From contig RYFE02000002.1 in NCBI GenBank assembly GCA_004138175.2, positions 248,001 to 312,000 on the forward strand: a DNA stretch of 64,000 bases, in the 5' to 3' direction. Source of the DNA: Chloroflexales bacterium ZM16-3. Its GTDB lineage: Bacteria > Chloroflexota > Chloroflexia > Chloroflexales > Chloroflexaceae. The first letter of the stretch is position 1. Each line of letters starts with the position of its first letter. The notes under the pieces were generated by a model. That model saw only the letters and a program-made list of their open reading frames with translations. It was not told where the DNA came from and made no database searches. Positions 1 through 64,000 of this stretch are shown piece by piece. A program made the translations under genes and the position numbers.

Positions 1-13
1 TGATAGATTGATC

Positions 14-88
14 GCAGTAGAACAAACCTCACCCTGTCACGCTTCGCTCAGCGTGACATGTATGACCGGGTGACTTCTACGCTACTGC
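14..88. mobile_element. MITE-like element 1 (short variant)
   Basis: A 75-bp element with ends GCAGTAG and CTACTGC, followed inward on both sides by CACCC-GTCA. It is flanked by a near-perfect 8-bp duplication (gattgatc / cattgatc, 7 of 8). It is shorter than its relatives and has lost most of the internal palindrome. It belongs to the family that shares ends with the insertion sequence at 55192-56995. Confidence 0.6.
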
Positions 89-104
89 CATTGATCCAAT
101 AAAG

Positions 105-219
105 GTAATACCGCAAAAGGAGCGCTGTGGCATTTCCCTGTCATTCTGAGCGAAGCGAAGAAACCCGGCCGGGACCCTTCGCTTCGCTCAGGGTGACAGC
201 GTTCCTTTTGCTCTATTGC
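105..219. mobile_element. MITE-like element 2
   Basis: A 115-bp palindromic element from GTAATACCGC to GCTCTATTGC. It is flanked by an exact 8-bp direct repeat, caataaag, at 97-104 and 220-227. The core has two inverted arms, TCATTCTGAGCGAAGCGAAG and its complement, around CCCGGCCGGG. No gene is seen in the rest of 1-567; short open frames here are products of the repeat. Confidence 0.8.
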
Positions 220-320
220 CAATAAAGTATTGTGATCGTATCTGTTGTAGGTGAACAAGCGATGACATGCACTACAGTAGCGTAGGTGCATCAGGATACG
301 AGTCTATGATGCGTAATCAG

Positions 321-434
321 GCAGTCGAGCATACGTAGCGCTGTCAGGTATCCGGTTAGACTGAGCGCAGCGAAGAATCTCAGCCGGGACGCTTCACTTA
401 GCTCAGCGTGAGAGCGTTCCTTCTGCGGTATTGC
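321..434. mobile_element. MITE-like element 3 (diverged)
   Basis: A 114-bp element starting GCAGTCGAGCATACG and ending TTCTGCGGTATTGC, with the same internal GAGCG-AGCGAAG arms as the other copies but more substitutions. Flanks gtaatcag and ttactcag match at 6 of 8 positions, consistent with an old 8-bp target duplication. Confidence 0.65.
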
Positions 435-567
435 TTACTCAGATACTATTACTGGGAATAATGACAATTTTGTTGTATACGCAATGAATCAGCGGCATGC
501 GCCCCAGGTGCAGGAGGGCACGATCCGCAGCGTCTCAATCACCTAATGACTCCGCTCAGCAGCTCTA

Positions 568-596
568 TTGCACAGAGAAGAGTGCTGCGCTATACT
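568..596 (+). promoter_or_regulatory. sigma70-type promoter for acyP
   Basis: TTGCAC (568-573) and TATACT (591-596) are separated by 17 bp, about 77 bp upstream of the acylphosphatase start. A second TATACT near 645 lacks a good -35 box. No other gene lies between. Confidence 0.5.
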
Positions 597-672
597 CGGG
601 AATGCTGGACGTCCTCACGCGGCGGTGAACGCCCGTGGCGTCCGGTATACTATTGTTAGCAGGAGTGGAGCG

Positions 673-951
673 ATGGAGCAGGTGCGCGCACACGTATTTA
701 TCTCAGGTCGGGTCCAGGGTGTCAACTTCCGCGCCTATATGCGCGACCGGGCGCGCGAGGCGGGCGTTGAGGGCTGGGTTCGCAACCTCAGCGATAGCCG
801 GGTAGAGGCCGTTTTTGAGGGCACGCGCCCGGCGGTGCAGAAGCTCGTCAGCTGGTGCTACAGCGGGCCGGTTCACGCCGAGGTTGCCAAGGTTGAGCTG
901 ACGTGGGAAGAACCGACGGGGAAAGAGGGCAGCTTCGGCATCCTCTGGTAG
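673..951 (+). CDS. acyP: acylphosphatase
   Basis: A 92-residue protein of the usual acylphosphatase size. Acylphosphatases hydrolyse carboxyl-phosphate bonds of small acyl phosphates in the cytoplasm. The family signature is visible: SGRVQGVNFRAYMRD near the N-terminus supplies the phosphate-binding loop and catalytic Arg, and GWVRNL supplies the catalytic Asn. The start at 673 was chosen because AGGAG lies 7 bases upstream and the family begins here; the frame is open further upstream, but that part resembles nothing. It is probably transcribed from the promoter at 568-596. The flippase-like gene follows on the same strand about 75 bp later. Confidence 0.9.
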   Translation: MEQVRAHVFISGRVQGVNFRAYMRDRAREAGVEGWVRNLSDSRVEAVFEGTRPAVQKLVSWCYSGPVHAEVAKVELTWEEPTGKEGSFGILW

Positions 952-1025
952 CATAGTCCCCACGCAACCGTTCAGGTGCCCCAGCCGTCTAACCCGCAAT
1001 AAGCACTGCTATGAAAGGGCGCGCG

Positions 1026-2069
1026 ATGCAACGATATCGCTGGAAACTCATCACCAGCGTCCTGATCAGCCTGGCGATTCTGGTGCTGGCCTTTCTCAAC
1101 CGAGCCTGGATCATTGATGCGTTCGGCCTCCTCCGCGGGGCGAAGCCGGCCTGGCTCATGCTCGCGCTCGTCCTGATCGGGCTAAGCTACCTGATGAGCT
1201 CACAGGTGTTCAACGTCGTCCTACGCTCGCTCGGCTACAAGATGAGCTTGCTGCGGCTGTGGGCCGCCGCGCTAGTGGCGATCGTGATCAGCCAGTCGGT
1301 GCCTGCGGGCGGCGTGGGCAGCTACGCGTTCCTGCTGAGCAACTTCACCCGTCGCGGTATCTCATCGGGCGAGGCGGCGCTGATAGCCTCGCTTGAGACG
1401 CTCAGCTATGCGGTGTCAATGCTGCTGATCTTCAGCTTCAGCCTGGTCTTCCTGGCAGGGCGCGGCCTGGCCACCGGCGAGGCGAGCTATGTGTCCGCAA
1501 TTGTCGGCGTGGCCCTGATCAGTACGGTAGCCTTTGTGCTCACCCGCCGGGCCGATACGCTGCGCCGCTGGCTGATCGGCCTGAAGAACGGCCTAGGCCG
1601 ACTGATCGGGCAGGAGTGGGGCGACCGCTGGGCGGATCACATCGTCAACGATCTGGCCCGTGCCCGCGCCCTGCTCTCCAGCCGTCGCCGCGACGTGGCC
1701 CTGCTGGTGCTCATTCAGATGACCGCGCTCAGCGGCCACAGCATGGCGATGCTCCTCGTGCTGCACAGCCTTGGGGTGAGCACAAGCTTCGCGGTGGTGA
1801 TGGCGGCATTCGGCATCGCCCTGATTACCTCGACCTTCAACGTGCTGCCGGGCGGCGGCGGCACCGTCGAGGCGGCCCTGGTGGCCGTGCTCAGCCAGCT
1901 CGGCGTCGGCCCGGCCGCCGTGCCTGCGGCGGTGATCTTCCGGCTGTTCAACTTCTGGCTCGCCGCGCCGATCGCCGCCGGCTGCTACCACTGGCTGATG
2001 CACGAGCCCGTCACGCCCCTCGTCTCGCGCCACCGCACCCGCGACACGGTCGCCCCACGCCCCGAGTAA
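1026..2069 (+). CDS. flippase-like integral membrane protein (LPG synthase TM family)
   Basis: A 347-residue polytopic protein with about eight hydrophobic segments, starting with a membrane helix at residues 7-25. The conserved patch SQSVPAGGVGSYAF and the later NVLPGGGGTVEAALVAVL match the lysylphosphatidylglycerol synthase transmembrane / UPF0104 family. Members are thought to flip lipids or lipid-linked sugars, but the substrate cannot be read from sequence. ATG 1026 has a purine-rich AAAGGG 6 bases upstream. ATG 1011, in frame, has no visible ribosome site and would add five residues. It is convergent with the GAF/SpoIIE gene, with a 30-bp gap. Confidence 0.8.
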   Translation: MQRYRWKLITSVLISLAILVLAFLNRAWIIDAFGLLRGAKPAWLMLALVLIGLSYLMSSQVFNVVLRSLGYKMSLLRLWAAALVAIVISQSVPAGGVGSYAFLLSNFTRRGISSGEAALIASLETLSYAVSMLLIFSFSLVFLAGRGLATGEASYVSAIVGVALISTVAFVLTRRADTLRRWLIGLKNGLGRLIGQEWGDRWADHIVNDLARARALLSSRRRDVALLVLIQMTALSGHSMAMLLVLHSLGVSTSFAVVMAAFGIALITSTFNVLPGGGGTVEAALVAVLSQLGVGPAAVPAAVIFRLFNFWLAAPIAAGCYHWLMHEPVTPLVSRHRTRDTVAPRPE

Positions 2070-2099
2070 GATCGCGCTTCGCGCAGCAGGGTGCCTGCG

Positions 2100-5000
2100 C
2101 TATGGCCGTAGTTCATCCCCGACGCGCACGACCACCATGGTCATGTCATCGTGGGTGGGGACACCCTCGGCGAAGCGGTTCACCTCGACGAGAATCAGGG
2201 CGATCAGGTCGTCGGGGGGGAGGTGGCCCCAGCGGACGAGGAGCGCCTCCAGGCGATCGAAGCCGAAGAGGTCGCGGCACTTGTCGTGGGCTTCGACAAT
2301 GCCGTCGGTGTAGAAGAGCAGGGTATCGCCGGGGTTCAGGTCAAGCTCAACCTGGCCAAACTCGGCGTCGGGGATCATACCCAGGGGCAGCGCAGCAGGC
2401 GCGTGGACGAACGAGACGCTACCGTCGGCCCTTCGCAGCAGCGGGCTGAGCTGCCCACCGTTGGCCAGGGTCAGCCGGCGGGATTGCGGGTCCACCACGG
2501 CGTAGCTGAGGGCCACGAAGGCGTTCTGCGGCACATCGTCGACCAGCCAGCGGTTCGTCTCCGTCAGCACAACCCATGGCGTCTCGTGGTTGCGGGCCTC
2601 GGAGCGGCTGGTCGAGCGCGCCACGGCCATAAGCATGGCGGCGGCCAGGCTTTTGCCAGAGACATCGCCGACGATGATGCCAACGCGGGTGCCGATAGTG
2701 ACCACATCGTAGAAGTCGCCGCCGGTCTCGCGGGCGGGCAGGCAGCGGGCGGCCATCGTCAGGCCATTCACGCTGGGCAGCTCGCGGGGGAAGAGGTTCG
2801 ACTGGATGCGGCGGGCGATCTCCAGCTCCTGCTCGATGCGCGTGACCGACTCCTGGTAGAGCTGGGCGTTCTCCAGGGCGACGGCGGCGTGGTTGGCGAA
2901 GGTGCTGGCCACCTCGATGTCGCGCTCACTGAAGCTGGCGGCGCCCGCGCTGCGGATGTCGATATTCAGGACGCCGAGCATATTGCCACGGGCGATCAGG
3001 GGCGCGCCGATCCAGGCGCGGATGTTGGCGGCGCTCGGGATCGGCGCCCAGTCCCCGCCGCTGCTGTCGGCCACCCAGAGCAGCGGCTCGCGGCGGCGCA
3101 CCACATCGCCAGCCGCGCTGCCCGCCAGGGGCAGGCTGATGCCGCGCACGTCATCACCGCCGGGGCGCCCTTGCGAGGCCACCATGCGCAACGTATCGCC
3201 GTCGAGCAGCATAATCGAGGCCGTGTCGTAGGCGATCAGCTTGTGCAGCTCGCCGAGGATCAGGCGCAGCACCTCGTCGGGGTTAAACGAGGAGCTGAGC
3301 ACGCGGGCCATCTCGCGCAGAGTGTCGGCGGTGCGGCGCTGCTCCTGCTCGGCGGCGAAGAGCTGGGCGTTCTCCACAGCGGCGGCGACCGCCGTGGCCA
3401 CCGTCATCATCAGGTCGAGCTCCTCATCGCTAAAGATCAGCGGCTCGTTGTAGCTGTCCAGCGAGATCGAGCCGACAACATGGTCGCGGCTAATCAGCGG
3501 CACCACCACCAGCGAGGTAATCCCCATAGACCTGAATGTTGTGCGCGAGACGGCGGCGCGCGGGTCGCCGTCAATATCGTGGATCACCAGGGGGCGGCGG
3601 GTGGCGTGCAGCTGATCAATCAGCAGGTTGTCGCTCAGCGTGACGGGCAGGCCGACGGCCCCCGTGGGCGGGTACTCGGCGGCCACCACGCCCGTCCGCT
3701 CACTGGCAAAGAGCACCGTGCCGGTGTGGTCAGCCCAGAAGAGCTGCACCAGCTCGCGCGAGGCGATCTCCAGGATCTCCTGCTGGTCGAGGCGGGCGCT
3801 GAGCACCGATGCGATGCGCTGCACCAGCTCCATACGAGTGGCCTGGCGCTCGGCAGCCGCAGCATGGGCCTGGGCCTGCTGGGCCAGGCGGGCATTCTCA
3901 GTCGCCTGAGCCTCGGCGGCATCGAAGAGGCGCATCTTCTGCACGCCCAGGCTGACGTGGCTGGCCACCTGCCCCAGGAAGTCGATGATGCCCGAGTCGT
4001 AGCGATAGGGTCGGTAATCCTGCACCGAGAGCACCCCGATCAGCTCGCCGTCGCGGGCCACCAGGGGCACACCGGCCCATGAGCGCACCTCATTGTCGGG
4101 GCTGACAGTGTACGGGACGATCCCCCGGCGATCCATATCCTCGCGCTGCTCGCGCAGGTCGTCGTAGAGCAGCGGCTCGCGGTTCGTCAGAATCCAGTCG
4201 CTCATCGTGCCCTGGCGCACCGTCATGCCCAGCATGTCTAGAGGAATGTGGGCGCCACCCTCGACAAAGAGCGCGTGGGTGACGGCGCGGGTCGTGGGTT
4301 CGCAGATGAGCAGATAGAAGACCGAGGCATCGGCAACCTCGGCCACCACCCTGCGCACCTCATTGAGCATGAGGTCGAGATCGTAGGATGCGGTGACGAG
4401 CTTGCCAATCTGGCCGATCGCCTCAAGCTCGCCGATCTGACGGGCGCGCTGGGTGAGCAGGCGCACGTTCTGCACATGCAGGGCCACCTGGGAGGCCACG
4501 CTGTGCATCAGCGCCTCGTCGCGCGGGCCGAACAGGCTGGCGCTGTAGCCCTGAACAGAGATCACCCCGATCACCCGGCCCTCGCGATCCACCATCGGCA
4601 CGCCGAGCCAGGAGAGGGACTGACGCTCTGCTCCGATGGTGTGACGCTCGACGCCCTCAAGAGCGGCGATCTGCTCGGGCAGATTCGCAAAGCGCAGGGG
4701 CATACCGCTACGAATGATCCAGGCGCTGAGCGAGCGCGGCGGCGGCGGCTGGTTGCCCCAGTAGTCGTAGGCATGGTCCTCGTTAATCGAGATGGCTTCG
4801 CTCACCACCCGGCGCTCGGAGTCGTAGATCAGCATTGAGAAGGCGTCGAGCGGAATGAACTCCTTCAGCGCATCGTGAACCTGGCGCAGCAGGGTGCGCA
4901 GATCCTGGGCGGTGGATGCGGCCCGGCTGACGTTACTGAGGGCGCGCAGTTGGCTGATCTGACGATCGCGCTCCTCTAGCAGGCGCGTGTTCTCAACCAC

Positions 5001-6095
5001 GATGGCGATCTGGTTGGCGACGGCATGGGCGAGGCTCAGCTCGTGTGCGCTGAAGGAGCGCGGCGTCAGGCCAAACAGGCTGAGGGTGCCGAGCACGCTG
5101 GCACCGATGCTGAGCGGCAGGCTGAGGGCACAGTCGAAGGGTGGGAAGACGTGAACAGGGAAACGCTCGGGGGTATAACGATCGCGCCAGCCGCGCTCAA
5201 TCACCTGGGGGCGAGACTCGCGCACGACCTCGCGCAGCGGGCTCGTCTCCAGCGGCGAGTGGGCCGTCACCTCGGCGTACTGCGGGTCGAAGCCACGGTG
5301 GGCCTGGAGTACCAGATGCGTGCCGAGATCATCAAGCAGGCGCACATTGCCGGCGTCGAAGCGAAAGAGGTCGACGACCACGTCAAGCGCCTGCCCGAGG
5401 ATGACATCCAGGGGCTGGCGGGCCACCACCGCCGAGGCGATACTGCTGAGCGCGGCGATCTCGCCGGTGCGGGCGGCCACCTGCTCGCTCAAGGTCCGGC
5501 TAAGCTGCCCCTGAGACTCGGTCAGATGCACGTTCTCGACCGCCACGGCGATCACGTTCGCCATACGCTGGAGCAGATCCAGGGTCGCCGTCGTGTAGAT
5601 GCCGACCTGATAGCTCTGGATGGAGATCACGCCCACCGCGTCGGTGCCGACCATCAGGGGCACGCCAAGCCAGGAGTGCGAGCGCTTATCGGTGTTGCCA
5701 AACATCACCTTGGGCTCGTCAGGGTTGCGCTCGGCCACCAGGTCACGGTAGAGCAGCGGCGCACGGTCGCGCACGATCGCGCCAGTCAGGAAGCCGTACT
5801 CCAGCCCCTCGATATACGCAGCCACACCCTCGTCGACCAGCAGCGCGGCGCGAAACAGCTCGGGCACCTCATCGCAGAGGGCGAGGTAAATTGCATCAAA
5901 GCTGAAGACCTCAGCCAGCTCGTGATGGATGGTCTCCAGGATCGCGCGCAGGGTGGGGCGGTCGCGGCAGGCGAGGCTGATGTTATAGAGTGCGGCGAGT
6001 ACACGCTGATCCTGCTCGCGCTGGCGGCGCAGCAGGTCGCGCTGATGCTCAAGCTCGGCGACCATCTTGGAGCGGCGTGCAATGATGCGTGCCAT
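2100..6095 (-). CDS. six-GAF-domain SpoIIE-type serine phosphatase
   Basis: A 1331-residue signalling protein. After a short basic coiled start, six GAF repeats follow at roughly residues 30-195, 210-380, 395-560, 575-735, 750-905 and 915-1078. Each ends in a variant of the V(A/S)xxVAxAVEN helix. The C-terminal 235 residues are a PPM/SpoIIE phosphatase domain with metal-binding motifs GGDFYD, GDVSGKS, FYTDGI and HDDMT. No transmembrane segment is seen, so it is probably cytoplasmic. Related proteins dephosphorylate anti-sigma-factor antagonists. The GAF domains may bind small ligands or cofactors; no conserved bilin-binding Cys was recognised. The number of GAF repeats is unusually high. No partner anti-sigma gene is adjacent. 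The function is confident; the ligand and partner are unknown. Confidence 0.88.
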   Translation of the reverse strand: MARIIARRSKMVAELEHQRDLLRRQREQDQRVLAALYNISLACRDRPTLRAILETIHHELAEVFSFDAIYLALCDEVPELFRAALLVDEGVAAYIEGLEYGFLTGAIVRDRAPLLYRDLVAERNPDEPKVMFGNTDKRSHSWLGVPLMVGTDAVGVISIQSYQVGIYTTATLDLLQRMANVIAVAVENVHLTESQGQLSRTLSEQVAARTGEIAALSSIASAVVARQPLDVILGQALDVVVDLFRFDAGNVRLLDDLGTHLVLQAHRGFDPQYAEVTAHSPLETSPLREVVRESRPQVIERGWRDRYTPERFPVHVFPPFDCALSLPLSIGASVLGTLSLFGLTPRSFSAHELSLAHAVANQIAIVVENTRLLEERDRQISQLRALSNVSRAASTAQDLRTLLRQVHDALKEFIPLDAFSMLIYDSERRVVSEAISINEDHAYDYWGNQPPPPRSLSAWIIRSGMPLRFANLPEQIAALEGVERHTIGAERQSLSWLGVPMVDREGRVIGVISVQGYSASLFGPRDEALMHSVASQVALHVQNVRLLTQRARQIGELEAIGQIGKLVTASYDLDLMLNEVRRVVAEVADASVFYLLICEPTTRAVTHALFVEGGAHIPLDMLGMTVRQGTMSDWILTNREPLLYDDLREQREDMDRRGIVPYTVSPDNEVRSWAGVPLVARDGELIGVLSVQDYRPYRYDSGIIDFLGQVASHVSLGVQKMRLFDAAEAQATENARLAQQAQAHAAAAERQATRMELVQRIASVLSARLDQQEILEIASRELVQLFWADHTGTVLFASERTGVVAAEYPPTGAVGLPVTLSDNLLIDQLHATRRPLVIHDIDGDPRAAVSRTTFRSMGITSLVVVPLISRDHVVGSISLDSYNEPLIFSDEELDLMMTVATAVAAAVENAQLFAAEQEQRRTADTLREMARVLSSSFNPDEVLRLILGELHKLIAYDTASIMLLDGDTLRMVASQGRPGGDDVRGISLPLAGSAAGDVVRRREPLLWVADSSGGDWAPIPSAANIRAWIGAPLIARGNMLGVLNIDIRSAGAASFSERDIEVASTFANHAAVALENAQLYQESVTRIEQELEIARRIQSNLFPRELPSVNGLTMAARCLPARETGGDFYDVVTIGTRVGIIVGDVSGKSLAAAMLMAVARSTSRSEARNHETPWVVLTETNRWLVDDVPQNAFVALSYAVVDPQSRRLTLANGGQLSPLLRRADGSVSFVHAPAALPLGMIPDAEFGQVELDLNPGDTLLFYTDGIVEAHDKCRDLFGFDRLEALLVRWGHLPPDDLIALILVEVNRFAEGVPTHDDMTMVVVRVGDELRP

Positions 6096-6110
6096 CGTTA
6101 AGCCACTGGA

Positions 6111-7139
6111 TCACGAAAGAAGCGAAAACGGTAGCCCCACCACCTCGGCGGCCACACCTCCAACATAGAGCGACGTGCCCAGCTCCGCGTGGGCGCTGCG
6201 CACATAGGCCAGCCCAATCAGCCCGTGGCGCGGCGACTCGACGACGCTCGTCAGGTCGCCCGCCTCCTTGTCGTCGGCGAACAGCTTCACCGGCAGGGCC
6301 AGGCCGTCCGGCAAGCCGTCCGGCAGGCGCAGGCCGCGCAGCTGCTTGGCCAGGCGGCCACGGCTCTCCATGCGGGCGATAATCTCCTGGCCCACATAGC
6401 AGCCCTTGTTAAAGCTGATCGCGTCCCAAAGGCCCGTCTCCAGGGGGATGTACTCCTGCGAGAGTTCATGGCCAAAGGCAGCTTGTCCCGCCTCAACCCG
6501 CAGCACATCGAAGGTGTCTTGGTCGAGCATAGCCGCGCCGCCAGATGTCAGGGCGGCTACGAGGTCGCCCACAGCATCGGGCGGGGCGTAGAGCGCGAGG
6601 CCGCCCCCGCCAAGCGGCAGGCAGCGCGCCACATACAGCGACCATGTGCGCCACTGCGCGGACGCCACCCCGTAGGGTGGCAGGCCGTCGGACGGCAGGC
6701 CCATGTTCGCCAGCAGCTCAACCGCACGCGGCCCATAGACCAGCAGCTGAGCCAGGGACGTGCTCGCATCCTCCAGCTTTACCTTATCGTTAAAGAAGAT
6801 ATTCTTGCGCAGGTAGCGGATGATCGCAGGCCCGTTGCCGGGGCTTGTCGCCAGAAGAAGGCCGTCCTCCGTGCGGTAGACGGTGAGCAGGTCAATGATC
6901 CGACCGATCGGCGTAGTTAGCGCCGTGCGGATGCCCTGCCCCGGCGTCAGCTTCTCGATCTGGTTGGTCGAGAGGCGGTGCAGCAGGGCTGCGGCGTCGC
7001 GGTCGCGCATGCAGATCCGCCCGTGCGCCCCGGCGTCATAGACCACCGCGCCCTTGTGGGCCGCCTCGTAGGCGGCCAGGCTCGCCTGCGGAGCCGTCAG
7101 GGTTTCTGTCATATGAGGGTGTCTTTCGGTGGCGGTCAT
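6111..7139 (-). CDS. ygfZ: YgfZ/GcvT-like folate-binding protein
   Basis: A 342-residue protein of the aminomethyltransferase fold. The diagnostic YgfZ/CAF17 motif KGCYVGQEIIAR is present near residue 245, including the Cys typical of the family. Homologues bind tetrahydrofolate and help maintain iron-sulfur enzymes. The glycine-cleavage T-protein is less likely because the KGCYxGQE motif belongs to YgfZ. ATG 7139 has AGGGAAG just upstream; an alternative start nine codons in (7112) is possible. It lies 15 bp downstream of the GAF/SpoIIE start on the same strand and may be co-transcribed with it. Confidence 0.85.
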   Translation of the reverse strand: MTATERHPHMTETLTAPQASLAAYEAAHKGAVVYDAGAHGRICMRDRDAAALLHRLSTNQIEKLTPGQGIRTALTTPIGRIIDLLTVYRTEDGLLLATSPGNGPAIIRYLRKNIFFNDKVKLEDASTSLAQLLVYGPRAVELLANMGLPSDGLPPYGVASAQWRTWSLYVARCLPLGGGGLALYAPPDAVGDLVAALTSGGAAMLDQDTFDVLRVEAGQAAFGHELSQEYIPLETGLWDAISFNKGCYVGQEIIARMESRGRLAKQLRGLRLPDGLPDGLALPVKLFADDKEAGDLTSVVESPRHGLIGLAYVRSAHAELGTSLYVGGVAAEVVGLPFSLLS

Positions 7140-7242
7140 CGGTCTTCCCTAACCGCCGGTGATCATATCGCAACTTTTCTAATACATATCATATCATATT
7201 GCCCCTCAAGATGAGGTGTATGCGCCAGGGCTGTTGTAATGC

Positions 7243-7347
7243 TATGGGGCTTCGCCCCATACACATCACGTTTAGGGCTGACGCCCTAAAAACCTGCGTT
7301 GTGTCGGCAAAAATGGCCAGCTTCGCTGGCCATTTTTGCCGACACAA
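7243..7347. repeat. three stacked hairpins, last with a 23-bp perfect stem
   Basis: Three palindromes lie between ygfZ and the E1 beta gene. These are TATGGGGC-ttc-GCCCCATA (7243-7261), TAGGGC-tgac-GCCCTA (about 7273-7288), and a 23-bp perfect stem at 7299-7321 and 7325-7347 closed by GCTTCGC. The same third hairpin design recurs at 52749-52797. It lies downstream of E1 beta, so it may serve as a terminator or mRNA end, but there is no T-run. Confidence 0.7.
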
Positions 7348-7377
7348 CAAGAAATTCCGGTGAGCCTGCGGCCTACC

Positions 7378-8415
7378 TCAGTAGGCCAGCAGCGTGCGCG
7401 CGGCGTCCAGGATCTTCGCCGCATTCGGCCGATGCGCGTCCTCTAGCGGCGGGCTGTAGGGCACCGGCGTATCAGGGGCGGCCACGCGGGTGATCGGGCC
7501 ATCCAGGTGCTCGAAGGCGCCCTGGGAGATGATCGCGGCCACCTCGCCGCCGATGCCGCCCGTCCGGTTGGCCTCGTGGGCGATCAGCACCTTGCCCGTC
7601 TTGCGGGCGCTGGCGAGAATAGCCTCCTCGTCGAGCGGCCTGAGCGAGCGCAGGTCGAGCACCTCGACGCTGCGGCCCTCGGCCTCAAGCTGGGCGGCGG
7701 CCTGCATAGCCTCGGGGACCATGGCCGCATAGGCGATGATCGTCAGCTCCTCGCCCTGGCGGCGCAGGGCGGCCTTGCCAATCGGCACGATGCCGGCCTC
7801 GCCCTCGGGCACCGGCCCCTTGATCGAGCGGTAGAGCGCCTTCGTCTCATAGTAGATCACCGGGTTCGGGTCGCGGATAGCGCTGATCAGCAGGCCGCGC
7901 GCGTCGGCGGGGGTGGACGGGGCCACCACCTTCAAGCCGGGCACGTGGGCGAACCACGCCTCGTTGCACTGCGAGTGGAAGGGGCCGGCGCGCAGCCCTC
8001 CGCCGCCCGGCGCGCGGATCACGATCGGCACCGCCTGACCCCAGCGGTAGTGGTTCGTCGCCGCAAACTGCACGATCGAGTCAAAGCCGCTGGAGATGAA
8101 GTCGGCGAACTGCATCTCGACCACGGGCAGGAGGCCCTGGAAGGCCATGCCCGTGGCCACGCTGATCATGCATAGCTCGGCCATGGGCGTATCGATCACC
8201 CGCCGCTCGCCGAACTCCTCGAACAGCCCCTGCGTCACCTTGAAGGCCCCGCCGTACACCCCGATGTCCTCGCCCATCAGCAGCACCCGCGCGTCGCGCA
8301 GCAGCTCGTAGCGCAGCGCGTCGCGGATGGCCTCCAGGTAGGTCAGCTCGCGCGCGGACGCGTCCTCGCTGGCGATGGTGGAGATCTCTTTATGTAAACC
8401 CTGATCCCAGGTCAT
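7378..8415 (-). CDS. pdhB: 2-oxoacid dehydrogenase E1 component, beta subunit (pyruvate dehydrogenase type)
   Basis: A 345-residue protein with the transketolase pyrimidine-binding and C-terminal domains. Key stretches are LMGEDIGVYGGAFKVT, RVIDTPMAE and PGGGGLRAGPFHSQ. With the alpha subunit just upstream it forms the thiamine-diphosphate E1 enzyme that decarboxylates a 2-oxoacid and transfers the acyl group to lipoyl-E2. Substrate (pyruvate, acetoin or branched-chain) cannot be settled from these genes alone. No E2 or E3 gene is in the window. Alpha and beta run in the same direction with a hairpin-bearing gap of about 135 bp, so they form one operon with an internal processing or attenuation site. 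The first 25 residues are poorly conserved. Confidence 0.87.
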   Translation of the reverse strand: MTWDQGLHKEISTIASEDASARELTYLEAIRDALRYELLRDARVLLMGEDIGVYGGAFKVTQGLFEEFGERRVIDTPMAELCMISVATGMAFQGLLPVVEMQFADFISSGFDSIVQFAATNHYRWGQAVPIVIRAPGGGGLRAGPFHSQCNEAWFAHVPGLKVVAPSTPADARGLLISAIRDPNPVIYYETKALYRSIKGPVPEGEAGIVPIGKAALRRQGEELTIIAYAAMVPEAMQAAAQLEAEGRSVEVLDLRSLRPLDEEAILASARKTGKVLIAHEANRTGGIGGEVAAIISQGAFEHLDGPITRVAAPDTPVPYSPPLEDAHRPNAAKILDAARTLLAY

Positions 8416-8449
8416 AGCTCTCCCTCCAACTCACTCTCCCGTGGGGGTT

Positions 8450-8518
8450 TGGGCGGCTTCGCCGCCCCCTATTATATTTTTGTTGGGTTTGGGCGGCGAA
8501 GCCGCCCAAACCCAACAA
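8450..8518. repeat. GCGAAGC-capped hairpins between E1 alpha and beta
   Basis: A short inverted repeat GGGCGGC-ttc-GCCGCCC (near 8451-8467) is followed by a perfect 18-bp stem, 8480-8497 with 8501-8518, around a GAA loop. It sits between two genes of one operon on the minus strand, so it would be in the mRNA and could shield the upstream message or reduce read-through. Confidence 0.7.
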
Positions 8519-8550
8519 AGGCAGGTTCTGGGGTGCAGCCCCGGGAGCTT

Positions 8551-9513
8551 TTAGGCGTAGACGCCATCCGTCAGGCTAGCCTCGTCCGGGTAGGGCGACT
8601 GCTCGGCGAATGCCTGGGCCTCGTCGAGCTCGGCCTCGATATGGGCGAGCAGGGTAGACAGGCCGACATTGTCGAGCAGGCCGATGCCACGCATATGATC
8701 CTCCAGGAGGGTGATCGGGTCGCGGTGCGCCCACTCGGTGAGCAGCTCCTTGGGCACGTAGGCCATATTGTCGTGGATGGCGTGGCCGCGCATACGCATC
8801 GTCTTACACTCGATCAGGGTCGGGCCACCGCCGGCGCGAGCATACTTGACGGCCTCGTGAGCGGCCCGGTAGACAGCGGCGAAGTCATTGCCGTCCACCA
8901 CCACGCCGGGCATGTCGTAGCCTGCGGCCCGGTCGGCGATATCGACGATATTCATCTGGCGCGAGAGCGGGGTCGAGTAGGCGTACTGATTGTTCTCACA
9001 GATGAAGACGACCGGCAGGCGAAAGACCGAGGCCCAGTTGAGCGACTCGTGGGCCAGCCCCTGCGATGAGCTGCCGTCGCCGTAGAAGGCCATGGCCACG
9101 CGAGACTCGCCCTTGAGGGTGAATGCCTGGGCCATGCCGACGGCCACCGGCAGCGATGCCGGCAGATGGCTGATGAAGCCGACGATGCCGAAGTTGAGGT
9201 CGCCCATACCGTGGATATTGGCGTCGCGGCCGCGGCTGACCCCGGTGGAGCGGCCCATATACTGGGCCAGGATGCGGCGCGGGGTGATCCCACGGGCCAG
9301 GTAGCAGCCCAGGTCGCGGTGCATCGGCGCGGCGACATCGTTGGGTTCGAGGGCCAGGGCCGCGCCCACGCTCACGGCCTCGTGGCCGATCTGCGAGAAG
9401 TAGCCGCCGACGATCTTGCTCTGTTTGTGGAGGAAGGTGCCACGGTCATCGAGGGCGCGGGCGAGCCGCATCCAGTAGTGGGCCTGGCGCAGCAGGTCGG
9501 GCGAGAGCTCCAT
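8551..9513 (-). CDS. pdhA: 2-oxoacid dehydrogenase E1 component, alpha subunit
   Basis: A 320-residue protein with the thiamine-diphosphate site GDGSSSQG, followed about 30 residues later by ENNQYAYST, as in E1 alpha subunits. GRDANIHGMGD matches the family's active-site region. It pairs with the beta subunit encoded downstream. Length is slightly below typical PDH E1 alpha (about 330-380). It has no extra domains. On the opposite strand the AI-2E gene diverges from about 200 bp away, so both promoters lie in 9514-9709. The minus strand there offers TACAAT near 9560 as a possible -10 box with a weak -35. Confidence 0.88.
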   Translation of the reverse strand: MELSPDLLRQAHYWMRLARALDDRGTFLHKQSKIVGGYFSQIGHEAVSVGAALALEPNDVAAPMHRDLGCYLARGITPRRILAQYMGRSTGVSRGRDANIHGMGDLNFGIVGFISHLPASLPVAVGMAQAFTLKGESRVAMAFYGDGSSSQGLAHESLNWASVFRLPVVFICENNQYAYSTPLSRQMNIVDIADRAAGYDMPGVVVDGNDFAAVYRAAHEAVKYARAGGGPTLIECKTMRMRGHAIHDNMAYVPKELLTEWAHRDPITLLEDHMRGIGLLDNVGLSTLLAHIEAELDEAQAFAEQSPYPDEASLTDGVYA

Positions 9514-9615
9514 CGCTGTCTCCCAGATTGCAGGTCGCGGATCGGTGATTGGCCGTTATTGTAGCAGAACCTGCTAGCATCGCTGGCGTCTCCAGGACAT
9601 GGCAATAGCCCCCAC

Positions 9616-9660
9616 ATGGTACCAGAATTGCAGGCGTAGCCGATAGAGACGTGGTACCAT
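9616..9660. promoter_or_regulatory. inverted ATGGTACCA repeat in a divergent promoter region
   Basis: ATGGTACCA (9616-9624) and TGGTACCAT (9652-9660) form a 9-bp inverted repeat with 36-bp centre spacing (between the E1 alpha and AI-2E genes). The spacing and position suit a regulator binding two sites on the same face of the helix. No regulator is adjacent, so this is only a candidate. Confidence 0.35.
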
Positions 9661-9709
9661 ACAGCGTGCATCCAGATACGAGCGGCGGTAGGGCAGCGGA
9701 GGGCGCAGC

Positions 9710-10825
9710 ATGTCACGGGTACAGAATACTGTCATGGTGCTCGTCGGTGTGGCGGCGGCCTGGTGGCTGCTGCGCGAGATCGTGAGCATGCTCGGCAACT
9801 TCGCCGATGTCCTGACGATCTTCGGCTTCGCCTGGCTGCTGAACCTGCTGATCGAGCCGATGGTCGACTACCTAAGCCGCTGGGTCAAGCGGCCCGTGGC
9901 CTGGGCGCTCGGCTACCTGAGCCTGATCCTCGTGCTGACCGCCCTGAGCGCGCCGCTGGCCTCGCAGGCCAGCTCGCTGCCGGCCTCGCTGCCGAGCGCC
10001 ATCGAGCAGGCCACCCTGCGCGTCGATAATCTGCTCGACTGGCTGCGCCAGCATCGCATCGGCGTCCCGATCAGCAGCCGCTGGATCGTTGAGAGCGGAC
10101 AGCTGGCCCAGCAGGCTGGGCCGACGGTGCTGGCCTGGTCGCTCAGCCTGCTGACGATTGGCGGGCAGACTCTGCTGGTGATCGGCGTGGCCGCAGCCAT
10201 GTCGGCGGGCGACGACTCGTTAGGGGCGATCATCGGCGCGGCCATCCCTCGGCGCTGGGCGGAGGATGTGAAGCAGATCTACGACGATGTGCGGCGCACC
10301 TACTCGGCGGCCATCCGTGGGCAGCTGGCAATCTGGGCGATGGGTATGGCCCTGAGCCTGGGGGTGCTGGCGATCTTCCAGACGCCGGGCATGCTCCTGT
10401 GGTTTGGCCCGCTGGCGATCGTGCGTCTGCTGCCCTACCTCGGCGGCATCCTCGGCGGCGTGATGACGGCCGGCGTGCTGCTGATCAGCCTGCCCTGGCC
10501 GCAGTCGATCCTGCCGGTGCTGCTGATTATCATCGGCGAGAATTTTAAGGGCTATGTGATCGAGCCCCGGCTGCTCGGGCGGGTGCTCAGCCTCTCACCG
10601 GGGCTGGTGCTCTTCGTGGTGCTGCTGGGCTGGAAGATCGGCGGGGTGACGGGGATCGCCTTCGGCGTGCCGGCGATGGCGGTGGCGCAGGCGCTCGCCG
10701 AGCGCGTGCTGAGCCGCCGCGAGGCCCGCCGCGTTCCACCCGCCGACGAGTCGCCCGCGCCGACTGAGCCCGCAGGCAGCGCAATGGGCCGCAGCAAGGC
10801 CGGCGCCCTCCCCGCCGAGCGATAA
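9710..10825 (+). CDS. AI-2E family transporter (UPF0118)
   Basis: A 371-residue membrane protein with about seven to eight hydrophobic segments. The overall pattern matches PF01594: paired N-terminal helices, a soluble central stretch, then a C-terminal block with LPYLGGILGGV and VIEPRLLGRVLSLSP. Family members include autoinducer-2 exporters and Na+/H+ antiporters, so the substrate is open. The C-terminal 40 residues are Pro/Ala/Arg-rich and probably disordered. The start is supported by GGAGGG nine bases upstream. It converges on mnmG with an 8-bp gap. Confidence 0.85.
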   Translation: MSRVQNTVMVLVGVAAAWWLLREIVSMLGNFADVLTIFGFAWLLNLLIEPMVDYLSRWVKRPVAWALGYLSLILVLTALSAPLASQASSLPASLPSAIEQATLRVDNLLDWLRQHRIGVPISSRWIVESGQLAQQAGPTVLAWSLSLLTIGGQTLLVIGVAAAMSAGDDSLGAIIGAAIPRRWAEDVKQIYDDVRRTYSAAIRGQLAIWAMGMALSLGVLAIFQTPGMLLWFGPLAIVRLLPYLGGILGGVMTAGVLLISLPWPQSILPVLLIIIGENFKGYVIEPRLLGRVLSLSPGLVLFVVLLGWKIGGVTGIAFGVPAMAVAQALAERVLSRREARRVPPADESPAPTEPAGSAMGRSKAGALPAER

Positions 10826-10833
10826 GCCGTGTC

Positions 10834-12879
10834 TTACTTTTGGGCGCGCCGCTCAAGCGCGAAGAGGACAATCGTCACATCGGCGGGGGTGATCCCGGCG
10901 AGGCGGCCGGCCTGGCCGAGGGTGGCCGGGCGGAACCTCTGGAGCACCTGGCGGGCCTCGTTGCGCAGGCCCGATAGCTCAGCGTAGTCAATGTCGGGCG
11001 GGATGCGCCGGGAGTCCATCTTGCGCAGGCGATCCACCTCGCGCCGCTGGCGGTGGATGTAGCCGCCGTACTTGGCCTCGATCTCGACCTGCTCGACCAC
11101 CAGGGCCGACACGTCGGGCAGGTCGAGCGCCTCGCGGAGCTGGCTATAGCGCAGCTCGGGCCGGGCCAGCAGCTCGAAGGCGCTCATCGGCTGGCTGATC
11201 GGCGGTATCTGGGCCGCGCCAAGGGCCGCGTTGACCGCCGCCGATGGGAAGACCCTGTGGCCCTCCATGCTCGCCCGCAGCTCGGCGCTCTGCTCGCGCT
11301 TGCGCTCCACAGCCTCTGCCCGCGCGGCATCCACCAGGCCAAGCTCGCGGGCCAGCGGGGTCAGCCGCAGGTCGGCGTTGTCGCCGCGCAGCAGCAGGCG
11401 GTGCTCGGCCCGCGAGGTGAACATGCGGTAGGGCTCGCGGATCTCCTTCGTCACCAGGTCGTCGATCAGCACCCCGATGTATGCCTGGTCGCGCCCGAGG
11501 ATCACCGAGGTCTGGCCGCGCACATGGCGGGCCGCGTTCAGCCCGGCCATCAGCCCCTGGGCGGCGGCCTCCTCGTAGCCGGTGGTGCCGTTGATCTGGC
11601 CGGCCAGGAACAGGCCGGGCATCCGGCGGGCCTGCAGGTCGGCCGCGACCTCGCCGGTGGCCACGGCGTCGTACTCGATCGCGTAGCCCACCCGCATCAG
11701 CTCCACCTCACGCAGGGCCGGGATGCTGCGCAGCATCTCCCACTGCACATCCTCGGGCAGCGAGGTGTTGCACCCCTGGACATAGACCTCGCTGGTGCCC
11801 CAGCCCTCCGGCTCCAGGAACAGCCCGTGGCGCGCCTTGTCGGCGAAGCGCACGATCTTGTCCTCGATGCTCGGGCAGTAGCGCGGGCCGACACCCTCGA
11901 TCACCCCGCTGAACAGCGGCGCACGGTGCAGGTTCTCGCGGATCAGCTCGTGGAATCGCGGCGTGGTGTGGACCAGGTAGCAGGGCAGCTGCGGGCGCCA
12001 GCCGTCGAGCCGCGCGTGGGGGTAGAAGGGGGCGGGCGGGGAGCTGAATGTTGAATGTTGAATGTTGAATGTTGAATGCTCCGGAAATTCAACATTCAAC
12101 ATTCCTAATTCAGCATTATTGTAGTAGTGGCCGAAGTAGGCGGGCACCTCGCTGCCGTGCTGCACCTCGGTCTGGCTGAAGTCGATCGTGCGGGCGTGGA
12201 TACGCGGGGGCGTGCCGGTCTTCAGGCGCACCAGTGGAAAACCCAGGGCGGCCAGATCCTCGCCGAGAGCCACGGAAGGCATCTCGCCGGCCCGCCCGGC
12301 CCCCCAGGTGGCCCCGCCAGTGATCGCCCGCCCGCGCAGGAAGGTTCCCGTGGTGAGCACGACGCTGCGGGCGCGGTAGGTGAAGCCGGTGTGGGTGATA
12401 ATGTTGAATGTTGAATGTTGAATGTTGAATTGATCCGCTGCCTGATCCTGCCCGGTATTCAACATTCCTAATTCAACATTCAACATTCCACGCAGCGGCA
12501 CGATCCGCTCGACCATAGCCTGGCGGATGTCGAGGTTGGGCACCCGCTCCAGGGTCTCCTTCATCACCTGGGCGTAGAGGCGCTTGTCGCACTGGGCGCG
12601 CAGCGACTGGACGGCCGGCCCCTTGCTCTCGTTGAGGGTGCGGATCTGGATGGCGGCGCGGTCGGTGACGCGGGCGGTCAGGCCGCCGAGGGCATCGATC
12701 TCGCGCACGAGGTGGCCCTTGGCCGGCCCGCCGATGCTCGGGTTGCACGACATATGGGCCAGCTTGTCAAGGTCAATCGTCAGCAAGAGCGTGCGGCAGC
12801 CCGCCAGGGCCGCCGCGTTGGCCGCCTCACAGCCGGCGTGGCCTGCGCCGATCACAACAACATCGTAGAGTGTCTGCAT
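10834..12879 (-). CDS. mnmG: tRNA uridine-5-carboxymethylaminomethyl synthesis enzyme MnmG (GidA)
   Basis: A 681-residue FAD enzyme which, with MnmE, installs the cmnm5 group on U34 of certain tRNAs. It shows the FAD-binding VVIGAGHAGCEAA at residue 8, MSCNPSIGGPAKG, and both GidA signatures: GPRYCPSIEDKIVRF and AGQINGTTGYEEAAAQGL. Usual length is about 620-650. The excess comes from two in-frame heptamer-repeat insertions at residues about 131-160 and 255-279, both in surface loops between conserved blocks. The frame is intact and all catalytic motifs remain. A -10-like TATTAT lies only about 10 bp before the ATG on this strand, so the message may have almost no leader. No mnmE is present in the window. 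Confidence 0.93.
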   Translation of the reverse strand: MQTLYDVVVIGAGHAGCEAANAAALAGCRTLLLTIDLDKLAHMSCNPSIGGPAKGHLVREIDALGGLTARVTDRAAIQIRTLNESKGPAVQSLRAQCDKRLYAQVMKETLERVPNLDIRQAMVERIVPLRGMLNVELGMLNTGQDQAADQFNIQHSTFNIITHTGFTYRARSVVLTTGTFLRGRAITGGATWGAGRAGEMPSVALGEDLAALGFPLVRLKTGTPPRIHARTIDFSQTEVQHGSEVPAYFGHYYNNAELGMLNVEFPEHSTFNIQHSTFSSPPAPFYPHARLDGWRPQLPCYLVHTTPRFHELIRENLHRAPLFSGVIEGVGPRYCPSIEDKIVRFADKARHGLFLEPEGWGTSEVYVQGCNTSLPEDVQWEMLRSIPALREVELMRVGYAIEYDAVATGEVAADLQARRMPGLFLAGQINGTTGYEEAAAQGLMAGLNAARHVRGQTSVILGRDQAYIGVLIDDLVTKEIREPYRMFTSRAEHRLLLRGDNADLRLTPLARELGLVDAARAEAVERKREQSAELRASMEGHRVFPSAAVNAALGAAQIPPISQPMSAFELLARPELRYSQLREALDLPDVSALVVEQVEIEAKYGGYIHRQRREVDRLRKMDSRRIPPDIDYAELSGLRNEARQVLQRFRPATLGQAGRLAGITPADVTIVLFALERRAQK
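12044..12117. repeat. GAATGTT heptamer palindrome inside mnmG
   Basis: Tandem GAATGTT units on one arm and AACATTC units on the other form a hairpin around CTCCGGAAA. On the coding strand it adds about 25 residues rich in Asn, Phe, Ser, His and Thr, without a stop or frameshift. The same sequence type is found between genes at 35521-35597 and 54321-54376. Confidence 0.8.
12400..12490. repeat. second GAATGTT heptamer palindrome inside mnmG
   Basis: About 90 bp with GAATGTT repeats, a non-repetitive middle (TGATCCGCTGCC) and the inverted arm. It replaces the hairpin loop that in other MnmG proteins is only a few residues, just before the THTGFTYRA strand. The insertion keeps the reading frame. 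Confidence 0.8.
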
Positions 12880-12925
12880 ATAAATGGTATAATACCGGGC
12901 CGGTTGACCCGGATTCCAGATTAAG

Positions 12926-12994
12926 AAACCTGTCAGGTGCGGCCCGGCGCGTCTTCGCTTAACCGCGCTGCCCCACGCCGCACATGACAGGTTT
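12926..12994. promoter_or_regulatory. 18-bp inverted repeat between mnmG and the REC/HTH gene
   Basis: AAACCTGTCAGGTGCGGC (12926-12943) pairs with 12977-12994 with one mismatch. The right arm is followed by TTTTATTAT, so on the plus strand it looks like a terminator or attenuator. A perfect TATAAT at 12888-12893 lies upstream, but without a good -35 box. It may control the downstream gene at 13018 or be a binding site. Confidence 0.4.
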
Positions 12995-13017
12995 TATTAT
13001 AGCTATGGAGCGCCGCA

Positions 13018-14049
13018 TTGCCTCGGATACAGATCATAGATGATGATGTGCTCACGCTCGCGAGCCTGGGCATTCAGCTGGAGGACGCGGGCTTCAGCGT
13101 CACCAAGAGCAGTGACCTCACCCACGCCGAGCAGGCGTATGTCGAGGAACGTCCAGATCTGGTGGTACTCGATGTGCGCAGCGATCGCGAGCGGGGGTGG
13201 GAGCTGCTGGAGCGGATTGCCGACTCCACGCCGGTGATCGTGCTGAGCGCCGCCGCGCGCGAGGAGGATGTGGTGCGCGGGTTTGCCGCCGGTGCGGTCG
13301 ATTACATCGCTAAGCCCTACCGCTCGGCCGAGCTGCTGGCCCGCCTGCGTGTCCGTCTGGCCATCCCCGTCCCTGTCGCAGCGCTCGCCGTGAGCGCCGC
13401 GCCCACGCCCGCCGCGCCCGCCGCGCCCGCCGCGCCGAAGGTTGGCACGACCGAGCGCCTGGCCGAGACACGCCCGCCCGCGCCGCCGCCCCGGCGGTCA
13501 TCCGCCCGGCGCGATGACGACGAGGAGGCGGTCTTTATGAGCGAGGCCGAGGAGATGGCCCTGCTGCGGATTCCCGACCCTCGGCTCGTCACAGAGCCCG
13601 CCGAGGCGGCCCCCGCCCCAGACGAGGGCGAGAGCATCGGCAAGCGGCTGCGCGGCGAGCGCCTGCGCCGCCACCTGACCCTGGTGCAGGTCGAGAACGA
13701 GCTGAAGATCCGCATGTCCTACCTGCAGGCATTTGAGGACGAGAAGTACACACTGCTCCCGCGCGGCCCGGTCGCCCTCCAGATGGTGCGCAGCTACGTG
13801 GAGTTCCTGGGCATAGACCCCGAGCCAGTCGTCGCCGAGTTCCGCGCCCAGCACTACGTGGATCAGTACGAGCCGCTGCCCGCCCTGGGCGGCTCGCGTA
13901 TGCCGCGCAGCCTGCCGACATGGGTAATCTGGACGGTGGCCGTGCTGCTGGCCCTGGCCGTGGCCGTCGGGGCGATCCTCTACTTCGACCCGGCCTTCTT
14001 CCAGAACCTCTGGGCGCAGATTATGGGCTTGATGCCCCAGCCCCAGTAG
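13018..14049 (+). CDS. response-regulator receiver fused to RodZ-like HTH and a membrane helix
   Basis: A 343-residue protein with three parts. Residues 1-118 are a receiver domain: acidic IDDD, phospho-acceptor Asp in VVLDVRS, conserved AKPY Lys. An Ala/Pro-rich linker (about 122-165) follows, then a charged stretch. Residues about 203-275 form an Xre-type HTH of the RodZ/HTH_25 kind (GKRLRGERLRRHLTLVQVE, later RSYVEFLGID). One transmembrane helix (WVIWTVAVLLALAVAVGAIL) sits near the C-terminus, with only a short tail outside. The start is TTG, with GGAG eight bases upstream. RodZ ties the MreB cytoskeleton to the membrane, but a receiver on that layout is unusual. No histidine kinase is adjacent. 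Function is not established. Confidence 0.75.
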   Translation: MPRIQIIDDDVLTLASLGIQLEDAGFSVTKSSDLTHAEQAYVEERPDLVVLDVRSDRERGWELLERIADSTPVIVLSAAAREEDVVRGFAAGAVDYIAKPYRSAELLARLRVRLAIPVPVAALAVSAAPTPAAPAAPAAPKVGTTERLAETRPPAPPPRRSSARRDDDEEAVFMSEAEEMALLRIPDPRLVTEPAEAAPAPDEGESIGKRLRGERLRRHLTLVQVENELKIRMSYLQAFEDEKYTLLPRGPVALQMVRSYVEFLGIDPEPVVAEFRAQHYVDQYEPLPALGGSRMPRSLPTWVIWTVAVLLALAVAVGAILYFDPAFFQNLWAQIMGLMPQPQ

Positions 14050-14074
14050 AGACGCCCCGGCGGGGCGTCTCTAC
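14046..14074. terminator. bidirectional hairpin over two convergent stop codons
   Basis: GTAGAGACGCCCC and its complement form a 13-bp perfect stem around GGC. It covers the stop of the REC/HTH gene and reaches the end of ribF. The same sequence recurs at 34408-34438. There is no strong T-run. Confidence 0.6.
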
Positions 14075-15027
14075 CCCGCCCGCAACAGCTCCCGTGCGGC
14101 GTCAGCGTCCCTGCGGATCTGGGCGACCAGCGCATCGACCCCGCTAAACTTCTGCTCGCCGCGCAGGCGGTGCAGGAAGGTCACGTGTAGCACCTGGCCG
14201 TACAGGTCGCCGCCCCAGTCGAGCAGGTGGGCCTCCACCGCGCGGCGCAGCCCGTCGAAGGTGGGCCGCACGCCAATGTTCGTCACCGCCGGCAGGCTGG
14301 CCCCGCCGTCCGTGACGACCCGGCAGGCATAGACGCCATCGGCGGGGAGGACGTGGTTAGGGCTGATCTGGAGGTTGGCGGTGGGGAAGCCGATCAGGCG
14401 CCCACGCTGATCTCCCTGCACCACCAGCCCGCGCAGGCCGAAGGGCCGCCCAAGCAGGGCCGCCGCCGCCTCCACATCTCCGGCGGTGAGCAGCTCGCGC
14501 ACGCGCGAGGCGCTCACCGGCTGGCCGCCCACCAGCACCTTGGCCACCGCGCCGACGGCGAATCCGAGATCGCGGCCGATCACCATCAGGCTTGGCACAT
14601 CGCCGGCCCGCCCGCGACCCATGGCGAAGTCCTCGCCGACCCACAGCTCGCGCAGGGGCATGGCGGCGCAGATCTGGGCCATGTAGGCGTCGGCGCTGGT
14701 GGCCTTCGTCTCCTCGGTGAACGGCGCGACGATCAGCAGATCCGGCCCGAGGGCGGCGATCAGCTCGATCTTCTCCTCCAGGCTGCTGAGCAGCTGGGGC
14801 GGCCTGTCGGGGCGCAGCACCACATTCGGGTGCGGCTCCCAGGTGAGCGCGGCGCTGACGAAGCCAAGCTCGCGGGCGCGGCCCACCGCCGTCCCGATCA
14901 GCTGGTGGTGCCCGAGGTGCAGCCCGTCAAACTTGCCCATGGTGAGCACGGCGGGCCGCTGCGCGATCCCAGGCGCAAGCGAGCGGACAATTTCCACGGC
15001 AAGACTTCTCCACTTCGACAAGGGCAC
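14071..15027 (-). CDS. ribF: bifunctional riboflavin kinase / FAD synthetase
   Basis: A 318-residue enzyme that phosphorylates riboflavin to FMN and adenylates FMN to FAD. The N-terminal nucleotidyltransferase half carries MGKFDGLHLGHHQLI and a later VSASRVRELL. The C-terminal kinase half has GRLIGFPTANL and PADGVYAC, with NIGVRPTF. Length and domain order are normal for bacterial RibF. It is on the minus strand downstream of mutS with about 120 bp between, including a short ACAGGGT heptamer run near 15022-15047. No riboswitch-like structure is seen in front of it. Confidence 0.93.
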   Translation of the reverse strand: MPLSKWRSLAVEIVRSLAPGIAQRPAVLTMGKFDGLHLGHHQLIGTAVGRARELGFVSAALTWEPHPNVVLRPDRPPQLLSSLEEKIELIAALGPDLLIVAPFTEETKATSADAYMAQICAAMPLRELWVGEDFAMGRGRAGDVPSLMVIGRDLGFAVGAVAKVLVGGQPVSASRVRELLTAGDVEAAAALLGRPFGLRGLVVQGDQRGRLIGFPTANLQISPNHVLPADGVYACRVVTDGGASLPAVTNIGVRPTFDGLRRAVEAHLLDWGGDLYGQVLHVTFLHRLRGEQKFSGVDALVAQIRRDADAARELLRAG

Positions 15028-15149
15028 AGGGTACAGGGTACAGGAACTAGGTAGAACGCATCAGCAAGCTAGGCATGTGCCCACATTCTAAAACCTTGTC
15101 TGTTGATACTAATGCGCAGAGCAGTGTACCACACCTGCCGATATCGGCC

Positions 15150-18100
15150 CTACTCCCGCAGCAGCTTCTGCAGCTCGTAGAGCTTATTCATGGCCTCCAG
15201 CGGGGTCAGCTCGTTGAGGTTCAGCCGACGCAGGTACTCCACCACCGGGCTCGGCGCCAGGTCGAAGAGGGAGAGCTGGTTGCCAGGAGTCAGTGATCGG
15301 GAGTCGGGAGTCAGTGATCGGGAGTCGGGAGTCAGTGATCGGGAGTCGGGAGTCGGGGCCGGGAGTCGGGAGTCGGGAGTCGGGGCCGGGCCGGGAGTCG
15401 GATGTGTATCGGCTGTCGCCAGCTGAACTTCGCGTCCGGAACCCTGACTCCTGACTCCTGACTCCTGACTCCCGACTCCTGACTCCCGACTCCTGGATTC
15501 GAGATCGGCCAGCAGCTCGCCCGCCCTGCGGATGACCGAGCGCGGGATGCCGGCCAGCTCGGCCACGTGAATGCCGTAGGAGCGGTCGGCGCTGCCGGGG
15601 CGCAGCTCGTGCAGGAAGACCACGCTGTCGCCCCGCTCGACGGCGGCCATGTGGAAGTTGCGCACTCGGGCGAGCGGCCCCTCCAGCGCGGTCAGCTCGT
15701 GGTAGTGGGTGGCGAAGAGCGTGCGGCACTGGAGCCGTGGCTCGTCGTGGATGTACTCGACCACCGCGCGGGCGATCGCCATGCCGTCGTAGGTGCTGGT
15801 GCCCCGGCCCACCTCGTCGAGGATGATCAGGCTGCGCCGGCTGCTCTGCACCAGCAGCGCGGCCGTCTCGGTCATCTCCACCATAAAGGTGCTCTGTCCG
15901 GTGGCGATGTCGTCCTGGGCACCGATGCGGGTGAAGATCCTGTCCACCAGGCCGACCTCGGCGGCCTCGGCGGGCACGAAGGAGCCGATCTGGGCCAGCA
16001 GGACGATCAGGGCCACCTGGCGCATCACCGTGCTCTTGCCGGCCATGTTCGGCCCGGTGATGATCAGCAGCTGGGCGTCCTCGGTGTCCACGCAGGTGTC
16101 GTTGGCGACAAATGACTCGGGGATCATCTGCTCGACCACCGGGTGCCGCCCGCCAGTGATGTGCAGGCGGGTGCTGTCGCTGAGGGTGGGCCGGGCATAG
16201 CGCCCGCGCACGGCTACCTCGGCCAGCGCGGCGACGGCGTCGAGCTGGGCCAGGGTGCGGGCCACGCCGCGCAGGCGCTCGGTGTGCTTGGCCAGCTCGT
16301 CGCAGAGCCGGGAGAAGCCCTCGCGCTCCATCTCGACAAGCTGGAGCTTGGCCCGGTCGATCACCTGCTCGTACTCCTTCAGCTCCTCGGTGATGTAGCG
16401 CTCGGCGCCAACCAGCGTCTGCTTGCGCTGGTAGTCCTTGGGGATGAGCTTCTCGTCGGTGGTGCGCGATACCTCGATGTAGTAGCCGAAGACGCTGTTG
16501 TAGCCGACCTTGAGCGACTTGATCCCGGTGCGCTCGCGCTCGCGCCCCTCCAGGCGGTCGATGTAGTCCTGGGCGTGGCGGCTGGCCCGCACCAGGGCGT
16601 CGATGCGCGGCTCGAAGCCGGGACGGATCACCCGGCGGGGGCGCTCGCCGCCCTCCTCGGCGGCCCGCAGGTAGTTCGATGCCCCCAGCAGCGCCGGCGG
16701 GTCGTCGTCTAGCGCCCGCTCCAGCAGCGCGGCGATGTCGTCACAGGGAGTCAGGAGTTGGGAGTCGGGAGTCGGGGCCGCCCCAGGAGTCGGGAACTGG
16801 GAGTCAGGAGTCAGTGTCGCGTTGCCTGACTGATCATCCTCAGCGAAAAGATCATCTTCATCCTCATCCACCTCTCGGCTTCGCCCCCCCGACGCCTGAC
16901 TCCCGACGCCTGACTCCCGACTCCCGACGCCTGACTCCTGGGGCACCAGATCGCCCAGATTGTCACCCACCGCCGCGACCACCCCCGGCAGGGCGCGCAG
17001 GGCGGCGCGCAGCTGCACCATGTCGCGCGGGGTCGCCACGGTGGTGCCCTGGGCCACCCGGTTGACCGCGCGCTCCATGTCGCCCACCTCGCCGAGCGCC
17101 TGGCGCAGCTCGGCGCGCAGCAGCGTCTCGTCTACGCAGCGGGCCACGGCGGACTGGCGGGCCTGAAGCGGCTCCAGATCGAGCAGGGGCTGGGCGATCC
17201 AGCGGCGCAGCAGGCGCGCGCCCATGGGCGTGCGGGTGCGGTCGAGGATGTTCACCAGGGCCGTCTTGCCGCCCGCCGAGGTGCTCTCCAGCAGCTCCAG
17301 GTTCCGCCGCGTCTGCGGGTCAAGGAACATAAAGCTGCCGGTGGTGTAGACCCGCAGGCTGTTGAGCTGGCTGGCCTGGTGGCGCTGGGTCTGGTGGACA
17401 TATTGGAGCAGGGAGCCGGCGGCGCGGGTGGCCAGGGGCCGATCATCGAGGCCGAAGGCAGACAGCGACTGGACGCGCATCTGGCGCAGCAGCGTCTCCT
17501 GGGCGGTCTGGGCGTCCCAGCGCCAGACGGGCCAGGCCGTGACGTGGCCCTTGGCCCAGCGGGCGTCGCTGGCCTGGTCGAGGCGGCGGGCCACCCGCTC
17601 GTGGGGCAGCAGCAGGTCGCGCTCGCCCTTGGTCATCGGCGCGAGGTCCTGGGTGAGCCGGGCCTCGGCGGGGGCCAGCTCGGGCAGGCGCAGGCGCTCA
17701 TCGTCGGGGACGAGCACCTCGGCCACCTGGAGCCGCGAGAGCTCGCCGTGGAGCTGGGCGGCGGCCCGCTCGCCGGTAAACTCAATCGCGGCGAACTCGC
17801 CGGTGCTCAGGTCGGCGTAGGCCAGACCGATCCGCTCGCCCTCAATGATCGCGGCGGCCAGGTAGTTGTTGGCCGTCGTGGTGAGCATCGAGGAGTCGAT
17901 CACCGTGCCGGGGGTGATCACCCGCACGATCTCGCGGTGAACCATCTTGCGCTCAAAGTCGCCGGGGGCCGTCTGCTGGATGCCGCTGGCGAAGATCGAC
18001 TTGGGCCGGGTGTCGCTGCGCGAGGACTCGGTCTCGCTGAGCTGCTCGGCGATCGCCACCCGGTAGCCCCGGCCCACCAGGTCGTTCACATAGCGCTCGA

Positions 18101-18341
18101 CGGCGTGGTAGGGCATGCCTGCCATCGGCGCCCAGAGCTTCTGCTGGTCCTTGGGCTGGCTCTTATCGACGGCGAAGTCCTTACGGGTGAGGGTCACGTC
18201 GAGCAGCTCGGCGATCAGCTTGGCGTCATCATCGAAGGTCTCATAAAAATCGCCGAAGCGAAAGAGCAAGATCGCATCCTCGGCCTCGGCCTTTAGCTTG
18301 CGATACTGGCGGTACCACGCGTGAATCTCTACCTTCGCCAT
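15150..18341 (-). CDS. mutS: DNA mismatch repair ATPase MutS with two repeat insertions
   Basis: A 1063-residue protein; typical MutS is 850-900. It recognises mismatches and recruits repair. The N-terminal mismatch-binding motif FRFGDFYETF, the Walker A GPNMAGKST (near residue 762), DEVGRGTSTYDG and FATHYHEL are intact. Two low-complexity segments rich in Ser, Gly, Glu, Pro and Asp interrupt it. One is at residues about 468-533 in the lever region, just before the conserved ALLERALDD stretch. The other is at about 949-1020, before the C-terminal QLSLFDL segment. Both are encoded by GGGAGTC heptamer arrays in frame. ATG 18341 was chosen since MutS homology begins there and GGAG precedes it; the open frame upstream translates repeat DNA. 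Confidence 0.93.
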   Translation of the reverse strand: MAKVEIHAWYRQYRKLKAEAEDAILLFRFGDFYETFDDDAKLIAELLDVTLTRKDFAVDKSQPKDQQKLWAPMAGMPYHAVERYVNDLVGRGYRVAIAEQLSETESSRSDTRPKSIFASGIQQTAPGDFERKMVHREIVRVITPGTVIDSSMLTTTANNYLAAAIIEGERIGLAYADLSTGEFAAIEFTGERAAAQLHGELSRLQVAEVLVPDDERLRLPELAPAEARLTQDLAPMTKGERDLLLPHERVARRLDQASDARWAKGHVTAWPVWRWDAQTAQETLLRQMRVQSLSAFGLDDRPLATRAAGSLLQYVHQTQRHQASQLNSLRVYTTGSFMFLDPQTRRNLELLESTSAGGKTALVNILDRTRTPMGARLLRRWIAQPLLDLEPLQARQSAVARCVDETLLRAELRQALGEVGDMERAVNRVAQGTTVATPRDMVQLRAALRALPGVVAAVGDNLGDLVPQESGVGSRESGVGSQASGGRSREVDEDEDDLFAEDDQSGNATLTPDSQFPTPGAAPTPDSQLLTPCDDIAALLERALDDDPPALLGASNYLRAAEEGGERPRRVIRPGFEPRIDALVRASRHAQDYIDRLEGRERERTGIKSLKVGYNSVFGYYIEVSRTTDEKLIPKDYQRKQTLVGAERYITEELKEYEQVIDRAKLQLVEMEREGFSRLCDELAKHTERLRGVARTLAQLDAVAALAEVAVRGRYARPTLSDSTRLHITGGRHPVVEQMIPESFVANDTCVDTEDAQLLIITGPNMAGKSTVMRQVALIVLLAQIGSFVPAEAAEVGLVDRIFTRIGAQDDIATGQSTFMVEMTETAALLVQSSRRSLIILDEVGRGTSTYDGMAIARAVVEYIHDEPRLQCRTLFATHYHELTALEGPLARVRNFHMAAVERGDSVVFLHELRPGSADRSYGIHVAELAGIPRSVIRRAGELLADLESRSRESGVGSQESGVRSQGSGREVQLATADTHPTPGPAPTPDSRLPAPTPDSRSLTPDSRSLTPDSRSLTPGNQLSLFDLAPSPVVEYLRRLNLNELTPLEAMNKLYELQKLLRE
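15285..15496. repeat. GGGAGTC/GACTCCC heptamer array in the 3' part of mutS
   Basis: A left arm of GTCGGGA-type heptamers (15285-15395) faces a right arm of GACTCCT/GACTCCC heptamers (15444-15496), with about 50 unrelated bases between. The 211 bp add about 70 residues before the MutS C-terminal tail. The coding frame is kept. Confidence 0.8.
16745..16939. repeat. GGGAGTC/GACTCCC heptamer array in the middle of mutS
   Basis: Same heptamer family as the array at 15285-15496. The two arms flank an acidic stretch encoding EDEDDLFAEDD. The insertion falls in the lever/core part of MutS between conserved blocks, and does not shift the frame. Confidence 0.8.
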
Positions 18342-18360
18342 CGACACAGCTCCGGATATT

Positions 18361-18406
18361 GCAAGGGGTTGGAGGTTAGGGGTTGGGGGTTGGGGGTTGG
18401 GGGTTA
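18361..18406. repeat. GGGGTTG heptamer array upstream of mutS
   Basis: Tandem GGGGTTG/GGGGTTA units begin about 20 bp before the mutS start codon. An inverted counterpart (CCCCAAC and CCCCTGT units) lies at 18828-18884. The 18342-19118 gap is otherwise a stack of repeats with no recognisable gene. Confidence 0.75.
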
Positions 18407-18409
18407 GGC

Positions 18410-18721
18410 CCAATACTTTTCGAATAAGGAGCCTGCCGCCGCCCAACCCTCACCCCCCAGCCCCCTCTCCCGCTGCGGCGGGAGAGGGGGAGCATTTCCT
18501 CACCAGGAAGGAATATACGCAGTACCGCAAAAGGAACGCTGTGGTATTTACTTGTCATTCTGAGCGAAGCGAAGAATCCCGGCCGGGACCCTTCGCTTCG
18601 CTCAGGGTGACAGCGTTCCTTTTGCTCTACTGCGAATATACTCCCCTCTCCCCTTGAGGGAGAGGGGCTGGGGGTGAGGGGGCGAGGTCGGCACGAGAAC
18701 CGCTTATTCGAAAAGTATTGG
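18410..18721. repeat. large inverted-repeat element interrupted by a MITE
   Basis: A 19-bp perfect inverted repeat, CCAATACTTTTCGAATAAG at 18410-18428 and its complement at 18703-18721, encloses a second inverted pair. That pair is CCCTCACCCCCCAGCC (about 18447-18462) and GGCTGGGGGTGAGGG (about 18666-18680). MITE 4 sits in the middle with an exact target duplication, so this is a nested insertion into an older palindromic repeat. Confidence 0.75.
18519..18633. mobile_element. MITE-like element 4
   Basis: A 115-bp element from GCAGTACCGC to GCTCTACTGC, flanked by an exact 8-bp duplication, gaatatac, at 18511-18518 and 18634-18641. Its internal arms are nearly identical to those of element 2. 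It is inserted in the loop of the larger palindrome 18410-18721. Confidence 0.85.
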
Positions 18722-18827
18722 AGTTGGGCCGCTACACCCGCGCCCAGCATAAAACCATGCGCCTATAATTTCGACACACACGTTCTCTTACGACATGTTC
18801 TGGGTAGAGCGATTGTAGCATAGAACA

Positions 18828-18884
18828 GCCCCCCAGCCCCCAGCCCCTGTCCCCAACCCCCAACCCCCTGTCCCCTGATGAACA
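18828..18884. repeat. CCCCAGC/CCCCAAC heptamer array
   Basis: Tandem C-rich heptamers (CCCCAGC, CCCCTGT, CCCCAAC), the inverted counterpart of the GGGGTTG run at 18361-18406. Both are outside the element at 18410-18721. Confidence 0.7.
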
Positions 18885-18941
18885 CACCGACATCAAACAG
18901 GCGGTATGCGTATGGGTGATCTTCATCTGAGGCCGCTACGA

Positions 18942-19072
18942 TATGCTGGCAGCGGATGACGGGAGCGAAGGCATATGCCAGCACCGGGAGCCGCGGCAGG
19001 GTACGGATGGGCTGGCGCAGGGGGGGGGCGCCAGCAGCATCCATACCTGCCGGGGCTTTTTTCGCCCCCACG
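18942..19072 (+). promoter_or_regulatory. structured leader with strong hairpin before a glycosyltransferase gene
   Basis: A first stem pairs TGCTGGCA (near 18944) with TGCCAGCA (near 18976). A second, long imperfect stem pairs 18995-19018 with 19028-19051 and is followed by GGGGC and six T (19057-19062). This resembles a cis-acting leader ending in a terminator, 47 bp before the start codon at 19119. It matches no riboswitch consensus that I recognise. The T-run is five bases away from the stem, which weakens the terminator reading. Confidence 0.4.
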
Positions 19073-19118
19073 AGTTGAGCGCGACGCCATCGCAGCGCGG
19101 CGCGACCTGGGAACGCCG

Positions 19119-20399
19119 ATGAACATCCTGTTACTCACCTACGCCGTACCATACCCGCCCGAGAGTGGGCCGAAGGTCAAGACCTACCACCTGCTCAGGC
19201 ACCTCGCCGGGAGGCACCGGGTAACTCTGGTGAGCTTCGCCCACCATGGCGAGCGCGCAGATCAGATCGCTGCGCTGCGCCCGCTCTGCGTAGGGATCCA
19301 CACGGTGCCGCTTGCCAACGATAGCATGCACCGCTATCGGTCGATGGCCATGAGTCTGCTTCGCGGGCGGCCCTTCATCGTTGAGCGCGACACAAGCCCT
19401 GCTATGCACGCGCTTCTGGCCCGCCTCGTCGCCGAGGCCGAGGAGGTCGGGCAGCCCTTCGACCTTGTCCACGCCGACCAACTGTACATGGCACCCTACG
19501 CCGAGGCGCTGCCGATCCCGCGCCTGCTCGACCAGCACAATGCCGTCTATCGCATCTACGAGTCGCTGGCGGGCCAGCGGCACTGGGCGCGAAGCTGGAT
19601 GGCCCGCCGCGAGGCCGCGCTGCTGCGCCGCCACGAGGGCCGCCTCTGCGCCACCTTCGAGGCCGTCACCACGGTGAGCGACGAGGACCGCCAGGCGCTC
19701 CAGGCGGTGATGCCGCGCCCGCGTGAGCTGACCACGATCCCGATCGCCGTGGATGTCGCCGAGCTCCAGCCGATCACCCGCGACCCCCAATCGCAGGCGG
19801 TGCTGAGCCTGGCCGCGCCCGGCTGGCCGCCCAACGCCGAGGGGCTCACCTGGTTCGCCCGCGAGGTCTACCCGCTGGTGCGGCGGGCCGTCCCCGAAAG
19901 CCAGCTGTTCATCTGCGGGGCGCAGCCGGACCACGCGGTGCGCGCCCTGCCCGAGCGCGACCCGAGCATTGAGGTGACTGGCTTCGTCGACCCGGCAACC
20001 TACATCGCCCGCTCGGCATGTCTGATCGTGCCGCTGCGCCAGAGCGGCGGTATGCGCGTAATGATCCTGGAGGCGCTGGCCCGAGGTATCCCAGTTGTCT
20101 CGACCAGCCTCGGGATCGCAGGGCTCGACCTGCGCCCCTGCGAGCACCTGCTGGTTGCCGACACGCCCAGCGACTTCGCCGATGCGGTGGCACTGCTGCT
20201 GCGCGAGCCGGAGCTGGGCCGACGGATCGCGGCGGCCGGGCGGCAGCTGGTGCTGGATCGCTACGACTGGCGCGTGGTCTACCGGGTGATCGACAGCGTG
20301 TACGAGCGCATGGTCGCCGCCAACACATGCGCAGGTACTGTGGCCGACAGCCGGGGCGGCCTTATGCCCCGGCCAAATGAGCTGGAGCACGTCTGTTAG
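19119..20399 (+). CDS. glycosyltransferase, GT4/GT-B type
   Basis: A 426-residue GT-B enzyme that probably transfers a nucleotide-sugar-derived residue onto an envelope or secreted glycan. The N-terminal LLLTYAVPYPPESGPKVK resembles the acceptor-binding loop of GT4 enzymes. The C-terminal donor half has GFVDPATYI and SGGMRVMILEALARGIPVV, with the EALARG glutamate typical of the family. The start at 19119 fits the family's first beta strand; the upstream open frame encodes low-complexity Gly/Ala/Pro residues and covers the hairpin leader. Donor and acceptor are unknown. The second glycosyltransferase follows 51 bp later, so they are likely co-transcribed. Confidence 0.82.
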   Translation: MNILLLTYAVPYPPESGPKVKTYHLLRHLAGRHRVTLVSFAHHGERADQIAALRPLCVGIHTVPLANDSMHRYRSMAMSLLRGRPFIVERDTSPAMHALLARLVAEAEEVGQPFDLVHADQLYMAPYAEALPIPRLLDQHNAVYRIYESLAGQRHWARSWMARREAALLRRHEGRLCATFEAVTTVSDEDRQALQAVMPRPRELTTIPIAVDVAELQPITRDPQSQAVLSLAAPGWPPNAEGLTWFAREVYPLVRRAVPESQLFICGAQPDHAVRALPERDPSIEVTGFVDPATYIARSACLIVPLRQSGGMRVMILEALARGIPVVSTSLGIAGLDLRPCEHLLVADTPSDFADAVALLLREPELGRRIAAAGRQLVLDRYDWRVVYRVIDSVYERMVAANTCAGTVADSRGGLMPRPNELEHVC

Positions 20400-20436
20400 A
20401 TCTCAAATCCACAATCCACAATCTGCAATCTGCAAT
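20400..20436. repeat. CAATCTG/CAATCCA heptamer run
   Basis: Tandem AATCCAC and AATCTGC units lie between the stop of the first glycosyltransferase and the start of the second. Only one arm is present. The same unit occurs at 43129-43215 and near 27085-27110. Confidence 0.65.
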
Positions 20437-20450
20437 GTATAGGGGGGGCT

Positions 20451-21677
20451 ATGCGGATACTCTTCATCTGCACCGATGTGCCATCACGGCGGCACATTCG
20501 GGCGCACGGAATGCTGAAGGCCATGGCGGGCCGGGGCCACCAGATCACCGTGGTGTGCGGTGCCTCGCCTGACAGCCGACCGTATGTGGCCGAGCTGCGG
20601 GGGCGCGGGCTGAAAGTCGTAGCGGTGCCCAATCGCGCCGCCGAGCGCGGGTGGAACATGCTGCGCGCCCTGCCCAGCTCGCTGCCCGCGCACGCCGCCG
20701 CCGCGTTCGGCCCGCGCATGCTAGAGGCGGTGCGCGCCGAGGTGCGCAGCAGTGCCTACGATATCGCCCACATCGATGGGATCGCCGCCTCGGCCCTGAG
20801 CTTCGCCCTGACCGGCCTGCCCGCCGTCATCGACGCCACCACCTGCGCCAGCATGCGCCTCACCCGTATGGCCCGTGAGGGCTGGCTCCACGCCGCACAG
20901 ATCGCCCCCCAGCTTGCCCGCACCCGCCACCACGAGGCCGCCTACCTCCAGAGCTACGACCGAGTCATCGCCGCCTCGACAGATGATGCCTGGGCGCTGG
21001 GCGCGATCAGCAGGCACGTGGACGCCCCCCATGCCATCCATGTCGTCCCCACTCCGGTTATGCTAGAGCACTCCCCTGGCCTGCTCACCCTCCGCGAGCA
21101 GGGCACGCTGCTGCTCTGCGCCGACCCCGAGGGCCGCGATGCTATCGTCCAGCATGTCGTCGACTCGGTGATGCCCCGCATCTGGCAGCAGCGCGCCGAT
21201 ATTAAGTTGCTGGTGGTCGGGCCACTCCCCGCGCGCATGGCCCAACGTGGCCCAGCCGACCCGCGCATGCTCAGCGTGAGCGCCGACGACCGACAGGCCA
21301 TGGCCAGGGCGACGATCGCCCTGGCGCCTGGCGATACCCAGTCGGCCGATGAGGCGCTCCAGGCGATGGCTGCGGGCACCCCGCTCGTCGCATCCTCGGC
21401 CATCGGTCGGGCGCTCCATGCCGTCAATGAGGGCGACCTGCTGCTCGCCCATGGGCCGACCGCGCTCGCGCAGGCCGTCCTGGAGTTGCTCGACGACCCG
21501 CGCTACCGGGGGCAGATCGGCCGGGCCGGTCGCGCCTATATCGAGCGACAGCACAGCCCCGAGATAGTGGCCGATGAGCTTGAGCGGATCTACGCGGCAG
21601 CAACCGGCGCGCCCATCGCCGACTGGGGGCTCCATGTCGGGCTGAGCGGCCTGCTTAACCGCGAGGTCGGGGGCTAG
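20451..21677 (+). CDS. glycosyltransferase, GT4-like (diverged)
   Basis: A 408-residue protein with a GT-B layout. The N-terminal LFICTDVPSRRHIRAHG and VVCGASPDSRPYVAELR resemble GT4 acceptor domains. The C-terminal half has LLVVGPLPARM and ADEALQAMAAGTPLVASSA, where the usual E-x7-E motif is only partly kept. Activity is therefore less certain than for the upstream enzyme. Both genes point the same way and probably act on one glycan. The gene ends inside a 22-bp perfect hairpin shared with the convergent phosphatase gene. Confidence 0.75.
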   Translation: MRILFICTDVPSRRHIRAHGMLKAMAGRGHQITVVCGASPDSRPYVAELRGRGLKVVAVPNRAAERGWNMLRALPSSLPAHAAAAFGPRMLEAVRAEVRSSAYDIAHIDGIAASALSFALTGLPAVIDATTCASMRLTRMAREGWLHAAQIAPQLARTRHHEAAYLQSYDRVIAASTDDAWALGAISRHVDAPHAIHVVPTPVMLEHSPGLLTLREQGTLLLCADPEGRDAIVQHVVDSVMPRIWQQRADIKLLVVGPLPARMAQRGPADPRMLSVSADDRQAMARATIALAPGDTQSADEALQAMAAGTPLVASSAIGRALHAVNEGDLLLAHGPTALAQAVLELLDDPRYRGQIGRAGRAYIERQHSPEIVADELERIYAAATGAPIADWGLHVGLSGLLNREVGG

Positions 21678-21722
21678 GGAGGGGTTCCGGGAGGACAATG
21701 TCCTCCCGGAACCCCTCCCTAG
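21674..21722. terminator. 22-bp perfect bidirectional hairpin
   Basis: CTAGGGAGGGGTTCCGGGAG and two more bases pair perfectly with 21701-21722 around CAATG. The palindrome contains the stop codons of both convergent genes (20451-21677 and 21719-22513). It is probably an mRNA end for both; no long T-run is present. Confidence 0.65.
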
Positions 21723-22513
21723 CGGCGGGACACGTAGCCGCGCAGCGTATCAACCATATCTGGCGAGGCAACGACAATTGGCTCGGACAGATTGCGCCCA
21801 TCGAGCAGGCTCGTCGTCGCGAGGGCAGATCCGCTCAGGCCATATGCCACACCGCCGGCAGCGTGCAAAATAGCCATGCCGGCGGCAATATCCCACAGGC
21901 TCGCCCGACCGATCAGGGCACCCATCGCACTGCCCCGCGACACATAGCAGAAATCGGCGGCGATGCTGCTCAGCGCCCGCGTTTTGCCAGGGAAGCTGAT
22001 CGAAAAGGTGCGGTGGGCGTAGGATGAGACCGCCATCCAGTCGTTGTCGTCGATCGTGGCGGCGGTGAGCACCCGGATCTGCTCGTCGTTACGATAGGCC
22101 GGGCCATCGGGGCCGGCCCAGTAGCAGTCATCGAGGATCGGCAGATAGATCACTCCCAGGTAAGGGAGGCCCCAGCGCAGCAGGCCGATCGAGATACACC
22201 AGAGCGGCAGCCCCGCCACAAAAGCCCCCGTGCCGTCGATTGGGTCGATCGACCAGACAAACTCGCGGTCGATCTCACCAACCCCCTGCTCCTCCCCCAT
22301 CACTCCGTGAGTCGGATAGCGCGTGGCGACGCGCTCGCGCAGCAGTTGCTCCACCTCCACATCGGCCTGTGTCACCCATGTGCTATCGGCTTTGCGTTTC
22401 TTCGCGACATTATTAAAGTAGTGGCGGGCCAGCGCCCCACCCTCGCGCGCCCACTCCCGCACCTCTGCGATATCGACGTCGCTCACGATCTCCTCCTCAA
22501 GCACATCTTTCAT
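21719..22513 (-). CDS. inositol-monophosphatase-family phosphatase
   Basis: A 264-residue Mg2+-dependent phosphatase. It carries the three metal-site motifs of the family: MGEEQG (Glu), SIDPIDGTGAF, and LWDIAAGMAILHAAGG near the C-terminus. Substrates in this family include inositol-1-phosphate, histidinol-phosphate and PAP; the sequence alone does not choose among them, and no histidine, sulfur or inositol gene is adjacent. Normal length for the family (about 260). ATG 22513 has an AAAGGGAGG site upstream on the minus strand. Confidence 0.85.
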   Translation of the reverse strand: MKDVLEEEIVSDVDIAEVREWAREGGALARHYFNNVAKKRKADSTWVTQADVEVEQLLRERVATRYPTHGVMGEEQGVGEIDREFVWSIDPIDGTGAFVAGLPLWCISIGLLRWGLPYLGVIYLPILDDCYWAGPDGPAYRNDEQIRVLTAATIDDNDWMAVSSYAHRTFSISFPGKTRALSSIAADFCYVSRGSAMGALIGRASLWDIAAGMAILHAAGGVAYGLSGSALATTSLLDGRNLSEPIVVASPDMVDTLRGYVSRR

Positions 22514-22679
22514 AAAAAAGTCCTCCCTTTCTTAATCATAGCGCATGTGGGACTGAAGGACTCGGCTCTCATGGTCGTAGAATACAACGCCGCAGATACA
22601 CCCTACAGGCGTGGTGCGCCACGCCTGTGCGGCGCCTTCCGCCCTCAGGCGGATTGACGCCCGTCGCTGGGTGGTGTAT

Positions 22680-22710
22680 TCTGTGACCAAGAAAATATTT
22701 TGGTCACAGA
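22680..22710. promoter_or_regulatory. TetR-type operator, perfect 11-bp inverted repeat
   Basis: TCTGTGACCAA (22680-22690) and TTGGTCACAGA (22700-22710) form a perfect inverted repeat with a 9-bp AT-rich spacer, ending 17 bp before the TetR start codon. This is the usual size and place of an autoregulatory operator for the TetR/ABC operon. The AT-rich spacer may be part of the promoter. Confidence 0.7.
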
Positions 22711-22727
22711 GCCACAGGAGCGCGGCA

Positions 22728-23321
22728 ATGCCCAGAGGATTCAGCGAGCAGGAGCGGGCGACCATCCGAGCGGGGCTCCAGGCTCGCGCCCGCGAGCTGC
22801 TGGCCAGCTACGGCATGCGCAAGATCAGCGTCGAGGACCTGACGGCGGGGGCGGGCATCTCCAAGGGTGCCTTCTACCTGTTCTATGGCTCGAAGGAGGA
22901 GCTGTTCTTCGAGGTGATCCAGCAGTTTGAGGCCGAGTATCAGGCCGCGCTGCTGGGCGCACTCGGCCCGCCCGACTCGCCGCCGCGCGAGCGGGTGCGC
23001 GCCTTTATCGAGCGCGCCATGACGCTCTGGCGCAGCCACCCGCTCTTCCGCCACTTCGGCCAGGCCGACCTGGAGCTGCTGACGCGCCGCCTGCCGCCCG
23101 AGAAGATGGCCGAGGGCCTGCGCAGTGACGACGCCTTCGCCGTGCGGCTGATCGCTGCCTGGGCCGCCGACGGGGTCGAGATCCATGTCTCCCCGCAGCT
23201 CCTCGCCGGCCTGCTGCGTGCCCTGTTCTTCGTCGGCCTCCACGCCGACGAGCTCGACCCGCAGGTCGCCCCGCAGGTGATCGAGCGGATGATCGCGATG
23301 CTTGCGAATGATATCGCGTAG
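22728..23321 (+). CDS. TetR-family transcriptional regulator
   Basis: A 197-residue regulator with an N-terminal TetR helix-turn-helix: RELLASYGMRKISVEDLTAGAGISKGAFYLFYGSKEEL in parts, with the diagnostic FYLFYGSKEELF recognition helix near residues 45-56. The C-terminal ligand domain is not specific. It is the first gene of a cluster with an ABC ATPase and two permeases and has a perfect operator just upstream, so it most likely represses its own operon until a ligand binds. ATG 22728 has AGGAG eight bases upstream. A hairpin at 23318-23345 covers its stop codon, so the exporter genes may be expressed at a different level. Confidence 0.88.
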   Translation: MPRGFSEQERATIRAGLQARARELLASYGMRKISVEDLTAGAGISKGAFYLFYGSKEELFFEVIQQFEAEYQAALLGALGPPDSPPRERVRAFIERAMTLWRSHPLFRHFGQADLELLTRRLPPEKMAEGLRSDDAFAVRLIAAWAADGVEIHVSPQLLAGLLRALFFVGLHADELDPQVAPQVIERMIAMLANDIA

Positions 23322-23345
23322 GGACGGCTCGCGAGCCGCCCCTAC
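23318..23345. terminator. hairpin between tetR-like gene and ABC genes
   Basis: GTAGGG-CGGCTCG pairs with CGAGCCG-CCCTAC, imperfect in the middle. It overlaps the stop codon of the regulator and has no T-run. It may be an mRNA-stability or partial termination site within the operon. Confidence 0.45.
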
Positions 23346-23369
23346 AACCACGGCAAATGGAGGCCCCCT

Positions 23370-24233
23370 ATGATCGAGGTGTCCGACTTAACCTACACCT
23401 ACCCGAAGGGAAACAGCCCGGCCCTGCGCGGGCTGGGGTTCCGCGTCGAGCGCGGCGAGATCTTCGGCTTCCTGGGGCCGAGCGGCGCTGGGAAGTCCAC
23501 CACCCAGAAGATCCTGATCGGCCTGCTGCGCGGGTACGCGGGCCGGGCCTCCGTGATGGGCCGCGAGGTGGGAACCTGGGGCAGCGACTACTACGAGCGG
23601 GTGGGCGTGGCCTTCGAGCTGCCCAACCACTTCATGAAGCTCACCGCCCGCGAGAACCTGCGCTACTTCGCCGCGCTCTACCGGGGGCAGACCCGCCGGC
23701 CCGACGATCTGCTGGGCCAGGTGGGTCTGGCCGATGACGCCGACACGCCGGTGGCCCAATTCTCCAAGGGCATGCGCGTGCGGCTGAACCTGGCCCGCGC
23801 CCTCATCCACAGCCCCGACCTGCTCTTCCTCGATGAGCCGACCTCCGGGCTTGACCCGGTGAACAGCCAGAAGGTCAAGGCGATCATCCGCGCCGAGCAG
23901 GCGGACGGGCGGACGATCTTCCTGACCACGCACAACATGGCGATCGCGGACGACCTGTGCGACCGGGTGGCCTTCATCGCCGAGGGGAAGATCGCGGCGA
24001 TCGACGCGCCGCGCGCGCTCAAGCTGCGCTACGGCGTGCCGACGGTGCGCGTGGAGTACGCCGGGGAGCGCGGCGCTGAGCAGCGCGACTTCCCGCTGGA
24101 AGGGCTGGGCGCGTGCGCCGCCTTCACCGATCTGCTGCGCACCCAGGCCGTGCAGACCATCCATAGCCAGGAGGCTAGCCTGGAGCAGATCTTTATCCGC
24201 GTGACGGGGAGGAGTCTTTTATGGGACGCCTGA
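23370..24233 (+). CDS. ABC transporter ATP-binding protein (exporter type)
   Basis: A 287-residue ATPase subunit. It has Walker A GPSGAGKST, an unusual signature FSKGMRVRLNLARAL in place of LSGGQ, Walker B LLFLDEPTSGLD and the switch His in TTHNM. It pairs with the two six-helix permeases encoded next and is controlled by the TetR upstream. The order regulator, ATPase, permease, permease resembles mycobacterial fluoroquinolone-export clusters, which suggests drug or lipid export, but the substrate is unknown. GGAGG precedes the ATG. It overlaps the next gene by 13 bp. Confidence 0.88.
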   Translation: MIEVSDLTYTYPKGNSPALRGLGFRVERGEIFGFLGPSGAGKSTTQKILIGLLRGYAGRASVMGREVGTWGSDYYERVGVAFELPNHFMKLTARENLRYFAALYRGQTRRPDDLLGQVGLADDADTPVAQFSKGMRVRLNLARALIHSPDLLFLDEPTSGLDPVNSQKVKAIIRAEQADGRTIFLTTHNMAIADDLCDRVAFIAEGKIAAIDAPRALKLRYGVPTVRVEYAGERGAEQRDFPLEGLGACAAFTDLLRTQAVQTIHSQEASLEQIFIRVTGRSLLWDA

Positions 24234-24913
24234 TGCACACGCTGCGCTGGGACATCACGCTCCAGGCCCGCAACGGCTTCTACCTAGTGACGGGGCTGGT
24301 GCTGCTGATGTGGGCGGCGCTGCTCATCCCGCTGCCGGCCCTGGACACGGAGTGGCTGCTGCCGCCGCTGATCCTGAGCAACCTGGTGGTGGGCGGCTTC
24401 TACTTTGTGGGCGCAATCGTGCTGCTGGAGAAGGCCGAGGGCTCGCTGCTGGCCCGCGCGGTGACGCCGCTGCGCGGCGGCGAGTACCTGGCGGCGCGGG
24501 TGATCAGCCTGAGCCTACTGGCCCTGGTTGAGAATCTGGGCATGGCCGCGCTCTTCCGGGGTACCAGCTTCGCGCCGCTGCCGATGGGCGGCGGGATCAT
24601 GCTGGGCACGGCGCTGTTCTGCATGGCCGGGCTGATCACGGTGGCACCCTACGGCTCGATCAACGCCTACATGCTGCCCTCGGCGGCGGTGGCCGGGCTG
24701 CTCTCCATCCCGGTGATCGCCGCCCTGGCGGGCTGGGCGAGCCCGCTGCTCTACCTGCACCCACTGGAGCCAGCCATGCTGCTGATGCAGGGCTCCTTCC
24801 GGCCCCTGGCCGCCTGGGAGCTGGCCTACTGCCTTGGCGCGGGTGCCCTCTGGCTGATCACCCTCGGGCGCTACGCCCTGCGGGCCTGCCGGAAGCTCTC
24901 TGTCGAGAGCTAG
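24221..24913 (+). CDS. ABC exporter permease subunit 1
   Basis: A 230-residue membrane protein with six predicted helices and short loops. GGFYFVGAIVLLEKAEGSLLARAV is the kind of segment seen in ABC-2 type permeases after the second helix. The start at 24221 has GGGAGGAG upstream and overlaps the ATPase gene, so translation is likely coupled. It probably forms a heterodimer with the permease at 25004. A 22-bp hairpin separates the two permease genes. Confidence 0.82.
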   Translation: MGRLMHTLRWDITLQARNGFYLVTGLVLLMWAALLIPLPALDTEWLLPPLILSNLVVGGFYFVGAIVLLEKAEGSLLARAVTPLRGGEYLAARVISLSLLALVENLGMAALFRGTSFAPLPMGGGIMLGTALFCMAGLITVAPYGSINAYMLPSAAVAGLLSIPVIAALAGWASPLLYLHPLEPAMLLMQGSFRPLAAWELAYCLGAGALWLITLGRYALRACRKLSVES

Positions 24914-24917
24914 GGTG

Positions 24918-24989
24918 GGGGCGGCTTCGCCGCCCAGAGATTTTCGTATTGGGGTGAAGGCGGCTTCGCCGCCTTCACCCCAATACGAA
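24918..24989. repeat. GCGAAGC-capped hairpins between two permease genes
   Basis: A small stem GGCGGC-ttc-GCCGCC near 24920-24935 is followed by a perfect 22-bp stem, 24943-24964 with 24968-24989, around TTC. It lies inside an operon, just before the ribosome site of the second permease. Confidence 0.75.
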
Positions 24990-25003
24990 CAAAGGAGTCT
25001 CGT

Positions 25004-25744
25004 ATGCAGACCATCCGCCTGATCCGCGCGCTCGGCCCGCTGGACGCCCGCAGCGTCCTGCGCGACCCGCTGCTGCGCTGGATGATCATCCTGCCGCTGG
25101 CCTTCGCCCTGGCCTTGCGCGGGGCCATCCCGGCCCTGCTGGCCCAGGTGATGGCCCGGCTGCCCTTCACGATCGACATTGGCCCGCACTACCTGCCCCT
25201 GATGAGCTACGCCCTGCTGCTGATAGCGCCGATGCTGGCCGGGGTGGTGCTCGGCTTCCTGCTACTTGACCTGCGCGACGATGGGGTGCTGGAGGCGCTG
25301 CGGGTCGGCCCGCAGCGCCTGCGCGGCTACCTGCTCTACCGGCTGGCCCTGCCGACGCTGGTGGGCCTGCTGCTCACCCCGGCGCTCTTTTTGGTGGCCG
25401 GGCTGCCGGCTGGCGGGCCGGCGGGGTTAGCCCTGGCCGCCGTTGGCGCGGCCCCCATGGCCGCGCTCTACGCCCTGCTGCTCGGCGCGATCGCCCAGAA
25501 CAAGGTGCAGGGCATCGCCCTGATGAAGCTCTCGGGGCTACTCTTCATCCTGCCAGCCCTCTCACGCTACCTACCCGCGATCTGGCAACTGCCGCTGGCC
25601 CTGGTGCCCACCTACTGGCCAGCCCGGCTGCTCTGGGCGCTCCAGGCCGGCGCGCCCGAGGCGTGGCTCTACCTGATCGGCAGCCTGCTCTACCCGCCGC
25701 TGATCTGCGCGCTGCTGCTGCGCCGGATGGAGCGCCAGAGCTGA
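25004..25744 (+). CDS. ABC exporter permease subunit 2
   Basis: A 246-residue hydrophobic protein with about six helices. The DLRDDGVLEALRVGPQRLRGYLLYR stretch resembles the charged loop found in the other permease. Its role is most likely as the second half of the exporter channel. AAAGGAG precedes the ATG at 25004. It is convergent with the kinase-like gene after 6 bp. Confidence 0.82.
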   Translation: MQTIRLIRALGPLDARSVLRDPLLRWMIILPLAFALALRGAIPALLAQVMARLPFTIDIGPHYLPLMSYALLLIAPMLAGVVLGFLLLDLRDDGVLEALRVGPQRLRGYLLYRLALPTLVGLLLTPALFLVAGLPAGGPAGLALAAVGAAPMAALYALLLGAIAQNKVQGIALMKLSGLLFILPALSRYLPAIWQLPLALVPTYWPARLLWALQAGAPEAWLYLIGSLLYPPLICALLLRRMERQS

Positions 25745-25750
25745 TGGGCA

Positions 25751-26404
25751 TCACGCGCGCACGCCATCGTCGGCGCTGAGGGCGCTCGTGCGCCATGCCT
25801 GCGCGATCAGCTCAACCACCTGCTCGGGCGTGAGCTGTGCGGTGTCGATCATCAGGTGGTAGTGGTCGGCCTCACGCCAGTTCGCGTTGTAGAACTGCTT
25901 GATATAGCGCGCGCGGTCGTTGTCGCGCTGGGTGATGCGGCGCTCCGCCTCGGCCCGGTTCACCTTCATGCGCCCCATAATCGTCGTCACCCGCCGCTCC
26001 AGGGGCGCGTACAGCCCCACGTGCATCACGCCCGGCCAGCCGGCCAGCGCGAAGCTCGCGCCGTGACCCACGATGATCACCTTATCGCGGCGGGCCGCAG
26101 CTGTGATCACCTGGCAGGTCACCTGGTGGTAGAGCGTATCGTCGATCGGTGCCGGCACGACCTCGCTCGACGCCGCACCCCCGGCCAACTCGCCGGCGGC
26201 CCAGAGCATGGTGATCGCCCGATCCAGCAGCCCGGCCATCCGCTCATCGTGCTCATCGGCCATATCCTCGGCGATATGTAGCTCGTGGGCCACATCGCGC
26301 ACAATCTCCCGGTCCACATAGCTGAATCCGAGCTGCTCCGCGAGCTTGCGGGCGATGTCGCGCCCGCCGCAGCCCATCTGGTACTCAATGGTGATCACAG
26401 TCAT
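25751..26404 (-). CDS. cytidylate-kinase-like protein
   Basis: A 217-residue protein of the cytidylate kinase-like family (PF13189). The N-terminal ITIEYQMGCGGRDIARKLAEQLG is a divergent P-loop: GCGGRDIA in place of GxxGSGKS. LGFSYVDREIVRD and VIIVGHGASFAL are also typical. Members are thought to be nucleotide kinases of unknown substrate; many are not true CMP kinases. A MITE lies in the 168-bp gap between this gene and the MarR gene, which are on the same strand. Confidence 0.72.
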   Translation of the reverse strand: MTVITIEYQMGCGGRDIARKLAEQLGFSYVDREIVRDVAHELHIAEDMADEHDERMAGLLDRAITMLWAAGELAGGAASSEVVPAPIDDTLYHQVTCQVITAAARRDKVIIVGHGASFALAGWPGVMHVGLYAPLERRVTTIMGRMKVNRAEAERRITQRDNDRARYIKQFYNANWREADHYHLMIDTAQLTPEQVVELIAQAWRTSALSADDGVRA

Positions 26405-26435
26405 GGGTGTTTGTCCTCAGTGTATTGGCGAAGAC

Positions 26436-26561
26436 GCAATGCCGTAGACGTAACGCTGTCACATATGTCACGCTGAGCGAAGCGAAGCGTCCCGGTGTCC
26501 CTATCGCCCGCCGGGACGCTTCGCTTCGCTCAGCGTGACAGGGCGAGTTTTGCGGTATTGC
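26436..26561. mobile_element. MITE-like element 5 (longer variant)
   Basis: A 126-bp element from GCAATGCCG to GTTTTGCGGTATTGC, with arms CACGCTGAGCGAAGCGAAGCGTCCCGG and complement. Its right end GGGCGAGTTTTGCGGTATTGC is close to the right end of the insertion sequence at 56995. No convincing target duplication flanks it. Confidence 0.65.
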
Positions 26562-26572
26562 AGTGGAACACA

Positions 26573-27058
26573 TTACTTCGATGATATCGATGTATTGGCA
26601 GCCGTCTGATTGACGCGCAGGATCGCGCTCAGGCCGCGCACCAGCGCCGCCAGATCGGCGAGATCGAGGCAGCCGAGCAGCGCATGGATATGCTCGCGCC
26701 GACCCTGCTGGAGCGTCTCGATCAGCTCCGCGCCCGCCGGTGCCAGCTGCACCATCGTCCGCCGCCGGTCATCTGCGTCGGCCACCCGCTCCACCAGCGC
26801 AACGCTTTCCAGACGGTCAACCAGGTGGCTGACGGTGGATTGGGTGACGCCCAGCACCTCGGCCAGCGCGTTCACCGTGAACGGCCCTCTGCGCGCCACC
26901 ACGAACAGGGTCTTAAACTGGGCCATGGTCAGCTCAAGCTGCATCCAGCGCGGGATGGCCGTGTTCTGCAAGGTCAGGAACAGCTGGCGATGAAGCTCAA
27001 AGACCGTCTCGATCAGGTCGGCTTTGGGGTCGGAGAGCGGATGTGGCTCGGGCGGCAT
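26573..27058 (-). CDS. MarR-family transcriptional regulator
   Basis: A 161-residue winged-helix regulator. The DNA-binding part, FTVNALAEVLGVTQSTVSHLVDRLE, then ADADDRRRTMVQL (wing), is typical MarR. It is transcribed away from the RND pump at 27322 and shares a 263-bp control region with it. MarR proteins commonly repress adjacent efflux genes and are released by small phenolic or lipophilic ligands, so it probably controls the pump. The Lys-ended C-terminal tail is short. Confidence 0.85.
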   Translation of the reverse strand: MPPEPHPLSDPKADLIETVFELHRQLFLTLQNTAIPRWMQLELTMAQFKTLFVVARRGPFTVNALAEVLGVTQSTVSHLVDRLESVALVERVADADDRRRTMVQLAPAGAELIETLQQGRREHIHALLGCLDLADLAALVRGLSAILRVNQTAANTSISSK

Positions 27059-27077
27059 TGTCCGGCTCCCTTATCTT

Positions 27078-27166
27078 AGACAAGATTTCAGATTGCAGAT
27101 TGCAGATTTGGTGCAGAAGAACGCTATTCACGGCATCAAACTGTAAAGCAACCTGAAATCTTGTCT
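27078..27166. promoter_or_regulatory. 14-bp inverted repeat in the MarR/RND control region
   Basis: AGACAAGATTTCAG (27078-27091) and its perfect complement at 27153-27166. The arms are 61 bp apart, near the MarR start codon. It may be a regulator site or the ends of a decayed repeat. An ATTGCAG heptamer run and four TATCGGC heptamers (27186-27210) lie beside it. Confidence 0.35.
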
Positions 27167-27249
27167 TACGCTGATAGCGCCAGATATATCGGCTATCGGC
27201 TATCGGCCTATTATATGCGCGACCTCGAATATTTTGCAAGCCGTTCATA

Positions 27250-27277
27250 TTGACAACATCGAAATATATGTTACGCT
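27250..27277 (+). promoter_or_regulatory. probable promoter of the RND operon
   Basis: A consensus TTGACA at 27250-27255 is followed after 16 bp by TACGCT (27272-27277), 45 bp before the RND start codon. The -10 match is weak. Confidence 0.4.
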
Positions 27278-27321
27278 CTTGACGAACGACGCCATCTATC
27301 TCGCCACGAGGTTGCCCGTCT

Positions 27322-30300
27322 ATGAGCAGTACCCGTCCCAAAGAGCGGTTGAAGGGCATGCCGATCTCCGACCTCGCCATCCAGCAGCCGGTCTTCATCA
27401 CTATGATGATGCTGCTGGCGATCGTGATCGGCCTGCTGGCCTACAGCTCGCTGCCAGTCAACAACTTGCCCGACTTCTCAATGCCGATCGTCTCGGTCTC
27501 GGTGACGTACCCCGGCGCCGGGCCGGAGACCGTCGCCCAGCAGGTGGCCCAGCCGATCGAGGAGGCGATCAACACGATCAGCGGGGTTGATACGATCAAC
27601 TCCACGGCGAGCGAGGGCATCGCCCAGATCATGGTCACCTTCGGCGAGGGCGTCGATATTAGCCAGGGCTTGCAGAACGTGCGCGAGAAGGTGAGCGCCG
27701 TGGTCCCACGGCTGCCGCGCGACACGGGCGACCCGATCTACCAGCAGTTCGATGTGGGCGCGCTGCCGGTGCTCCAGCTGGCCGTCGCTAGCGACGGCTC
27801 GCTCTCGCCGCTCCAGCTGCGCCAGCTGATCGACGACGCCTTCGTCCCCACGATCCAGCGCATCGCTGGCGTCGGCTCGGTCACGGTGAGCGGCGGCCAG
27901 GCCCGCCAGATCAATGTGCTGCTCGACCTGGAGCGGCTCAGCGCCTACCAGGTGGCCCCCTCGCAGATCAGCGCGTCGATCCGCAACGCCAACACCAACC
28001 TGGGCCTGGGCAACGTCGACACCGGCGACCAGAGCATTAGCCTGCGCGCCCCCAGCCAGATCACCGGGGCTGAGGATATCGCTAAGCTGCCGATCACCGG
28101 CACCCGCTACACCGTCGGCGATGTGGCCGAGGTGGTAGACGGCGTAACCGACACCAATCGCCACGAGCGGCTCAACGGCCAGGATGCGGTCAGCATCAGC
28201 GTGGTCAAGCAGGCCAAGTCCAACACCGTGGCCGTGGCCGACGCCGCCCACGCCGAGCTCAACCGGCTCTTCGCGGCCCACCCCGAGCTGAAGCAGATCA
28301 TCACCCTCGACCAGTCGATCCAGGTCAGCCAGTCGGTTGAGAGCTCGCTGGAGGAGATGATCCTGGCGATCATCGCGGCGCTGCTGGTGGTGCTGTTCTT
28401 CTTCCGCGACCTGCGCAACACCCTGGTGACGATGGCCGGCCTGCCGGTGATCCTGATCCTCACCTTCGGCGCGCTGGCCCTCTTCGGCATCACGATCAAT
28501 ATCATCTCGCTGCTGGCGCTCTCGCTCTCGGTGGGCCTGGTGATCGACGATGCGATCGTGGTGCGCGAGAATATCTTCCGCTATATGGAGCGCGGCTACT
28601 CGGCCCGCCAGGCCGCCAGCAAGGCCACCGCCGAGGTGGCGCTCTCGGTGGTGGCGATGACCCTGACGGTTGTCGCGGTGTTCCTGCCCGTCGCCCTGAC
28701 CACCGGCATCACCGGCTTTATCTTCAAGGCCTTCGGCCTGACCGTGGCCAGCGCCATGCTGCTCTCGCTGGTCGAGGCGTTCACCTTCGCGCCGATGCTC
28801 TCGGCCAACCTCTTCGGCAGCCAGCGGGTGGCTCACCACGGCCACCAGGCGCTGTCGGACGACGCGGAGGAGGGCGACCCCGACGCTGCGCCGGTGGATG
28901 AGGCCAGCGATGAGATCGGCTGGCTCGGCCAGGGATACGAGCGCGTGCTGACCTGGAGCCTGCGCCACCGCCTGATCCTGCTCGGCCTAGCCGCCCTGGT
29001 GCTGGTCGCCAGCATCGGCGTCGCCTCGGGCATGAAGGTGAACTTCCTCTCCTCGCAGCTGACCGAGACCTTTGTGGTGGGCTTCGAGCTGCCGCCGGGC
29101 AGCTCGATCCAGCGCACCGACGCGCTGGCCCGCCAGGCCGAGGCGCTCATCCAGGCCGACCCCGATGTCCTCGCGGTGCAGGCGTCGGTGGGCGGCGCCG
29201 GCACCCCCGAGCGCGGATCGCTGACTGTGCGCACGCGCAATGTCACGATTGCTGAGACGGTGCGCGAGCGTCTGCGCGCCCAGCTGGCCTTCCTGCCGAG
29301 CCTGATCTACAGCGCCCAGAGCTTCTCGGGCATGGGCGGCACCGGCGTCACCGGGCGCAACATCCAGGTGAATGTGCGCTCGGCGCTGCCGGCCTCCGAG
29401 CTGGCCCCAATCGCGGCGCAGATTGAGGCGGCGGCGCGCACCATCCCGGGCATGGTCGATGTCGGCTCGACCTACCAGACCGGCCGCCCGGAGGTGCAGT
29501 TCTTCGTCGACCCGGTGCGCGCCGGCCAGCTCGGCATCACCAGCAACGACCTGGCCTCGTCGGTGCGGGCGCTGATCAACGGCGACACGGCGACCACCCT
29601 GCGCCAGGGGACAGAGGCGATCGACATTGTGGTGCGCCTGGCCGAGGGCCAGCGCAGCAGCACGGCCGACCTGGCCGCGATCATGCTGCCCTCGGCGCAG
29701 GGCGGCGTGCCGATCAGCGCGGTGGCCAATGTGCAGATGGGCACCAGCCTGACCAGCCTGCGCCGCACCGATATGCAGAACGAGATCGTGATCGGGGCCA
29801 ACATCGGGCCGGGCCATAACCAGACCGAGCTCCAGGCCGAGCTCCAGGCGGAGATCGACAAGATCGTCTTCCCGCGCGACCAGGTGGTGGTGGGCTTCGG
29901 CGGCACCCTCCAGAATATGAGCGAGGGCTTCAGCTCGCTCTTTATCGCCATGGGCCTCTCGGTGCTGTTCGTCTACATGGTGCTGGCCTCGCAGTTCGGC
30001 TCGTTCAGCCAGCCGATCGTGATCATGCTGGCCATGCCCTTCAGCTTCATCGGGGCCTTCGTGGCCCTGCGGCTCACCGGATTGCCGCTGGACATCACCG
30101 GCATGATCGGCCTGATCATGCTGATGGGCCTGGTGGTGAAGAACTCGATCCTGCTGGTGGACTTCACCAACAAGCTGCGGGCCAGCGGGCTGGAGAAGCA
30201 CCAGGCGATCGCTCGCGCCGGGGCGATCCGGCTGCGCCCCATCCTGATGACCTCGGCGGCGATCATCGCCGGCGCGGTGCCGACCGCCCTGGGCATCCAC

Positions 30301-30519
30301 ATCTTCAGCAGCGGCGCCGGCTCCGAGTTCCGCCGCAGCCTGGCGATCGTGCTGATCGGCGGGATGCTCACCTCAACCCTGCTGACCCTGGTGGTAGTGC
30401 CCACGGCCTACAGCGTGCTCGACTCGGCGACGGGCCGATTCAGCAGGCTGTTCCGCCGCCAGAAACCTGCTGTTGTGCCGCCGCCTGCCAATCCGGTGGC
30501 CGCGCCCGAGGGGCAGTAG
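27322..30519 (+). CDS. RND-family efflux permease (AcrB/HAE1 type)
   Basis: A 1065-residue proton-driven exporter. It has an N-terminal helix (MMMLLAIVIGLLAYSSLP), a large loop, helix bundle with VIDDAIVVRENIFRYME (the proton-relay Asp pair), a second large loop after residue 560, and a final helix bundle. LVVVPTAYSVLD ends the core. Size is normal. It is followed after a MITE by a lipoprotein adaptor, with no outer-membrane channel gene. Together with the MarR gene upstream this is a typical regulated efflux cluster. ATG 27322 has GAGG upstream; an in-frame ATG at 27358 is an alternative. Confidence 0.92.
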   Translation: MSSTRPKERLKGMPISDLAIQQPVFITMMMLLAIVIGLLAYSSLPVNNLPDFSMPIVSVSVTYPGAGPETVAQQVAQPIEEAINTISGVDTINSTASEGIAQIMVTFGEGVDISQGLQNVREKVSAVVPRLPRDTGDPIYQQFDVGALPVLQLAVASDGSLSPLQLRQLIDDAFVPTIQRIAGVGSVTVSGGQARQINVLLDLERLSAYQVAPSQISASIRNANTNLGLGNVDTGDQSISLRAPSQITGAEDIAKLPITGTRYTVGDVAEVVDGVTDTNRHERLNGQDAVSISVVKQAKSNTVAVADAAHAELNRLFAAHPELKQIITLDQSIQVSQSVESSLEEMILAIIAALLVVLFFFRDLRNTLVTMAGLPVILILTFGALALFGITINIISLLALSLSVGLVIDDAIVVRENIFRYMERGYSARQAASKATAEVALSVVAMTLTVVAVFLPVALTTGITGFIFKAFGLTVASAMLLSLVEAFTFAPMLSANLFGSQRVAHHGHQALSDDAEEGDPDAAPVDEASDEIGWLGQGYERVLTWSLRHRLILLGLAALVLVASIGVASGMKVNFLSSQLTETFVVGFELPPGSSIQRTDALARQAEALIQADPDVLAVQASVGGAGTPERGSLTVRTRNVTIAETVRERLRAQLAFLPSLIYSAQSFSGMGGTGVTGRNIQVNVRSALPASELAPIAAQIEAAARTIPGMVDVGSTYQTGRPEVQFFVDPVRAGQLGITSNDLASSVRALINGDTATTLRQGTEAIDIVVRLAEGQRSSTADLAAIMLPSAQGGVPISAVANVQMGTSLTSLRRTDMQNEIVIGANIGPGHNQTELQAELQAEIDKIVFPRDQVVVGFGGTLQNMSEGFSSLFIAMGLSVLFVYMVLASQFGSFSQPIVIMLAMPFSFIGAFVALRLTGLPLDITGMIGLIMLMGLVVKNSILLVDFTNKLRASGLEKHQAIARAGAIRLRPILMTSAAIIAGAVPTALGIHIFSSGAGSEFRRSLAIVLIGGMLTSTLLTLVVVPTAYSVLDSATGRFSRLFRRQKPAVVPPPANPVAAPEGQ

Positions 30520-30538
30520 GGGCGACGCTTGCCCCTAC
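30516..30538. terminator. hairpin at the end of the RND gene
   Basis: GTAGGGGC and GCCCCTAC pair around GACGCTT and include the stop codon. There is no T-run, so it may be a weak terminator or an mRNA 3'-end stabiliser before the adaptor gene. Confidence 0.45.
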
Positions 30539-30556
30539 TCGCACATACCCGATAAC

Positions 30557-30670
30557 GCAGTAGAGCATACGTAACGCTGTCACCCTGAGCGAAGCGAAGG
30601 GTCCCGGCCGGGATTCTTCGCTTCGCTCAGAATGACATGACGCTTCATAGCGTTACTTCTACAGTATTGC
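30557..30670. mobile_element. MITE-like element 6
   Basis: A 114-bp element from GCAGTAGAGCATACG to TCTACAGTATTGC, with internal arms in the opposite orientation to elements 2 and 4. Flanks ccgataac and ccggtagc match at 6 of 8. It sits inside the RND-adaptor operon, between permease and adaptor. Confidence 0.75.
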
Positions 30671-30700
30671 CCGGTAGCCTTATAAGGAGAGCTATTTTTC

Positions 30701-32110
30701 ATGACATCCCGACGTTTTGCCACGATCCTGGCGGCCGGCCTGCTGGGCCTCGCCGCCTGCGCCGCGCCCGCCGCCAGCACCAGCCCGACCGCGATCCCGG
30801 TGGCCCCTGTCCCGACCGAGGCTTCGCCAATGGCCACCGCCGCGCCGACAGTTGACCCGGCCGCCCAGCAGCAGCCCGGCACGGCACCGATCAACATCAA
30901 CAGCGCGCTCGCCATCACCGCCGAAGGCGCGATCATGCCCACCCAGGACGCCAGCCTGCTCTTTGGAGTCCAGGGGACGGTGGGCACGGTGCTGGTTCAC
31001 GAGGGCGACCATGTGGACGCCGGGCAGGTGCTGGCCGGGCTCACCACCGAAGCGCTCGATCTCCAGGTGGCCCAGGCCCAGGCAGCGCTGGCTGGTGCCC
31101 AGGCAGCGCTGGCTGGCGTTGATGAGGGGCCAAGGGCCGCCTCTGTGGCCGCCGCCCAGGCCCAAGTGCGCTCCGCCGAGGCGGCGCTGGCCCAGCTGAA
31201 GGCCGGGCCGAAGGTGCAGGATGTCACCAGCGCGCAGGCTGGCCTGGCGGCCGCCCAGGCCAACATGGAGAGCCAGCGGATTAATCTCTCGTCCGCGAAG
31301 AATCGAGCTGACTCTGCGGTTGAGCAGGCGGCCAACGCATTGCGCAGCGCCCAGGACAGTTACAGCACGACCTACTGGAAGAACCGCGAGCTTGAGAAGC
31401 TCCCCGGCGACCTGCCTCAGTCGGCGAAGGACGCCGAGGCGGCGGCGCTGCGTGCGGTATCCAACGCCGAGGAGGGGCTGCGCCAGGCCGAGATCGCCGC
31501 AGAGAGCGCCCGCCTGGCGGAGCAGACCGGCATCCAGGCCGCCGAGCAGCAGGTGAACCAGGCCCAGGCGGCCCTCGATAAGCTCCAGGCGGGCGCAACG
31601 TCCGACCAGATCGCTGCGGCCACCGCCCAGGTCGCTCAGGCCCGCTCGCAGCTCGACGCGCTGACCAACCCGACCACGGCGTCCCAGCGGGCGCAGCGCG
31701 AGGCGTCGGTGGCCCAGGCTCAGGCAGCGCTTGAGTCGGCGCAGTATAACCGCTCCCAGGCCGACCTGAAGGCTCCCTTTGCCGGCGTGGTCGCCGAGGT
31801 CAACATCGATGTGGGCGACCCGAGCTCAAGCGCAGGCGCGGCGGCCATCCGGCTGATCGACCTGAGCGATCTCACCGCCGAGGTGGATGTCAGCGACGTG
31901 GACATCGCCGGGGTGCAGGTGGGCCAGCATGCGACGCTGCTGGTGCAGTCGCTGCCCAATGTCACCTTCAGCGGGAAGGTGATCTACATCGCCCCGGCGG
32001 CGACGGTGAACGGGAATGTCCGCACCTACACCGTGCGCATCTCCATCGACGACCAGAGCGGGCTGCTGTCCGGGATGCGCGTGCGGGCGACGATCACGCC
32101 CGCGACCTAG
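30701..32110 (+). CDS. RND efflux adaptor lipoprotein (HlyD/MFP family)
   Basis: A 469-residue adaptor. The N-terminal signal with lipobox LAAC (Cys near residue 20) implies lipid anchoring at the outside of the membrane. A Pro/Thr/Ala-rich spacer follows, then a lipoyl-like half (GTVGTVLVHEGDHVDAGQVLAGL), a long Ala/Gln-rich coiled-coil (about residues 115-325), the second half-motif LKAPFAGVVAEVNIDVGDP and a beta-barrel domain. The coiled coil is longer than in many adaptors and internally repetitive. AAGGAGA precedes the start. It ends tail to tail with surE, overlapping by 4 bp. Confidence 0.88.
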   Translation: MTSRRFATILAAGLLGLAACAAPAASTSPTAIPVAPVPTEASPMATAAPTVDPAAQQQPGTAPININSALAITAEGAIMPTQDASLLFGVQGTVGTVLVHEGDHVDAGQVLAGLTTEALDLQVAQAQAALAGAQAALAGVDEGPRAASVAAAQAQVRSAEAALAQLKAGPKVQDVTSAQAGLAAAQANMESQRINLSSAKNRADSAVEQAANALRSAQDSYSTTYWKNRELEKLPGDLPQSAKDAEAAALRAVSNAEEGLRQAEIAAESARLAEQTGIQAAEQQVNQAQAALDKLQAGATSDQIAAATAQVAQARSQLDALTNPTTASQRAQREASVAQAQAALESAQYNRSQADLKAPFAGVVAEVNIDVGDPSSSAGAAAIRLIDLSDLTAEVDVSDVDIAGVQVGQHATLLVQSLPNVTFSGKVIYIAPAATVNGNVRTYTVRISIDDQSGLLSGMRVRATITPAT

Positions 32111-32916
32111 ATCGTGGTGAGCCCGGCGGCGGCCAGCGCATCTGTCAGGCTCACATCATCGCGGCTGACCAGGGGCGAGAGCGGGGTGACGGAGACGTAG
32201 CCTGCGCGAATCGCCCCGTCGTCGCTCGTCTCCGAGAAGGTGGGCACCCGCTCGCGCACGAACTGGAAGCGCACCCGCCGTCGCCCCTCCTCGTCCTCCG
32301 GTTCGGTGGGCAGATCGAGGTAGCGCCCGTAGAAGAAGTCCGAGATGCTCGTCTGGCGGAAGCCGCGCACCTCGGCGATCTCGTGGATGTGCGGGACGTT
32401 GACGTTGAGCACGAGCGGGCCGCGTCCGCGCAGGCTATCGAGCAGCGGGAAGAGCTGAACGGCGGCCCACGACGCCGTGGCCCAGGGCATGGGCGAGTCG
32501 CCCACGAACTGGAGCGAGACAGCCATGGCGGGCAGCCCCCACAGGGCGGCGACCATGGCCGCGCCCACCGTGCCGCTAAGCAGTACGTTGCTACCGCTGT
32601 TCAGCCCGCGGTTGATCCCCGAGACCACCACATCGGCGGGAGGGCAGACACCGACGAGCATCCCCGCAGTGACGCAGCCCACCGGCGTGCCGCTGAAGGC
32701 GAAGGCTGCGATCTCGGCGTGGGCCGGGTCGGGCGCGGGCACGGCGCGGATATGGTGATCGGCGCGAAACGGCAGGCTCATACCGGTGCCGCTCTGCTCG
32801 CTCTCAGGTGCGACGATCGTCACCTGGCCGAGCCCGGCGCTACGCAGCGCCCCGGCCAGCGCCCACAGGCCGGGGCTATCGATCCCGTCATCGTTCGTCA
32901 CCAGAATATGCATCAA
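32107..32916 (-). CDS. surE: 5'/3'-nucleotidase SurE
   Basis: A 269-residue metal-dependent phosphatase of nucleoside monophosphates. The N-terminal ILVTNDDGIDSPGL contains the catalytic Asp pair, and SGTPVGCV and VVSGINRGLNSGSNVLLSGTVGAA are the other family blocks. Length is usual. It lies 12 bp downstream of pyrD on the same strand, which suggests an operon and a shared nucleotide theme. Confidence 0.92.
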   Translation of the reverse strand: MMHILVTNDDGIDSPGLWALAGALRSAGLGQVTIVAPESEQSGTGMSLPFRADHHIRAVPAPDPAHAEIAAFAFSGTPVGCVTAGMLVGVCPPADVVVSGINRGLNSGSNVLLSGTVGAAMVAALWGLPAMAVSLQFVGDSPMPWATASWAAVQLFPLLDSLRGRGPLVLNVNVPHIHEIAEVRGFRQTSISDFFYGRYLDLPTEPEDEEGRRRVRFQFVRERVPTFSETSDDGAIRAGYVSVTPLSPLVSRDDVSLTDALAAAGLTTI

Positions 32917-32928
32917 GAACTCCTCGCT

Positions 32929-33951
32929 TTACGCCAGGGCGCGGGCGATCCTCCGCACCGCGCCCGGCCCCTCGTAGATCAGGCCGGTGTAGATCTGGAT
33001 CAGGTCGGCACCGGCCTCGCGCATGCGAAGGGCGTCGTCAGGGGTGAAGATGCCACCCACGCCGATGATCGGCAGGCCGGGGCCGGCCTCGCGCCGGATG
33101 AAGCGTACCACCTCCAGCGCCCGGCCCGCCAGGGGCCGCCCGCTCAGCCCACCGGCCTCGCCCGCGCGCAGGTGGCCCGCCACGCCGGCCCGGTCGAGGG
33201 TTGTGTTGGTGGCGATCAGCCCGCTCACGCCGTGCTCAGCGCACACCTCCAGCAGCTCGCTGATCGCCGGGTCGCTTAGGTCGGGGGCGATCTTCACCAG
33301 CAGCGGCTTAGGCGGGCTATGGCGGGCATGGCTGATCCGCGTGTTGATCATCTGGAGGGCGGCCAGCAGCCCACCGAGCTGCGCGCGATCCTGGAGGCTG
33401 CGCAGGCCCGGCGTGTTCGGCGAGCTGACGTTGATGGCGAAGTAGCTGCCGCAGTCGTAGAGGGTGCGGAAGGAGGCGCAGTAGTCATCAGTGGCCTGCT
33501 CCAGCGGCGTGACCTTCGACTTCCCCAGGCTGACGCCGACCGGGATGGGCGGCGAGCCAAGGGCCTTCAGGCGGGCGGCCAGGGCCGAGGAGCTCGCGTT
33601 GTTAAAGCCCATGCGGTTGATCAGCGCCTCGTGCTGAGGCAGCCGGAAGAGCCGTGGGCGAGGGTTGCCCGGCTGCGCCCGCCATGTCACCGTGCCGACC
33701 TCGACGTGGCCGAAGCCCATTGCCGCCCAGGCCGGGATGGCCACGCCATTCTTATCCATGCCGGCGGCCAGGCCAACCCGGTTGGGGAAGCGCACCCCGA
33801 ACAGCGTATACTCCAGCGACGGGTCGCGCATAGCCGGGAGCGGCAGGCGGCCAAGTAGGGCCAGTATCGTCAGCGTAAACTCGTGGATCGCCTCGGCGTC
33901 CCCGCCGGCGGCGCGGAACAGGATCGGGCGGAGGATGTGCTTGTAAAGCAT
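32929..33951 (-). CDS. pyrD: dihydroorotate dehydrogenase (quinone), class 2
   Basis: A 340-residue FMN enzyme of pyrimidine synthesis that passes electrons to membrane quinones. The N-terminal amphipathic segment ([11 protein letters not shown]) is the class 2 membrane-binding region. [26 protein letters not shown] with the catalytic Ser, and [11 protein letters not shown] are visible. No other pyrimidine gene is adjacent. A pair of perfect hairpins precedes the gene on its upstream side. Confidence 0.93.
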
Positions 33952-33962
33952 CCCAAATCATG

Positions 33963-34040
33963 TTTTTTGTTGGGGCTGGGCGGCGAAGCCGCCCAGCCCC
34001 AACAAAAAAAATACTGTGGGGGCGGCGAAGCCGCCCCCAC
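33963..34040. repeat. two GCGAAGC-capped hairpins
   Basis: A perfect 22-bp stem, 33963-33984 with 33988-34009, and an 11-bp stem, 34016-34026 with 34030-34040, each around GAA. The first ends in A/T runs on both sides, so on either strand it has a stem followed by T and can act as a terminator. It lies between a small unknown gene and pyrD. Confidence 0.75.
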
Positions 34041-34060
34041 ACACCCCCACCGGGAGGTGC

Positions 34061-34396
34061 CTAAAACGGCTCGACGCCAACCTCGGAGAGATCCTCGGCG
34101 AAGCGCTCCATATCGCGCACGCCGCGCATCTTATCGAGCCGGCCCAGCAGCCGACGGCGGTCGGCCTCGTCGGTGATCACCGCCCGCTCAATATACTGGC
34201 GCAGATAGATTTTTAGCAGCTCCATCTGGCTGGCGCTCAGATCCTCGCTGCGCATAAAGACCTCGACGGCCGCGTTGAGCGCGCCGCTGGTCTCCTCCAT
34301 CCAGAAGCGCGGCGGTTTGGCCACCGCGAAGGGGTAGGGGTAGTCGGCGTTCTCGACAAAGGTGAGCGGGCCGATGATCTCTGGATCTTGTGTCAT
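34061..34396 (-). CDS. conserved-looking hypothetical protein
   Basis: A 111-residue soluble protein with no signal or membrane segment. Acidic and aromatic in its first half (NADYPYPFAVAKPPRFWMEE), helical and charged in the second (DEADRRRLLGRLDKMRGVRD). I do not recognise a domain. Codon use matches its neighbours, and the upstream region has a hairpin rather than a shadow of another gene. It lies downstream of the Pta-like gene on the same strand and may be co-transcribed. Confidence 0.6.
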   Translation of the reverse strand: MTQDPEIIGPLTFVENADYPYPFAVAKPPRFWMEETSGALNAAVEVFMRSEDLSASQMELLKIYLRQYIERAVITDEADRRRLLGRLDKMRGVRDMERFAEDLSEVGVEPF

Positions 34397-34407
34397 AATT
34401 CTATCGT

Positions 34408-34438
34408 GGTAGAGACGCCCCGGCGGGGCGTCTCTACC
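34408..34438. terminator. 14-bp perfect hairpin, second copy
   Basis: GGTAGAGACGCCCC-ggc-GGGGCGTCTCTACC, the same sequence as at 14046-14074. It overlaps the stop codon of the Pta-like gene and separates it from the small gene downstream. Confidence 0.6.
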
Positions 34439-35504
34439 GAATATTCATCCCAAGTGCCTGGTAGAGGCGGGCGAAGTCGAAGTGGGCATCCATCAGCTCG
34501 ATGAAGCGGTCAAGCTTAGCGGTCTGGTGGAAGCGCACGCGGCCGAACAGGCTCTCGGCGCGGTCAACCGTCACCAGGGTGTCGTCGGGGACAATGATGA
34601 TCGGCACCTGGCGCTCCTCGGCGCGGTCGAGCACCTGGTAGGCCGGGCGGATGTTGCCGGTGAGCACCAGGGCGTTCGTGCTCGTCTCCAGGGCGGCCAG
34701 CTGGAGGTCGCTGCGGTCGCCGCCGGTGATCACCGCCTTGTTTGGGCGGCGGCGGAAGAACGAGAGGCTGGCCTCGGCACCCATCGCCCCGATCATCAGC
34801 GAGTCGACCGTCTTAGAGCACCACTCGCGCTTGCCGATCAGCTGCCCGCCAAGCTGCTCGATCAGCTCCTCAACGCTGATCCCGGCCAGGGTGTTGTCGC
34901 GAGGGATCAGGCCGAACACCGGGATGCCGCGCGACTCGAGAAAGGGCACCACCCGGCTCTGCACAAAGTCGCGCTGCGGGTCCTCGATCTGGTTGAGCAG
35001 CACGCCGATCAGCCGGTCGCCAACATAGCGCTGCACCGAGAGGATCGTGTCCACGGCCAGGGTCGAGGCGTAGCGGCTCACCAGGATGCCCGGTGCCTGG
35101 AGAAGATCCGTCACCTGATCGGCGCTCAGATCAACCAGGGCACCCTCGGCCCAGGTGTTCGTGCCCTCCAGCACCACAGCGTCCTTATCGCGCGAGACAG
35201 CCAGGTAGGCTTCGCGCAATGCCTTAGCGAAATTCTGGGGCTGGCCGCGCATGATCGACTCGATCGCGCCGGGGGTGAGCAGCACCGGGGCGATCTGCGC
35301 AAGGGGCGCGGCGAGGCTGAGCGTCTCGCGGATGAAGGCCGCGTCCTCGTCGAGCACTCCGTCGGCCGTATGCGTCACCGAGACGCTCACCGGCTTCATA
35401 TAGCCGACGTTAAACCCATCGCGCTGCATGCGGCGCAGCAGGCCGATGCAGACCGCGCTCTTGCCGACGAAGGTCTCCGTTGAAGCGACATAGAGCGTAG
35501 CCAT
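34434..35504 (-). CDS. phosphotransacetylase-like P-loop/DRTGG protein
   Basis: A 356-residue protein resembling the N-terminal regulatory part of long phosphotransacetylases. It has a dethiobiotin-synthetase-like P-loop domain (ASTETFVGKSAVCIGLLRRM) and a DRTGG domain (AVITGGDRSDLQLAAL). The catalytic phosphotransacetylase domain is absent. It sits directly downstream of an ADP-forming acyl-CoA ligase on the same strand, with a repeat in between. The combination suggests a nucleotide- or metabolite-sensing partner in acetate/acetyl-CoA metabolism, but the reaction is not known. AGGAGG lies before the ATG. Confidence 0.75.
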   Translation of the reverse strand: MATLYVASTETFVGKSAVCIGLLRRMQRDGFNVGYMKPVSVSVTHTADGVLDEDAAFIRETLSLAAPLAQIAPVLLTPGAIESIMRGQPQNFAKALREAYLAVSRDKDAVVLEGTNTWAEGALVDLSADQVTDLLQAPGILVSRYASTLAVDTILSVQRYVGDRLIGVLLNQIEDPQRDFVQSRVVPFLESRGIPVFGLIPRDNTLAGISVEELIEQLGGQLIGKREWCSKTVDSLMIGAMGAEASLSFFRRRPNKAVITGGDRSDLQLAALETSTNALVLTGNIRPAYQVLDRAEERQVPIIIVPDDTLVTVDRAESLFGRVRFHQTAKLDRFIELMDAHFDFARLYQALGMNIR

Positions 35505-35520
35505 CGCTGCCTCCTAGCTG

Positions 35521-35597
35521 GAATGGTGAGTGTTGAATGGTGAGTGTTGAATGTTGAATTTCGCTCAACACCCACCATTCACCACTCAACACTCAAC
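35521..35597. repeat. GAATGTT/GAGTGTT heptamer hairpin
   Basis: A left arm of GGTGAGT, GTTGAAT units and a right arm of the complement flank TTTCGC. It fills most of the gap between the ADP-forming ligase stop and the ribosome site of the next gene. Confidence 0.75.
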
Positions 35598-35598
35598 A

Positions 35599-37689
35599 TT
35601 ACTTCAGAATAATCCGCGCATCCAGCACAACCGCGCCCTCACCCTGATTGTGGACCACCAGGGGGTTAATGTCCATCTCGACGATCTCAGGGAAATCGGT
35701 GACAAGCTGGCTAATCCGCAGCACCGTCTCCTCGATCACAGCAATATCGGCCGGCGGCTCGCCGCGCACGCCGCGCAGCAGGGGGTAGGTGCGGATCTCG
35801 CGCAGCTGCTCGCTCACCTCGCGCTCGCTAATCGGGGCTAGGCGGAAGGCGATATCCTTGAACACCTCGACATAGATGCCGCCCATGCCCACGGCCACCA
35901 GCGGGCCGAACTGTGGGTCGCGGGTGACGCCGACGAGCATCTCGCGGCCTTTACGCACCATCTCCTGCACCAGCACGCCCCAGATGCGCGCGCCGGGGCT
36001 GTACTTGCGGGCGCGGTACTCAATCAGCTCGTAGGTGTCGCGGGCGCTGGTCGCGTCGGCCACACCCACCTTCACGCCGCCGATATCGCTCTTGTGGAGG
36101 ATGTCGGGGCTGCTGATCTTCATCACCACAGGGAACCCGATCTCGGCGGCGATCTTGGCGGCCTCGTCGGGCGAGCTTGCCAGGCGGCTCTGCGGCAGAC
36201 GCATGCCGTAGGCCTCGATCACCTCGCGGGCCTCGATCTCGCCCAGTTCAACCCGGCCCGCCTCGCGGACGCTCGCAAAGAGCGTGCGCACGCGATCTTT
36301 GTCCACCTCGAAGCTACGGTATTTGGGCGCAGGGCGCTGACGCCACTCATTGTAACGCACCATCGAGGAGAGCGACTGCACCGCGCGCTCGGGGAAGGTG
36401 TAGTTGGGGATGCTGTTTGCGCTCAGCATCTCGACGGCCGGGCCAAGGCTGTAGCCGCCCATAAAGCTCGTCACCACCGGCTTGCCGTAGAGCTGCGAGA
36501 GCTGGATGATCACCTGGCACGTCTCGATCAGGTCGCTCTGGGCCTGCGGGGTGAGCAGAATGATCGCCGCGTCCACGTTTGGGTCGGCCAGGGCCGCATC
36601 CATCCCGACCCGATAGCGGTCGCTGCGGGCGTCGCCGATGATGTCGATCGGGTTGAAGAAGTTGGCCGTAGGCGGCAGCTTCGCCTGAAGCTTGGCGACC
36701 GTCTCCTGGGTGAAGGTGGCCATCTTTAGGCCGCTGCGCTCGACGGCGTCGGTGGCGATGATGCCGGGGCCGCCGGCGTTGGTGACGATGGCGACGCGGT
36801 TGCCCTGGATGAGTGGCTGGTAGGAGAAGAGCAGGGCCAGGTCGAACAGCTCATTCATCGTGCGGGCGCGCAGGATGCCGCTCTGGTGAAAGGCGGCCTC
36901 GTAGGCGGCCTCGGAGCCGGCCAGCGAGCCGGTGTGCGAGGAGGCGGCCCGCGTGCCGGCGGCGGTGGTGCCGCTCTTGATCGCGATCACCGGGGTGTTC
37001 TTCGTCACCTTGCGGGCGGCGGCGATGAAGCCCGGCCCGTCGTTGATTCCCTCCAGATAGGCCAGGATCACCTTGCTGTGCGGGTCGTGGTCCCAGGCGT
37101 GCAGCAGGGCCACCTCATCCACATCGGCCTTGTTGCCCAGCGACACGAAGCGCGAGAAGCCGATTCCCTGCAACTTGCTCCAGTCGAGGATGGCCGTACA
37201 CATCGCGCCCGACTGCGACATAAAGGCGATTCCGCCGGCCTCGGGCATCAGGGCGGCGAACGAGGCGTTTAGATCACTGACAGTGTCGATCACGCCCAGG
37301 CAGTTCGGGCCGATCATGCGCATCCCATATTCGCGCACCTTGGCCAATAGCTGGCGCTCCAGCTCCTTGCCCTCGCCGCCCACCTCCTTGAAGCCGGCGG
37401 TGATCACCACCAGACCCTTCGCGCCCTTCTGCCCGCACTCCTCAACTACCGGCAGCACGTGCTGCGGCGGGATGACGATCACCACCATGTCGGGCGCCTC
37501 GGGCAGGTCGAGGACACTCGGGTAGGCTGGCAGGTCGAGCACTGTCGTGGCGCTCGGATGGATGGGGTAGACGTGGCCCAGGTAGCCGTTGACGATAATG
37601 TTCTTTAACACCACATGTCCGAGGCGGTCTGGATCAGGCGACGCGCCGACCACCGCAACTGACCGGGGTGAGAAAATTGCTTCGAGCAT
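35599..37689 (-). CDS. acetate--CoA ligase (ADP-forming), fused alpha and beta
   Basis: A 696-residue enzyme that interconverts acyl-CoA, ADP and phosphate with acid, CoA and ATP. A CoA-binding Rossmann domain (SVAVVGASPDPDRLGHVVL) is followed by a succinyl-CoA-ligase-like domain with the phospho-His in SSHTGSLAGSE (near residue 255). The last 230 residues are an ATP-grasp domain with LHKSDIGGVKVGV and EMDINPLVV. The alpha-beta fusion order is the common one. In Archaea and some bacteria it makes ATP from acetyl-CoA. Acyl specificity is not determined. AAGGAGG precedes the start. It is likely in one operon with the Pta-like gene. Confidence 0.87.
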   Translation of the reverse strand: MLEAIFSPRSVAVVGASPDPDRLGHVVLKNIIVNGYLGHVYPIHPSATTVLDLPAYPSVLDLPEAPDMVVIVIPPQHVLPVVEECGQKGAKGLVVITAGFKEVGGEGKELERQLLAKVREYGMRMIGPNCLGVIDTVSDLNASFAALMPEAGGIAFMSQSGAMCTAILDWSKLQGIGFSRFVSLGNKADVDEVALLHAWDHDPHSKVILAYLEGINDGPGFIAAARKVTKNTPVIAIKSGTTAAGTRAASSHTGSLAGSEAAYEAAFHQSGILRARTMNELFDLALLFSYQPLIQGNRVAIVTNAGGPGIIATDAVERSGLKMATFTQETVAKLQAKLPPTANFFNPIDIIGDARSDRYRVGMDAALADPNVDAAIILLTPQAQSDLIETCQVIIQLSQLYGKPVVTSFMGGYSLGPAVEMLSANSIPNYTFPERAVQSLSSMVRYNEWRQRPAPKYRSFEVDKDRVRTLFASVREAGRVELGEIEAREVIEAYGMRLPQSRLASSPDEAAKIAAEIGFPVVMKISSPDILHKSDIGGVKVGVADATSARDTYELIEYRARKYSPGARIWGVLVQEMVRKGREMLVGVTRDPQFGPLVAVGMGGIYVEVFKDIAFRLAPISEREVSEQLREIRTYPLLRGVRGEPPADIAVIEETVLRISQLVTDFPEIVEMDINPLVVHNQGEGAVVLDARIILK

Positions 37690-37732
37690 ACGTTCCTCCT
37701 TGCTCGCCGGGTATCATACCCGAACGCAGGGG

Positions 37733-37880
37733 AACAGGCAACAGGGGACAGGGGACGGGGGACGGGAGTCGGGGGACGGGAGTCGGGGGACAGGGGACGG
37801 GGGACGGGGGACGGGGCTCGACACTGCCTTGCCCCCGACTCCCGACTCCTGATCCCCGACTCCCGTCCCCCGTCCCCCGA
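37733..37880. repeat. GGGGACA/GGGGACG/GGGAGTC heptamer palindrome
   Basis: Mixed tandem heptamers (ACAGGGG, ACGGGGG, GTCGGGG, ACGGGAG) run rightward, then the complement runs back, around CTCGACACTGCCTTGC. It fills the gap between the ligase gene and the PuhE-like gene. Confidence 0.8.
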
Positions 37881-37881
37881 C

Positions 37882-38655
37882 TCAGTCCACAACCTGGCCT
37901 GCCGTAGCGGCCACGCGGGCGGGCAGGAGCAGCAGCCAGTGCTCTAGCGCCCCGAGCGTGACGACGCTGGCCAGCAGGGCCAGGCGCACGGCCACGGGCG
38001 CGGGCGCGAGGGAGCCGGCCGTCAGCCAGAGCAGGCCGGCGAGCAGGGTGGAGACTGAGACGGAGGGCAGGAAGAAGCCGCTGGCCGGGCGGCGCGCCCA
38101 GAAGCTGCCGAGGTAGCGCAGGTGAGGAGGGAAGAGATCGACCTGAAGCGTAGGCACGCCAAGCAGCACATTCAGCTTGGCGCTGTGCTGGAGCGCCCAG
38201 CTCAAGCAGAAGACCAGCATGCCAACCCAGTTCGTGGCGTCGCCGAGGACGTGCAGCATCAGGGCGAGCTCGGCGATACAGGCCAGCTCGTGGTAGAGGT
38301 GGGTGCCGAGGGCGTAGCCGAAGCGCACGACGCCATGGGCGTGGGGAGGGCATGCCTGCCGCCAGGGGCCGCTGATCAGCCCGCTGTAGAAGGCCATCTC
38401 GTGCCAGGCCCAGATGAGCATGCCCGCAGCGAAGGCGCGGTAGGCTCCGAGGGCGCTCAGGTCGTGCCGGGTCAGCCCGATCTGCCAGTGGGCCAGCCCG
38501 AGCAGCGGCAGGCTGAGCAGCAGGGCCAGACGGGCCGCCTGCGGCCCCCTCCGGTTCAGCACCAGCACCCCGGCGGTGAGGGACACCCAGATCGCCACCA
38601 CCATCAGCGGCGGGTACAGGTAGGTCTGCGCCCAGGCGGGCGGCTCAGGGAGCAT
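37882..38655 (-). CDS. puhE: PuhE-like photosynthetic complex assembly protein (DUF3623)
   Basis: A 257-residue membrane protein with about seven hydrophobic helices. The block HEMAFYSGLISGP, a mid-protein HELA, and SAKLNVLLGVP followed by PPHLRYLGSF match what I know of the PuhE/DUF3623 family, which co-occurs with type II photosynthetic reaction centres. In proteobacteria puhE lies beside puhA. Here no reaction-centre or bacteriochlorophyll gene is in the window. If correct, the organism belongs to or descends from a phototrophic Chloroflexota lineage. The start is uncertain; ATG 38655 has a weak ribosome site. Confidence 0.65.
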   Translation of the reverse strand: MLPEPPAWAQTYLYPPLMVVAIWVSLTAGVLVLNRRGPQAARLALLLSLPLLGLAHWQIGLTRHDLSALGAYRAFAAGMLIWAWHEMAFYSGLISGPWRQACPPHAHGVVRFGYALGTHLYHELACIAELALMLHVLGDATNWVGMLVFCLSWALQHSAKLNVLLGVPTLQVDLFPPHLRYLGSFWARRPASGFFLPSVSVSTLLAGLLWLTAGSLAPAPVAVRLALLASVVTLGALEHWLLLLPARVAATAGQVVD

Positions 38656-38737
38656 AGGCGGGCACCCATGACATTAGATACACGGCAGTTGCATGGATGG
38701 TAACACGCGCGTAGGGCAGTGTCAACGAGAACTGTTT

Positions 38738-38794
38738 TGTCTTGTTGTGCCGAAATCTGCCAGCGAAGCTGGCAGATTTCGGCACAACAAGACA
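38738..38794. repeat. 27-bp perfect hairpin with GAA tip
   Basis: Arms at 38738-38764 and 38768-38794 pair perfectly around GAA. The longest stem of this family in the window. It lies between the MFS gene (downstream end) and the upstream end of the PuhE-like gene, so it could end transcription of the MFS gene. Confidence 0.75.
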
Positions 38795-38814
38795 AGATTC
38801 CAGGGCGACAGCTC

Positions 38815-40320
38815 CTAGTTGGCAGGGCTAGGGCGGTGGCGGGGAGCCAGCATCCACGCCGCCAGCAAGGCCAGGGCCAGCGCCGCCGCGCCGATCAGGA
38901 AGGTCTCGCCGATCACCTGGGCGGCCACGTCCATCAGGAAGCGGGCCGGGTCGGAGGTGGCCAGGGGGTTGGTGGCCCCGGCGCGGCGCAGGGTGTCCTG
39001 GCGGGGCACGCCGTAGAGGGTGAGCGCGGCCACGCCGGCGGTCATGCCGACCAGGCGCAGGGCGATCACCAGGGCCGAGGCGCTGCCCCGGCGACCCTCG
39101 GCGGCGGCGGCGATCACCGCCTCGGCCACCGGCGAGATCACTAGGCCCATGCCAAGGCCGGCCAGGGCCAGCTCAAGCCCCATGTCCAGGTAGCCGCTCT
39201 CTGCGCCCCAGCGGCTCATCAGCAGGGCGCCGGCCAGGGCCAGGGCCAGCCCGGCCAGCGCGGGCGCGCGCGGGCCGAGCCTCCCGGCCAGCCAGCCCCC
39301 GGGCACGGCGGAGGCAGCCATCGTCAGCGTCAGCGCCGAGAGCATCCAGCCCGACTCCCACGCCGCCCGGCGCAGGATGTCGGCGTCGGCCGGGCTCTGG
39401 AGGGCCAGTCGCGTGTTGATAAACAGCGGCACATTGGTGATCGCCAGGGCCAGGGCGAAGCCGACCAGCACATTGATCGCGCAGGCGGCGGCGGCCCCCC
39501 GGTCCTGGAAGATCGCCAGGTCGATCAGCGGGTGGGCGCTGCGCCGCTCGGCCCAGATAAACCCGGCCAGCAGGGCCAGGGCCGCGATCACAAGGGGCAG
39601 CGCGTAGGCGGGCGGCCCGGCCAGCTCGCCGTAGAAGTCGCTTGATCCCAGCTCGCCACCGGCGGCCAGGCCCACGTTCAGGGCGATCAGGCAGGCGCTG
39701 ATCAGGGCCGCCCCCAGCCAGTCGAATCCGCCCGCGTCACGCCGCTGCGGCACCCCGCGCAGCGCCCACCAGGTCAGCCCGAGGGCCAGCAGGCCAACCG
39801 GCAGGTTCAGCCAGAAGAGCAGGCGCCAGCTGTCGAAGGCCCGCATCAGGATGCCGCCGTAGAGGTGGCCAACCATCCAGCCGGCCGTGTCCACCGCGCC
39901 GATCACGCCCAGGGCCGCCGCGCGCCGCGCGGGCGGGAAGATATCGCTCACCAGGGCCATGCTGATCGGCACCATCGCCCCGGCCCCGAATGCCTGCACC
40001 ACCCGCCCGACGATCAGCCACTCCAGGCTTCCCGCCGCGGCCGCCAGCGCCGACCCGCCGATGAACACCCCCAGGCAGATCAGGTAGACCCCGCGCCGCC
40101 CGAGGATGTCGGAGAGGCGGCCCATGAACGTCATGCTCACGGTGTAGGCCAGCAGGTAGCCGCTCACCACCCAGGCCGCCCGGCCCAGGTCGCTGTCGAT
40201 CGACACGCGCATGTCCACCATCACCCTGGGGAGCACCGCGCTCACCACGGTCAGGTCGATCGCGCCGACGAAGATCGCTACGCAGACGAGGGCCAGGGTG
40301 AGGTTGGGGCGGTTAGCCAT
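38815..40320 (-). CDS. MFS drug exporter, DHA2 (14-helix) family
   Basis: A 501-residue permease with about 14 helices. The motif-A-like GRLSDILGRRGVYLICLG (between helices 2 and 3) and the motif C region GAVDTAGWMVGHLYGG support a drug:H+ antiporter. WRLLFWLNLPVGLLALG is typical of DHA2 proteins such as EmrB/QacA. Substrate unknown; no EmrA-type adaptor or regulator is adjacent. A MITE lies 37 bp upstream of its start codon and may carry or disturb its promoter. Confidence 0.85.
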   Translation of the reverse strand: MANRPNLTLALVCVAIFVGAIDLTVVSAVLPRVMVDMRVSIDSDLGRAAWVVSGYLLAYTVSMTFMGRLSDILGRRGVYLICLGVFIGGSALAAAAGSLEWLIVGRVVQAFGAGAMVPISMALVSDIFPPARRAAALGVIGAVDTAGWMVGHLYGGILMRAFDSWRLLFWLNLPVGLLALGLTWWALRGVPQRRDAGGFDWLGAALISACLIALNVGLAAGGELGSSDFYGELAGPPAYALPLVIAALALLAGFIWAERRSAHPLIDLAIFQDRGAAAACAINVLVGFALALAITNVPLFINTRLALQSPADADILRRAAWESGWMLSALTLTMAASAVPGGWLAGRLGPRAPALAGLALALAGALLMSRWGAESGYLDMGLELALAGLGMGLVISPVAEAVIAAAAEGRRGSASALVIALRLVGMTAGVAALTLYGVPRQDTLRRAGATNPLATSDPARFLMDVAAQVIGETFLIGAAALALALLAAWMLAPRHRPSPAN

Positions 40321-40357
40321 ATTCCATCTCAGGGGGCGGGCCAGGGAGGGTTTTGCC

Positions 40358-40471
40358 GCAATACCGCAGAAGTAACGCTGTGAGGCGTCCTGTCATTCTG
40401 AGCGAAGCGAAGAATCCCGGCCGGGACCCTTCGCTTCGCTCAGGGTGACAGCGTTACGTATGCTCTATTGC
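40358..40471. mobile_element. MITE-like element 7
   Basis: A 114-bp element from GCAATACCGCAGAAG to GCTCTATTGC, flanked by an exact 8-bp duplication gttttgcc (40350-40357 and 40472-40479). It differs from element 10 (55070-55183) by one base pair as read here, indicating recent movement. Confidence 0.87.
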
Positions 40472-40496
40472 GTTTTGCCCTTCCTGAAACCCACCC

Positions 40497-41219
40497 TCAG
40501 CAATCCGCCGGCGCCCGCACGTCGATTGTCTTGCCGTAGTCGCTGAAGGTGATCGTCCAAGTGCTCGGGCTGGCTGCGTCGCTGGATGTGTCCACCAGCA
40601 CCAGCTTGCTCGCCCGCATGGTCTCCTGGTCGGCCCAGAGATCCACGGCCACCGGCCCGGCACCGAGCAGGCCCATGCTGATCGGCTGAAGCTTCTCCCC
40701 GCTGATCGTGCCGCGCAGGTGGTAGCTCGGCCTGCCTGCCAGATCCTCAACGCCCACCAGGCTGACCTCGTCGAAGCCCTCTTGGAGCAGGTGCTCAACG
40801 CCCTGCTGCGGGTCGAACAGCACCGCCGGGTTGAAGGTACTCCCTGGGGCCAGGCATGTCCACTCGCGGGTGATCGGGCTGGTGATGTACTGCTTGCCAT
40901 CCAGGGCCACGGTGCGGATCTCGGCCACCCCGCCGCCAGCGCTGACGCTCAGCACGGCCAGCACGCTGTCCGGCCGCTTCAGGTCGCCCTCCATGCTGTT
41001 GAGCGCAAAGATATTGGCCGCGTCGGCGAAGACCGGCGCTCCGGCCAGGGTGATCGCAAAGTGGACGCTCTCGGCGGCCTGGGTGGCCCTGCCGACTGCA
41101 ACGCTCAGCTCGCGCGGGGTGGGCGTAGGGGCGGGCGTGGGCGTGGGCTGGGCCGCGCCGCCGCAGGCGGACAGCATCCCGACCATGATGATTAAAAGGA
41201 GGGAGACACGGTGGCGCAC
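40497..41219 (-). CDS. LppX/LprG-like lipoprotein
   Basis: A 240-residue lipoprotein. Signal peptide with LLLIIMVGMLSAC lipobox (Cys about residue 19), a Pro/Thr spacer, then a domain resembling LppX_LprAFG: sets of beta strands with DGKQYITSPITREWTC and LAGRPSYHLRG. The family binds lipids with a hydrophobic cavity and delivers them across the envelope. GTG 41219 was chosen because AGAGG precedes it and the signal peptide starts there; the open frame upstream encodes a heptamer repeat. A MITE lies just downstream of the stop. Confidence 0.7.
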   Translation of the reverse strand: MRHRVSLLLIIMVGMLSACGGAAQPTPTPAPTPTPRELSVAVGRATQAAESVHFAITLAGAPVFADAANIFALNSMEGDLKRPDSVLAVLSVSAGGGVAEIRTVALDGKQYITSPITREWTCLAPGSTFNPAVLFDPQQGVEHLLQEGFDEVSLVGVEDLAGRPSYHLRGTISGEKLQPISMGLLGAGPVAVDLWADQETMRASKLVLVDTSSDAASPSTWTITFSDYGKTIDVRAPADC

Positions 41220-41285
41220 GGGTACCTCTTTGCTCAGGGGCAGCGGATAGGGCACAGGGGACAGATGACGCTTGTACGATAGCAT

Positions 41286-41347
41286 AGCGCGTTCAGCTGA
41301 GCAAACAGGGGACAGATCCTGTCCCCTGTCGCCTGTCCCCTGTCTCC
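41286..41347. repeat. ACAGGGG/CCCCTGT heptamer palindrome
   Basis: Left arm CAGGGGACAG units (from about 41249, with a further unit at 41307) and right arm CTGTCCCCTGTCGCC units form an inverted pair around GATC. It lies between the LppX-like gene and the partial MITE 8. Confidence 0.65.
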
Positions 41348-41350
41348 TTG

Positions 41351-41450
41351 GCTTAGGCGCAGCGAAGCGTCCCGGTGGCCCTATCGCCCGCCGGGACGCT
41401 TCGCTACGCTCAGCGTGACATGTGTGACAGCGTTCCTTCTGCGGTATTGC
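41351..41450. mobile_element. MITE-like element 8 (left end missing)
   Basis: About 100 bp with the core GCAGCGAAGCGTCCCGG and complement, ending TTCTGCGGTATTGC. The left terminal repeat is absent, so it appears truncated. It abuts the VWA-lipoprotein stop codon. Confidence 0.6.
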
Positions 41451-41458
41451 GCGGCGCG

Positions 41459-43111
41459 CTACGCGCCGAGCCCCGCCGCGAGGTCAACCATCTGGCGCAG
41501 CTCCTGGATCTGGGCGTTGTTGGGCTGCTCGGCGGCCAGCTGCTCTAGCAGGGCGCTCACGTCGGACAGACCCCAGCTCTGGGCGTAGGGCGAGCCGCGC
41601 AGGTGCTCGGCCAGGGCCGCCGCCGCCGCCGCCAGGCGCATGCTGGCCGGGGCCGCCGCAAACTCGCCGCCGAAGGCGTCGCTGGCGAAGGGCTGGCTCA
41701 GCTCGCGCACCTCGCCGCTCTGCGGGTCGGCCCAGCGCAGGCTCACCTTCAGCGCCTCGCCGCTGCCCTGCTCGGTCAGCACCACCTCGTAGAGCGCCGT
41801 CACGCTGTGGCCCGCGCCCACCTCCCCGGCGTCCACCTTGTCGTTGCGGAAGTCGGCGTCGGCCACAGCGCGGTTCTCGTAGCCCAGCAGGCGGTACTGG
41901 CTCACCACCTCGGGGTTGAACTCCACCTGGATCTTGGCGTCCTTGGCGATCACCTGGAGCGTGCCGGTCAGGTTCTCCACAAAGATCCGCCGGGCCTCGT
42001 CGATCGTGTCCACATAGGCGTAGCTGCCATTGCCATCGTCGGCCAGCTGCTCCATCATCTGGTCGTTGTAGTCGCCCAGCCCGAAGCCCACCGTGGTCAG
42101 GTAGATGCCCTGGGCGGCGCGGTCGCGGATAACATTCAGGATGGCGTCGGGGCCGGTCGCGCCAACATTGGCCACGCCGTCCGAGCAGAGAATGACCCGG
42201 TTGCTGGCGTCGCGCTGGAAGGCCCGCCCGGCAACCTCGTAGGCCATGCGCAGCCCGTCCTCGGCGTTGGTCGAGCCCTCGTTCTGGAGCGAGTCGATCG
42301 CCTTCAGGATGGTCTCCCGCTCGGTGGCGGGGGTTGGGTCGAGCACGCTGAAGGCCCGGCTGCCGTAGGCCACAATCGCCACCGTGTCGCCCGCGCGCAG
42401 CTGCTCAACGAGCAGGGTGAGCGCCTGTTTGACCAGGGGCAGGCGCGCCGGCTCGGCCATCGAGCCGGAGATGTCGATCACAAAGGTGAGGGCGGCCGGC
42501 ATACGCTGGGAGCTGTCGATCTGCATACCCTGGATGCCGACGCGCACCAGGCGGCTGTTCGCAGCCAAGAAGGGGGCCGGGGCAGCGTCTACCGTCACGC
42601 CAAAGACATCACTCGGCGCGGGATAGCCGTAGTCCAGCGCATTGACAAACTCCTCGACACGCACCATGTCGGCCGGGGGCAGGCTGCCATTCTCCAGCAG
42701 GTAGCGCCGTGAGGCGCTGTAGGAGGCCGTGTCCACATCCATAGCGAAGGTGGAGAGATTGTCGTCGGTGGTACGGGTGAAGGGGTTGACCTCAACCTGC
42801 GCGGGCTCCTGGGGTGTAGGCATCGGCTCCTGGGCATTGGGCGCGGCCTGGCCGACCACCTCGCGGGCGGCTGAGTCGGCGGCGGCGACCGGGAGCGGAG
42901 CGACCGGTGCCTCTGCCGCCGCAGGGGCACCGGTCGCCGAAACGGCCTCGCCGAGGTTCTCTGCGGGGGCCGAAGTGGACGCGGAGGTTCCACCTACGTT
43001 GGCAGCAGGGGCTGAGGTGGGCGCAGCCGCTGGGGCACCGCCGCAGGCGCTCAGCAGCACGGCGATCAGGGCGATCAGGGCAAGCGGGAGCTGGCGAATC
43101 ATGCGCAGCAT
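41459..43111 (-). CDS. von Willebrand factor A domain lipoprotein (YfbK-like)
   Basis: A 550-residue secreted protein. Signal with LIALIAVLLSAC lipobox, then a long Ala/Pro/Ser-rich linker (residues about 25-100). A YfbK N-terminal domain (FAMDVDTASYSASRRYL) follows, then a VWA domain with an intact metal site (FVIDISGSMAEPA; SNAEDGLRMAYE; CSDGVANVGATG). The C-terminal part (about 350-550) matches the DUF3520-type tail. VWA domains mediate protein interaction; substrate or partner is unknown. GAGGAG before the ATG supports the start. A CAATCTG heptamer run sits upstream. Confidence 0.83.
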   Translation of the reverse strand: MLRMIRQLPLALIALIAVLLSACGGAPAAAPTSAPAANVGGTSASTSAPAENLGEAVSATGAPAAAEAPVAPLPVAAADSAAREVVGQAAPNAQEPMPTPQEPAQVEVNPFTRTTDDNLSTFAMDVDTASYSASRRYLLENGSLPPADMVRVEEFVNALDYGYPAPSDVFGVTVDAAPAPFLAANSRLVRVGIQGMQIDSSQRMPAALTFVIDISGSMAEPARLPLVKQALTLLVEQLRAGDTVAIVAYGSRAFSVLDPTPATERETILKAIDSLQNEGSTNAEDGLRMAYEVAGRAFQRDASNRVILCSDGVANVGATGPDAILNVIRDRAAQGIYLTTVGFGLGDYNDQMMEQLADDGNGSYAYVDTIDEARRIFVENLTGTLQVIAKDAKIQVEFNPEVVSQYRLLGYENRAVADADFRNDKVDAGEVGAGHSVTALYEVVLTEQGSGEALKVSLRWADPQSGEVRELSQPFASDAFGGEFAAAPASMRLAAAAAALAEHLRGSPYAQSWGLSDVSALLEQLAAEQPNNAQIQELRQMVDLAAGLGA

Positions 43112-43128
43112 GTCCTGTTCTCCTCAGT

Positions 43129-43215
43129 GACTGCAGATTGCCCGATTGTCGATTGCAGATTATGCGCTGCAATCATTGGTCTCAATCTGCAATCTGCAAT
43201 CGGGCAATCTGCAAT
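43129..43215. repeat. ATTGCAG/CAATCTG heptamer palindrome
   Basis: GATTGCCCGATTGTCGATT on the left faces CAATCTGCAATCGGGCAAT on the right with about 30 bases between. It lies in the promoter region of the VWA lipoprotein gene. Confidence 0.7.
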
Positions 43216-43306
43216 TCGGTGTGGCTGGGGGCTCGCCGCGTCGCCCAGCCGAACGGCGCGGCTATCGGGAAGACGCCAGAGGGGGCGCGGAGGTTCCACG
43301 ACATGC

Positions 43307-43355
43307 CATCACGGGGTGAGATTGCCAGCTTCACTGACAATCTCACCCCGTGATG
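43307..43355. repeat. 18-bp perfect hairpin downstream of the CPBP gene
   Basis: CATCACGGGGTGAGATTG at 43307-43324 pairs perfectly with 43338-43355; the loop CCAGCTTCACTGA is a mutated version of the GCTTCGC tip seen elsewhere. It is about 30 bp past the CPBP gene stop, consistent with a terminator on the minus strand. Confidence 0.6.
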
Positions 43356-43382
43356 GTACTCTTTCGCGGGCCGCATGGCCGC

Positions 43383-44087
43383 CTACCTGGCCAGCATCGG
43401 CATCAAAGTTATGTCAAGTACCATCGAGACAAACGTGAGCATATGGATAGCCACCGAGGCCCAGACATTCCGTGTGCGCAGCACCAGGTAGCCGCCGATA
43501 ATCCCAATCGGCAGAGCCATGATCGCCATCAAGCTACGCTCGAACATACCCACCGGGGCCACGGCGTAGTGGTTTAGAGCGTAGAGGGCGGTGGTGATCA
43601 GCACCGACAGGTGTGAGTTCACCCCACGGTCGCGCAGCGCCGAGAGCAGCAGGCCGCGCCAGAGGAACTCCTCAGCCAGCACCAGCACCGGGAAGAGGTA
43701 GATCAGGCCGAGGCCCACCAGAATGGTCTCCATCTGGGCCATGGGCGCGCCGCCGCTCCGATAGTACATAAAGGTATTGCTCAGATCCATCAGGGCCAGA
43801 GCGACACCGAGCCCGCCACCCCAGAGCAGCGCGGCGCGCAGGTTGTGGCGGGTGATGTAGAGCTTCTGCCATGCGTCATTGCGCCAGCAGTAGCCGAGCA
43901 CCAGAGCCAGCGAGCCAAGCACGTAGAGGAAGGTGGCCGGCCACTCGCGCAGCGGGGTGAAGTGGCTCAGCAGGCCGAGCAGCCAGATCGCCCCGACCAG
44001 AGCCAGCCCCAGGCGCAGGCGGCGCTCCGGCTCCGGCCGGTCGGTCGAGGATGAGGAGGTTATTGGGCGAAGGGTATGTCCGCGCAT
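43383..44087 (-). CDS. CPBP-family intramembrane metalloprotease
   Basis: A 234-residue membrane protein with about seven to eight helices. It has the EEFLWRGLL motif (EExxxR) and a downstream NHYA with the second His site, as in the CAAX protease/bacteriocin-processing (CPBP, ABI) family. A third motif is less clear. Members cleave prenylated or membrane peptides, or give bacteriocin immunity; the substrate here is unknown. ATG 44087 is preceded by TAGGAG; a further in-frame ATG at 44108 lacks one. Confidence 0.8.
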   Translation of the reverse strand: MRGHTLRPITSSSSTDRPEPERRLRLGLALVGAIWLLGLLSHFTPLREWPATFLYVLGSLALVLGYCWRNDAWQKLYITRHNLRAALLWGGGLGVALALMDLSNTFMYYRSGGAPMAQMETILVGLGLIYLFPVLVLAEEFLWRGLLLSALRDRGVNSHLSVLITTALYALNHYAVAPVGMFERSLMAIMALPIGIIGGYLVLRTRNVWASVAIHMLTFVSMVLDITLMPMLAR

Positions 44088-44160
44088 ACGAGATCTCCTA
44101 CTCCGCAAAAACTTCTTTAAGTGAGGTTCATTCGTACTTTACCGTTTACCGCTGAGCAGC

Positions 44161-44200
44161 CCTCACCCCCAGCCCCTCTCCCTCAAGGGGAGAGGGGAGT
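44161..44200. repeat. CCTCACCCCCAGCCCC hairpin repeat
   Basis: CCTCACCCCCAGCCCCTCTCC followed by TCAAGGGGAGAGGGGAG, a partial inverted repeat. The same repeat type occurs at 18441-18490, 18640-18680 and 51841-51928. It follows the end of the DDN-like gene and precedes its neighbour's promoter. Confidence 0.6.
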
Positions 44201-44212
44201 ACATCAATACAA

Positions 44213-44809
44213 CTAGCGCCGCCTAAGCAGGGGGGGCAATGCCGCCAGGATCGTAGCCAGCCCGGCCGCAGGCCACCATACCCAGGACAGGTCGCCGGGG
44301 CCGTCAGGGCCGCGCAGCACCGCGCCGGGCGTGATCGCGATCAGCCGGTAGAAGCGGCTGGCCCGCGCCAGCCGGGCGTCGCTAAAGGTGTAGGGATTTA
44401 TGCCCGCCAGCAGGGTGGCGAATCCGCTGCCCTTGAGCACCTCGCGCAGCAGGGCCAGACGCTGCGGGTGACTGTCGGGCAACTCCTCGGCCCGCGCCGC
44501 GTAGCTCCCATCGGGCAGCCAGATCTCCACCTGCGGGTGTGCCAGGATATTGCGGTACCAGTCGCTGACCGCGCCGAATCCCGCCGTCACATAGATCGTC
44601 TCACCAACCCTAGCGTAGTTGAGCGGGGTGCGCCGGACGATCCCACTCCTTCGCCCAGTGTGGCTGAGCACGAGGTAGCGCCCGGTGATCGCGGGCACGA
44701 GGCTGAGCGAAGGGCCGAGGCCCAGCCGCCAGAGCAGCACCATCATGCGGTTGAGCAGGCGAAATCCCTGGCGCAGAGCGCGCTCGACATGGTCACGGGG
44801 CGTTGGCAT
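44213..44809 (-). CDS. F420-type (DDN family) nitroreductase/quinone reductase-like protein
   Basis: A 198-residue protein with the split-barrel fold of deazaflavin-dependent reductases. The block GRYLVLSHTGRRSGIVRRTPLNYARVG, followed by YVTAGFGAVSDWYRNILAHPQVEIWLPDG, is the family signature. A hydrophobic segment WVWWPAAGLATILAALPPLL at the C-terminus may anchor it, which is not universal. Members use F420 to reduce quinones or nitro compounds. Cofactor is inferred from family. No F420 synthesis gene is in the window. Confidence 0.8.
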   Translation of the reverse strand: MPTPRDHVERALRQGFRLLNRMMVLLWRLGLGPSLSLVPAITGRYLVLSHTGRRSGIVRRTPLNYARVGETIYVTAGFGAVSDWYRNILAHPQVEIWLPDGSYAARAEELPDSHPQRLALLREVLKGSGFATLLAGINPYTFSDARLARASRFYRLIAITPGAVLRGPDGPGDLSWVWWPAAGLATILAALPPLLRRR

Positions 44810-44910
44810 AGCTGTCTCTCTTCTCCTCCAGCGAGGATCAGGCCCTCATACAATCAGCGGCAGCACGCGCAAATCAGTGCCTCAGAGGCTCAACCGTTCG
44901 GCTCAGTGCG

Positions 44911-45561
44911 CTACTCGGGGGCCGCCACGCCGATCTCGCGGCCAAGCTGGCGCAGGAACTCGCGCAGGAACTCGGTGCGCCGGCCGGCCTCGGCCCGCCC
45001 GGCCTCGGTTGTCATCGTCTCGGCCAGGCCAAGCAGCTTGGTGTAAAAGTGATCAATCGAAGAGACAGCGTCGTCGGCCGGGCGCGTGACCGGGAAGGGC
45101 TCGTCGGCCTGGTAGAGCGGGCGCCCGAGCTGGCCGCCGAGCATCAGGCAGCGGGACAGCCCCACCGCGCCCAGCGCATCGAGCCTGTCCGCATCTTGCA
45201 CCACGCGGGCCTCCAGGGTGAGCGGGGCGATCCCGGCGGTGAAGCTGTGGGCGGCGATAGCATGGGCAATAGAGGGGATGAGCAGCGGCGGGTAGCCCGA
45301 CATCGCCAGGAAGGCCGAGGCGCTGGTGGCGGACATCGTCGAGGCCAGGGCGCGCTGCGGCGAGTCCTTGGGAACCGCCACACAATCGTGGAGCCAGGCG
45401 GCGGGGATCACCACCTCCAGGCTAGCTCCGCAGGCGGCGGCCAGGCTGCGGGCGTTAGCCACCACCCGCCGGATGTGCTCGCGGTCGTGGGCGGCGTCGA
45501 CAAAGGCGTTCGTTTCGAGGTAGGCCGCGAAGCGCGGCTCCCAGGTGGCGAGGTCGATCAT
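44911..45561 (-). CDS. HD-domain phosphohydrolase
   Basis: A 216-residue metal-dependent hydrolase. The HD motifs are complete: HDREHIRRV (first His), AAWLHDCVAVP (His-Asp), HAIAAHSF, and VVQDADRLDALGAVG (final Asp). This resembles the YedJ-like group of HD proteins. Substrate is probably a nucleotide or phosphomonoester, but unknown. ATG 45561 is chosen over 45585 because a purine-rich AAAGGG lies upstream and homology starts there. Confidence 0.85.
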   Translation of the reverse strand: MIDLATWEPRFAAYLETNAFVDAAHDREHIRRVVANARSLAAACGASLEVVIPAAWLHDCVAVPKDSPQRALASTMSATSASAFLAMSGYPPLLIPSIAHAIAAHSFTAGIAPLTLEARVVQDADRLDALGAVGLSRCLMLGGQLGRPLYQADEPFPVTRPADDAVSSIDHFYTKLLGLAETMTTEAGRAEAGRRTEFLREFLRQLGREIGVAAPE

Positions 45562-45616
45562 GGAAGCCCTTTTCTGTGATCGCAAATGATACCTATTAGG
45601 ACTTACGCAATTGCCA

Positions 45617-45720
45617 CATTGTCATGCCGAACGACGTGAGGCGTATCCCATGGATCGCACGAAAATGCCATGCAGATGCTTCACGTCGTTCAGCATGACA
45701 TGGCATTTCCGTGCGATCCA
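45617..45720. repeat. GTCATGC-type nested palindrome
   Basis: Two nested inverted repeats: TGTCATGC-GAACGACGTGA with its complement, and GGATCGCACG-AAATGCCATG with CATGGCATTTCCGTGCGATCC. The core GTCATGCTGAACGACGTGAAGCATC resembles the MITE core GTCATTCTGAGCGAAGCGAAGAATC position by position. It lacks the MITE ends. Between here and the hairpin at 45938, about 220 bp show no gene and no clear signal except a distant GGGATGG/CCATCCC pair. Confidence 0.6.
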
Positions 45721-45937
45721 GTGTCAACGATTCGGGATGGCTCACCTATTCCTGTTTGGTCGTCGGCTGTTCGTACTCCGATCCTATCGTAGGATCGCCC
45801 CGCCCATTTGCAAATAGCTCCCGTGACTTCACAACCTCCTGAACCATCCCGAGAATGAAGAGACATACAAGGTGTGGCGATTGTACTATATCTCTGGCGG
45901 GTAGGACACAACCGGGGTTCTGGATGCTTTAACTTTT

Positions 45938-45965
45938 CTGCTTCCCATAGTATGATGGGAAGCAG
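45938..45965. terminator. 11-bp perfect hairpin upstream of the PrsW-like gene
   Basis: CTGCTTCCCAT and ATGGGAAGCAG pair around AGTATG, preceded by AACTTTT. On the minus strand it is followed by AAAAG on the complement, that is a run of A/T, so it could end leftward transcripts, though no gene is upstream on that strand. Possibly a regulatory stem for the gene at 46070. Confidence 0.35.
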
Positions 45966-46031
45966 CGCAAACGTCACCCTGTCACACATGTCACGCTGAG
46001 CGAAGCGAAGCGTCCCGGTTCCCCTATCGCC
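45962..46031. mobile_element. MITE-like element 9 (right end missing)
   Basis: About 70 bp from GCAGCGCAAACGTCACCC through the left arm CACGCTGAGCGAAGCGAAGCGTCCCGG, after which similarity stops. Truncated, 39 bp before the PrsW-like start codon. Confidence 0.5.
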
Positions 46032-46069
46032 CCCCATGGCTCCCATATGCCAGGAAATAAGGAGTAGCG

Positions 46070-47014
46070 ATGAGCGACGAGCGTCAGCTCACATGCTGTA
46101 TCTGTGACGAGCCCCTGCGACCGCCGCACAACATCCTCGGCCAGCGGGCCTACTGCGACCATCACTTCGCCCTGGTCAACAAGCCCCACGCTGGGTTCTG
46201 GCGGGCTGGGCTGGTTCAGATCGCCTTCACCGGGCTGCTCAGCGCCCTGGTGGCATTTCTGGCCGGCGCGCTCGGCCCGCTGGAGGGGGCGGCGCTGCTG
46301 GCGGCTGGCGTCGTCATGGCCATCGTGCCCTCGGCGATCTGGCTGGTCTTCTTCTACCGACAGGATCGGCTGGAACCTGAGCCTAAGCACCGCGTGGCCG
46401 CCGTCTTCTTCCTGGCCCTGCTACTGACCGATGTGCTGGGGCGGCGCATCCTCGACGACTGGTTCCATGTGCGGCTGTGGGCCTCGGGCAGCAGCGCCAC
46501 CTCGCTGGCCGCGTCCATCCTGATCGCTGGCGTCACATGGCAGCTGATCGCCTACGCCGCCGTGCGCATGGCCGTCTACAACACGCCCGAGTTCGACGAG
46601 CGCATGGACGGGATCGTCTACGGGACGGTGGCCGGGCTGGGGGTGGCCACGCTGCTGAACCTGCGCTATGTGCTAGACAATGGCGGCGTTGCCTTGGGGC
46701 CGGGGGTGATCAATGTGGTGACGACGGCCCTGGCCCAGGCATCCTTCGGCGGCCTGATGGGCTACTTCATGGCCGAGGCCAAGTTTACCCACCGGCCGGT
46801 CTGGTGGGTGCCGCTGGGCTTCGCCCTAGCCGCCGCGCTCAACGGCCTGTTCAGCTGGCTGATCGGCGAGGTCAGCGCCGCTGGCCTGAGCGTCGAGTAC
46901 TGGCGCTCGCTGGCCCTCGGCCTGGCCGTGGCCCTGGCCGCCTTCTTCGCCCTGGTGGCCCTGATGCGCCGCAGCATTGAGGTGACACTGCGGCAGACCG
47001 GGAGGCCCTCATGA
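46070..47014 (+). CDS. PrsW-family membrane protease-like protein with zinc ribbon
   Basis: A 314-residue membrane protein. It begins with a small Cys-rich module (CCICDEPL, then CDHHF), which may bind zinc, followed by about eight helices. YRQDRLEPEPKHRV and FDERMDGIVYGTVAGLGVATLLN match the PrsW/PF13367 family, whose glutamates and histidines form a putative active site. PrsW cleaves an anti-sigma factor in Bacillus. The three genes 46070-48065 overlap by four bases at each junction (ATGA), so they are translationally coupled. The two downstream products may be partners or substrates. Confidence 0.78.
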   Translation: MSDERQLTCCICDEPLRPPHNILGQRAYCDHHFALVNKPHAGFWRAGLVQIAFTGLLSALVAFLAGALGPLEGAALLAAGVVMAIVPSAIWLVFFYRQDRLEPEPKHRVAAVFFLALLLTDVLGRRILDDWFHVRLWASGSSATSLAASILIAGVTWQLIAYAAVRMAVYNTPEFDERMDGIVYGTVAGLGVATLLNLRYVLDNGGVALGPGVINVVTTALAQASFGGLMGYFMAEAKFTHRPVWWVPLGFALAAALNGLFSWLIGEVSAAGLSVEYWRSLALGLAVALAAFFALVALMRRSIEVTLRQTGRPS

Positions 47015-47610
47015 GCAACATCGCTGCGCCGGTCTACCGCCCGCGCATGCTGCCCAAAGATCTGGGGGTCGCCCTGGTCGCCCTGGTCGCCCTGGGCCTC
47101 GGCTGGCTGCTGATGGCGCAGACCGAGGGCCGCACCCGCGCCTACGCCGAGCCCGACGGCGGTATTCGCCTAGACTACCCGGCCACCTGGATCGGCGTCG
47201 ACTCGCTCCAGGATCTGCTGCTGAAGGTTGAGAACCCGCAGACCGCATCGGCCTTCAAGACAGCCCTCAGCGTTGAGCGGCGCGATCTCGACCCGACCGA
47301 CCCGCCGACGCTCCAGACTCTGCTCGACCGGCGGGTGGAGGAGCGCGGCCAGATCGCGGGCTACCACCTGCTGGCCGATGGCGAGGCGACCCTGGCAGGC
47401 CAGCGGGCCATCCTGCTAGAGTACGCCTATGTTGTCCAGCCAATCGACACGCCCCGGCGGGCCTCGCTGCCGGTGGTCGTCCACGCCCGCGAGTACCTGC
47501 TGATCACCGCCGACCGCGCGTACTACATCGCCCTCGCCGCCCCGGAGGAGTCCTTCGCCCAGGCGAGCGCCACGTTCGAGCGGATCGTCAGGAGCATCGC
47601 ACTGCCATGA
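47011..47610 (+). CDS. membrane-anchored hypothetical protein, PsbP/DcrB-like fold possible
   Basis: A 199-residue protein. One transmembrane helix at residues about 18-36 (LGVALVALVALGLGWLLMA), then an exported domain with RLDYPATW and the late YYIALAAPEESFAQASATFERIVRSI. That pattern resembles PsbP/DcrB-type domains, which I only suggest. It starts in the ATGA overlap with the PrsW-like gene. Role unknown; its tie to the protease gene suggests a substrate or partner. Confidence 0.6.
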   Translation: MSNIAAPVYRPRMLPKDLGVALVALVALGLGWLLMAQTEGRTRAYAEPDGGIRLDYPATWIGVDSLQDLLLKVENPQTASAFKTALSVERRDLDPTDPPTLQTLLDRRVEERGQIAGYHLLADGEATLAGQRAILLEYAYVVQPIDTPRRASLPVVVHAREYLLITADRAYYIALAAPEESFAQASATFERIVRSIALP

Positions 47611-48065
47611 GCGACCAGAGCAAGCCAGATGAGCAGAAGGGCTTCGCGCTCGACGGGCTGAGCGCGGGCGAGTATGACACCAGCCTGTCCCAGCCCGCGC
47701 CCGACGACGCGGGCGAGGCCCTAGAGCTGCCGCAGGGTGCGCTGCTGGCCTTCCGCCGCAGCGGCGGGCTGCGCTTCACCACGCGGACGATCATTGTGTA
47801 CCGGGACGGCTGGGTGCTCTCGGTCGATGAGCAGGCGGCCTGGCGCTTCCACCTGCGCGCAGACGAGCTTGATCGGCTGGCCCACCTGGCCCTGCGCGCG
47901 CAGCTGGCCCGCCACCGCCCCTCTGGCGCAGCCCAGCCGCCCGACGCCTACGCCTACGAGATCGCCGCGAGGATCGGTCGGCGTGTGCGCCGCGCCGAGG
48001 CGATGGGCGGCAGCATCCCCGCCCCGCTCGCCCCGCTCATCCGGTCGCTCGCGCGGCTGCTCTAA
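47607..48065 (+). CDS. small hypothetical protein, protease-inhibitor-like possibility
   Basis: A 152-residue soluble protein with no signal peptide. The middle part ALLAFRRSGGLRFTTRTIIVYRDGW, and later LSVDEQAAWRFHLRADELDRLA, resembles emfourin-type protease inhibitors found next to peptidases, but the match is weak. It ends an operon whose first gene encodes a PrsW-like protease. C-terminal residues are Arg/Ala-rich. I do not assign a function. Confidence 0.5.
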   Translation: MSDQSKPDEQKGFALDGLSAGEYDTSLSQPAPDDAGEALELPQGALLAFRRSGGLRFTTRTIIVYRDGWVLSVDEQAAWRFHLRADELDRLAHLALRAQLARHRPSGAAQPPDAYAYEIAARIGRRVRRAEAMGGSIPAPLAPLIRSLARLL

Positions 48066-48071
48066 GCCGCC

Positions 48072-48740
48072 CTAGCTGGCAAGGTTCGGCAGCACCTCGG
48101 CCCAGATACCAAAGAGCCCGATGGCCACGAGGAGCCCGCCCGAGATCTGGCCGAGCAGCTGGTGGCGGCGGGCCAGCCAGCTGGTGAGCCGCCGCTGGGC
48201 CGGCAGGGCGATCAGCGGCAGCAGCACGAGCGGCCAGCCGAAGCCGAGCCCGAAGAATAGGAAGTAGAGCAGCCCGTCGGCCAGCGAGGCGACGTTGCCC
48301 GCGCCCAGCACAAAGGCGCTCACGATCAGCGGGCCGGTGCAGGGCAGGGTCATCGGCCCGAGCAGCAGCCCGTAGAGGTAGGCCGCCGCCAGCGGGTTGC
48401 GCAGCGCCGGGATCTGGGCCGTCGCCAGGCCGGCGAAGGGGTTGCGGCCCAGCAGCATCAGCAGGCCGAGCCCGATCACCGCCAGGTAGATCGCCGGCAG
48501 AAGCAAGGGCAGGATCGCCCCGAACGACTGGTTCAGGGCGAAGACGAGCAGCCCCACCAGGGTCATCATGCTCAGGACGCCCGCAAGCACCAGCGCGCCC
48601 AGCCAGCCCGACCCGCGCCGCGCCTCGCCCCCCGCGTTCCCGGCTAGAAAGGCGATCAGGCCAGGGTAGAGCGGCAGCATACAGACGTTCCCCAGGATCG
48701 CGCCGTTGCCCAGAATAAATGCCTCAAGGTACTGACTCAC
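48072..48740 (-). CDS. ccdA: CcdA-type thiol-disulfide electron transporter
   Basis: A 222-residue membrane protein with six helices. The two redox Cys are visible in NVCMLPLYPG (helix 1) and LPCTGPLIV (helix 4), as in CcdA/DsbD-beta. It carries electrons from cytosolic thioredoxin to a thioredoxin-like partner outside. The partner is almost certainly the TlpA-like lipoprotein encoded 9 bp upstream on the same strand. Confidence 0.88.
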   Translation of the reverse strand: MSQYLEAFILGNGAILGNVCMLPLYPGLIAFLAGNAGGEARRGSGWLGALVLAGVLSMMTLVGLLVFALNQSFGAILPLLLPAIYLAVIGLGLLMLLGRNPFAGLATAQIPALRNPLAAAYLYGLLLGPMTLPCTGPLIVSAFVLGAGNVASLADGLLYFLFFGLGFGWPLVLLPLIALPAQRRLTSWLARRHQLLGQISGGLLVAIGLFGIWAEVLPNLAS

Positions 48741-48749
48741 ATTAGGCTC

Positions 48750-49433
48750 CTACTGTAGCATCGCCAGGATCGCCTGCGGGTCGCTAAAGCCGGTCATCAG
48801 CTCGCTGGCGCTGCCGTCTGGCCGAATGATGAAGTGCGGGGTGGACGGCGGGTTGGTGATCGTCCGGCCGAACGCCTCGGTGAGCTGCTGGAGCAGGTCG
48901 GGCGTGGCCACCGCAAAGGTCCAGTCGAAGCCCTGCTTATCTGCGTAGGCCGCCAGGTCCGCCGCGCTGATGGTCGTCTCAACGCTCAGGCCGATGAAGA
49001 CGACATTGTCGCCAAGCTGTGCCTTGGCCTCGCGCACATTGCCGAGCTGCTGGCGGCAGTTACTGCACCAGGTGGCCATCGGCTCAACATAGACCGTCTT
49101 ACCGGCGAAGTCGGCCAGGGTGAAGCTCTGCCCGCTGCGGGCGTCGGTGAGGGCCACCTGCTGCCAGGCGGGCGCGTCGGCCATCATCGCGTCGGCGTGA
49201 TCATCCATCATAGCCTCGGCGGTCGGCGCGTCGGCGTGATCATCCATCATAGCCTCGGCGGTCGGCGCGTCGGCCATCATGGCCTCGGCGGTCGGCGCGT
49301 CGGCCATCATCGTGTCGGCGGTCGGCGGCTCAGCCACACTGGCAGGCGCGGATGTTGTCGCAGCACCGCAGGCCGCCAGAGTCAGGGCGAGGGCGGCGCC
49401 AGCGAGGGCGCGGGAGAGGTGACGGATCAGCAA
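48750..49433 (-). CDS. TlpA/ResA-like thioredoxin lipoprotein with Met/Asp repeat
   Basis: A 227-residue lipoprotein. Signal with LTLAACGAA lipobox, a repetitive Met/Asp/Ala/His-rich segment (residues about 35-85: MMADAPTAEA and MMDDHADAPTA units), then a thioredoxin fold with the redox pair MATWCSNCRQQ. The cis-Pro region and FIIRPDG complete the fold. It should reduce disulfides in exported proteins, recharged by CcdA. The repeat is encoded by near-identical DNA units (49185-49330) and is absent from usual TlpA proteins. It may bind metal or be only a spacer. Confidence 0.82.
   Translation of the reverse strand: MLIRHLSRALAGAALALTLAACGAATTSAPASVAEPPTADTMMADAPTAEAMMADAPTAEAMMDDHADAPTAEAMMDDHADAMMADAPAWQQVALTDARSGQSFTLADFAGKTVYVEPMATWCSNCRQQLGNVREAKAQLGDNVVFIGLSVETTISAADLAAYADKQGFDWTFAVATPDLLQQLTEAFGRTITNPPSTPHFIIRPDGSASELMTGFSDPQAILAMLQ
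49185..49330. repeat. coding minisatellite in the TlpA-like gene
   Basis: Tandem units of about 30-50 bp built from GCCTCGGCGGTCGGCGCGTC and CATCATGGC-type segments. They encode Met/Asp/Ala/His repeats. Unit number may vary between strains. Confidence 0.75.
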
Positions 49434-49587
49434 GGGAACCTCCTTTATGTCAGCGGCAGAGCGATTGCTCAGGGGGCGACGCTACGCGCCACCCAGACTC
49501 AGCCTAATGCCGATTCCTCACGCCGAGATAACACAGATCTTACAGCTTTCGAACGCTGGCCGCCGAACGAAGCGGTGCGATGCACCT

Positions 49588-49616
49588 TTGACGCGCCCTA
49601 GCGGCTATGGTATACT
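49588..49616 (+). promoter_or_regulatory. strong sigma70-type promoter before the argJ leader
   Basis: TTGACG (49588-49593) and TATACT (49611-49616) with a 17-bp spacer, the best promoter in the window. Expected transcript start near 49623. Upstream, 49434-49587 shows only the start-side region of the TlpA-like gene and no gene. Confidence 0.7.
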
Positions 49617-49656
49617 CCCGCAACGTCAGCGAGCGATACGACTAGAGGCAGACACC

Positions 49657-49716
49657 GTGCAGCAGAACAAGCTCCATCGTCAGCGTCGTCAGCAGCCAGC
49701 CATCGGCCCTGGCTAG
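49657..49716 (+). CDS. leader peptide, Arg/Gln-rich (19 residues)
   Basis: A GTG start (49657) with AGAGG eight bases upstream opens a 19-codon frame ending in TAG at 49714-49716. It reads VQQNKLHRQRRQQPAIGPG. Three Arg codons (all CGT) lie at codons 8, 10 and 11 among four Gln codons, just before a stem that can form or be blocked. A product function is not expected; ribosome position would be the signal. Given the arginine genes downstream, arginine is the likely sensed amino acid. Confidence 0.6.
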   Translation: MQQNKLHRQRRQQPAIGPG

Positions 49717-49742
49717 TCGCGCTTGCCCACCGAGAGGTCTTC

Positions 49743-49778
49743 AAGCCAGCTTTGCCAGAGCGCAAGCTGGCTTCTTTT
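49743..49778 (+). terminator. rho-independent terminator of the attenuator
   Basis: AAGCCAGCTT (49743-49752) and AAGCTGGCTT (49764-49773) form a perfect 10-bp stem with an 11-base loop, followed by CTTTTAT. Confidence 0.75.
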
Positions 49779-49799
49779 ATGCAATCAAGAATTAATTAT

Positions 49800-49842
49800 G
49801 ACTATTGACGATTGAATGCCTGGCATTCAATCGTCAATAGTC
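49800..49842. repeat. 21-bp perfect hairpin of heptamer type
   Basis: GACTATTGACGATTGAATGCC and its perfect complement around a single T. The arm splits into the heptamers GACTATT, GACGATT, GAATGCC. It sits between the terminator and the first gene of the cluster. Confidence 0.75.
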
Positions 49843-49853
49843 AACATTGAGCT

Positions 49854-50561
49854 ATGACACACCTCTACCTAATCCGCCACGGCGAGGCGGTGGCCAATGT
49901 CCAACCAATCATCGCCGGGATGAAGGGCGATGTCGGGCTGACCGAGCGCGGGCGACAGCAGGCGGATCGCCTGCGCGAGCGGCTGGCCCGCACGGGCGAG
50001 ATCGCGGCCGATGTGCTGATCTCTAGCACCCTGCCGCGCGCCCGCCAGACGGCCGAGATCATTCAGCCCGCCCTGGGCCTGCCAATCATCTTCGACGATG
50101 AGGTGCAGGAGCTGAACATCGGCGAGGCCGACGGCATGAGCAACGCCGATGCCTGGGCGAAGTATGGCCAGCCCAACTTCGACGCCGAGCCGCTGCGCCC
50201 GATCGCCCCCGGCGGCGAGAGCTGGGGCAGCTTCGCCCTGCGCGTCGGCCGGGCGCTCACCCGGATCACCCGCGAGCACGCCGACAAGACGATTGTCATC
50301 GTCTGTCACGGCGGCGTGATCGACAACTCCTTCATCCACTTCTTCCGTATGCCGAGCATGGTGCTGCCTCCCACCGACTTCCACACCCGCAACACCAGCA
50401 TCACCCACTGGGAGCAGGTAGATCGCCGTGGGGGTCTGCTCTGGCGGCTCAACGCCTATAACGATATCGAGCACCTCCACGGCATCGGCGCAAGCGAGTC
50501 GGTGCGCTGGGAGGACACGAATACATCCCACGCGGCGGGGTCGGTGCCGACGGAGGGGTGA
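49854..50561 (+). CDS. histidine phosphatase family protein
   Basis: A 235-residue phosphoglycerate-mutase-like enzyme. LYLIRHGEAVANV holds the phospho-acceptor His, and CHGGVIDN the second catalytic His. The acidic ELNIGEADGMS fits the family. Most such proteins are phosphatases of small metabolites; the substrate is unknown. It is the first gene after the leader attenuator and lies 52 bp before argJ, so it is expected to share the arginine control. Its link to arginine synthesis is not obvious. Confidence 0.82.
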   Translation: MTHLYLIRHGEAVANVQPIIAGMKGDVGLTERGRQQADRLRERLARTGEIAADVLISSTLPRARQTAEIIQPALGLPIIFDDEVQELNIGEADGMSNADAWAKYGQPNFDAEPLRPIAPGGESWGSFALRVGRALTRITREHADKTIVIVCHGGVIDNSFIHFFRMPSMVLPPTDFHTRNTSITHWEQVDRRGGLLWRLNAYNDIEHLHGIGASESVRWEDTNTSHAAGSVPTEG

Positions 50562-50613
50562 ACACGAAGGACGCGAAAAGGTGCGAAGAACGCGAAAGGG
50601 CATGTGATAAAGC

Positions 50614-51837
50614 ATGAGCATCACCTTCCTGGAAGACGGCCACGCGGCGAGCCCTGCCGGGTGGGGGGCGGCGACGACGGCGTGCGGGATCAAGTACCAG
50701 GGCCGCGACGATCTGACGCTGCTGGTGAGCGAGCGGCCCTGTAGCGCGGCGGCGATCTTCACCACGAATCTGGTGAAGGCGGCCCCGCTGCGCTATGACA
50801 TGGCCCTGATCGGGCGCAGCGCCGCTAGCCTGCGTGCGGTGGTGATCAACGCCGGGAACGCCAACGCCTGCACTGGCCCCGACGGCGAGGCGGCGGCGCT
50901 GGCTATGGCTCGCGCCACCGAGTCTGCCCTTGGCCTGCCTGTTGATACGGTATTCGTTATGTCAACAGGAACCATCGGCGTGCCCATGCCGGTCGAGAAG
51001 ATCCTTGGCGGGATCACGGCGGCGGCCAAAGGGCTCGCCCCCGACAACGGCCCGGCGGCGGCCGCCGCGATCATGACCACCGACACCCGGCCCAAGCGCT
51101 GCGCCGCCCGCATCGATCTGCCCTCGGGCGGCGCGATCACCATCGGCGGCATGGCCAAGGGCGCCGGGATGATCCACCCGAACATGGCCACGATGCTCGC
51201 CACCATCACCAGCGACGCCGCCGTGAGCCCCGATGTACTGGACGCGGCCCTGCGCGCCGCCGCAGACATCAGCTTCAACAGCATCAGCATCGACGGCGAC
51301 ACCAGCACGAACGACACCCTGCTGGTGATGACAAACGGCGCAGCTGGCAGCCCGCTGATTGACGACATGGATAGCCCCGATTACCAGGCATTCATCGCCG
51401 GGCTGACCGCCGTCTGCCAGCGCCTGGCCAAGGAGGTGGTGCGCGACGGCGAGGGGGCCACCCGCTTTGTGACGATCACGGTGCGCGGGGCGACCAGCGA
51501 TGCAGACGCGAAGCAGGCAGCCATGACTATCGCCAAGAGCCCGCTGGTGAAGACGGCGCTCTACGGGGCCGACCCGAACTGGGGCCGGGTACTCTGCGCG
51601 ATGGGCTACTCGGGCGCCGAGATCGACCCCGATAAGGTGCGGCTCTCCTTCGGCGGCATGCCCGTGCTCGACGGCGGCATGCCGCTGCCCTTCGACGAGG
51701 CCGCCGCCAGCGACCTGCTCAACGTCCCCGAGGTGACGATCGACGCCGACCTCGGCCTTGGCGAGGGCGAGGCGACGGTGTGGACCTGCGATTTTGGACC
51801 GGAATACATTACGATCAACGCGGAGTACCGGACGTAA
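50614..51837 (+). CDS. argJ: bifunctional glutamate N-acetyltransferase / amino-acid acetyltransferase ArgJ
   Basis: A 407-residue enzyme that transfers acetyl from N-acetylornithine to glutamate, recycling acetyl in arginine synthesis. The self-cleavage site GMIHPNMATMLA is present, with the Thr that becomes the nucleophile. VVINAGNANACTG, KRCAARIDLPSG and DGDTSTNDTLL fit the family, and the C-terminal GADPNWGRVLCAMGYSG is conserved. Whether it is mono- or bifunctional cannot be read directly; the presence of a separate short argA nearby does not exclude either. The ATG is preceded by AAAGGGCATG; no strong Shine-Dalgarno site is seen. Confidence 0.93.
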   Translation: MSITFLEDGHAASPAGWGAATTACGIKYQGRDDLTLLVSERPCSAAAIFTTNLVKAAPLRYDMALIGRSAASLRAVVINAGNANACTGPDGEAAALAMARATESALGLPVDTVFVMSTGTIGVPMPVEKILGGITAAAKGLAPDNGPAAAAAIMTTDTRPKRCAARIDLPSGGAITIGGMAKGAGMIHPNMATMLATITSDAAVSPDVLDAALRAAADISFNSISIDGDTSTNDTLLVMTNGAAGSPLIDDMDSPDYQAFIAGLTAVCQRLAKEVVRDGEGATRFVTITVRGATSDADAKQAAMTIAKSPLVKTALYGADPNWGRVLCAMGYSGAEIDPDKVRLSFGGMPVLDGGMPLPFDEAAASDLLNVPEVTIDADLGLGEGEATVWTCDFGPEYITINAEYRT

Positions 51838-51840
51838 TGC

Positions 51841-51928
51841 CCCCACCCCCAGCCCCTCCCCCTCACGGGGGGAGGGGAGTCTGACTCCCCCTCTCCCCGT
51901 GAGGGGGAGGGGGCTGGGGGGTGAGGGC
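51841..51928. repeat. CCCCCAGCCCC/GGGGCTGGGG inverted repeat
   Basis: Two inverted arms with CCCCTC and GAGGGG tracts fill the gap between argJ and the nucleotidyltransferase gene. They could form a long hairpin in the mRNA and separate the two messages. Confidence 0.7.
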
Positions 51929-51941
51929 TCAGTGATACACC

Positions 51942-52691
51942 ATGGATCACCCCACCCGCATCCAGCTAGCCCGCGACCTTGCCGCGCGCCTTGCCGCAAC
52001 CTACGGCGAGCGGATCGTCGTGGGCGGGGTGTACGGGTCGGCGGCGCGCGGCGACGACACCGAGTGGTCGGACTTAGACTTGCTATGTATCACCAGGGGC
52101 GCGGGCGGGCCTGCCGGGCGCGCCTTCCTGTTCCAGGGCATCGCCGTGGGGCTGCACGTGCTGGATCATGCAGATCTTGAGCGACTGCTCACCCGTCCCG
52201 GCCCGCGCTGGCCCTTCTGGATGGGCGTGCTCGACGTGCTGCAGCCGCTGGTGGGCGACCGGGCGCAGCCGGGGCGCTGGGTTGAACTGGGGCAGACTCC
52301 GAGCGAGGCGGCATTCCACGCCGCCCTGGAGGCCGAGCTCCCTGGGCTGGTCTTCGAGTCCTACGGGCGCATCCGCTCGTGCGCGGCCCGCCGCGACGAG
52401 CGTGACGCGCCGATCACCGCCTGCGAGGTGCTCTCCGAGATGCAGACGGCCCTCTGCCTGCTCAACCGGCGCTGGGTGACGCGCGACTACTATGGAGGGC
52501 TAGAGCAGACCTTCAGCTTCCCGCTGCTGCCCGACGGCTACGGGCGGCTCGCCCCGCAGCTCTGGGAGGCCCACGAGCTGAACGAGATCGTGACGGCGGC
52601 GGGAACTCTGGTGGCCGGCTACTGGCGCCTGATCACCGCATGCGGGCTGAACGTGCCCAACTACCAGCGGGTCGATGACATCCCGCTGTAA
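51942..52691 (+). CDS. nucleotidyltransferase-fold protein
   Basis: A 249-residue protein. The N-terminal pol-beta-type site, GGVYGSAARGDDTEWSDLDLL, matches GS-x-G-x-SDxDL of nucleotidyltransferases such as kanamycin nucleotidyltransferase or MNT antitoxins. The rest is a helical C-terminal domain, longer than in MNT antitoxins. No HEPN partner is adjacent. Substrate unknown. It lies between argJ and argH on the same strand, separated by repeats on both sides, so it may be an insertion into the arginine cluster. Confidence 0.75.
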   Translation: MDHPTRIQLARDLAARLAATYGERIVVGGVYGSAARGDDTEWSDLDLLCITRGAGGPAGRAFLFQGIAVGLHVLDHADLERLLTRPGPRWPFWMGVLDVLQPLVGDRAQPGRWVELGQTPSEAAFHAALEAELPGLVFESYGRIRSCAARRDERDAPITACEVLSEMQTALCLLNRRWVTRDYYGGLEQTFSFPLLPDGYGRLAPQLWEAHELNEIVTAAGTLVAGYWRLITACGLNVPNYQRVDDIPL

Positions 52692-52724
52692 GCCTGGGGC
52701 AGCACCCCATGCGCATTAAGTTTA

Positions 52725-52797
52725 GGGCTGCCGCCCTAAAAGCTGGTGTTGTTTTGGCCAAAATGGCCAGCTTCGCTGGCCATTTTGGCCAAAACAA
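52725..52797. repeat. hairpins before argH, including a 23-bp perfect stem
   Basis: TTTAGGGC-GCCCTAAA (near 52722-52739) is followed by a 23-bp perfect stem, 52749-52771 with 52775-52797, around TTC, close in design to that at 7299-7347. A further degenerate GTGGGGGCG palindrome follows at about 52863-52888. There is no gene in the 246-bp gap. Confidence 0.75.
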
Positions 52798-52937
52798 CAA
52801 GAAATTTCGGGGAGCCCGGAGCTTACCTTGATGCACATGGGGCAGCACCTCAAAAGAATCTTGTGGGGGCGACAAAGCCGCCCCCACACCCCCACCGGCA
52901 GGTGGCATTGATAGGCATAGTAAGAGGGTGAGGAAGG

Positions 52938-54317
52938 ATGAACCATAAACTCTGGGGGGGGCGCTTCAGCGCGCCAACGGCCGAGGACATGGCGCTGTAC
53001 AACGACTCGTTCCGCTACGACGTGCGGCTGGCCGAGTGCGACATCGTCGGCAGCATCGCATGGGCTAGCGCGCTGGAGGAGGCCAGGCTGATCAGCCCCG
53101 ACGAGCGCGAACAGCTTGTGCAGGGGCTGGGGCTGGTGCGCATGGAGTTCGCCGACGGTCGCTTTGTGACCCAGCCCAGCGACGAGGATGTCCACACCGC
53201 CGTCGAGCGTCGGCTGGGCGAGCTGGTGGGAGATGTGGCCCTCAAGCTGCACACCGGGCGCTCGCGCAACGATCAGGTGGCCACCGACATGCGCCTCTTC
53301 GCCATCGGCGCGGCCCGCCTAGTCGGCGACCGGCTCCAGGGGCTGCAGCTGGCCCTGCTCGGCCAGGCCGAGCGGCACGTCGACACGGTGATGCCGGGCT
53401 ACACCCACCTCCAGCGCGCCCAGCCGATCACCTTCGGCCACTGGTGCCTGGCGTACGTAGAGATGCTTGAGCGCGACCGGCACCGCGTCGAGGATGCGAT
53501 CGCCCGCGCGCGCACCCTGCCCCTGGGAGCCGGTGCGCTGGCAGGCAACTCGCTGGGCGTCGAGCGCGAGCGGCTCACCGAGCTGCTCGACGAGTTCGAC
53601 GCCGTGGCGGGCAACTCGCTCGACGCCGTCTCCGACCGCGACTTCGTGGCCGAGCTGCTCTTCGCCTTCGCCCTGACCGGCATCCATCTGAGTCGACTGG
53701 CCGAGGACATGGTGCTCTACAGCAGCGCCGAGTTCGGATTTATCGAACTTGCGGACGAGTACAGCACGGGCTCAAGCATCATGCCGCAGAAGAAGAACCC
53801 TGATAGCATGGAGCTTCTGCGCGGCAAGAGCGGACGCCTGATCGGCAACCTGGTGGGGCTGCTGACCACCCTCAAGGGCCTGCCCATGACCTACAACAAG
53901 GACATGCAGGAGGACAAGGAGCCCTTCTTCGACAGCCTCGACACGCTTGATCTGGGGCTGCGGGTGGCGGCGGCGGCGGTGGATACGATGGAGGCGAACC
54001 CCGCGCGCATGCGCGCATCCCTCGACGACGCGATGCTCGCCACCGACCTAGCCGACGAGCTGGTGCGGCTAGGCGTGCCCTTCCGCGAGGCCCACGGCAA
54101 GGTAGGCCGCCTGGTGCGCCGGGGGATTGAGCTGCGCCTGCCCCTGCGCGAGCTGCCCCTAGCCGAGTACCAGGCCGTGCAGCCAAACTTCGACGAGGGC
54201 GTCTACGCGATCTTCGACTTCGCCCGCAGCGTGGCCCGTAAGGATAGCCTGGGCGGTACCGCGCCCCAGCGTGTGAGTGAGCAGTGCGCCCGCTGGCGGG
54301 ACCTGCTTGAGAGCTAG
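52938..54317 (+). CDS. argH: argininosuccinate lyase
   Basis: A 459-residue enzyme that splits argininosuccinate to arginine and fumarate, the last step of arginine synthesis. MNHKLWGGRFS, HTGRSRNDQVATD and the flexible signature TGSSIMPQKKNPDSMEL with the catalytic Ser are visible. Length is normal. GAGGAAGG lies before the ATG. argG and argF are not in the window. Confidence 0.95.
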   Translation: MNHKLWGGRFSAPTAEDMALYNDSFRYDVRLAECDIVGSIAWASALEEARLISPDEREQLVQGLGLVRMEFADGRFVTQPSDEDVHTAVERRLGELVGDVALKLHTGRSRNDQVATDMRLFAIGAARLVGDRLQGLQLALLGQAERHVDTVMPGYTHLQRAQPITFGHWCLAYVEMLERDRHRVEDAIARARTLPLGAGALAGNSLGVERERLTELLDEFDAVAGNSLDAVSDRDFVAELLFAFALTGIHLSRLAEDMVLYSSAEFGFIELADEYSTGSSIMPQKKNPDSMELLRGKSGRLIGNLVGLLTTLKGLPMTYNKDMQEDKEPFFDSLDTLDLGLRVAAAAVDTMEANPARMRASLDDAMLATDLADELVRLGVPFREAHGKVGRLVRRGIELRLPLRELPLAEYQAVQPNFDEGVYAIFDFARSVARKDSLGGTAPQRVSEQCARWRDLLES

Positions 54318-54320
54318 GAG

Positions 54321-54376
54321 GAATGTTGAATGTTGAATGCTGAATTCCGCACATTCAACACTCAACACTCAACACC
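54321..54376. repeat. GAATGTT heptamer hairpin between argH and argA
   Basis: GGAATGTTGAATGTTGAATGC faces CATTCAACACTCAACACTC around TGAATTCCGCA. It is the same type as the insertions in mnmG, here between genes. Confidence 0.75.
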
Positions 54377-54408
54377 CGTCATAGGAGAGTCGTCGAAAGG
54401 CCATATTC

Positions 54409-54963
54409 ATGCCACAGTCCTTGCTGCTCTACAGCCCGCCCGTCTCGCTGCCCCGGCTCCATGCGCATCCCAACGCCGAGGTTGTCGTGCGCCGCGCCCG
54501 TGTGGGCGACGTGCCCCGGCTCTACGAGATCATCAACTACTACGCGGCGCGGGGCGATATGCTGCCCAAGACGATGGACCAGCTCTACAACCGCGTGCGC
54601 TCGGTGAATGTGGCCGTGGCCGACGACGAGGTGGTGGGCTGTGCGGGGCTGCATATCACATGGGCCGACCTTGCCGAGGTGGTGAGCGTGGCTGTGCACC
54701 CAGACTTCCAGGGCACCGGGCTGGGGCGGCGGCTGGTTGATCCGCTCTTCGACGAGGCCCGCGAGCTCGGCATCCCGACGATCTTCACCCTCACCCTTCA
54801 GATGGGCTTCTTCAGCCACCTGGGCTTCCACGAGGTGCCCAAGATCCACCTCCCGCATAAGATCTGGCAGGACTGTAAGACGTGCTTCAAGCAGGAACGC
54901 TGCGACGAGATCGCCATGGTGCGCGAGGTTGTTGTAGGCCGGGATGATATTCTGGAAAGCTGA
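54409..54963 (+). CDS. argA: short N-acetylglutamate synthase (GNAT type)
   Basis: A 184-residue GNAT acetyltransferase. The block VVRRARVGDVPRLYEIINYYA, then the acetyl-CoA loop VHPDFQGTGLGRRLV and FFSHLGFHEV, and the Cys-containing tail LPHKIWQDCKTCFKQ with CDEIAMV, are typical of short ArgA proteins (as in Mycobacterium). They acetylate glutamate or glutamine to start the cycle. The adjacent argH and nearby argJ support this. The pathway role is inferred from context. Confidence 0.85.
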   Translation: MPQSLLLYSPPVSLPRLHAHPNAEVVVRRARVGDVPRLYEIINYYAARGDMLPKTMDQLYNRVRSVNVAVADDEVVGCAGLHITWADLAEVVSVAVHPDFQGTGLGRRLVDPLFDEARELGIPTIFTLTLQMGFFSHLGFHEVPKIHLPHKIWQDCKTCFKQERCDEIAMVREVVVGRDDILES

Positions 54964-55069
54964 GGGATTCTATTCTGGAAGGCTCTAAGGGCTTGGTTTG
55001 TCACTACGATTCCTCGTAGTCGAATTGCTTAGCAAAGCTCTGGAGAAGTATCGACTGTAAGCTATTTTC

Positions 55070-55183
55070 GCAATACCGCAGAAGTAACGCTGTGAGGCGT
55101 CCTGTCATTCTGAGCGAAGCGAAGAATCCCGGCCGGGACCCTTCGCTTCGCTCAGGGTGACAGCGTTACTTATGCTCTATTGC
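55070..55183. mobile_element. MITE-like element 10, abutting the insertion sequence
   Basis: A 114-bp element from GCAATACCGCAGAAG to GCTCTATTGC, flanked by an exact 8-bp duplication ctattttc at 55062-55069 and 55184-55191. The second duplication directly touches the left end of the insertion sequence. It is one base different from element 7. Confidence 0.88.
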
Positions 55184-55191
55184 CTATTTTC

Positions 55192-56995
55192 GCAATACCG
55201 CAAAAGTCGCCCTGTGAGGGAACGGATCATCTACCATCCGGAACTGTCCACCTGCCTGGTCTGCGGAGGCCCGCTGATGCTCGCCAACTACGTGCTTGGG
55301 GATAAAACGGTGCAAACCCTGACGGCGGTCGTGTCGGTCGCGAGCCGTCCGGCATTCTGTGCCGACCCGCAGTGTGCCGGGGCCAGCATGCGGCTGCGTT
55401 CGGTGGCCGGGCAACAGGTGGCCCTGCCCCACACGACCTATGGCTATGACGTGGTGGTGCGGATCGGCTGGCAGCGCCAGACGCGCTGCGCCACCTATGC
55501 CGCGATCCACGCCGACCTGACCCCGCAGATCCCGATTGCGGAGTCGCAGGTGCGCCACCTCTATCAGCACACCTACCTCCCCTTGCTGGCCTGTCACGAA
55601 CGGCAGCAGACCGAACATCTGACCCAGGCGGCAGAACAGCATGGGGGACTGGTGATCGCCCTCGATGGCCTCGCCCCGGAAGGTGGGGAGCCACAACGGT
55701 GGTGCATCCGCGAGGTGCTCACCGGCCTGGTGCTGCGCAGTGGCTGGTTGAGCCGCCAGGATCAGGCGACGTTCGAGGGCTTCGTGCAGCCGCTGCGCGA
55801 TTTCCCCTGGCCGATTCGGGCCATCGTCAGCGATAAACAGCGCGGCCTGGTGCCCGCGCTCGCGACCGTGCTGGCCACCACCCCGCATCAGTTCTGCCAG
55901 ACCCACTATCTGCGCAATCTGGCCGACCCGCTGGCGGCAACCGACTCGGCGCTGACCGTCACCCTGCGTCAGGCCGTCCGCGCGGAACTTGGGCCGTTGC
56001 TGCGCGCCGATCAGCCGCCTGACCCGACCCAACCGGGCGTCTTGACGATGACCGGGCTGCTGGAGGGCACCGCTCCGGTCACGGAGTCCCCCCCTGCTCC
56101 TGGCGACGCACCCGCACCACCGGCGGTCGAACCCGCCTGCCCGCTGCCCGCAGCAACGGACACCGCCCCGGTTCCGCTGGCATCCTGTGCCCACCACGCC
56201 CAGATCGCCGCCGATGTGGTCACACAGCTGCTCCGCCGGACGCGCTATCTGCTGACGCTCAAAGGGCGTCCGCCGCTGCGTCTGGCCGGGGTCGAAACCT
56301 ACGCCGGGCTGCAGGAGGTGCTGGCCCGAAGCCGTCGGTTGCTGGCCCATCGGGACGACCCGCAGCTGACTCGCCTCGTGCGTGGGCTGGAGGATGCGCT
56401 GGCATCGGTGGCCCCCACGGTGGCGGAGGTGCAGATCGGGGCCACCTGGATGGCGCGCATCACCACGATCTTGTCCGCCGCAGCCGAACCTGCCCCGACG
56501 GCCACGCAGGTGGCCCAGCAGTTGCAGGACTATCGCGACGAGCTGGAAGCGGATGTGACCGTGACCGCCCCACGGCTGGTGGCATTCCGCCAGCATCTGC
56601 GGAAGGTCAGCCGGAGCTATTGGCCGGGGTTGTTTCATTGCTACGACCACGTCGACATTCCGCGCACGAATAATGGCATGGAAAGCCTCTTTCGGGATAC
56701 GCAACGTCGGCTCCTGCGCACCACGGGCCAGAAAGGGCGCACCCGGCGCATCGTGCATCGGAGCGGGGCGTGGGAGGTGCTGTCACATCCGCCGACCGAA
56801 GCGGCGAGCCTGGAGGCCCTGCGACCGATTGCCCTGGCCGACCTTGCCGACGAGCGACGGCGGATGCGCCAGCATGCCGAACGTTTCCGGCTCCATACTC
56901 GTTCGCCGCGCCAGACAACCGCCCAACTTGACCGCTTGGAACAGCAATGGTTGGCCCTGCCCCCAACCACGACAGGGTGAGTTTTGCGGTATTGC
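55192..56995 (+). mobile_element. insertion sequence, 1.8 kb, single transposase
   Basis: Ends GCAATACCGCAAAAGTCGCC (left) and GCAATACCGCAAAACTCACC (right, as complement): a terminal inverted repeat of about 24 bp with four or fewer mismatches. The MITE elements carry versions of the same ends. Immediate flanks ctattttc and ccttttac match at only 5 of 8, so the original duplication may have been altered when element 10 inserted next to it. Family not assigned; 8-bp duplications in the MITEs fit several DDE families. Confidence 0.85.
55214..56980 (+). CDS. DDE-type transposase with N-terminal zinc-binding region
   Basis: A 588-residue transposase. Cys pairs in CLVCGGPL and CADPQCAG suggest a zinc-binding DNA-recognition module. 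The catalytic pattern appears as Asp in VIALDGLAPE, Asp in IVSDKQRGL (followed by FCQTHYLRNL, a C-x2-H-like feature), and Glu in NNGMESLFRDTQRR. A variable Pro/Ala-rich segment lies near residues 275-320. The GTG start at 55214 is inside the element; the frame is open leftward through MITE 10, but that is not expected to be translated. The stop codon is inside the right terminal repeat. It looks intact and possibly active. Confidence 0.82.
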   Translation: MRERIIYHPELSTCLVCGGPLMLANYVLGDKTVQTLTAVVSVASRPAFCADPQCAGASMRLRSVAGQQVALPHTTYGYDVVVRIGWQRQTRCATYAAIHADLTPQIPIAESQVRHLYQHTYLPLLACHERQQTEHLTQAAEQHGGLVIALDGLAPEGGEPQRWCIREVLTGLVLRSGWLSRQDQATFEGFVQPLRDFPWPIRAIVSDKQRGLVPALATVLATTPHQFCQTHYLRNLADPLAATDSALTVTLRQAVRAELGPLLRADQPPDPTQPGVLTMTGLLEGTAPVTESPPAPGDAPAPPAVEPACPLPAATDTAPVPLASCAHHAQIAADVVTQLLRRTRYLLTLKGRPPLRLAGVETYAGLQEVLARSRRLLAHRDDPQLTRLVRGLEDALASVAPTVAEVQIGATWMARITTILSAAAEPAPTATQVAQQLQDYRDELEADVTVTAPRLVAFRQHLRKVSRSYWPGLFHCYDHVDIPRTNNGMESLFRDTQRRLLRTTGQKGRTRRIVHRSGAWEVLSHPPTEAASLEALRPIALADLADERRRMRQHAERFRLHTRSPRQTTAQLDRLEQQWLALPPTTTG

Positions 56996-57014
56996 CCTTT
57001 TACCTTTTACCTTC

Positions 57015-58502
57015 CTAGCAGGTCTGGTTCGTCATCAGCTTACATCGGTTGAAGAGCAGGTCGTAGAGCCTGCCGATCACCTGGCCGGGCACCTCGACAA
57101 ACTGGTAGTAGAGCATCCGATCCCAGATCAGCCCCGTGCGGAACCCCTCGGCCCTGCGCACGATCGTCCACTGGGCGATCAGCCCCACATTCCAGTAGAT
57201 CAGCAGCAGCGAGACAAGCACGAGAGGCCAGACTCCCACCCGTTGGCGCAGCCATTCGACGAGGGCGGCCAGGCCGAGCACAATGATCGGGGTGCATTCG
57301 ATCAGGCGGCGGAAGCCGAACGAGCCGCTCAGGTGCCATGTGGTGCCAAATGCGCCGTTGATGTAGGTCTGGGCGAGGAAGGCGGCCATGAGCATCCCGG
57401 CCAGGGCCATGTCGCGGCGGGCAAGCCAGAGCAGGCCGAGCATGCCGATTGCCAGCACCGGGCTCCAGAGGAAGGCGCCGTGGGCCGGGTCGATCAGCGT
57501 GTCGAAGAAATGCGGGCTGGCCCAGTTGAGCTTGCCGGCCACTGTCGATGAGGGGCCGGGCCTGCCGTTAAGGATCTCGTAGGCCAGCAGCTGCGGGATG
57601 ACCGTCAGCACTATGGCGCCCAGGAATGCCTGGTGGCGCAGCAGCAGCCACCCCGCACGCAGCCAGTCTCTGCGGCGGAGCAGGGCAGCATACTGCATGA
57701 TCGCCTCTAGGGCAGGGATGATCAGCAGCAGGCCCATCTGCTCGCGGGTCATCACCATCAGGCCGCCGATCAGCCCGAGCAGCAGCCACTCGCCAATCCC
57801 CCGCTCGCGCTCGCGCCCGCGCGCCCACACCGTCAGGAAGAGCGCAAAGAGGAAGAACCCGTTCGCGTGCGACCAGGGCATCACGATGTATGTGTAGAAC
57901 ACCAGGGGCGAGGCTAGAAAGACCGTCAGGGTCGCCAGGGATGCGGCGAAGTCGCTCACATAGCGCCGGGCGAGGCGGTAGGTGAGCTGGAGGCCGATCA
58001 GGCAGTAGAGGGCCGACAGATAGCAGGCGGCCATAATATAGGGGCGGCTGTAGCCGTCCCTGGGGATCGCCGCGCCAGATGCGTTCGCGATCATCACCCC
58101 CAGGTCTGCCAGGACAAAGCCGGGCGACCAGAGGATGGCCGAGCCGACCGGGGCGACATTGCGGAGCAGCCCGGTGGTCGGGTTCGGGTTGACGGCGTCC
58201 TCGCGCAGCAGCGCGTTGGCGACAGCCTCATCGCCAAAGCGTCGGCCCTCCTCGGCGAAGTGCGTATACTCATTACGAAAGTCCAGGTCGTGATCGAAGT
58301 AGACAGAGCGGAGGTAAGAATAGTACTGCACCTCATCGCTCAGGGCGACGCGGGGCACGGCGAGGGGCAGCAAGATCACGAAGCAGATGAGGATCGCCCA
58401 GGGGCCAAGGTCGTTGGCCGTCAGCCAAGCCCGCAGCTGCCTCGCAGGCGAGCGCCGCCCCGACGCGGCAGACGGAGCCGTGTGGTCAAGGGACATAGTC
58501 AA
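57015..58502 (-). CDS. polytopic glycosyltransferase-like membrane protein (GT39/ArnT superfamily)
   Basis: A 495-residue protein with about 11-13 helices. An early loop with LSDEVQYYSYLRS contains an acidic DE pair after the first helix, as in GT-C enzymes that use polyprenyl-phosphate sugars. A second domain of helices follows. Such enzymes glycosylate lipids or proteins outside the membrane. The exact family and substrate are unknown. It is downstream of the secreted-protein genes on the same strand. Confidence 0.7.
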   Translation of the reverse strand: MTMSLDHTAPSAASGRRSPARQLRAWLTANDLGPWAILICFVILLPLAVPRVALSDEVQYYSYLRSVYFDHDLDFRNEYTHFAEEGRRFGDEAVANALLREDAVNPNPTTGLLRNVAPVGSAILWSPGFVLADLGVMIANASGAAIPRDGYSRPYIMAACYLSALYCLIGLQLTYRLARRYVSDFAASLATLTVFLASPLVFYTYIVMPWSHANGFFLFALFLTVWARGRERERGIGEWLLLGLIGGLMVMTREQMGLLLIIPALEAIMQYAALLRRRDWLRAGWLLLRHQAFLGAIVLTVIPQLLAYEILNGRPGPSSTVAGKLNWASPHFFDTLIDPAHGAFLWSPVLAIGMLGLLWLARRDMALAGMLMAAFLAQTYINGAFGTTWHLSGSFGFRRLIECTPIIVLGLAALVEWLRQRVGVWPLVLVSLLLIYWNVGLIAQWTIVRRAEGFRTGLIWDRMLYYQFVEVPGQVIGRLYDLLFNRCKLMTNQTC

Positions 58503-58640
58503 GAAACCTCAAAGGCTACGGGTAGGGGCGCACCAGCAGCACCGGCTGCGCTGATGAGTGCGATCAGCGCCCACCAACGATAGCGCTGCATCCAAAACGC
58601 CATACAGGTAGCGTGTCCTCTGTTCGCAGGTACGAAAGAG

Positions 58641-58672
58641 CGGGTGGAGGCATAGTTCATTGCCTCCACCCG
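58641..58672. terminator. 12-bp hairpin after the secreted beta-propeller-like gene
   Basis: CGGGTGGAGGCA and TGCCTCCACCCG pair around TAGTTCAT, about 30 bp past the stop codon of the gene at 58704-60968 on the minus strand. There is no T-run. The rest of 58503-58703 shows no gene. Confidence 0.5.
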
Positions 58673-58703
58673 TCGTTACGTTAGCGATATAACTGGTGCA
58701 GGC

Positions 58704-60968
58704 TTATCGCCTTACAAGCGGCAAGCTCACTCTCGGCAGCGTAATGGTATCCAGAGTGATCGTTTGCGAGATCACCTGGTCGGTCGGGTTGCCCGCGCCG
58801 TCGAGGAAGCGAACATAGACGTAGAACGTTGTATTTGGTTGTAGAGAAGTGACTGGCTTGGACAGACGTGCCGCTAGGCTCCAGTCTTTTAACACCGGGC
58901 TGCTTCCGGCCTGGTTAAGCTTAGCCGGTGACCACAGCAGAGTCGTGTCGGTAAGCGGGTTCGTGGACGTCAAGCTATTCGCCACCCAAACACCCCAGTA
59001 GCCGCCGGGATAGTTATCAGTAACCTGCACATTGCTGAATTGCAGTTCGGTCAGGATGGTTGCGAGCGGGTTGGACTTAATAGTCATCGTCACACTAATC
59101 GGGTTCTGTAGCACCGGCTTGGTTATGTCATAGGTGATGACGTTGGTGTAGGTGATGACGTTGGTGAGTTCATCCATCAGACGGACGACCACTGGTGAGG
59201 GCCCCTCGGTGATGGTGTTGGTATTGGGTAAGGCGAGTGTATTGTTAAAGCTATTGTCCGCAATGCCAAAGGGTGAGCCGAGACTGGAGGCTGAGGCATC
59301 GTACTGGAAGGTCGAGAGGCCGCTACAATCAGTAGAGCCGTTGATCTCCAGATAGAAGAGTTTCTCCCGCGTGTAGTTCGGATCACCGTCGCTTGCCCCA
59401 CTGTCACTGGGAAGATCCGCCAGTTCGGAATTCAGCGACCCAGTGAAGATCGACGATTTATTGCCAATATTCGGGTTGACGGCTCGTATAGAGCTAGAGA
59501 CGTAGTTGTCAACAATGATACTGGCTGACTTCGCCCCGGCCTCTTCTACGGTGCCGCTACGCACTTGGGTGTAGAGTACCTCGGGCAGACAGTCTTGGGT
59601 ATTCACGGAACTGGCGATCTGGACATTGATCGGGTTGGTGAAGTCTACCCACCCCTCCGACAAGTTGCTCGAGTCGCTCTGCGTATTAGTAGGCGCAGCA
59701 CCCCACCGCCAGCGAATTTGGGTTGGTGCGCCGACGACATCAGTAAAGCTCACCGAGACGTTTTGTGTATTGCCAACGATTCGGTCGTCACCCTTGGTGA
59801 GGGGCGCAGCGGTCTCGATAACTGGCGTTGCGCTTATCGAACCACTGCCCTTAGCCGCCAGTTGCACATACTCTGTGCGTAGGTTAGATCCGCTGAAGCT
59901 CTCGAGAGCCACATGGATCAAGGTTTGGCCATTGATACTAGCGGCCACCTGGGTAGCGAAGATGCTATTCTGAACTAGCCGTATAGGGCCTTCAAAGTCA
60001 CCCGATGCTGTTGCGTAGGCAACATAGACATCTCGCGATCCGCCATCGGCCGAGGCCCAGGCGAAGGCAAGATTACCGGCCTCATCGGAGTCGATGGCTG
60101 CAGTCCCAATCACCTCCATGTTGGAAAGCAAGTGGGATGCCCACGACCCGCTTGATGTGCGGGAGGCGTAATAATAGCCGCCACCAACCCGACGCCAGGC
60201 GACAAACACGACGCCAGTCGGGCCGATGGTGACGGTCGGTTCGGCCTCGTAGGAAGATCTCCCTCCGGTCGTCACTGACTCGATAGTAAAGCCGGAACCG
60301 TTCCACAAACCACTATGGATGTCGCCATCAGAATCACCAAAGGCGATCGCGATCTGGCCACCAGGCCCAACACTCAACGACGGAGCGTTATAGCTTGTGA
60401 TATTGGAGATAGCAATGGGGGACGACCAACTTGCACCATTGTTGGTCGAGTAGCTATAGCGGTAGAACTTGTCCTCATTCCAAGCAAGTACGATGGTGCC
60501 GGTCGAGTTCGCGGCTACATCAACGTAGAGGCTTGTGCCAACCGAGACAGTCGCCTTCGGCGTGCTCAATGAGCCATTTAATGCCCGCTGACTCATCATG
60601 ATCGGGCCGCTTTTGGAACTGCGCAGCCAAGCGTAGGTTATAACGCCATTTGGCGCAACCGAGAGCGCTGTGTTCGTAAGCCGTGGGTCGCCGACCGCAT
60701 CACCGAGCCGAACTGCGGCGGGGAACTCTGTTGCGGTGTCGGTCTTTACCCACATGTGCGATTCTAGCGAATTAGCACTTCCCGAGATCGAGGAGATCCC
60801 GTTTCCCGCACCAACATCAGGATGCTTGACATCGGTTGATGATGGCAGGGTTTGACGAGACAGGGCGCGTAGATTTATCGCTGTTTGAGCGACCGTATTG
60901 AGCGGGAGAACTCCAGCCAGCACGATCATCGCACTGAAGACCCCGATGAAAAACGCACGAAACAACAT
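58704..60968 (-). CDS. large secreted protein with sialidase-like repeats
   Basis: A 754-residue exported protein. A signal peptide (FFIGVFSAMIVLAGVLPLNTVAQ) is followed by repeats of about 45-60 residues with Gly-x-x-Phe/Val-Ala-Trp ends, such as GTIVLAWNEDK, and an Asp-box-like STNNGASW, suggesting a beta-propeller. The second half (about 385-750) has Thr/Asn-rich beta domains. The protein ends in LPRVSLPLVRR, a basic tail I regard as a possible sorting motif. No catalytic residues are identified. Low GC compared with its neighbours. Function unknown. Confidence 0.65.
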   Translation of the reverse strand: MLFRAFFIGVFSAMIVLAGVLPLNTVAQTAINLRALSRQTLPSSTDVKHPDVGAGNGISSISGSANSLESHMWVKTDTATEFPAAVRLGDAVGDPRLTNTALSVAPNGVITYAWLRSSKSGPIMMSQRALNGSLSTPKATVSVGTSLYVDVAANSTGTIVLAWNEDKFYRYSYSTNNGASWSSPIAISNITSYNAPSLSVGPGGQIAIAFGDSDGDIHSGLWNGSGFTIESVTTGGRSSYEAEPTVTIGPTGVVFVAWRRVGGGYYYASRTSSGSWASHLLSNMEVIGTAAIDSDEAGNLAFAWASADGGSRDVYVAYATASGDFEGPIRLVQNSIFATQVAASINGQTLIHVALESFSGSNLRTEYVQLAAKGSGSISATPVIETAAPLTKGDDRIVGNTQNVSVSFTDVVGAPTQIRWRWGAAPTNTQSDSSNLSEGWVDFTNPINVQIASSVNTQDCLPEVLYTQVRSGTVEEAGAKSASIIVDNYVSSSIRAVNPNIGNKSSIFTGSLNSELADLPSDSGASDGDPNYTREKLFYLEINGSTDCSGLSTFQYDASASSLGSPFGIADNSFNNTLALPNTNTITEGPSPVVVRLMDELTNVITYTNVITYDITKPVLQNPISVTMTIKSNPLATILTELQFSNVQVTDNYPGGYWGVWVANSLTSTNPLTDTTLLWSPAKLNQAGSSPVLKDWSLAARLSKPVTSLQPNTTFYVYVRFLDGAGNPTDQVISQTITLDTITLPRVSLPLVRR

Positions 60969-61115
60969 ACGGATTCCCTCACTGAGCAGAGCGTATCAAT
61001 TTGTCACCAGGGACAATGACGCGCGAGGTTAATAGATGGATTGTCGTAGATGCAGATCAGGATAAGGTGGGACAACTGAGGATGAGCTGAATCATCCCAC
61101 GTTAGCCTGTGACGT

Positions 61116-61886
61116 CTATAGCTCGGTGACGACAAATTTGCTGAAGCGAATCTTGCCCATGGCGCGGGTGAAGAGGCCAGGTTGCCCACTGGATAAGGCA
61201 TCATCCGTGGCCTCAAGCAACGGCTCGTCATTAACAAACGCCTGGATGCTCGTCCCGTCGACCTTCAGCGCGATAGCATACCAGGTGTGAAGATCGTAGC
61301 CAGGGACATCCTGGGTCGCCAGCGCAGTCGCCTTACCATCGATCACCTTCTCGATGATCAGCTTTGGCGTATCGGTATAGAACTTGGCGAGCATCCGTAA
61401 GCGGTAGAAGCTGTTGCCCTGGCGTCGGGCGACCAGGCCCGCGTTGCCGTTGCCCTGATCATAGAATCTCGCGCTGACCGTGTAGTTTGTCCATGTAGGG
61501 CTGCCAATGAAGGCCATCGCCTCATTGATGCTTGGGTTCCCCGCTGCTGCAGTGTTATCCTGGAGCAGCGTGCCATCTACCACGTGCCACACCGAGTTGT
61601 CTTCAGGCAGAACGGCCCCAACATCGACAAACTCCCAGAGCTTCAGCGAGTCATCGTTCTGAAACTCGGGTGCGATAAGCTCGGTGCTGGAGAGCATGGG
61701 CTGTGGCGTCGGACTCGGCGGGATCGTTGGTGTTGCCGGGAAGGTGATGGTTGGCAGTATCGGTGATTCACCCTGCGCCTGACCTCGGCTACTCATCAAA
61801 AAGGTAAGTGCCAGACTAACGACTACGACAACGAGGGCACCGGCGATACCGGCGATGAGGGTGTTCTTGCGCTGACGACGTTTCAT
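61116..61886 (-). CDS. membrane-anchored protein with LamG/DUF1080-like domain
   Basis: A 256-residue protein. Basic N-terminus, one helix (GIAGALVVVVVSLALTFLM), Pro/Thr linker, then a jelly-roll-like domain: EFQNDDSLKLWEF, TNYTVSARFYDQGNGNAGLVARRQG and TWYAIALKVDGTSIQAFVND. That pattern fits concanavalin-like/DUF1080 domains, which bind or hydrolyse glycans. ATG 61886 has AAGGAATCC upstream. Its neighbour is the sialidase-like gene, on the same strand. Confidence 0.65.
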   Translation of the reverse strand: MKRRQRKNTLIAGIAGALVVVVVSLALTFLMSSRGQAQGESPILPTITFPATPTIPPSPTPQPMLSSTELIAPEFQNDDSLKLWEFVDVGAVLPEDNSVWHVVDGTLLQDNTAAAGNPSINEAMAFIGSPTWTNYTVSARFYDQGNGNAGLVARRQGNSFYRLRMLAKFYTDTPKLIIEKVIDGKATALATQDVPGYDLHTWYAIALKVDGTSIQAFVNDEPLLEATDDALSSGQPGLFTRAMGKIRFSKFVVTEL

Positions 61887-62147
61887 TGATAGGATTCCTT
61901 CATTGTATCTGGACATAGAGCAATTTTCCGCAGGTTCTGAAACACTTCGCATCAGACTGCGGGTGCTCCACATCAGGAAGCGACAGACGGACAAGTGCCT
62001 TCATAACTCCGGTAGGATTGCTATCGCTTGTGTTTGGTAGGATCGCAGGTTGCGATGCTACCTCCTAATATACACACTAAGACCATAGATCCACACACCC
62101 GATTTGTCAATAAGAGTTCATCTCTGACAGGGCGGTTGCGCCACCCT

Positions 62148-63992
62148 TCATGAGCGGCGCTTCCACAGCACAAGCTCCCTGCCGTAGCGCGTCTTGATCG
62201 TGATCAGATAATAGTTTGCCCGCAGCGCAGCTTGGTTGGTGAAGTAATCTTGCCACAGATCGGGGATGTAGGTGGGGCGACGTTCGTTCAGGACATACGC
62301 CGGGTCGTGCTTCTCGTGGCCGGCAGCCCCGGTGCCCATATTCGGCATCACGACTCGTGCAATATGGTGATCGGTGAGGCCAAGCATGTCAATGGTCGTG
62401 TGCTGCCCGTAGTAGGCGATAGCACCCGCCCCGCTTACCGCAATGCTCTCATCAGGCCCAGCGTTATCTGCCATCCACCAGCCAATCTCGCGCCAGAGCC
62501 AGACGCTCTCGTCTAGCCTCTGGATGATAGTGTCGAGCGAACGGGTTCGCTCTAGCGCATACAGGCTGTATGCGCTCAGCAACACCGCAACCAAGACTGG
62601 CGTTACCAACCGCAAGGTTGGGCGCGCCATCGCATAGCGGACGATCTGCGCCAGCCCGTCGGCAAACAGTATGGCGAAGAGTGATACGAGCGGAACAAAG
62701 AAGCGCTCGCCGCGAAAGTGGTCGCCACCAACCGCGATGATATAGGCAGTGTAGACGCCGAGCAGCAGCAGGATGTAGCCGCGCCAACTCCGCAGTGCGT
62801 TGCGCCAGTCGGGGATCAGCCCACCGAGGCCCAGCAATAGGAGCGGCCCGCCCATCGTCTGCGCGAAACCCCAGCTATAGGCTAGCCCACGAGGCACGGC
62901 TCGTAGGCCACCGCCGGTTTTGGCATAGAAGGTATTCGGCAGCAGATCGCCATAGTAGCTGTAGCGCCAGATGAAAAAAGGGACGATCAGCAGCAGGTAC
63001 GGGCCAATGAGCGCGCCAAGCCCACCCTTGCGCCGTATGGTGTGGACAATCGCGCCGGGCCGAAGATCTGCGCCAGTCAGGTCGTAGGTCATATAGTGGA
63101 ACGCTGTGATCGCCATGAGCAGCGCTCCCTCGGGACGGGTCAGGGTGGCTAAGGACAGCAGCACCCCAGTGATCGCAAGCGCTGGGTTCACCTGGCCTTG
63201 CCCACGCAATACACCCAGGTAGACTGTGACGGTGGCGAGCAGCAGCAGCGCGAAGAGGGCCGTCTCGAGCCCGCCTCCTCGTGCGCTGTGCAGCAGCAGG
63301 CTCTGGCTTGTCGCGACCAGCAACGCGGCGACGAGCGCCCATGATGATCCGAACAGGCGCGCTGCCAGCCAATAGGTTAGCAACAATAGCCCCAACGCAA
63401 AGCCGATCCCCGAGAGATAGGTCCAGTAGACCGGATCACCCCCCAGGCGAAGCACCAGCGCAGCGAGCATTGTATAGAGAAAGTTGGTATAGCCTTCGAC
63501 TCGCTCACCGGGGTTATAGACCAAGCCGTTCCCGGCAACAAGGTTCTGCGCGTAGCGGAACGATATGAAGGCGTCATCTGAGATCCAGCTTGGCCAGATC
63601 ATGCCGCTGAAGCTGATCAGTGTGCCGAGCAGCGCAAGGGAAAGGCGGGCGTAGCTCTGGCGGGCGATCAGTATGGCCACGGCAGCGGCCCCGAGGCTCC
63701 ATGCGGCCAGCGTGACATAAGGCAACGGTCCTGGGCCCACGAATGCGTAGAGGGTTAGGAGGGCCACCCCAAGGGGCAGGCAGATCAGCAGTGCATCGCG
63801 GGGGCCAGCGCCTCTCCAGCGCGCCAAGCCCCAGATCAGCACGAACACCACGGGCAGCAGCGACTGAACTGGCCAGTCGGTATAGGGCAGCCCACGAAGC
63901 TTGATGTTTGTCAGCACCACACCGAGCGGGCGCTTGTCGCTATTCAATATGCGCGGTTGTGTCTGTAGTTCCAGACGCAAGTTTGCGTCACC
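62148..63992 (-). CDS. polytopic glycosyltransferase-like membrane protein (GT-C), possibly cut by the window edge
   Basis: A protein of about 614 residues from GTG 63992, or 610 from TTG 63980, with about 13 helices. The loop [35 protein letters not shown] matches GT-C enzymes of the arabinofuranosyl- and related transferase type, with the DD pair as probable active site. The frame is open to the window edge, no good ribosome site is seen for either start, and the true start may lie outside. It likely transfers sugars from polyprenyl phosphate onto envelope glycans. Region 61887-62147 has no other gene. Confidence 0.7.
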
Positions 63993-64000
63993 TCGCGGCG

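Follow-up and report, generated by a model that had tools for sequence, protein, structure and literature searches.

A probable ribosome-mediated transcription attenuator ahead of arginine biosynthesis genes in Chloroflexales, with a lysine-codon sister element

Leader architecture and the arginine cluster

The window analyzed here is a 64,000-nucleotide stretch of the Chloroflexales bacterium ZM16-3 genome (contig RYFE02000002.1). Read from its sequence, the interval 49588-49780 consists of a promoter, a leader open reading frame (ORF) and a T-tailed terminator, and it lies 5' of a cluster of arginine genes. The features of the element and of the genes that follow it are:

49588-49616, + strand: promoter, with -35 box TTGACG, a 17-nt spacer and TGGTATACT; extended -10 form TGG-TATACT
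49644-49648, + strand: Shine-Dalgarno-like AGAGG, 8 nt ahead of the leader GTG, as read from sequence
49657-49716, + strand: leader peptide ORF, MQQNKLHRQRRQQPAIGPG-stop, 19 codons, GTG start at 49657 and TAG stop at 49714-49716
49678-49689, + strand: Arg box, putative regulatory codons CGT CAG CGT CGT
49694-49714, + strand: first hairpin (segments 1:2), AGCCAG 49694-49699 with CTGGCT 49709-49714, overlapping the last codons and the stop
49709-49758, + strand: antiterminator, CTGGC 49709-49713 with GCCAG 49754-49758, AGT 49715-49717 with GCT 49749-49751, and GCTTG 49721-49725 with CAAGC 49742-49746
49743-49779, + strand: intrinsic terminator, 10-bp stem of AAGCCAGCTT (49743-49752) and AAGCTGGCTT (49764-49773) with a CTTTTA tail
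49854-50561, + strand: histidine phosphatase (PGM-like) gene, first in the operon (Pfam PF00300)
50614-51837, + strand: argJ (NCBIfam NF003802 / TIGR00120, above cut-off)
51942-52691, + strand: nucleotidyltransferase-like gene inside the cluster, with a weak match, far below cut-off, to ANT(4')-I-like aminoglycoside enzymes
52938-54317, + strand: argH (TIGR00838, above cut-off)
54409-54963, + strand: argA-like N-acetyltransferase (NF005840, N-acetyltransferase, above cut-off; NF005921, amino-acid N-acetyltransferase, below its cut-off)

Much of this anatomy had been proposed in a preliminary description made from the letters alone. Its promoter is present in the extended -10 form, and its 19-codon frame does hold three CGT codons (49678, 49684 and 49687, which are codons 8, 10 and 11), although the CAG codons number five rather than four. 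It had also placed the first stem over the last codons and the competing strand over the stop, in agreement with a 3' arm of stem 1:2 that takes in the T of TAG. The argJ, argH and argA genes it named downstream were matched by profiles as listed above. The start of the cluster needs amending, in that argJ is preceded by the phosphatase gene in the window and argG is the first gene in most relatives.

Several other features were noted in and around the cluster. The nucleotidyltransferase-like gene has a homolog in a related genome (L098), and a long ORF (607 aa; 55157-56980) 3' of argA is transposase-like by eye. Between the terminator and the first gene, at 49794-49848, lies a 27-nt, 93% inverted repeat that recurs at another site of the genome as an 80% copy, while the sister genome G004 carries a different inverted repeat at the equivalent spot.

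The gene upstream of the element is on the opposite strand, and the terminator is thus not that of the upstream gene. The single-sequence fold of the element is modestly unusual against shuffled sequence (z = -2.0), and one terminator-like pattern was found where 1.1 were expected by chance, the chance rate being about one per 2.5 kb. Since the fold is only mildly better than that of shuffled sequence, the case for the element rests on comparison. No Rfam family reached its gathering threshold anywhere in the window, with T-box, lysine riboswitch and other Rfam families unmatched, and a permissive scan of the region returned only chance matches of microRNA, sRNA and ribozyme type, all below gathering.

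Conservation and pairing among relatives

By plain DNA comparison, 27 of 100 related genomes, all in one family, matched part of a 301-nt query; in 26 the match fell within the element, and in the other (G007) it covered the downstream inverted repeat only. Inspection of argG upstream regions from 81 genomes, and of other loci, yielded 36 alignable Arg-type copies from 35 Chloroflexales genomes, including family f2 and one f3 genome (G063). These are placed 5' of argG, the first gene in most genomes, or of the phosphatase-argJ pair. In the regions before argG, the leader was not found in Roseiflexus-like genomes, nor in Herpetosiphon-like genomes except G063. Extra copies with Arg codons occur 5' of argC in an Ardenticatena MAG and in another Chloroflexota genome (G489).

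All 36 elements encode, in frame, an Arg-rich short peptide of the form R-rich...QPxxx(P/S)G-stop, and the Gly-stop holds a common position relative to the stems in 35 of them, the stop of G063 lying 15 nt earlier. In the 14 codons that precede the hairpin, each element has 3-7 Arg codons, the last of them 21-33 nt from the stop; they are mainly CGT (117) and CGC (33). The window leader, with its GTG start and three Arg codons, is among the weaker ones. Its promoter form recurs in 28 of the 36 elements and a Shine-Dalgarno-like motif in 29 of the 36 leaders. At two loci (L034 and L041, in G047 and G053) only some 10 nt separate the -10 box from the leader ATG, which suggests that the peptide of family f2 may be translated leaderless. 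Another locus (L097, G040:C607) has two Arg elements in tandem, 1.8 kb apart, with the phosphatase gene and argJ directly after the second only. In five genomes lacking an argG leader (G011, G014, G019, G022 and G029; L045, L092, L051, L064 and L048), a tRNA gene and then a terminator were seen instead, by eye.

RNAalifold did not recover most stems from the MAFFT alignment, since the terminators of distant families are out of register there, and the named structures were counted instead. In alignment A1 the terminator was paired in 84.5% of cells, against at most 66% in slid controls, and 5 of its 10 pairs showed two-sided changes. The antiterminator reached 88.0% (A1) and 90.5% of cells, with two-sided changes at 4 of 13 pairs in A1, where slid controls stayed at or below 58%. 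For the first hairpin the values were 91.9% and 95.8% (A1 and A2; slid controls at most 52% in A1 and 55% overall); its covariation did not rise above that of shuffles, in tests that leave relatedness in. All three pairings weakened when partners were exchanged between 26 representatives: with relatedness likewise left in, the observed mean was reached in 76 of 20000 permutations for 1:2 and in 0 of 20000 for both 2:3 and 3:4. The comparison proposed in the preliminary description bears it out: Arg-rich frame, stop position and competing stems all persist in related genomes, with compensatory changes in the antiterminator and the terminator.

Folding extends the antiterminator well beyond the 2:3 stem of the preliminary description. 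In the folded elements, segment 2 (CUGGC, which includes the last sense codon) is paired with GCCAG on the loop side of the terminator, and the GCUUG conserved 3' of the stop with CAAGC, at the base of the terminator 5' arm. This extended form is predicted in nearly all 36 elements for the RNA that a ribosome halted on the last Arg codon would leave uncovered, G021 and G036 differing. The first hairpin is weak, at -8 to -10 kcal/mol in many elements. An RNA-polymerase pause site had been considered as the reason for the conserved GCTTG; folding assigns the motif to the antiterminator strand, where a pause may still occur.

The modelled structures depend on the position of the ribosome. Averaged over the 36 elements, a ribosome at the stop codon gives a predicted terminator probability of 0.96 and a stalled one 0.46, and the terminator 5' arm is predicted to be sequestered before the 3' arm is made at 0.79 (stalled) versus 0.26 (stop codon). 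Untranslated RNA has a mean modelled termination probability of 0.42, such that antitermination is predicted in many genomes, unlike trp. For the window's own stalled RNA the terminator is still favored at equilibrium (0.90 in the model), and the switch there must therefore be kinetic, acting during transcription as in trp.

Codon identity, the shared scaffold and the likely signal

R1, a covariance model built on the Arg elements, matched 55 of the 158 genomes of the class at E<=0.01, a figure that includes Lys-type copies and two chance matches; the matches in G124 and G149 had no convincing leader and were counted as chance, as was L205 from a separate search. The same search revealed a second, related element in the same genomes, which has no Arg box and carries Lys codons (SKQVKRxKKPAxRSG-stop). 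It sits 5' of homocitrate synthase, homoaconitase or lysX, genes of the alpha-aminoadipate lysine pathway, and is the only type in Roseiflexus-like genomes. The window's own genome has such a copy, MFIIISKQVKRTEKPAQRPG, before homocitrate synthase (G000:C123:213-302; L128 / L212).

Codon identity tracks the pathway downstream. Per 10 codons, the averages are 4.60 Arg and 0.11 Lys in Arg elements, against 0.85 Arg and 3.77 Lys in those ahead of lysine genes; in all 61 elements (35/0 and 0/26) the commoner basic codon agrees with the pathway encoded downstream. Wherever the next gene of an Arg-type element was seen, it was an arginine gene.

These figures bear on whether an attenuator of the same kind might instead sense glutamine through its CAG codons, which the preliminary description had left open while favoring arginine. 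The window leader has five CAG codons, and Gln-rich leaders (QRQQ..SG-stop) stand on the same scaffold before LysE-type exporters in other Chloroflexota (L149, L160, L161, L162, L163, L174, L204 and L207); we have no explanation for an exporter behind a starvation switch. Against this, relatives with the same downstream genes hold only 1.17 Gln per 10 codons beside their 4.60 Arg, and CAG is about equally common in Lys-type leaders (1.46), so that it belongs to the scaffold. Arg codons climb to 4-7 in relatives with no such rise in CAG, the Lys paralog with similar CAG content precedes lysine genes, and the genes downstream of the Arg type are arginine genes. Arginine is accordingly the favored signal, and a glutamine sensor appears very unlikely.

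The Arg and Lys elements, aligned together (A2), share GGYTAG, GCTTG and CCAG. The common scaffold reads TGGYTAG, about four bases, GCTTG, and then CCAG in the terminator, with the pairing kept in copies of both types. Compensatory changes in the terminator and antiterminator are seen between Arg and Lys copies as well, and the antiterminator pair 21:70 of A2 occurs as UA 18, CG 12 and UG 8 times. A joint model (R2) had matches at E<=0.02 in 73 of the 158 class genomes, the few weakest probably by chance, and matches in 36 of 400 genomes in a phylum sample; against window 49693-49778 it gave E = 7.8e-17, with the window copy in its training set. Scanned for the exact pattern, 84,980 genomes yielded 24 matches. 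Twenty-three are titled as Chloroflexota or as genera or orders of that phylum, and the remaining one, titled only 'bacterium', has an element identical to that of G047 in the same order. Ambiguous scaffold matches were L164 (before glutamyl-tRNA synthetase) and L187/L190.

Pairing alone does not demand shared letters, and common descent of the Arg and Lys scaffolds therefore seems likelier than convergence. A broader proposal, that one ancestral Chloroflexota scaffold was copied and re-aimed by codon-box swaps alone (Arg, Lys or Gln) into a modular sensor family replacing a missing ArgR, seems to us evenly balanced. ArgR (PF01316) was not found in any of the 100 relatives, the control being positive in 9 of 14 genomes.

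The sister elements also bear on an arrest peptide, in which the nascent chain would bind free arginine and stall at the stop, like TnaC or the fungal arginine attenuator peptide. The peptide C-terminus, (Q/K)Px..(P/S)G-stop, is conserved as such a sensor might require, but its residues are encoded by hairpin bases and their conservation is thereby explained by RNA pairing. The number and spacing of Arg vary, and the Lys paralog has the same C-terminus with a different codon box, making a free-arginine sensor highly improbable. The least probable reading we weighed is an unregulated leader, with a spurious ORF and a terminator that only lowers basal transcription. The chance frequency of terminator-like patterns speaks for it; pathway-matched Arg and Lys codons, the conserved stop position and compensatory antiterminator and terminator changes across families speak against it. 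Compared across relatives, the element is raised above chance by its conservation, its compensatory changes and its conserved promoter.

Proposed mechanism, operon history and known systems

The element is very probably a ribosome-mediated transcription attenuator of the arginine operon, similar to those of trp and his. As in that type, it has a leader ORF with end-product codons, an intrinsic terminator before the first gene and an antiterminator that excludes the terminator. From this anatomy, its conservation and compensatory changes, the codon-pathway match and the predicted state dependence, we infer the start site, the stalling and the response to arginine that follow. Transcription would start at about 49623 and a ribosome would load on the leader. 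With ample Arg-tRNA, it would pass the CGT codons to the stop and cover segment 2 (CUGGCUAG) and the following GCUUG; the terminator (49743-49773) would then form and transcription would end near 49779. With scarce Arg-tRNA, the ribosome would stall on the CGT codons and cover segment 1, leaving segment 2 and GCUUG free to pair with the terminator 5' arm and loop, and polymerase would continue into the phosphatase gene, argJ, argH and argA.

The operon itself has changed behind this leader. Candidatus Oscillochloris fontis, a genus-mate, has the gene order attenuator-argG-phosphatase-argJ-argH-argA. The window shares with 13 other genomes a different arrangement, in which the phosphatase gene and argJ directly follow the attenuator and argG is found elsewhere; this argG is of the type matched to model positions 392-393 (only a fragment in G040). 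The two argG proteins within the genus share 32% identity, and the native type has 79% identity with that of another genus. From placement and identities, the native argG appears to have been replaced by a distant argG and lost, with the attenuator staying before the remaining operon. The attenuator would thus have outlived the gene it first controlled.

Among known systems, the trp and his attenuators of Enterobacteria and Actinobacteria share with the element the end-product codons, mutually exclusive 1:2, 2:3 and 3:4 pairings, an intrinsic terminator and a biosynthetic operon. They differ from it in signal, and the window element has a long bipartite antiterminator with GCUUG after the stop and a weak 1:2 hairpin. 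Tsubouchi and colleagues reportedly described, in 2005, leader-peptide attenuation of the lysine gene cluster of Thermus thermophilus. This resembles our Lys sister in having Lys codons before alpha-aminoadipate lysine genes; it belongs to another phylum, and the likeness is one of described layout. We know of no arginine counterpart of the Thermus leader. The fungal arginine attenuator peptide is an arginine-responsive upstream peptide before an arginine pathway gene, but it acts by eukaryotic translational arrest in response to free arginine and involves no transcription terminator.

In Actinobacteria, a survey turned up no RNA element conserved ahead of arginine or lysine operons (PMC1262725). 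Among bacterial arginine-codon leaders, the nearest we found is orf34-speF of Salmonella, a leader ORF in which a run of consecutive Arg codons senses arginine and alters mRNA folding (PMC6386406). It differs in controlling ornithine decarboxylase through Rho, access to the ribosome-binding site and RNase G, in having no intrinsic terminator, and in its 34-codon ORF from another family (PMC6386406). Beyond speF, our literature search (subscription papers lay outside its scope, and novelty is provisional to that extent) returned no arginine attenuator in bacteria or Chloroflexota and no arginine-codon, intrinsic-terminator attenuator of bacterial arginine genes, in line with the preliminary description, which knew of no arginine leader of this form in the phylum.

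If the reading is correct, a bacterial order in which no ArgR was found would have a regulator for its arginine synthesis, and arginine would join the amino acids that bacteria sense through attenuation at an intrinsic terminator. It would also be a rare case of homologous-looking attenuators for different amino acids, in which codon swapping as a route to new sensors could be examined directly. Provisionally, then, what is new here is the arginine signal and a sister scaffold shared by Arg and Lys, perhaps also Gln, on a mechanism that otherwise resembles those of trp and his.
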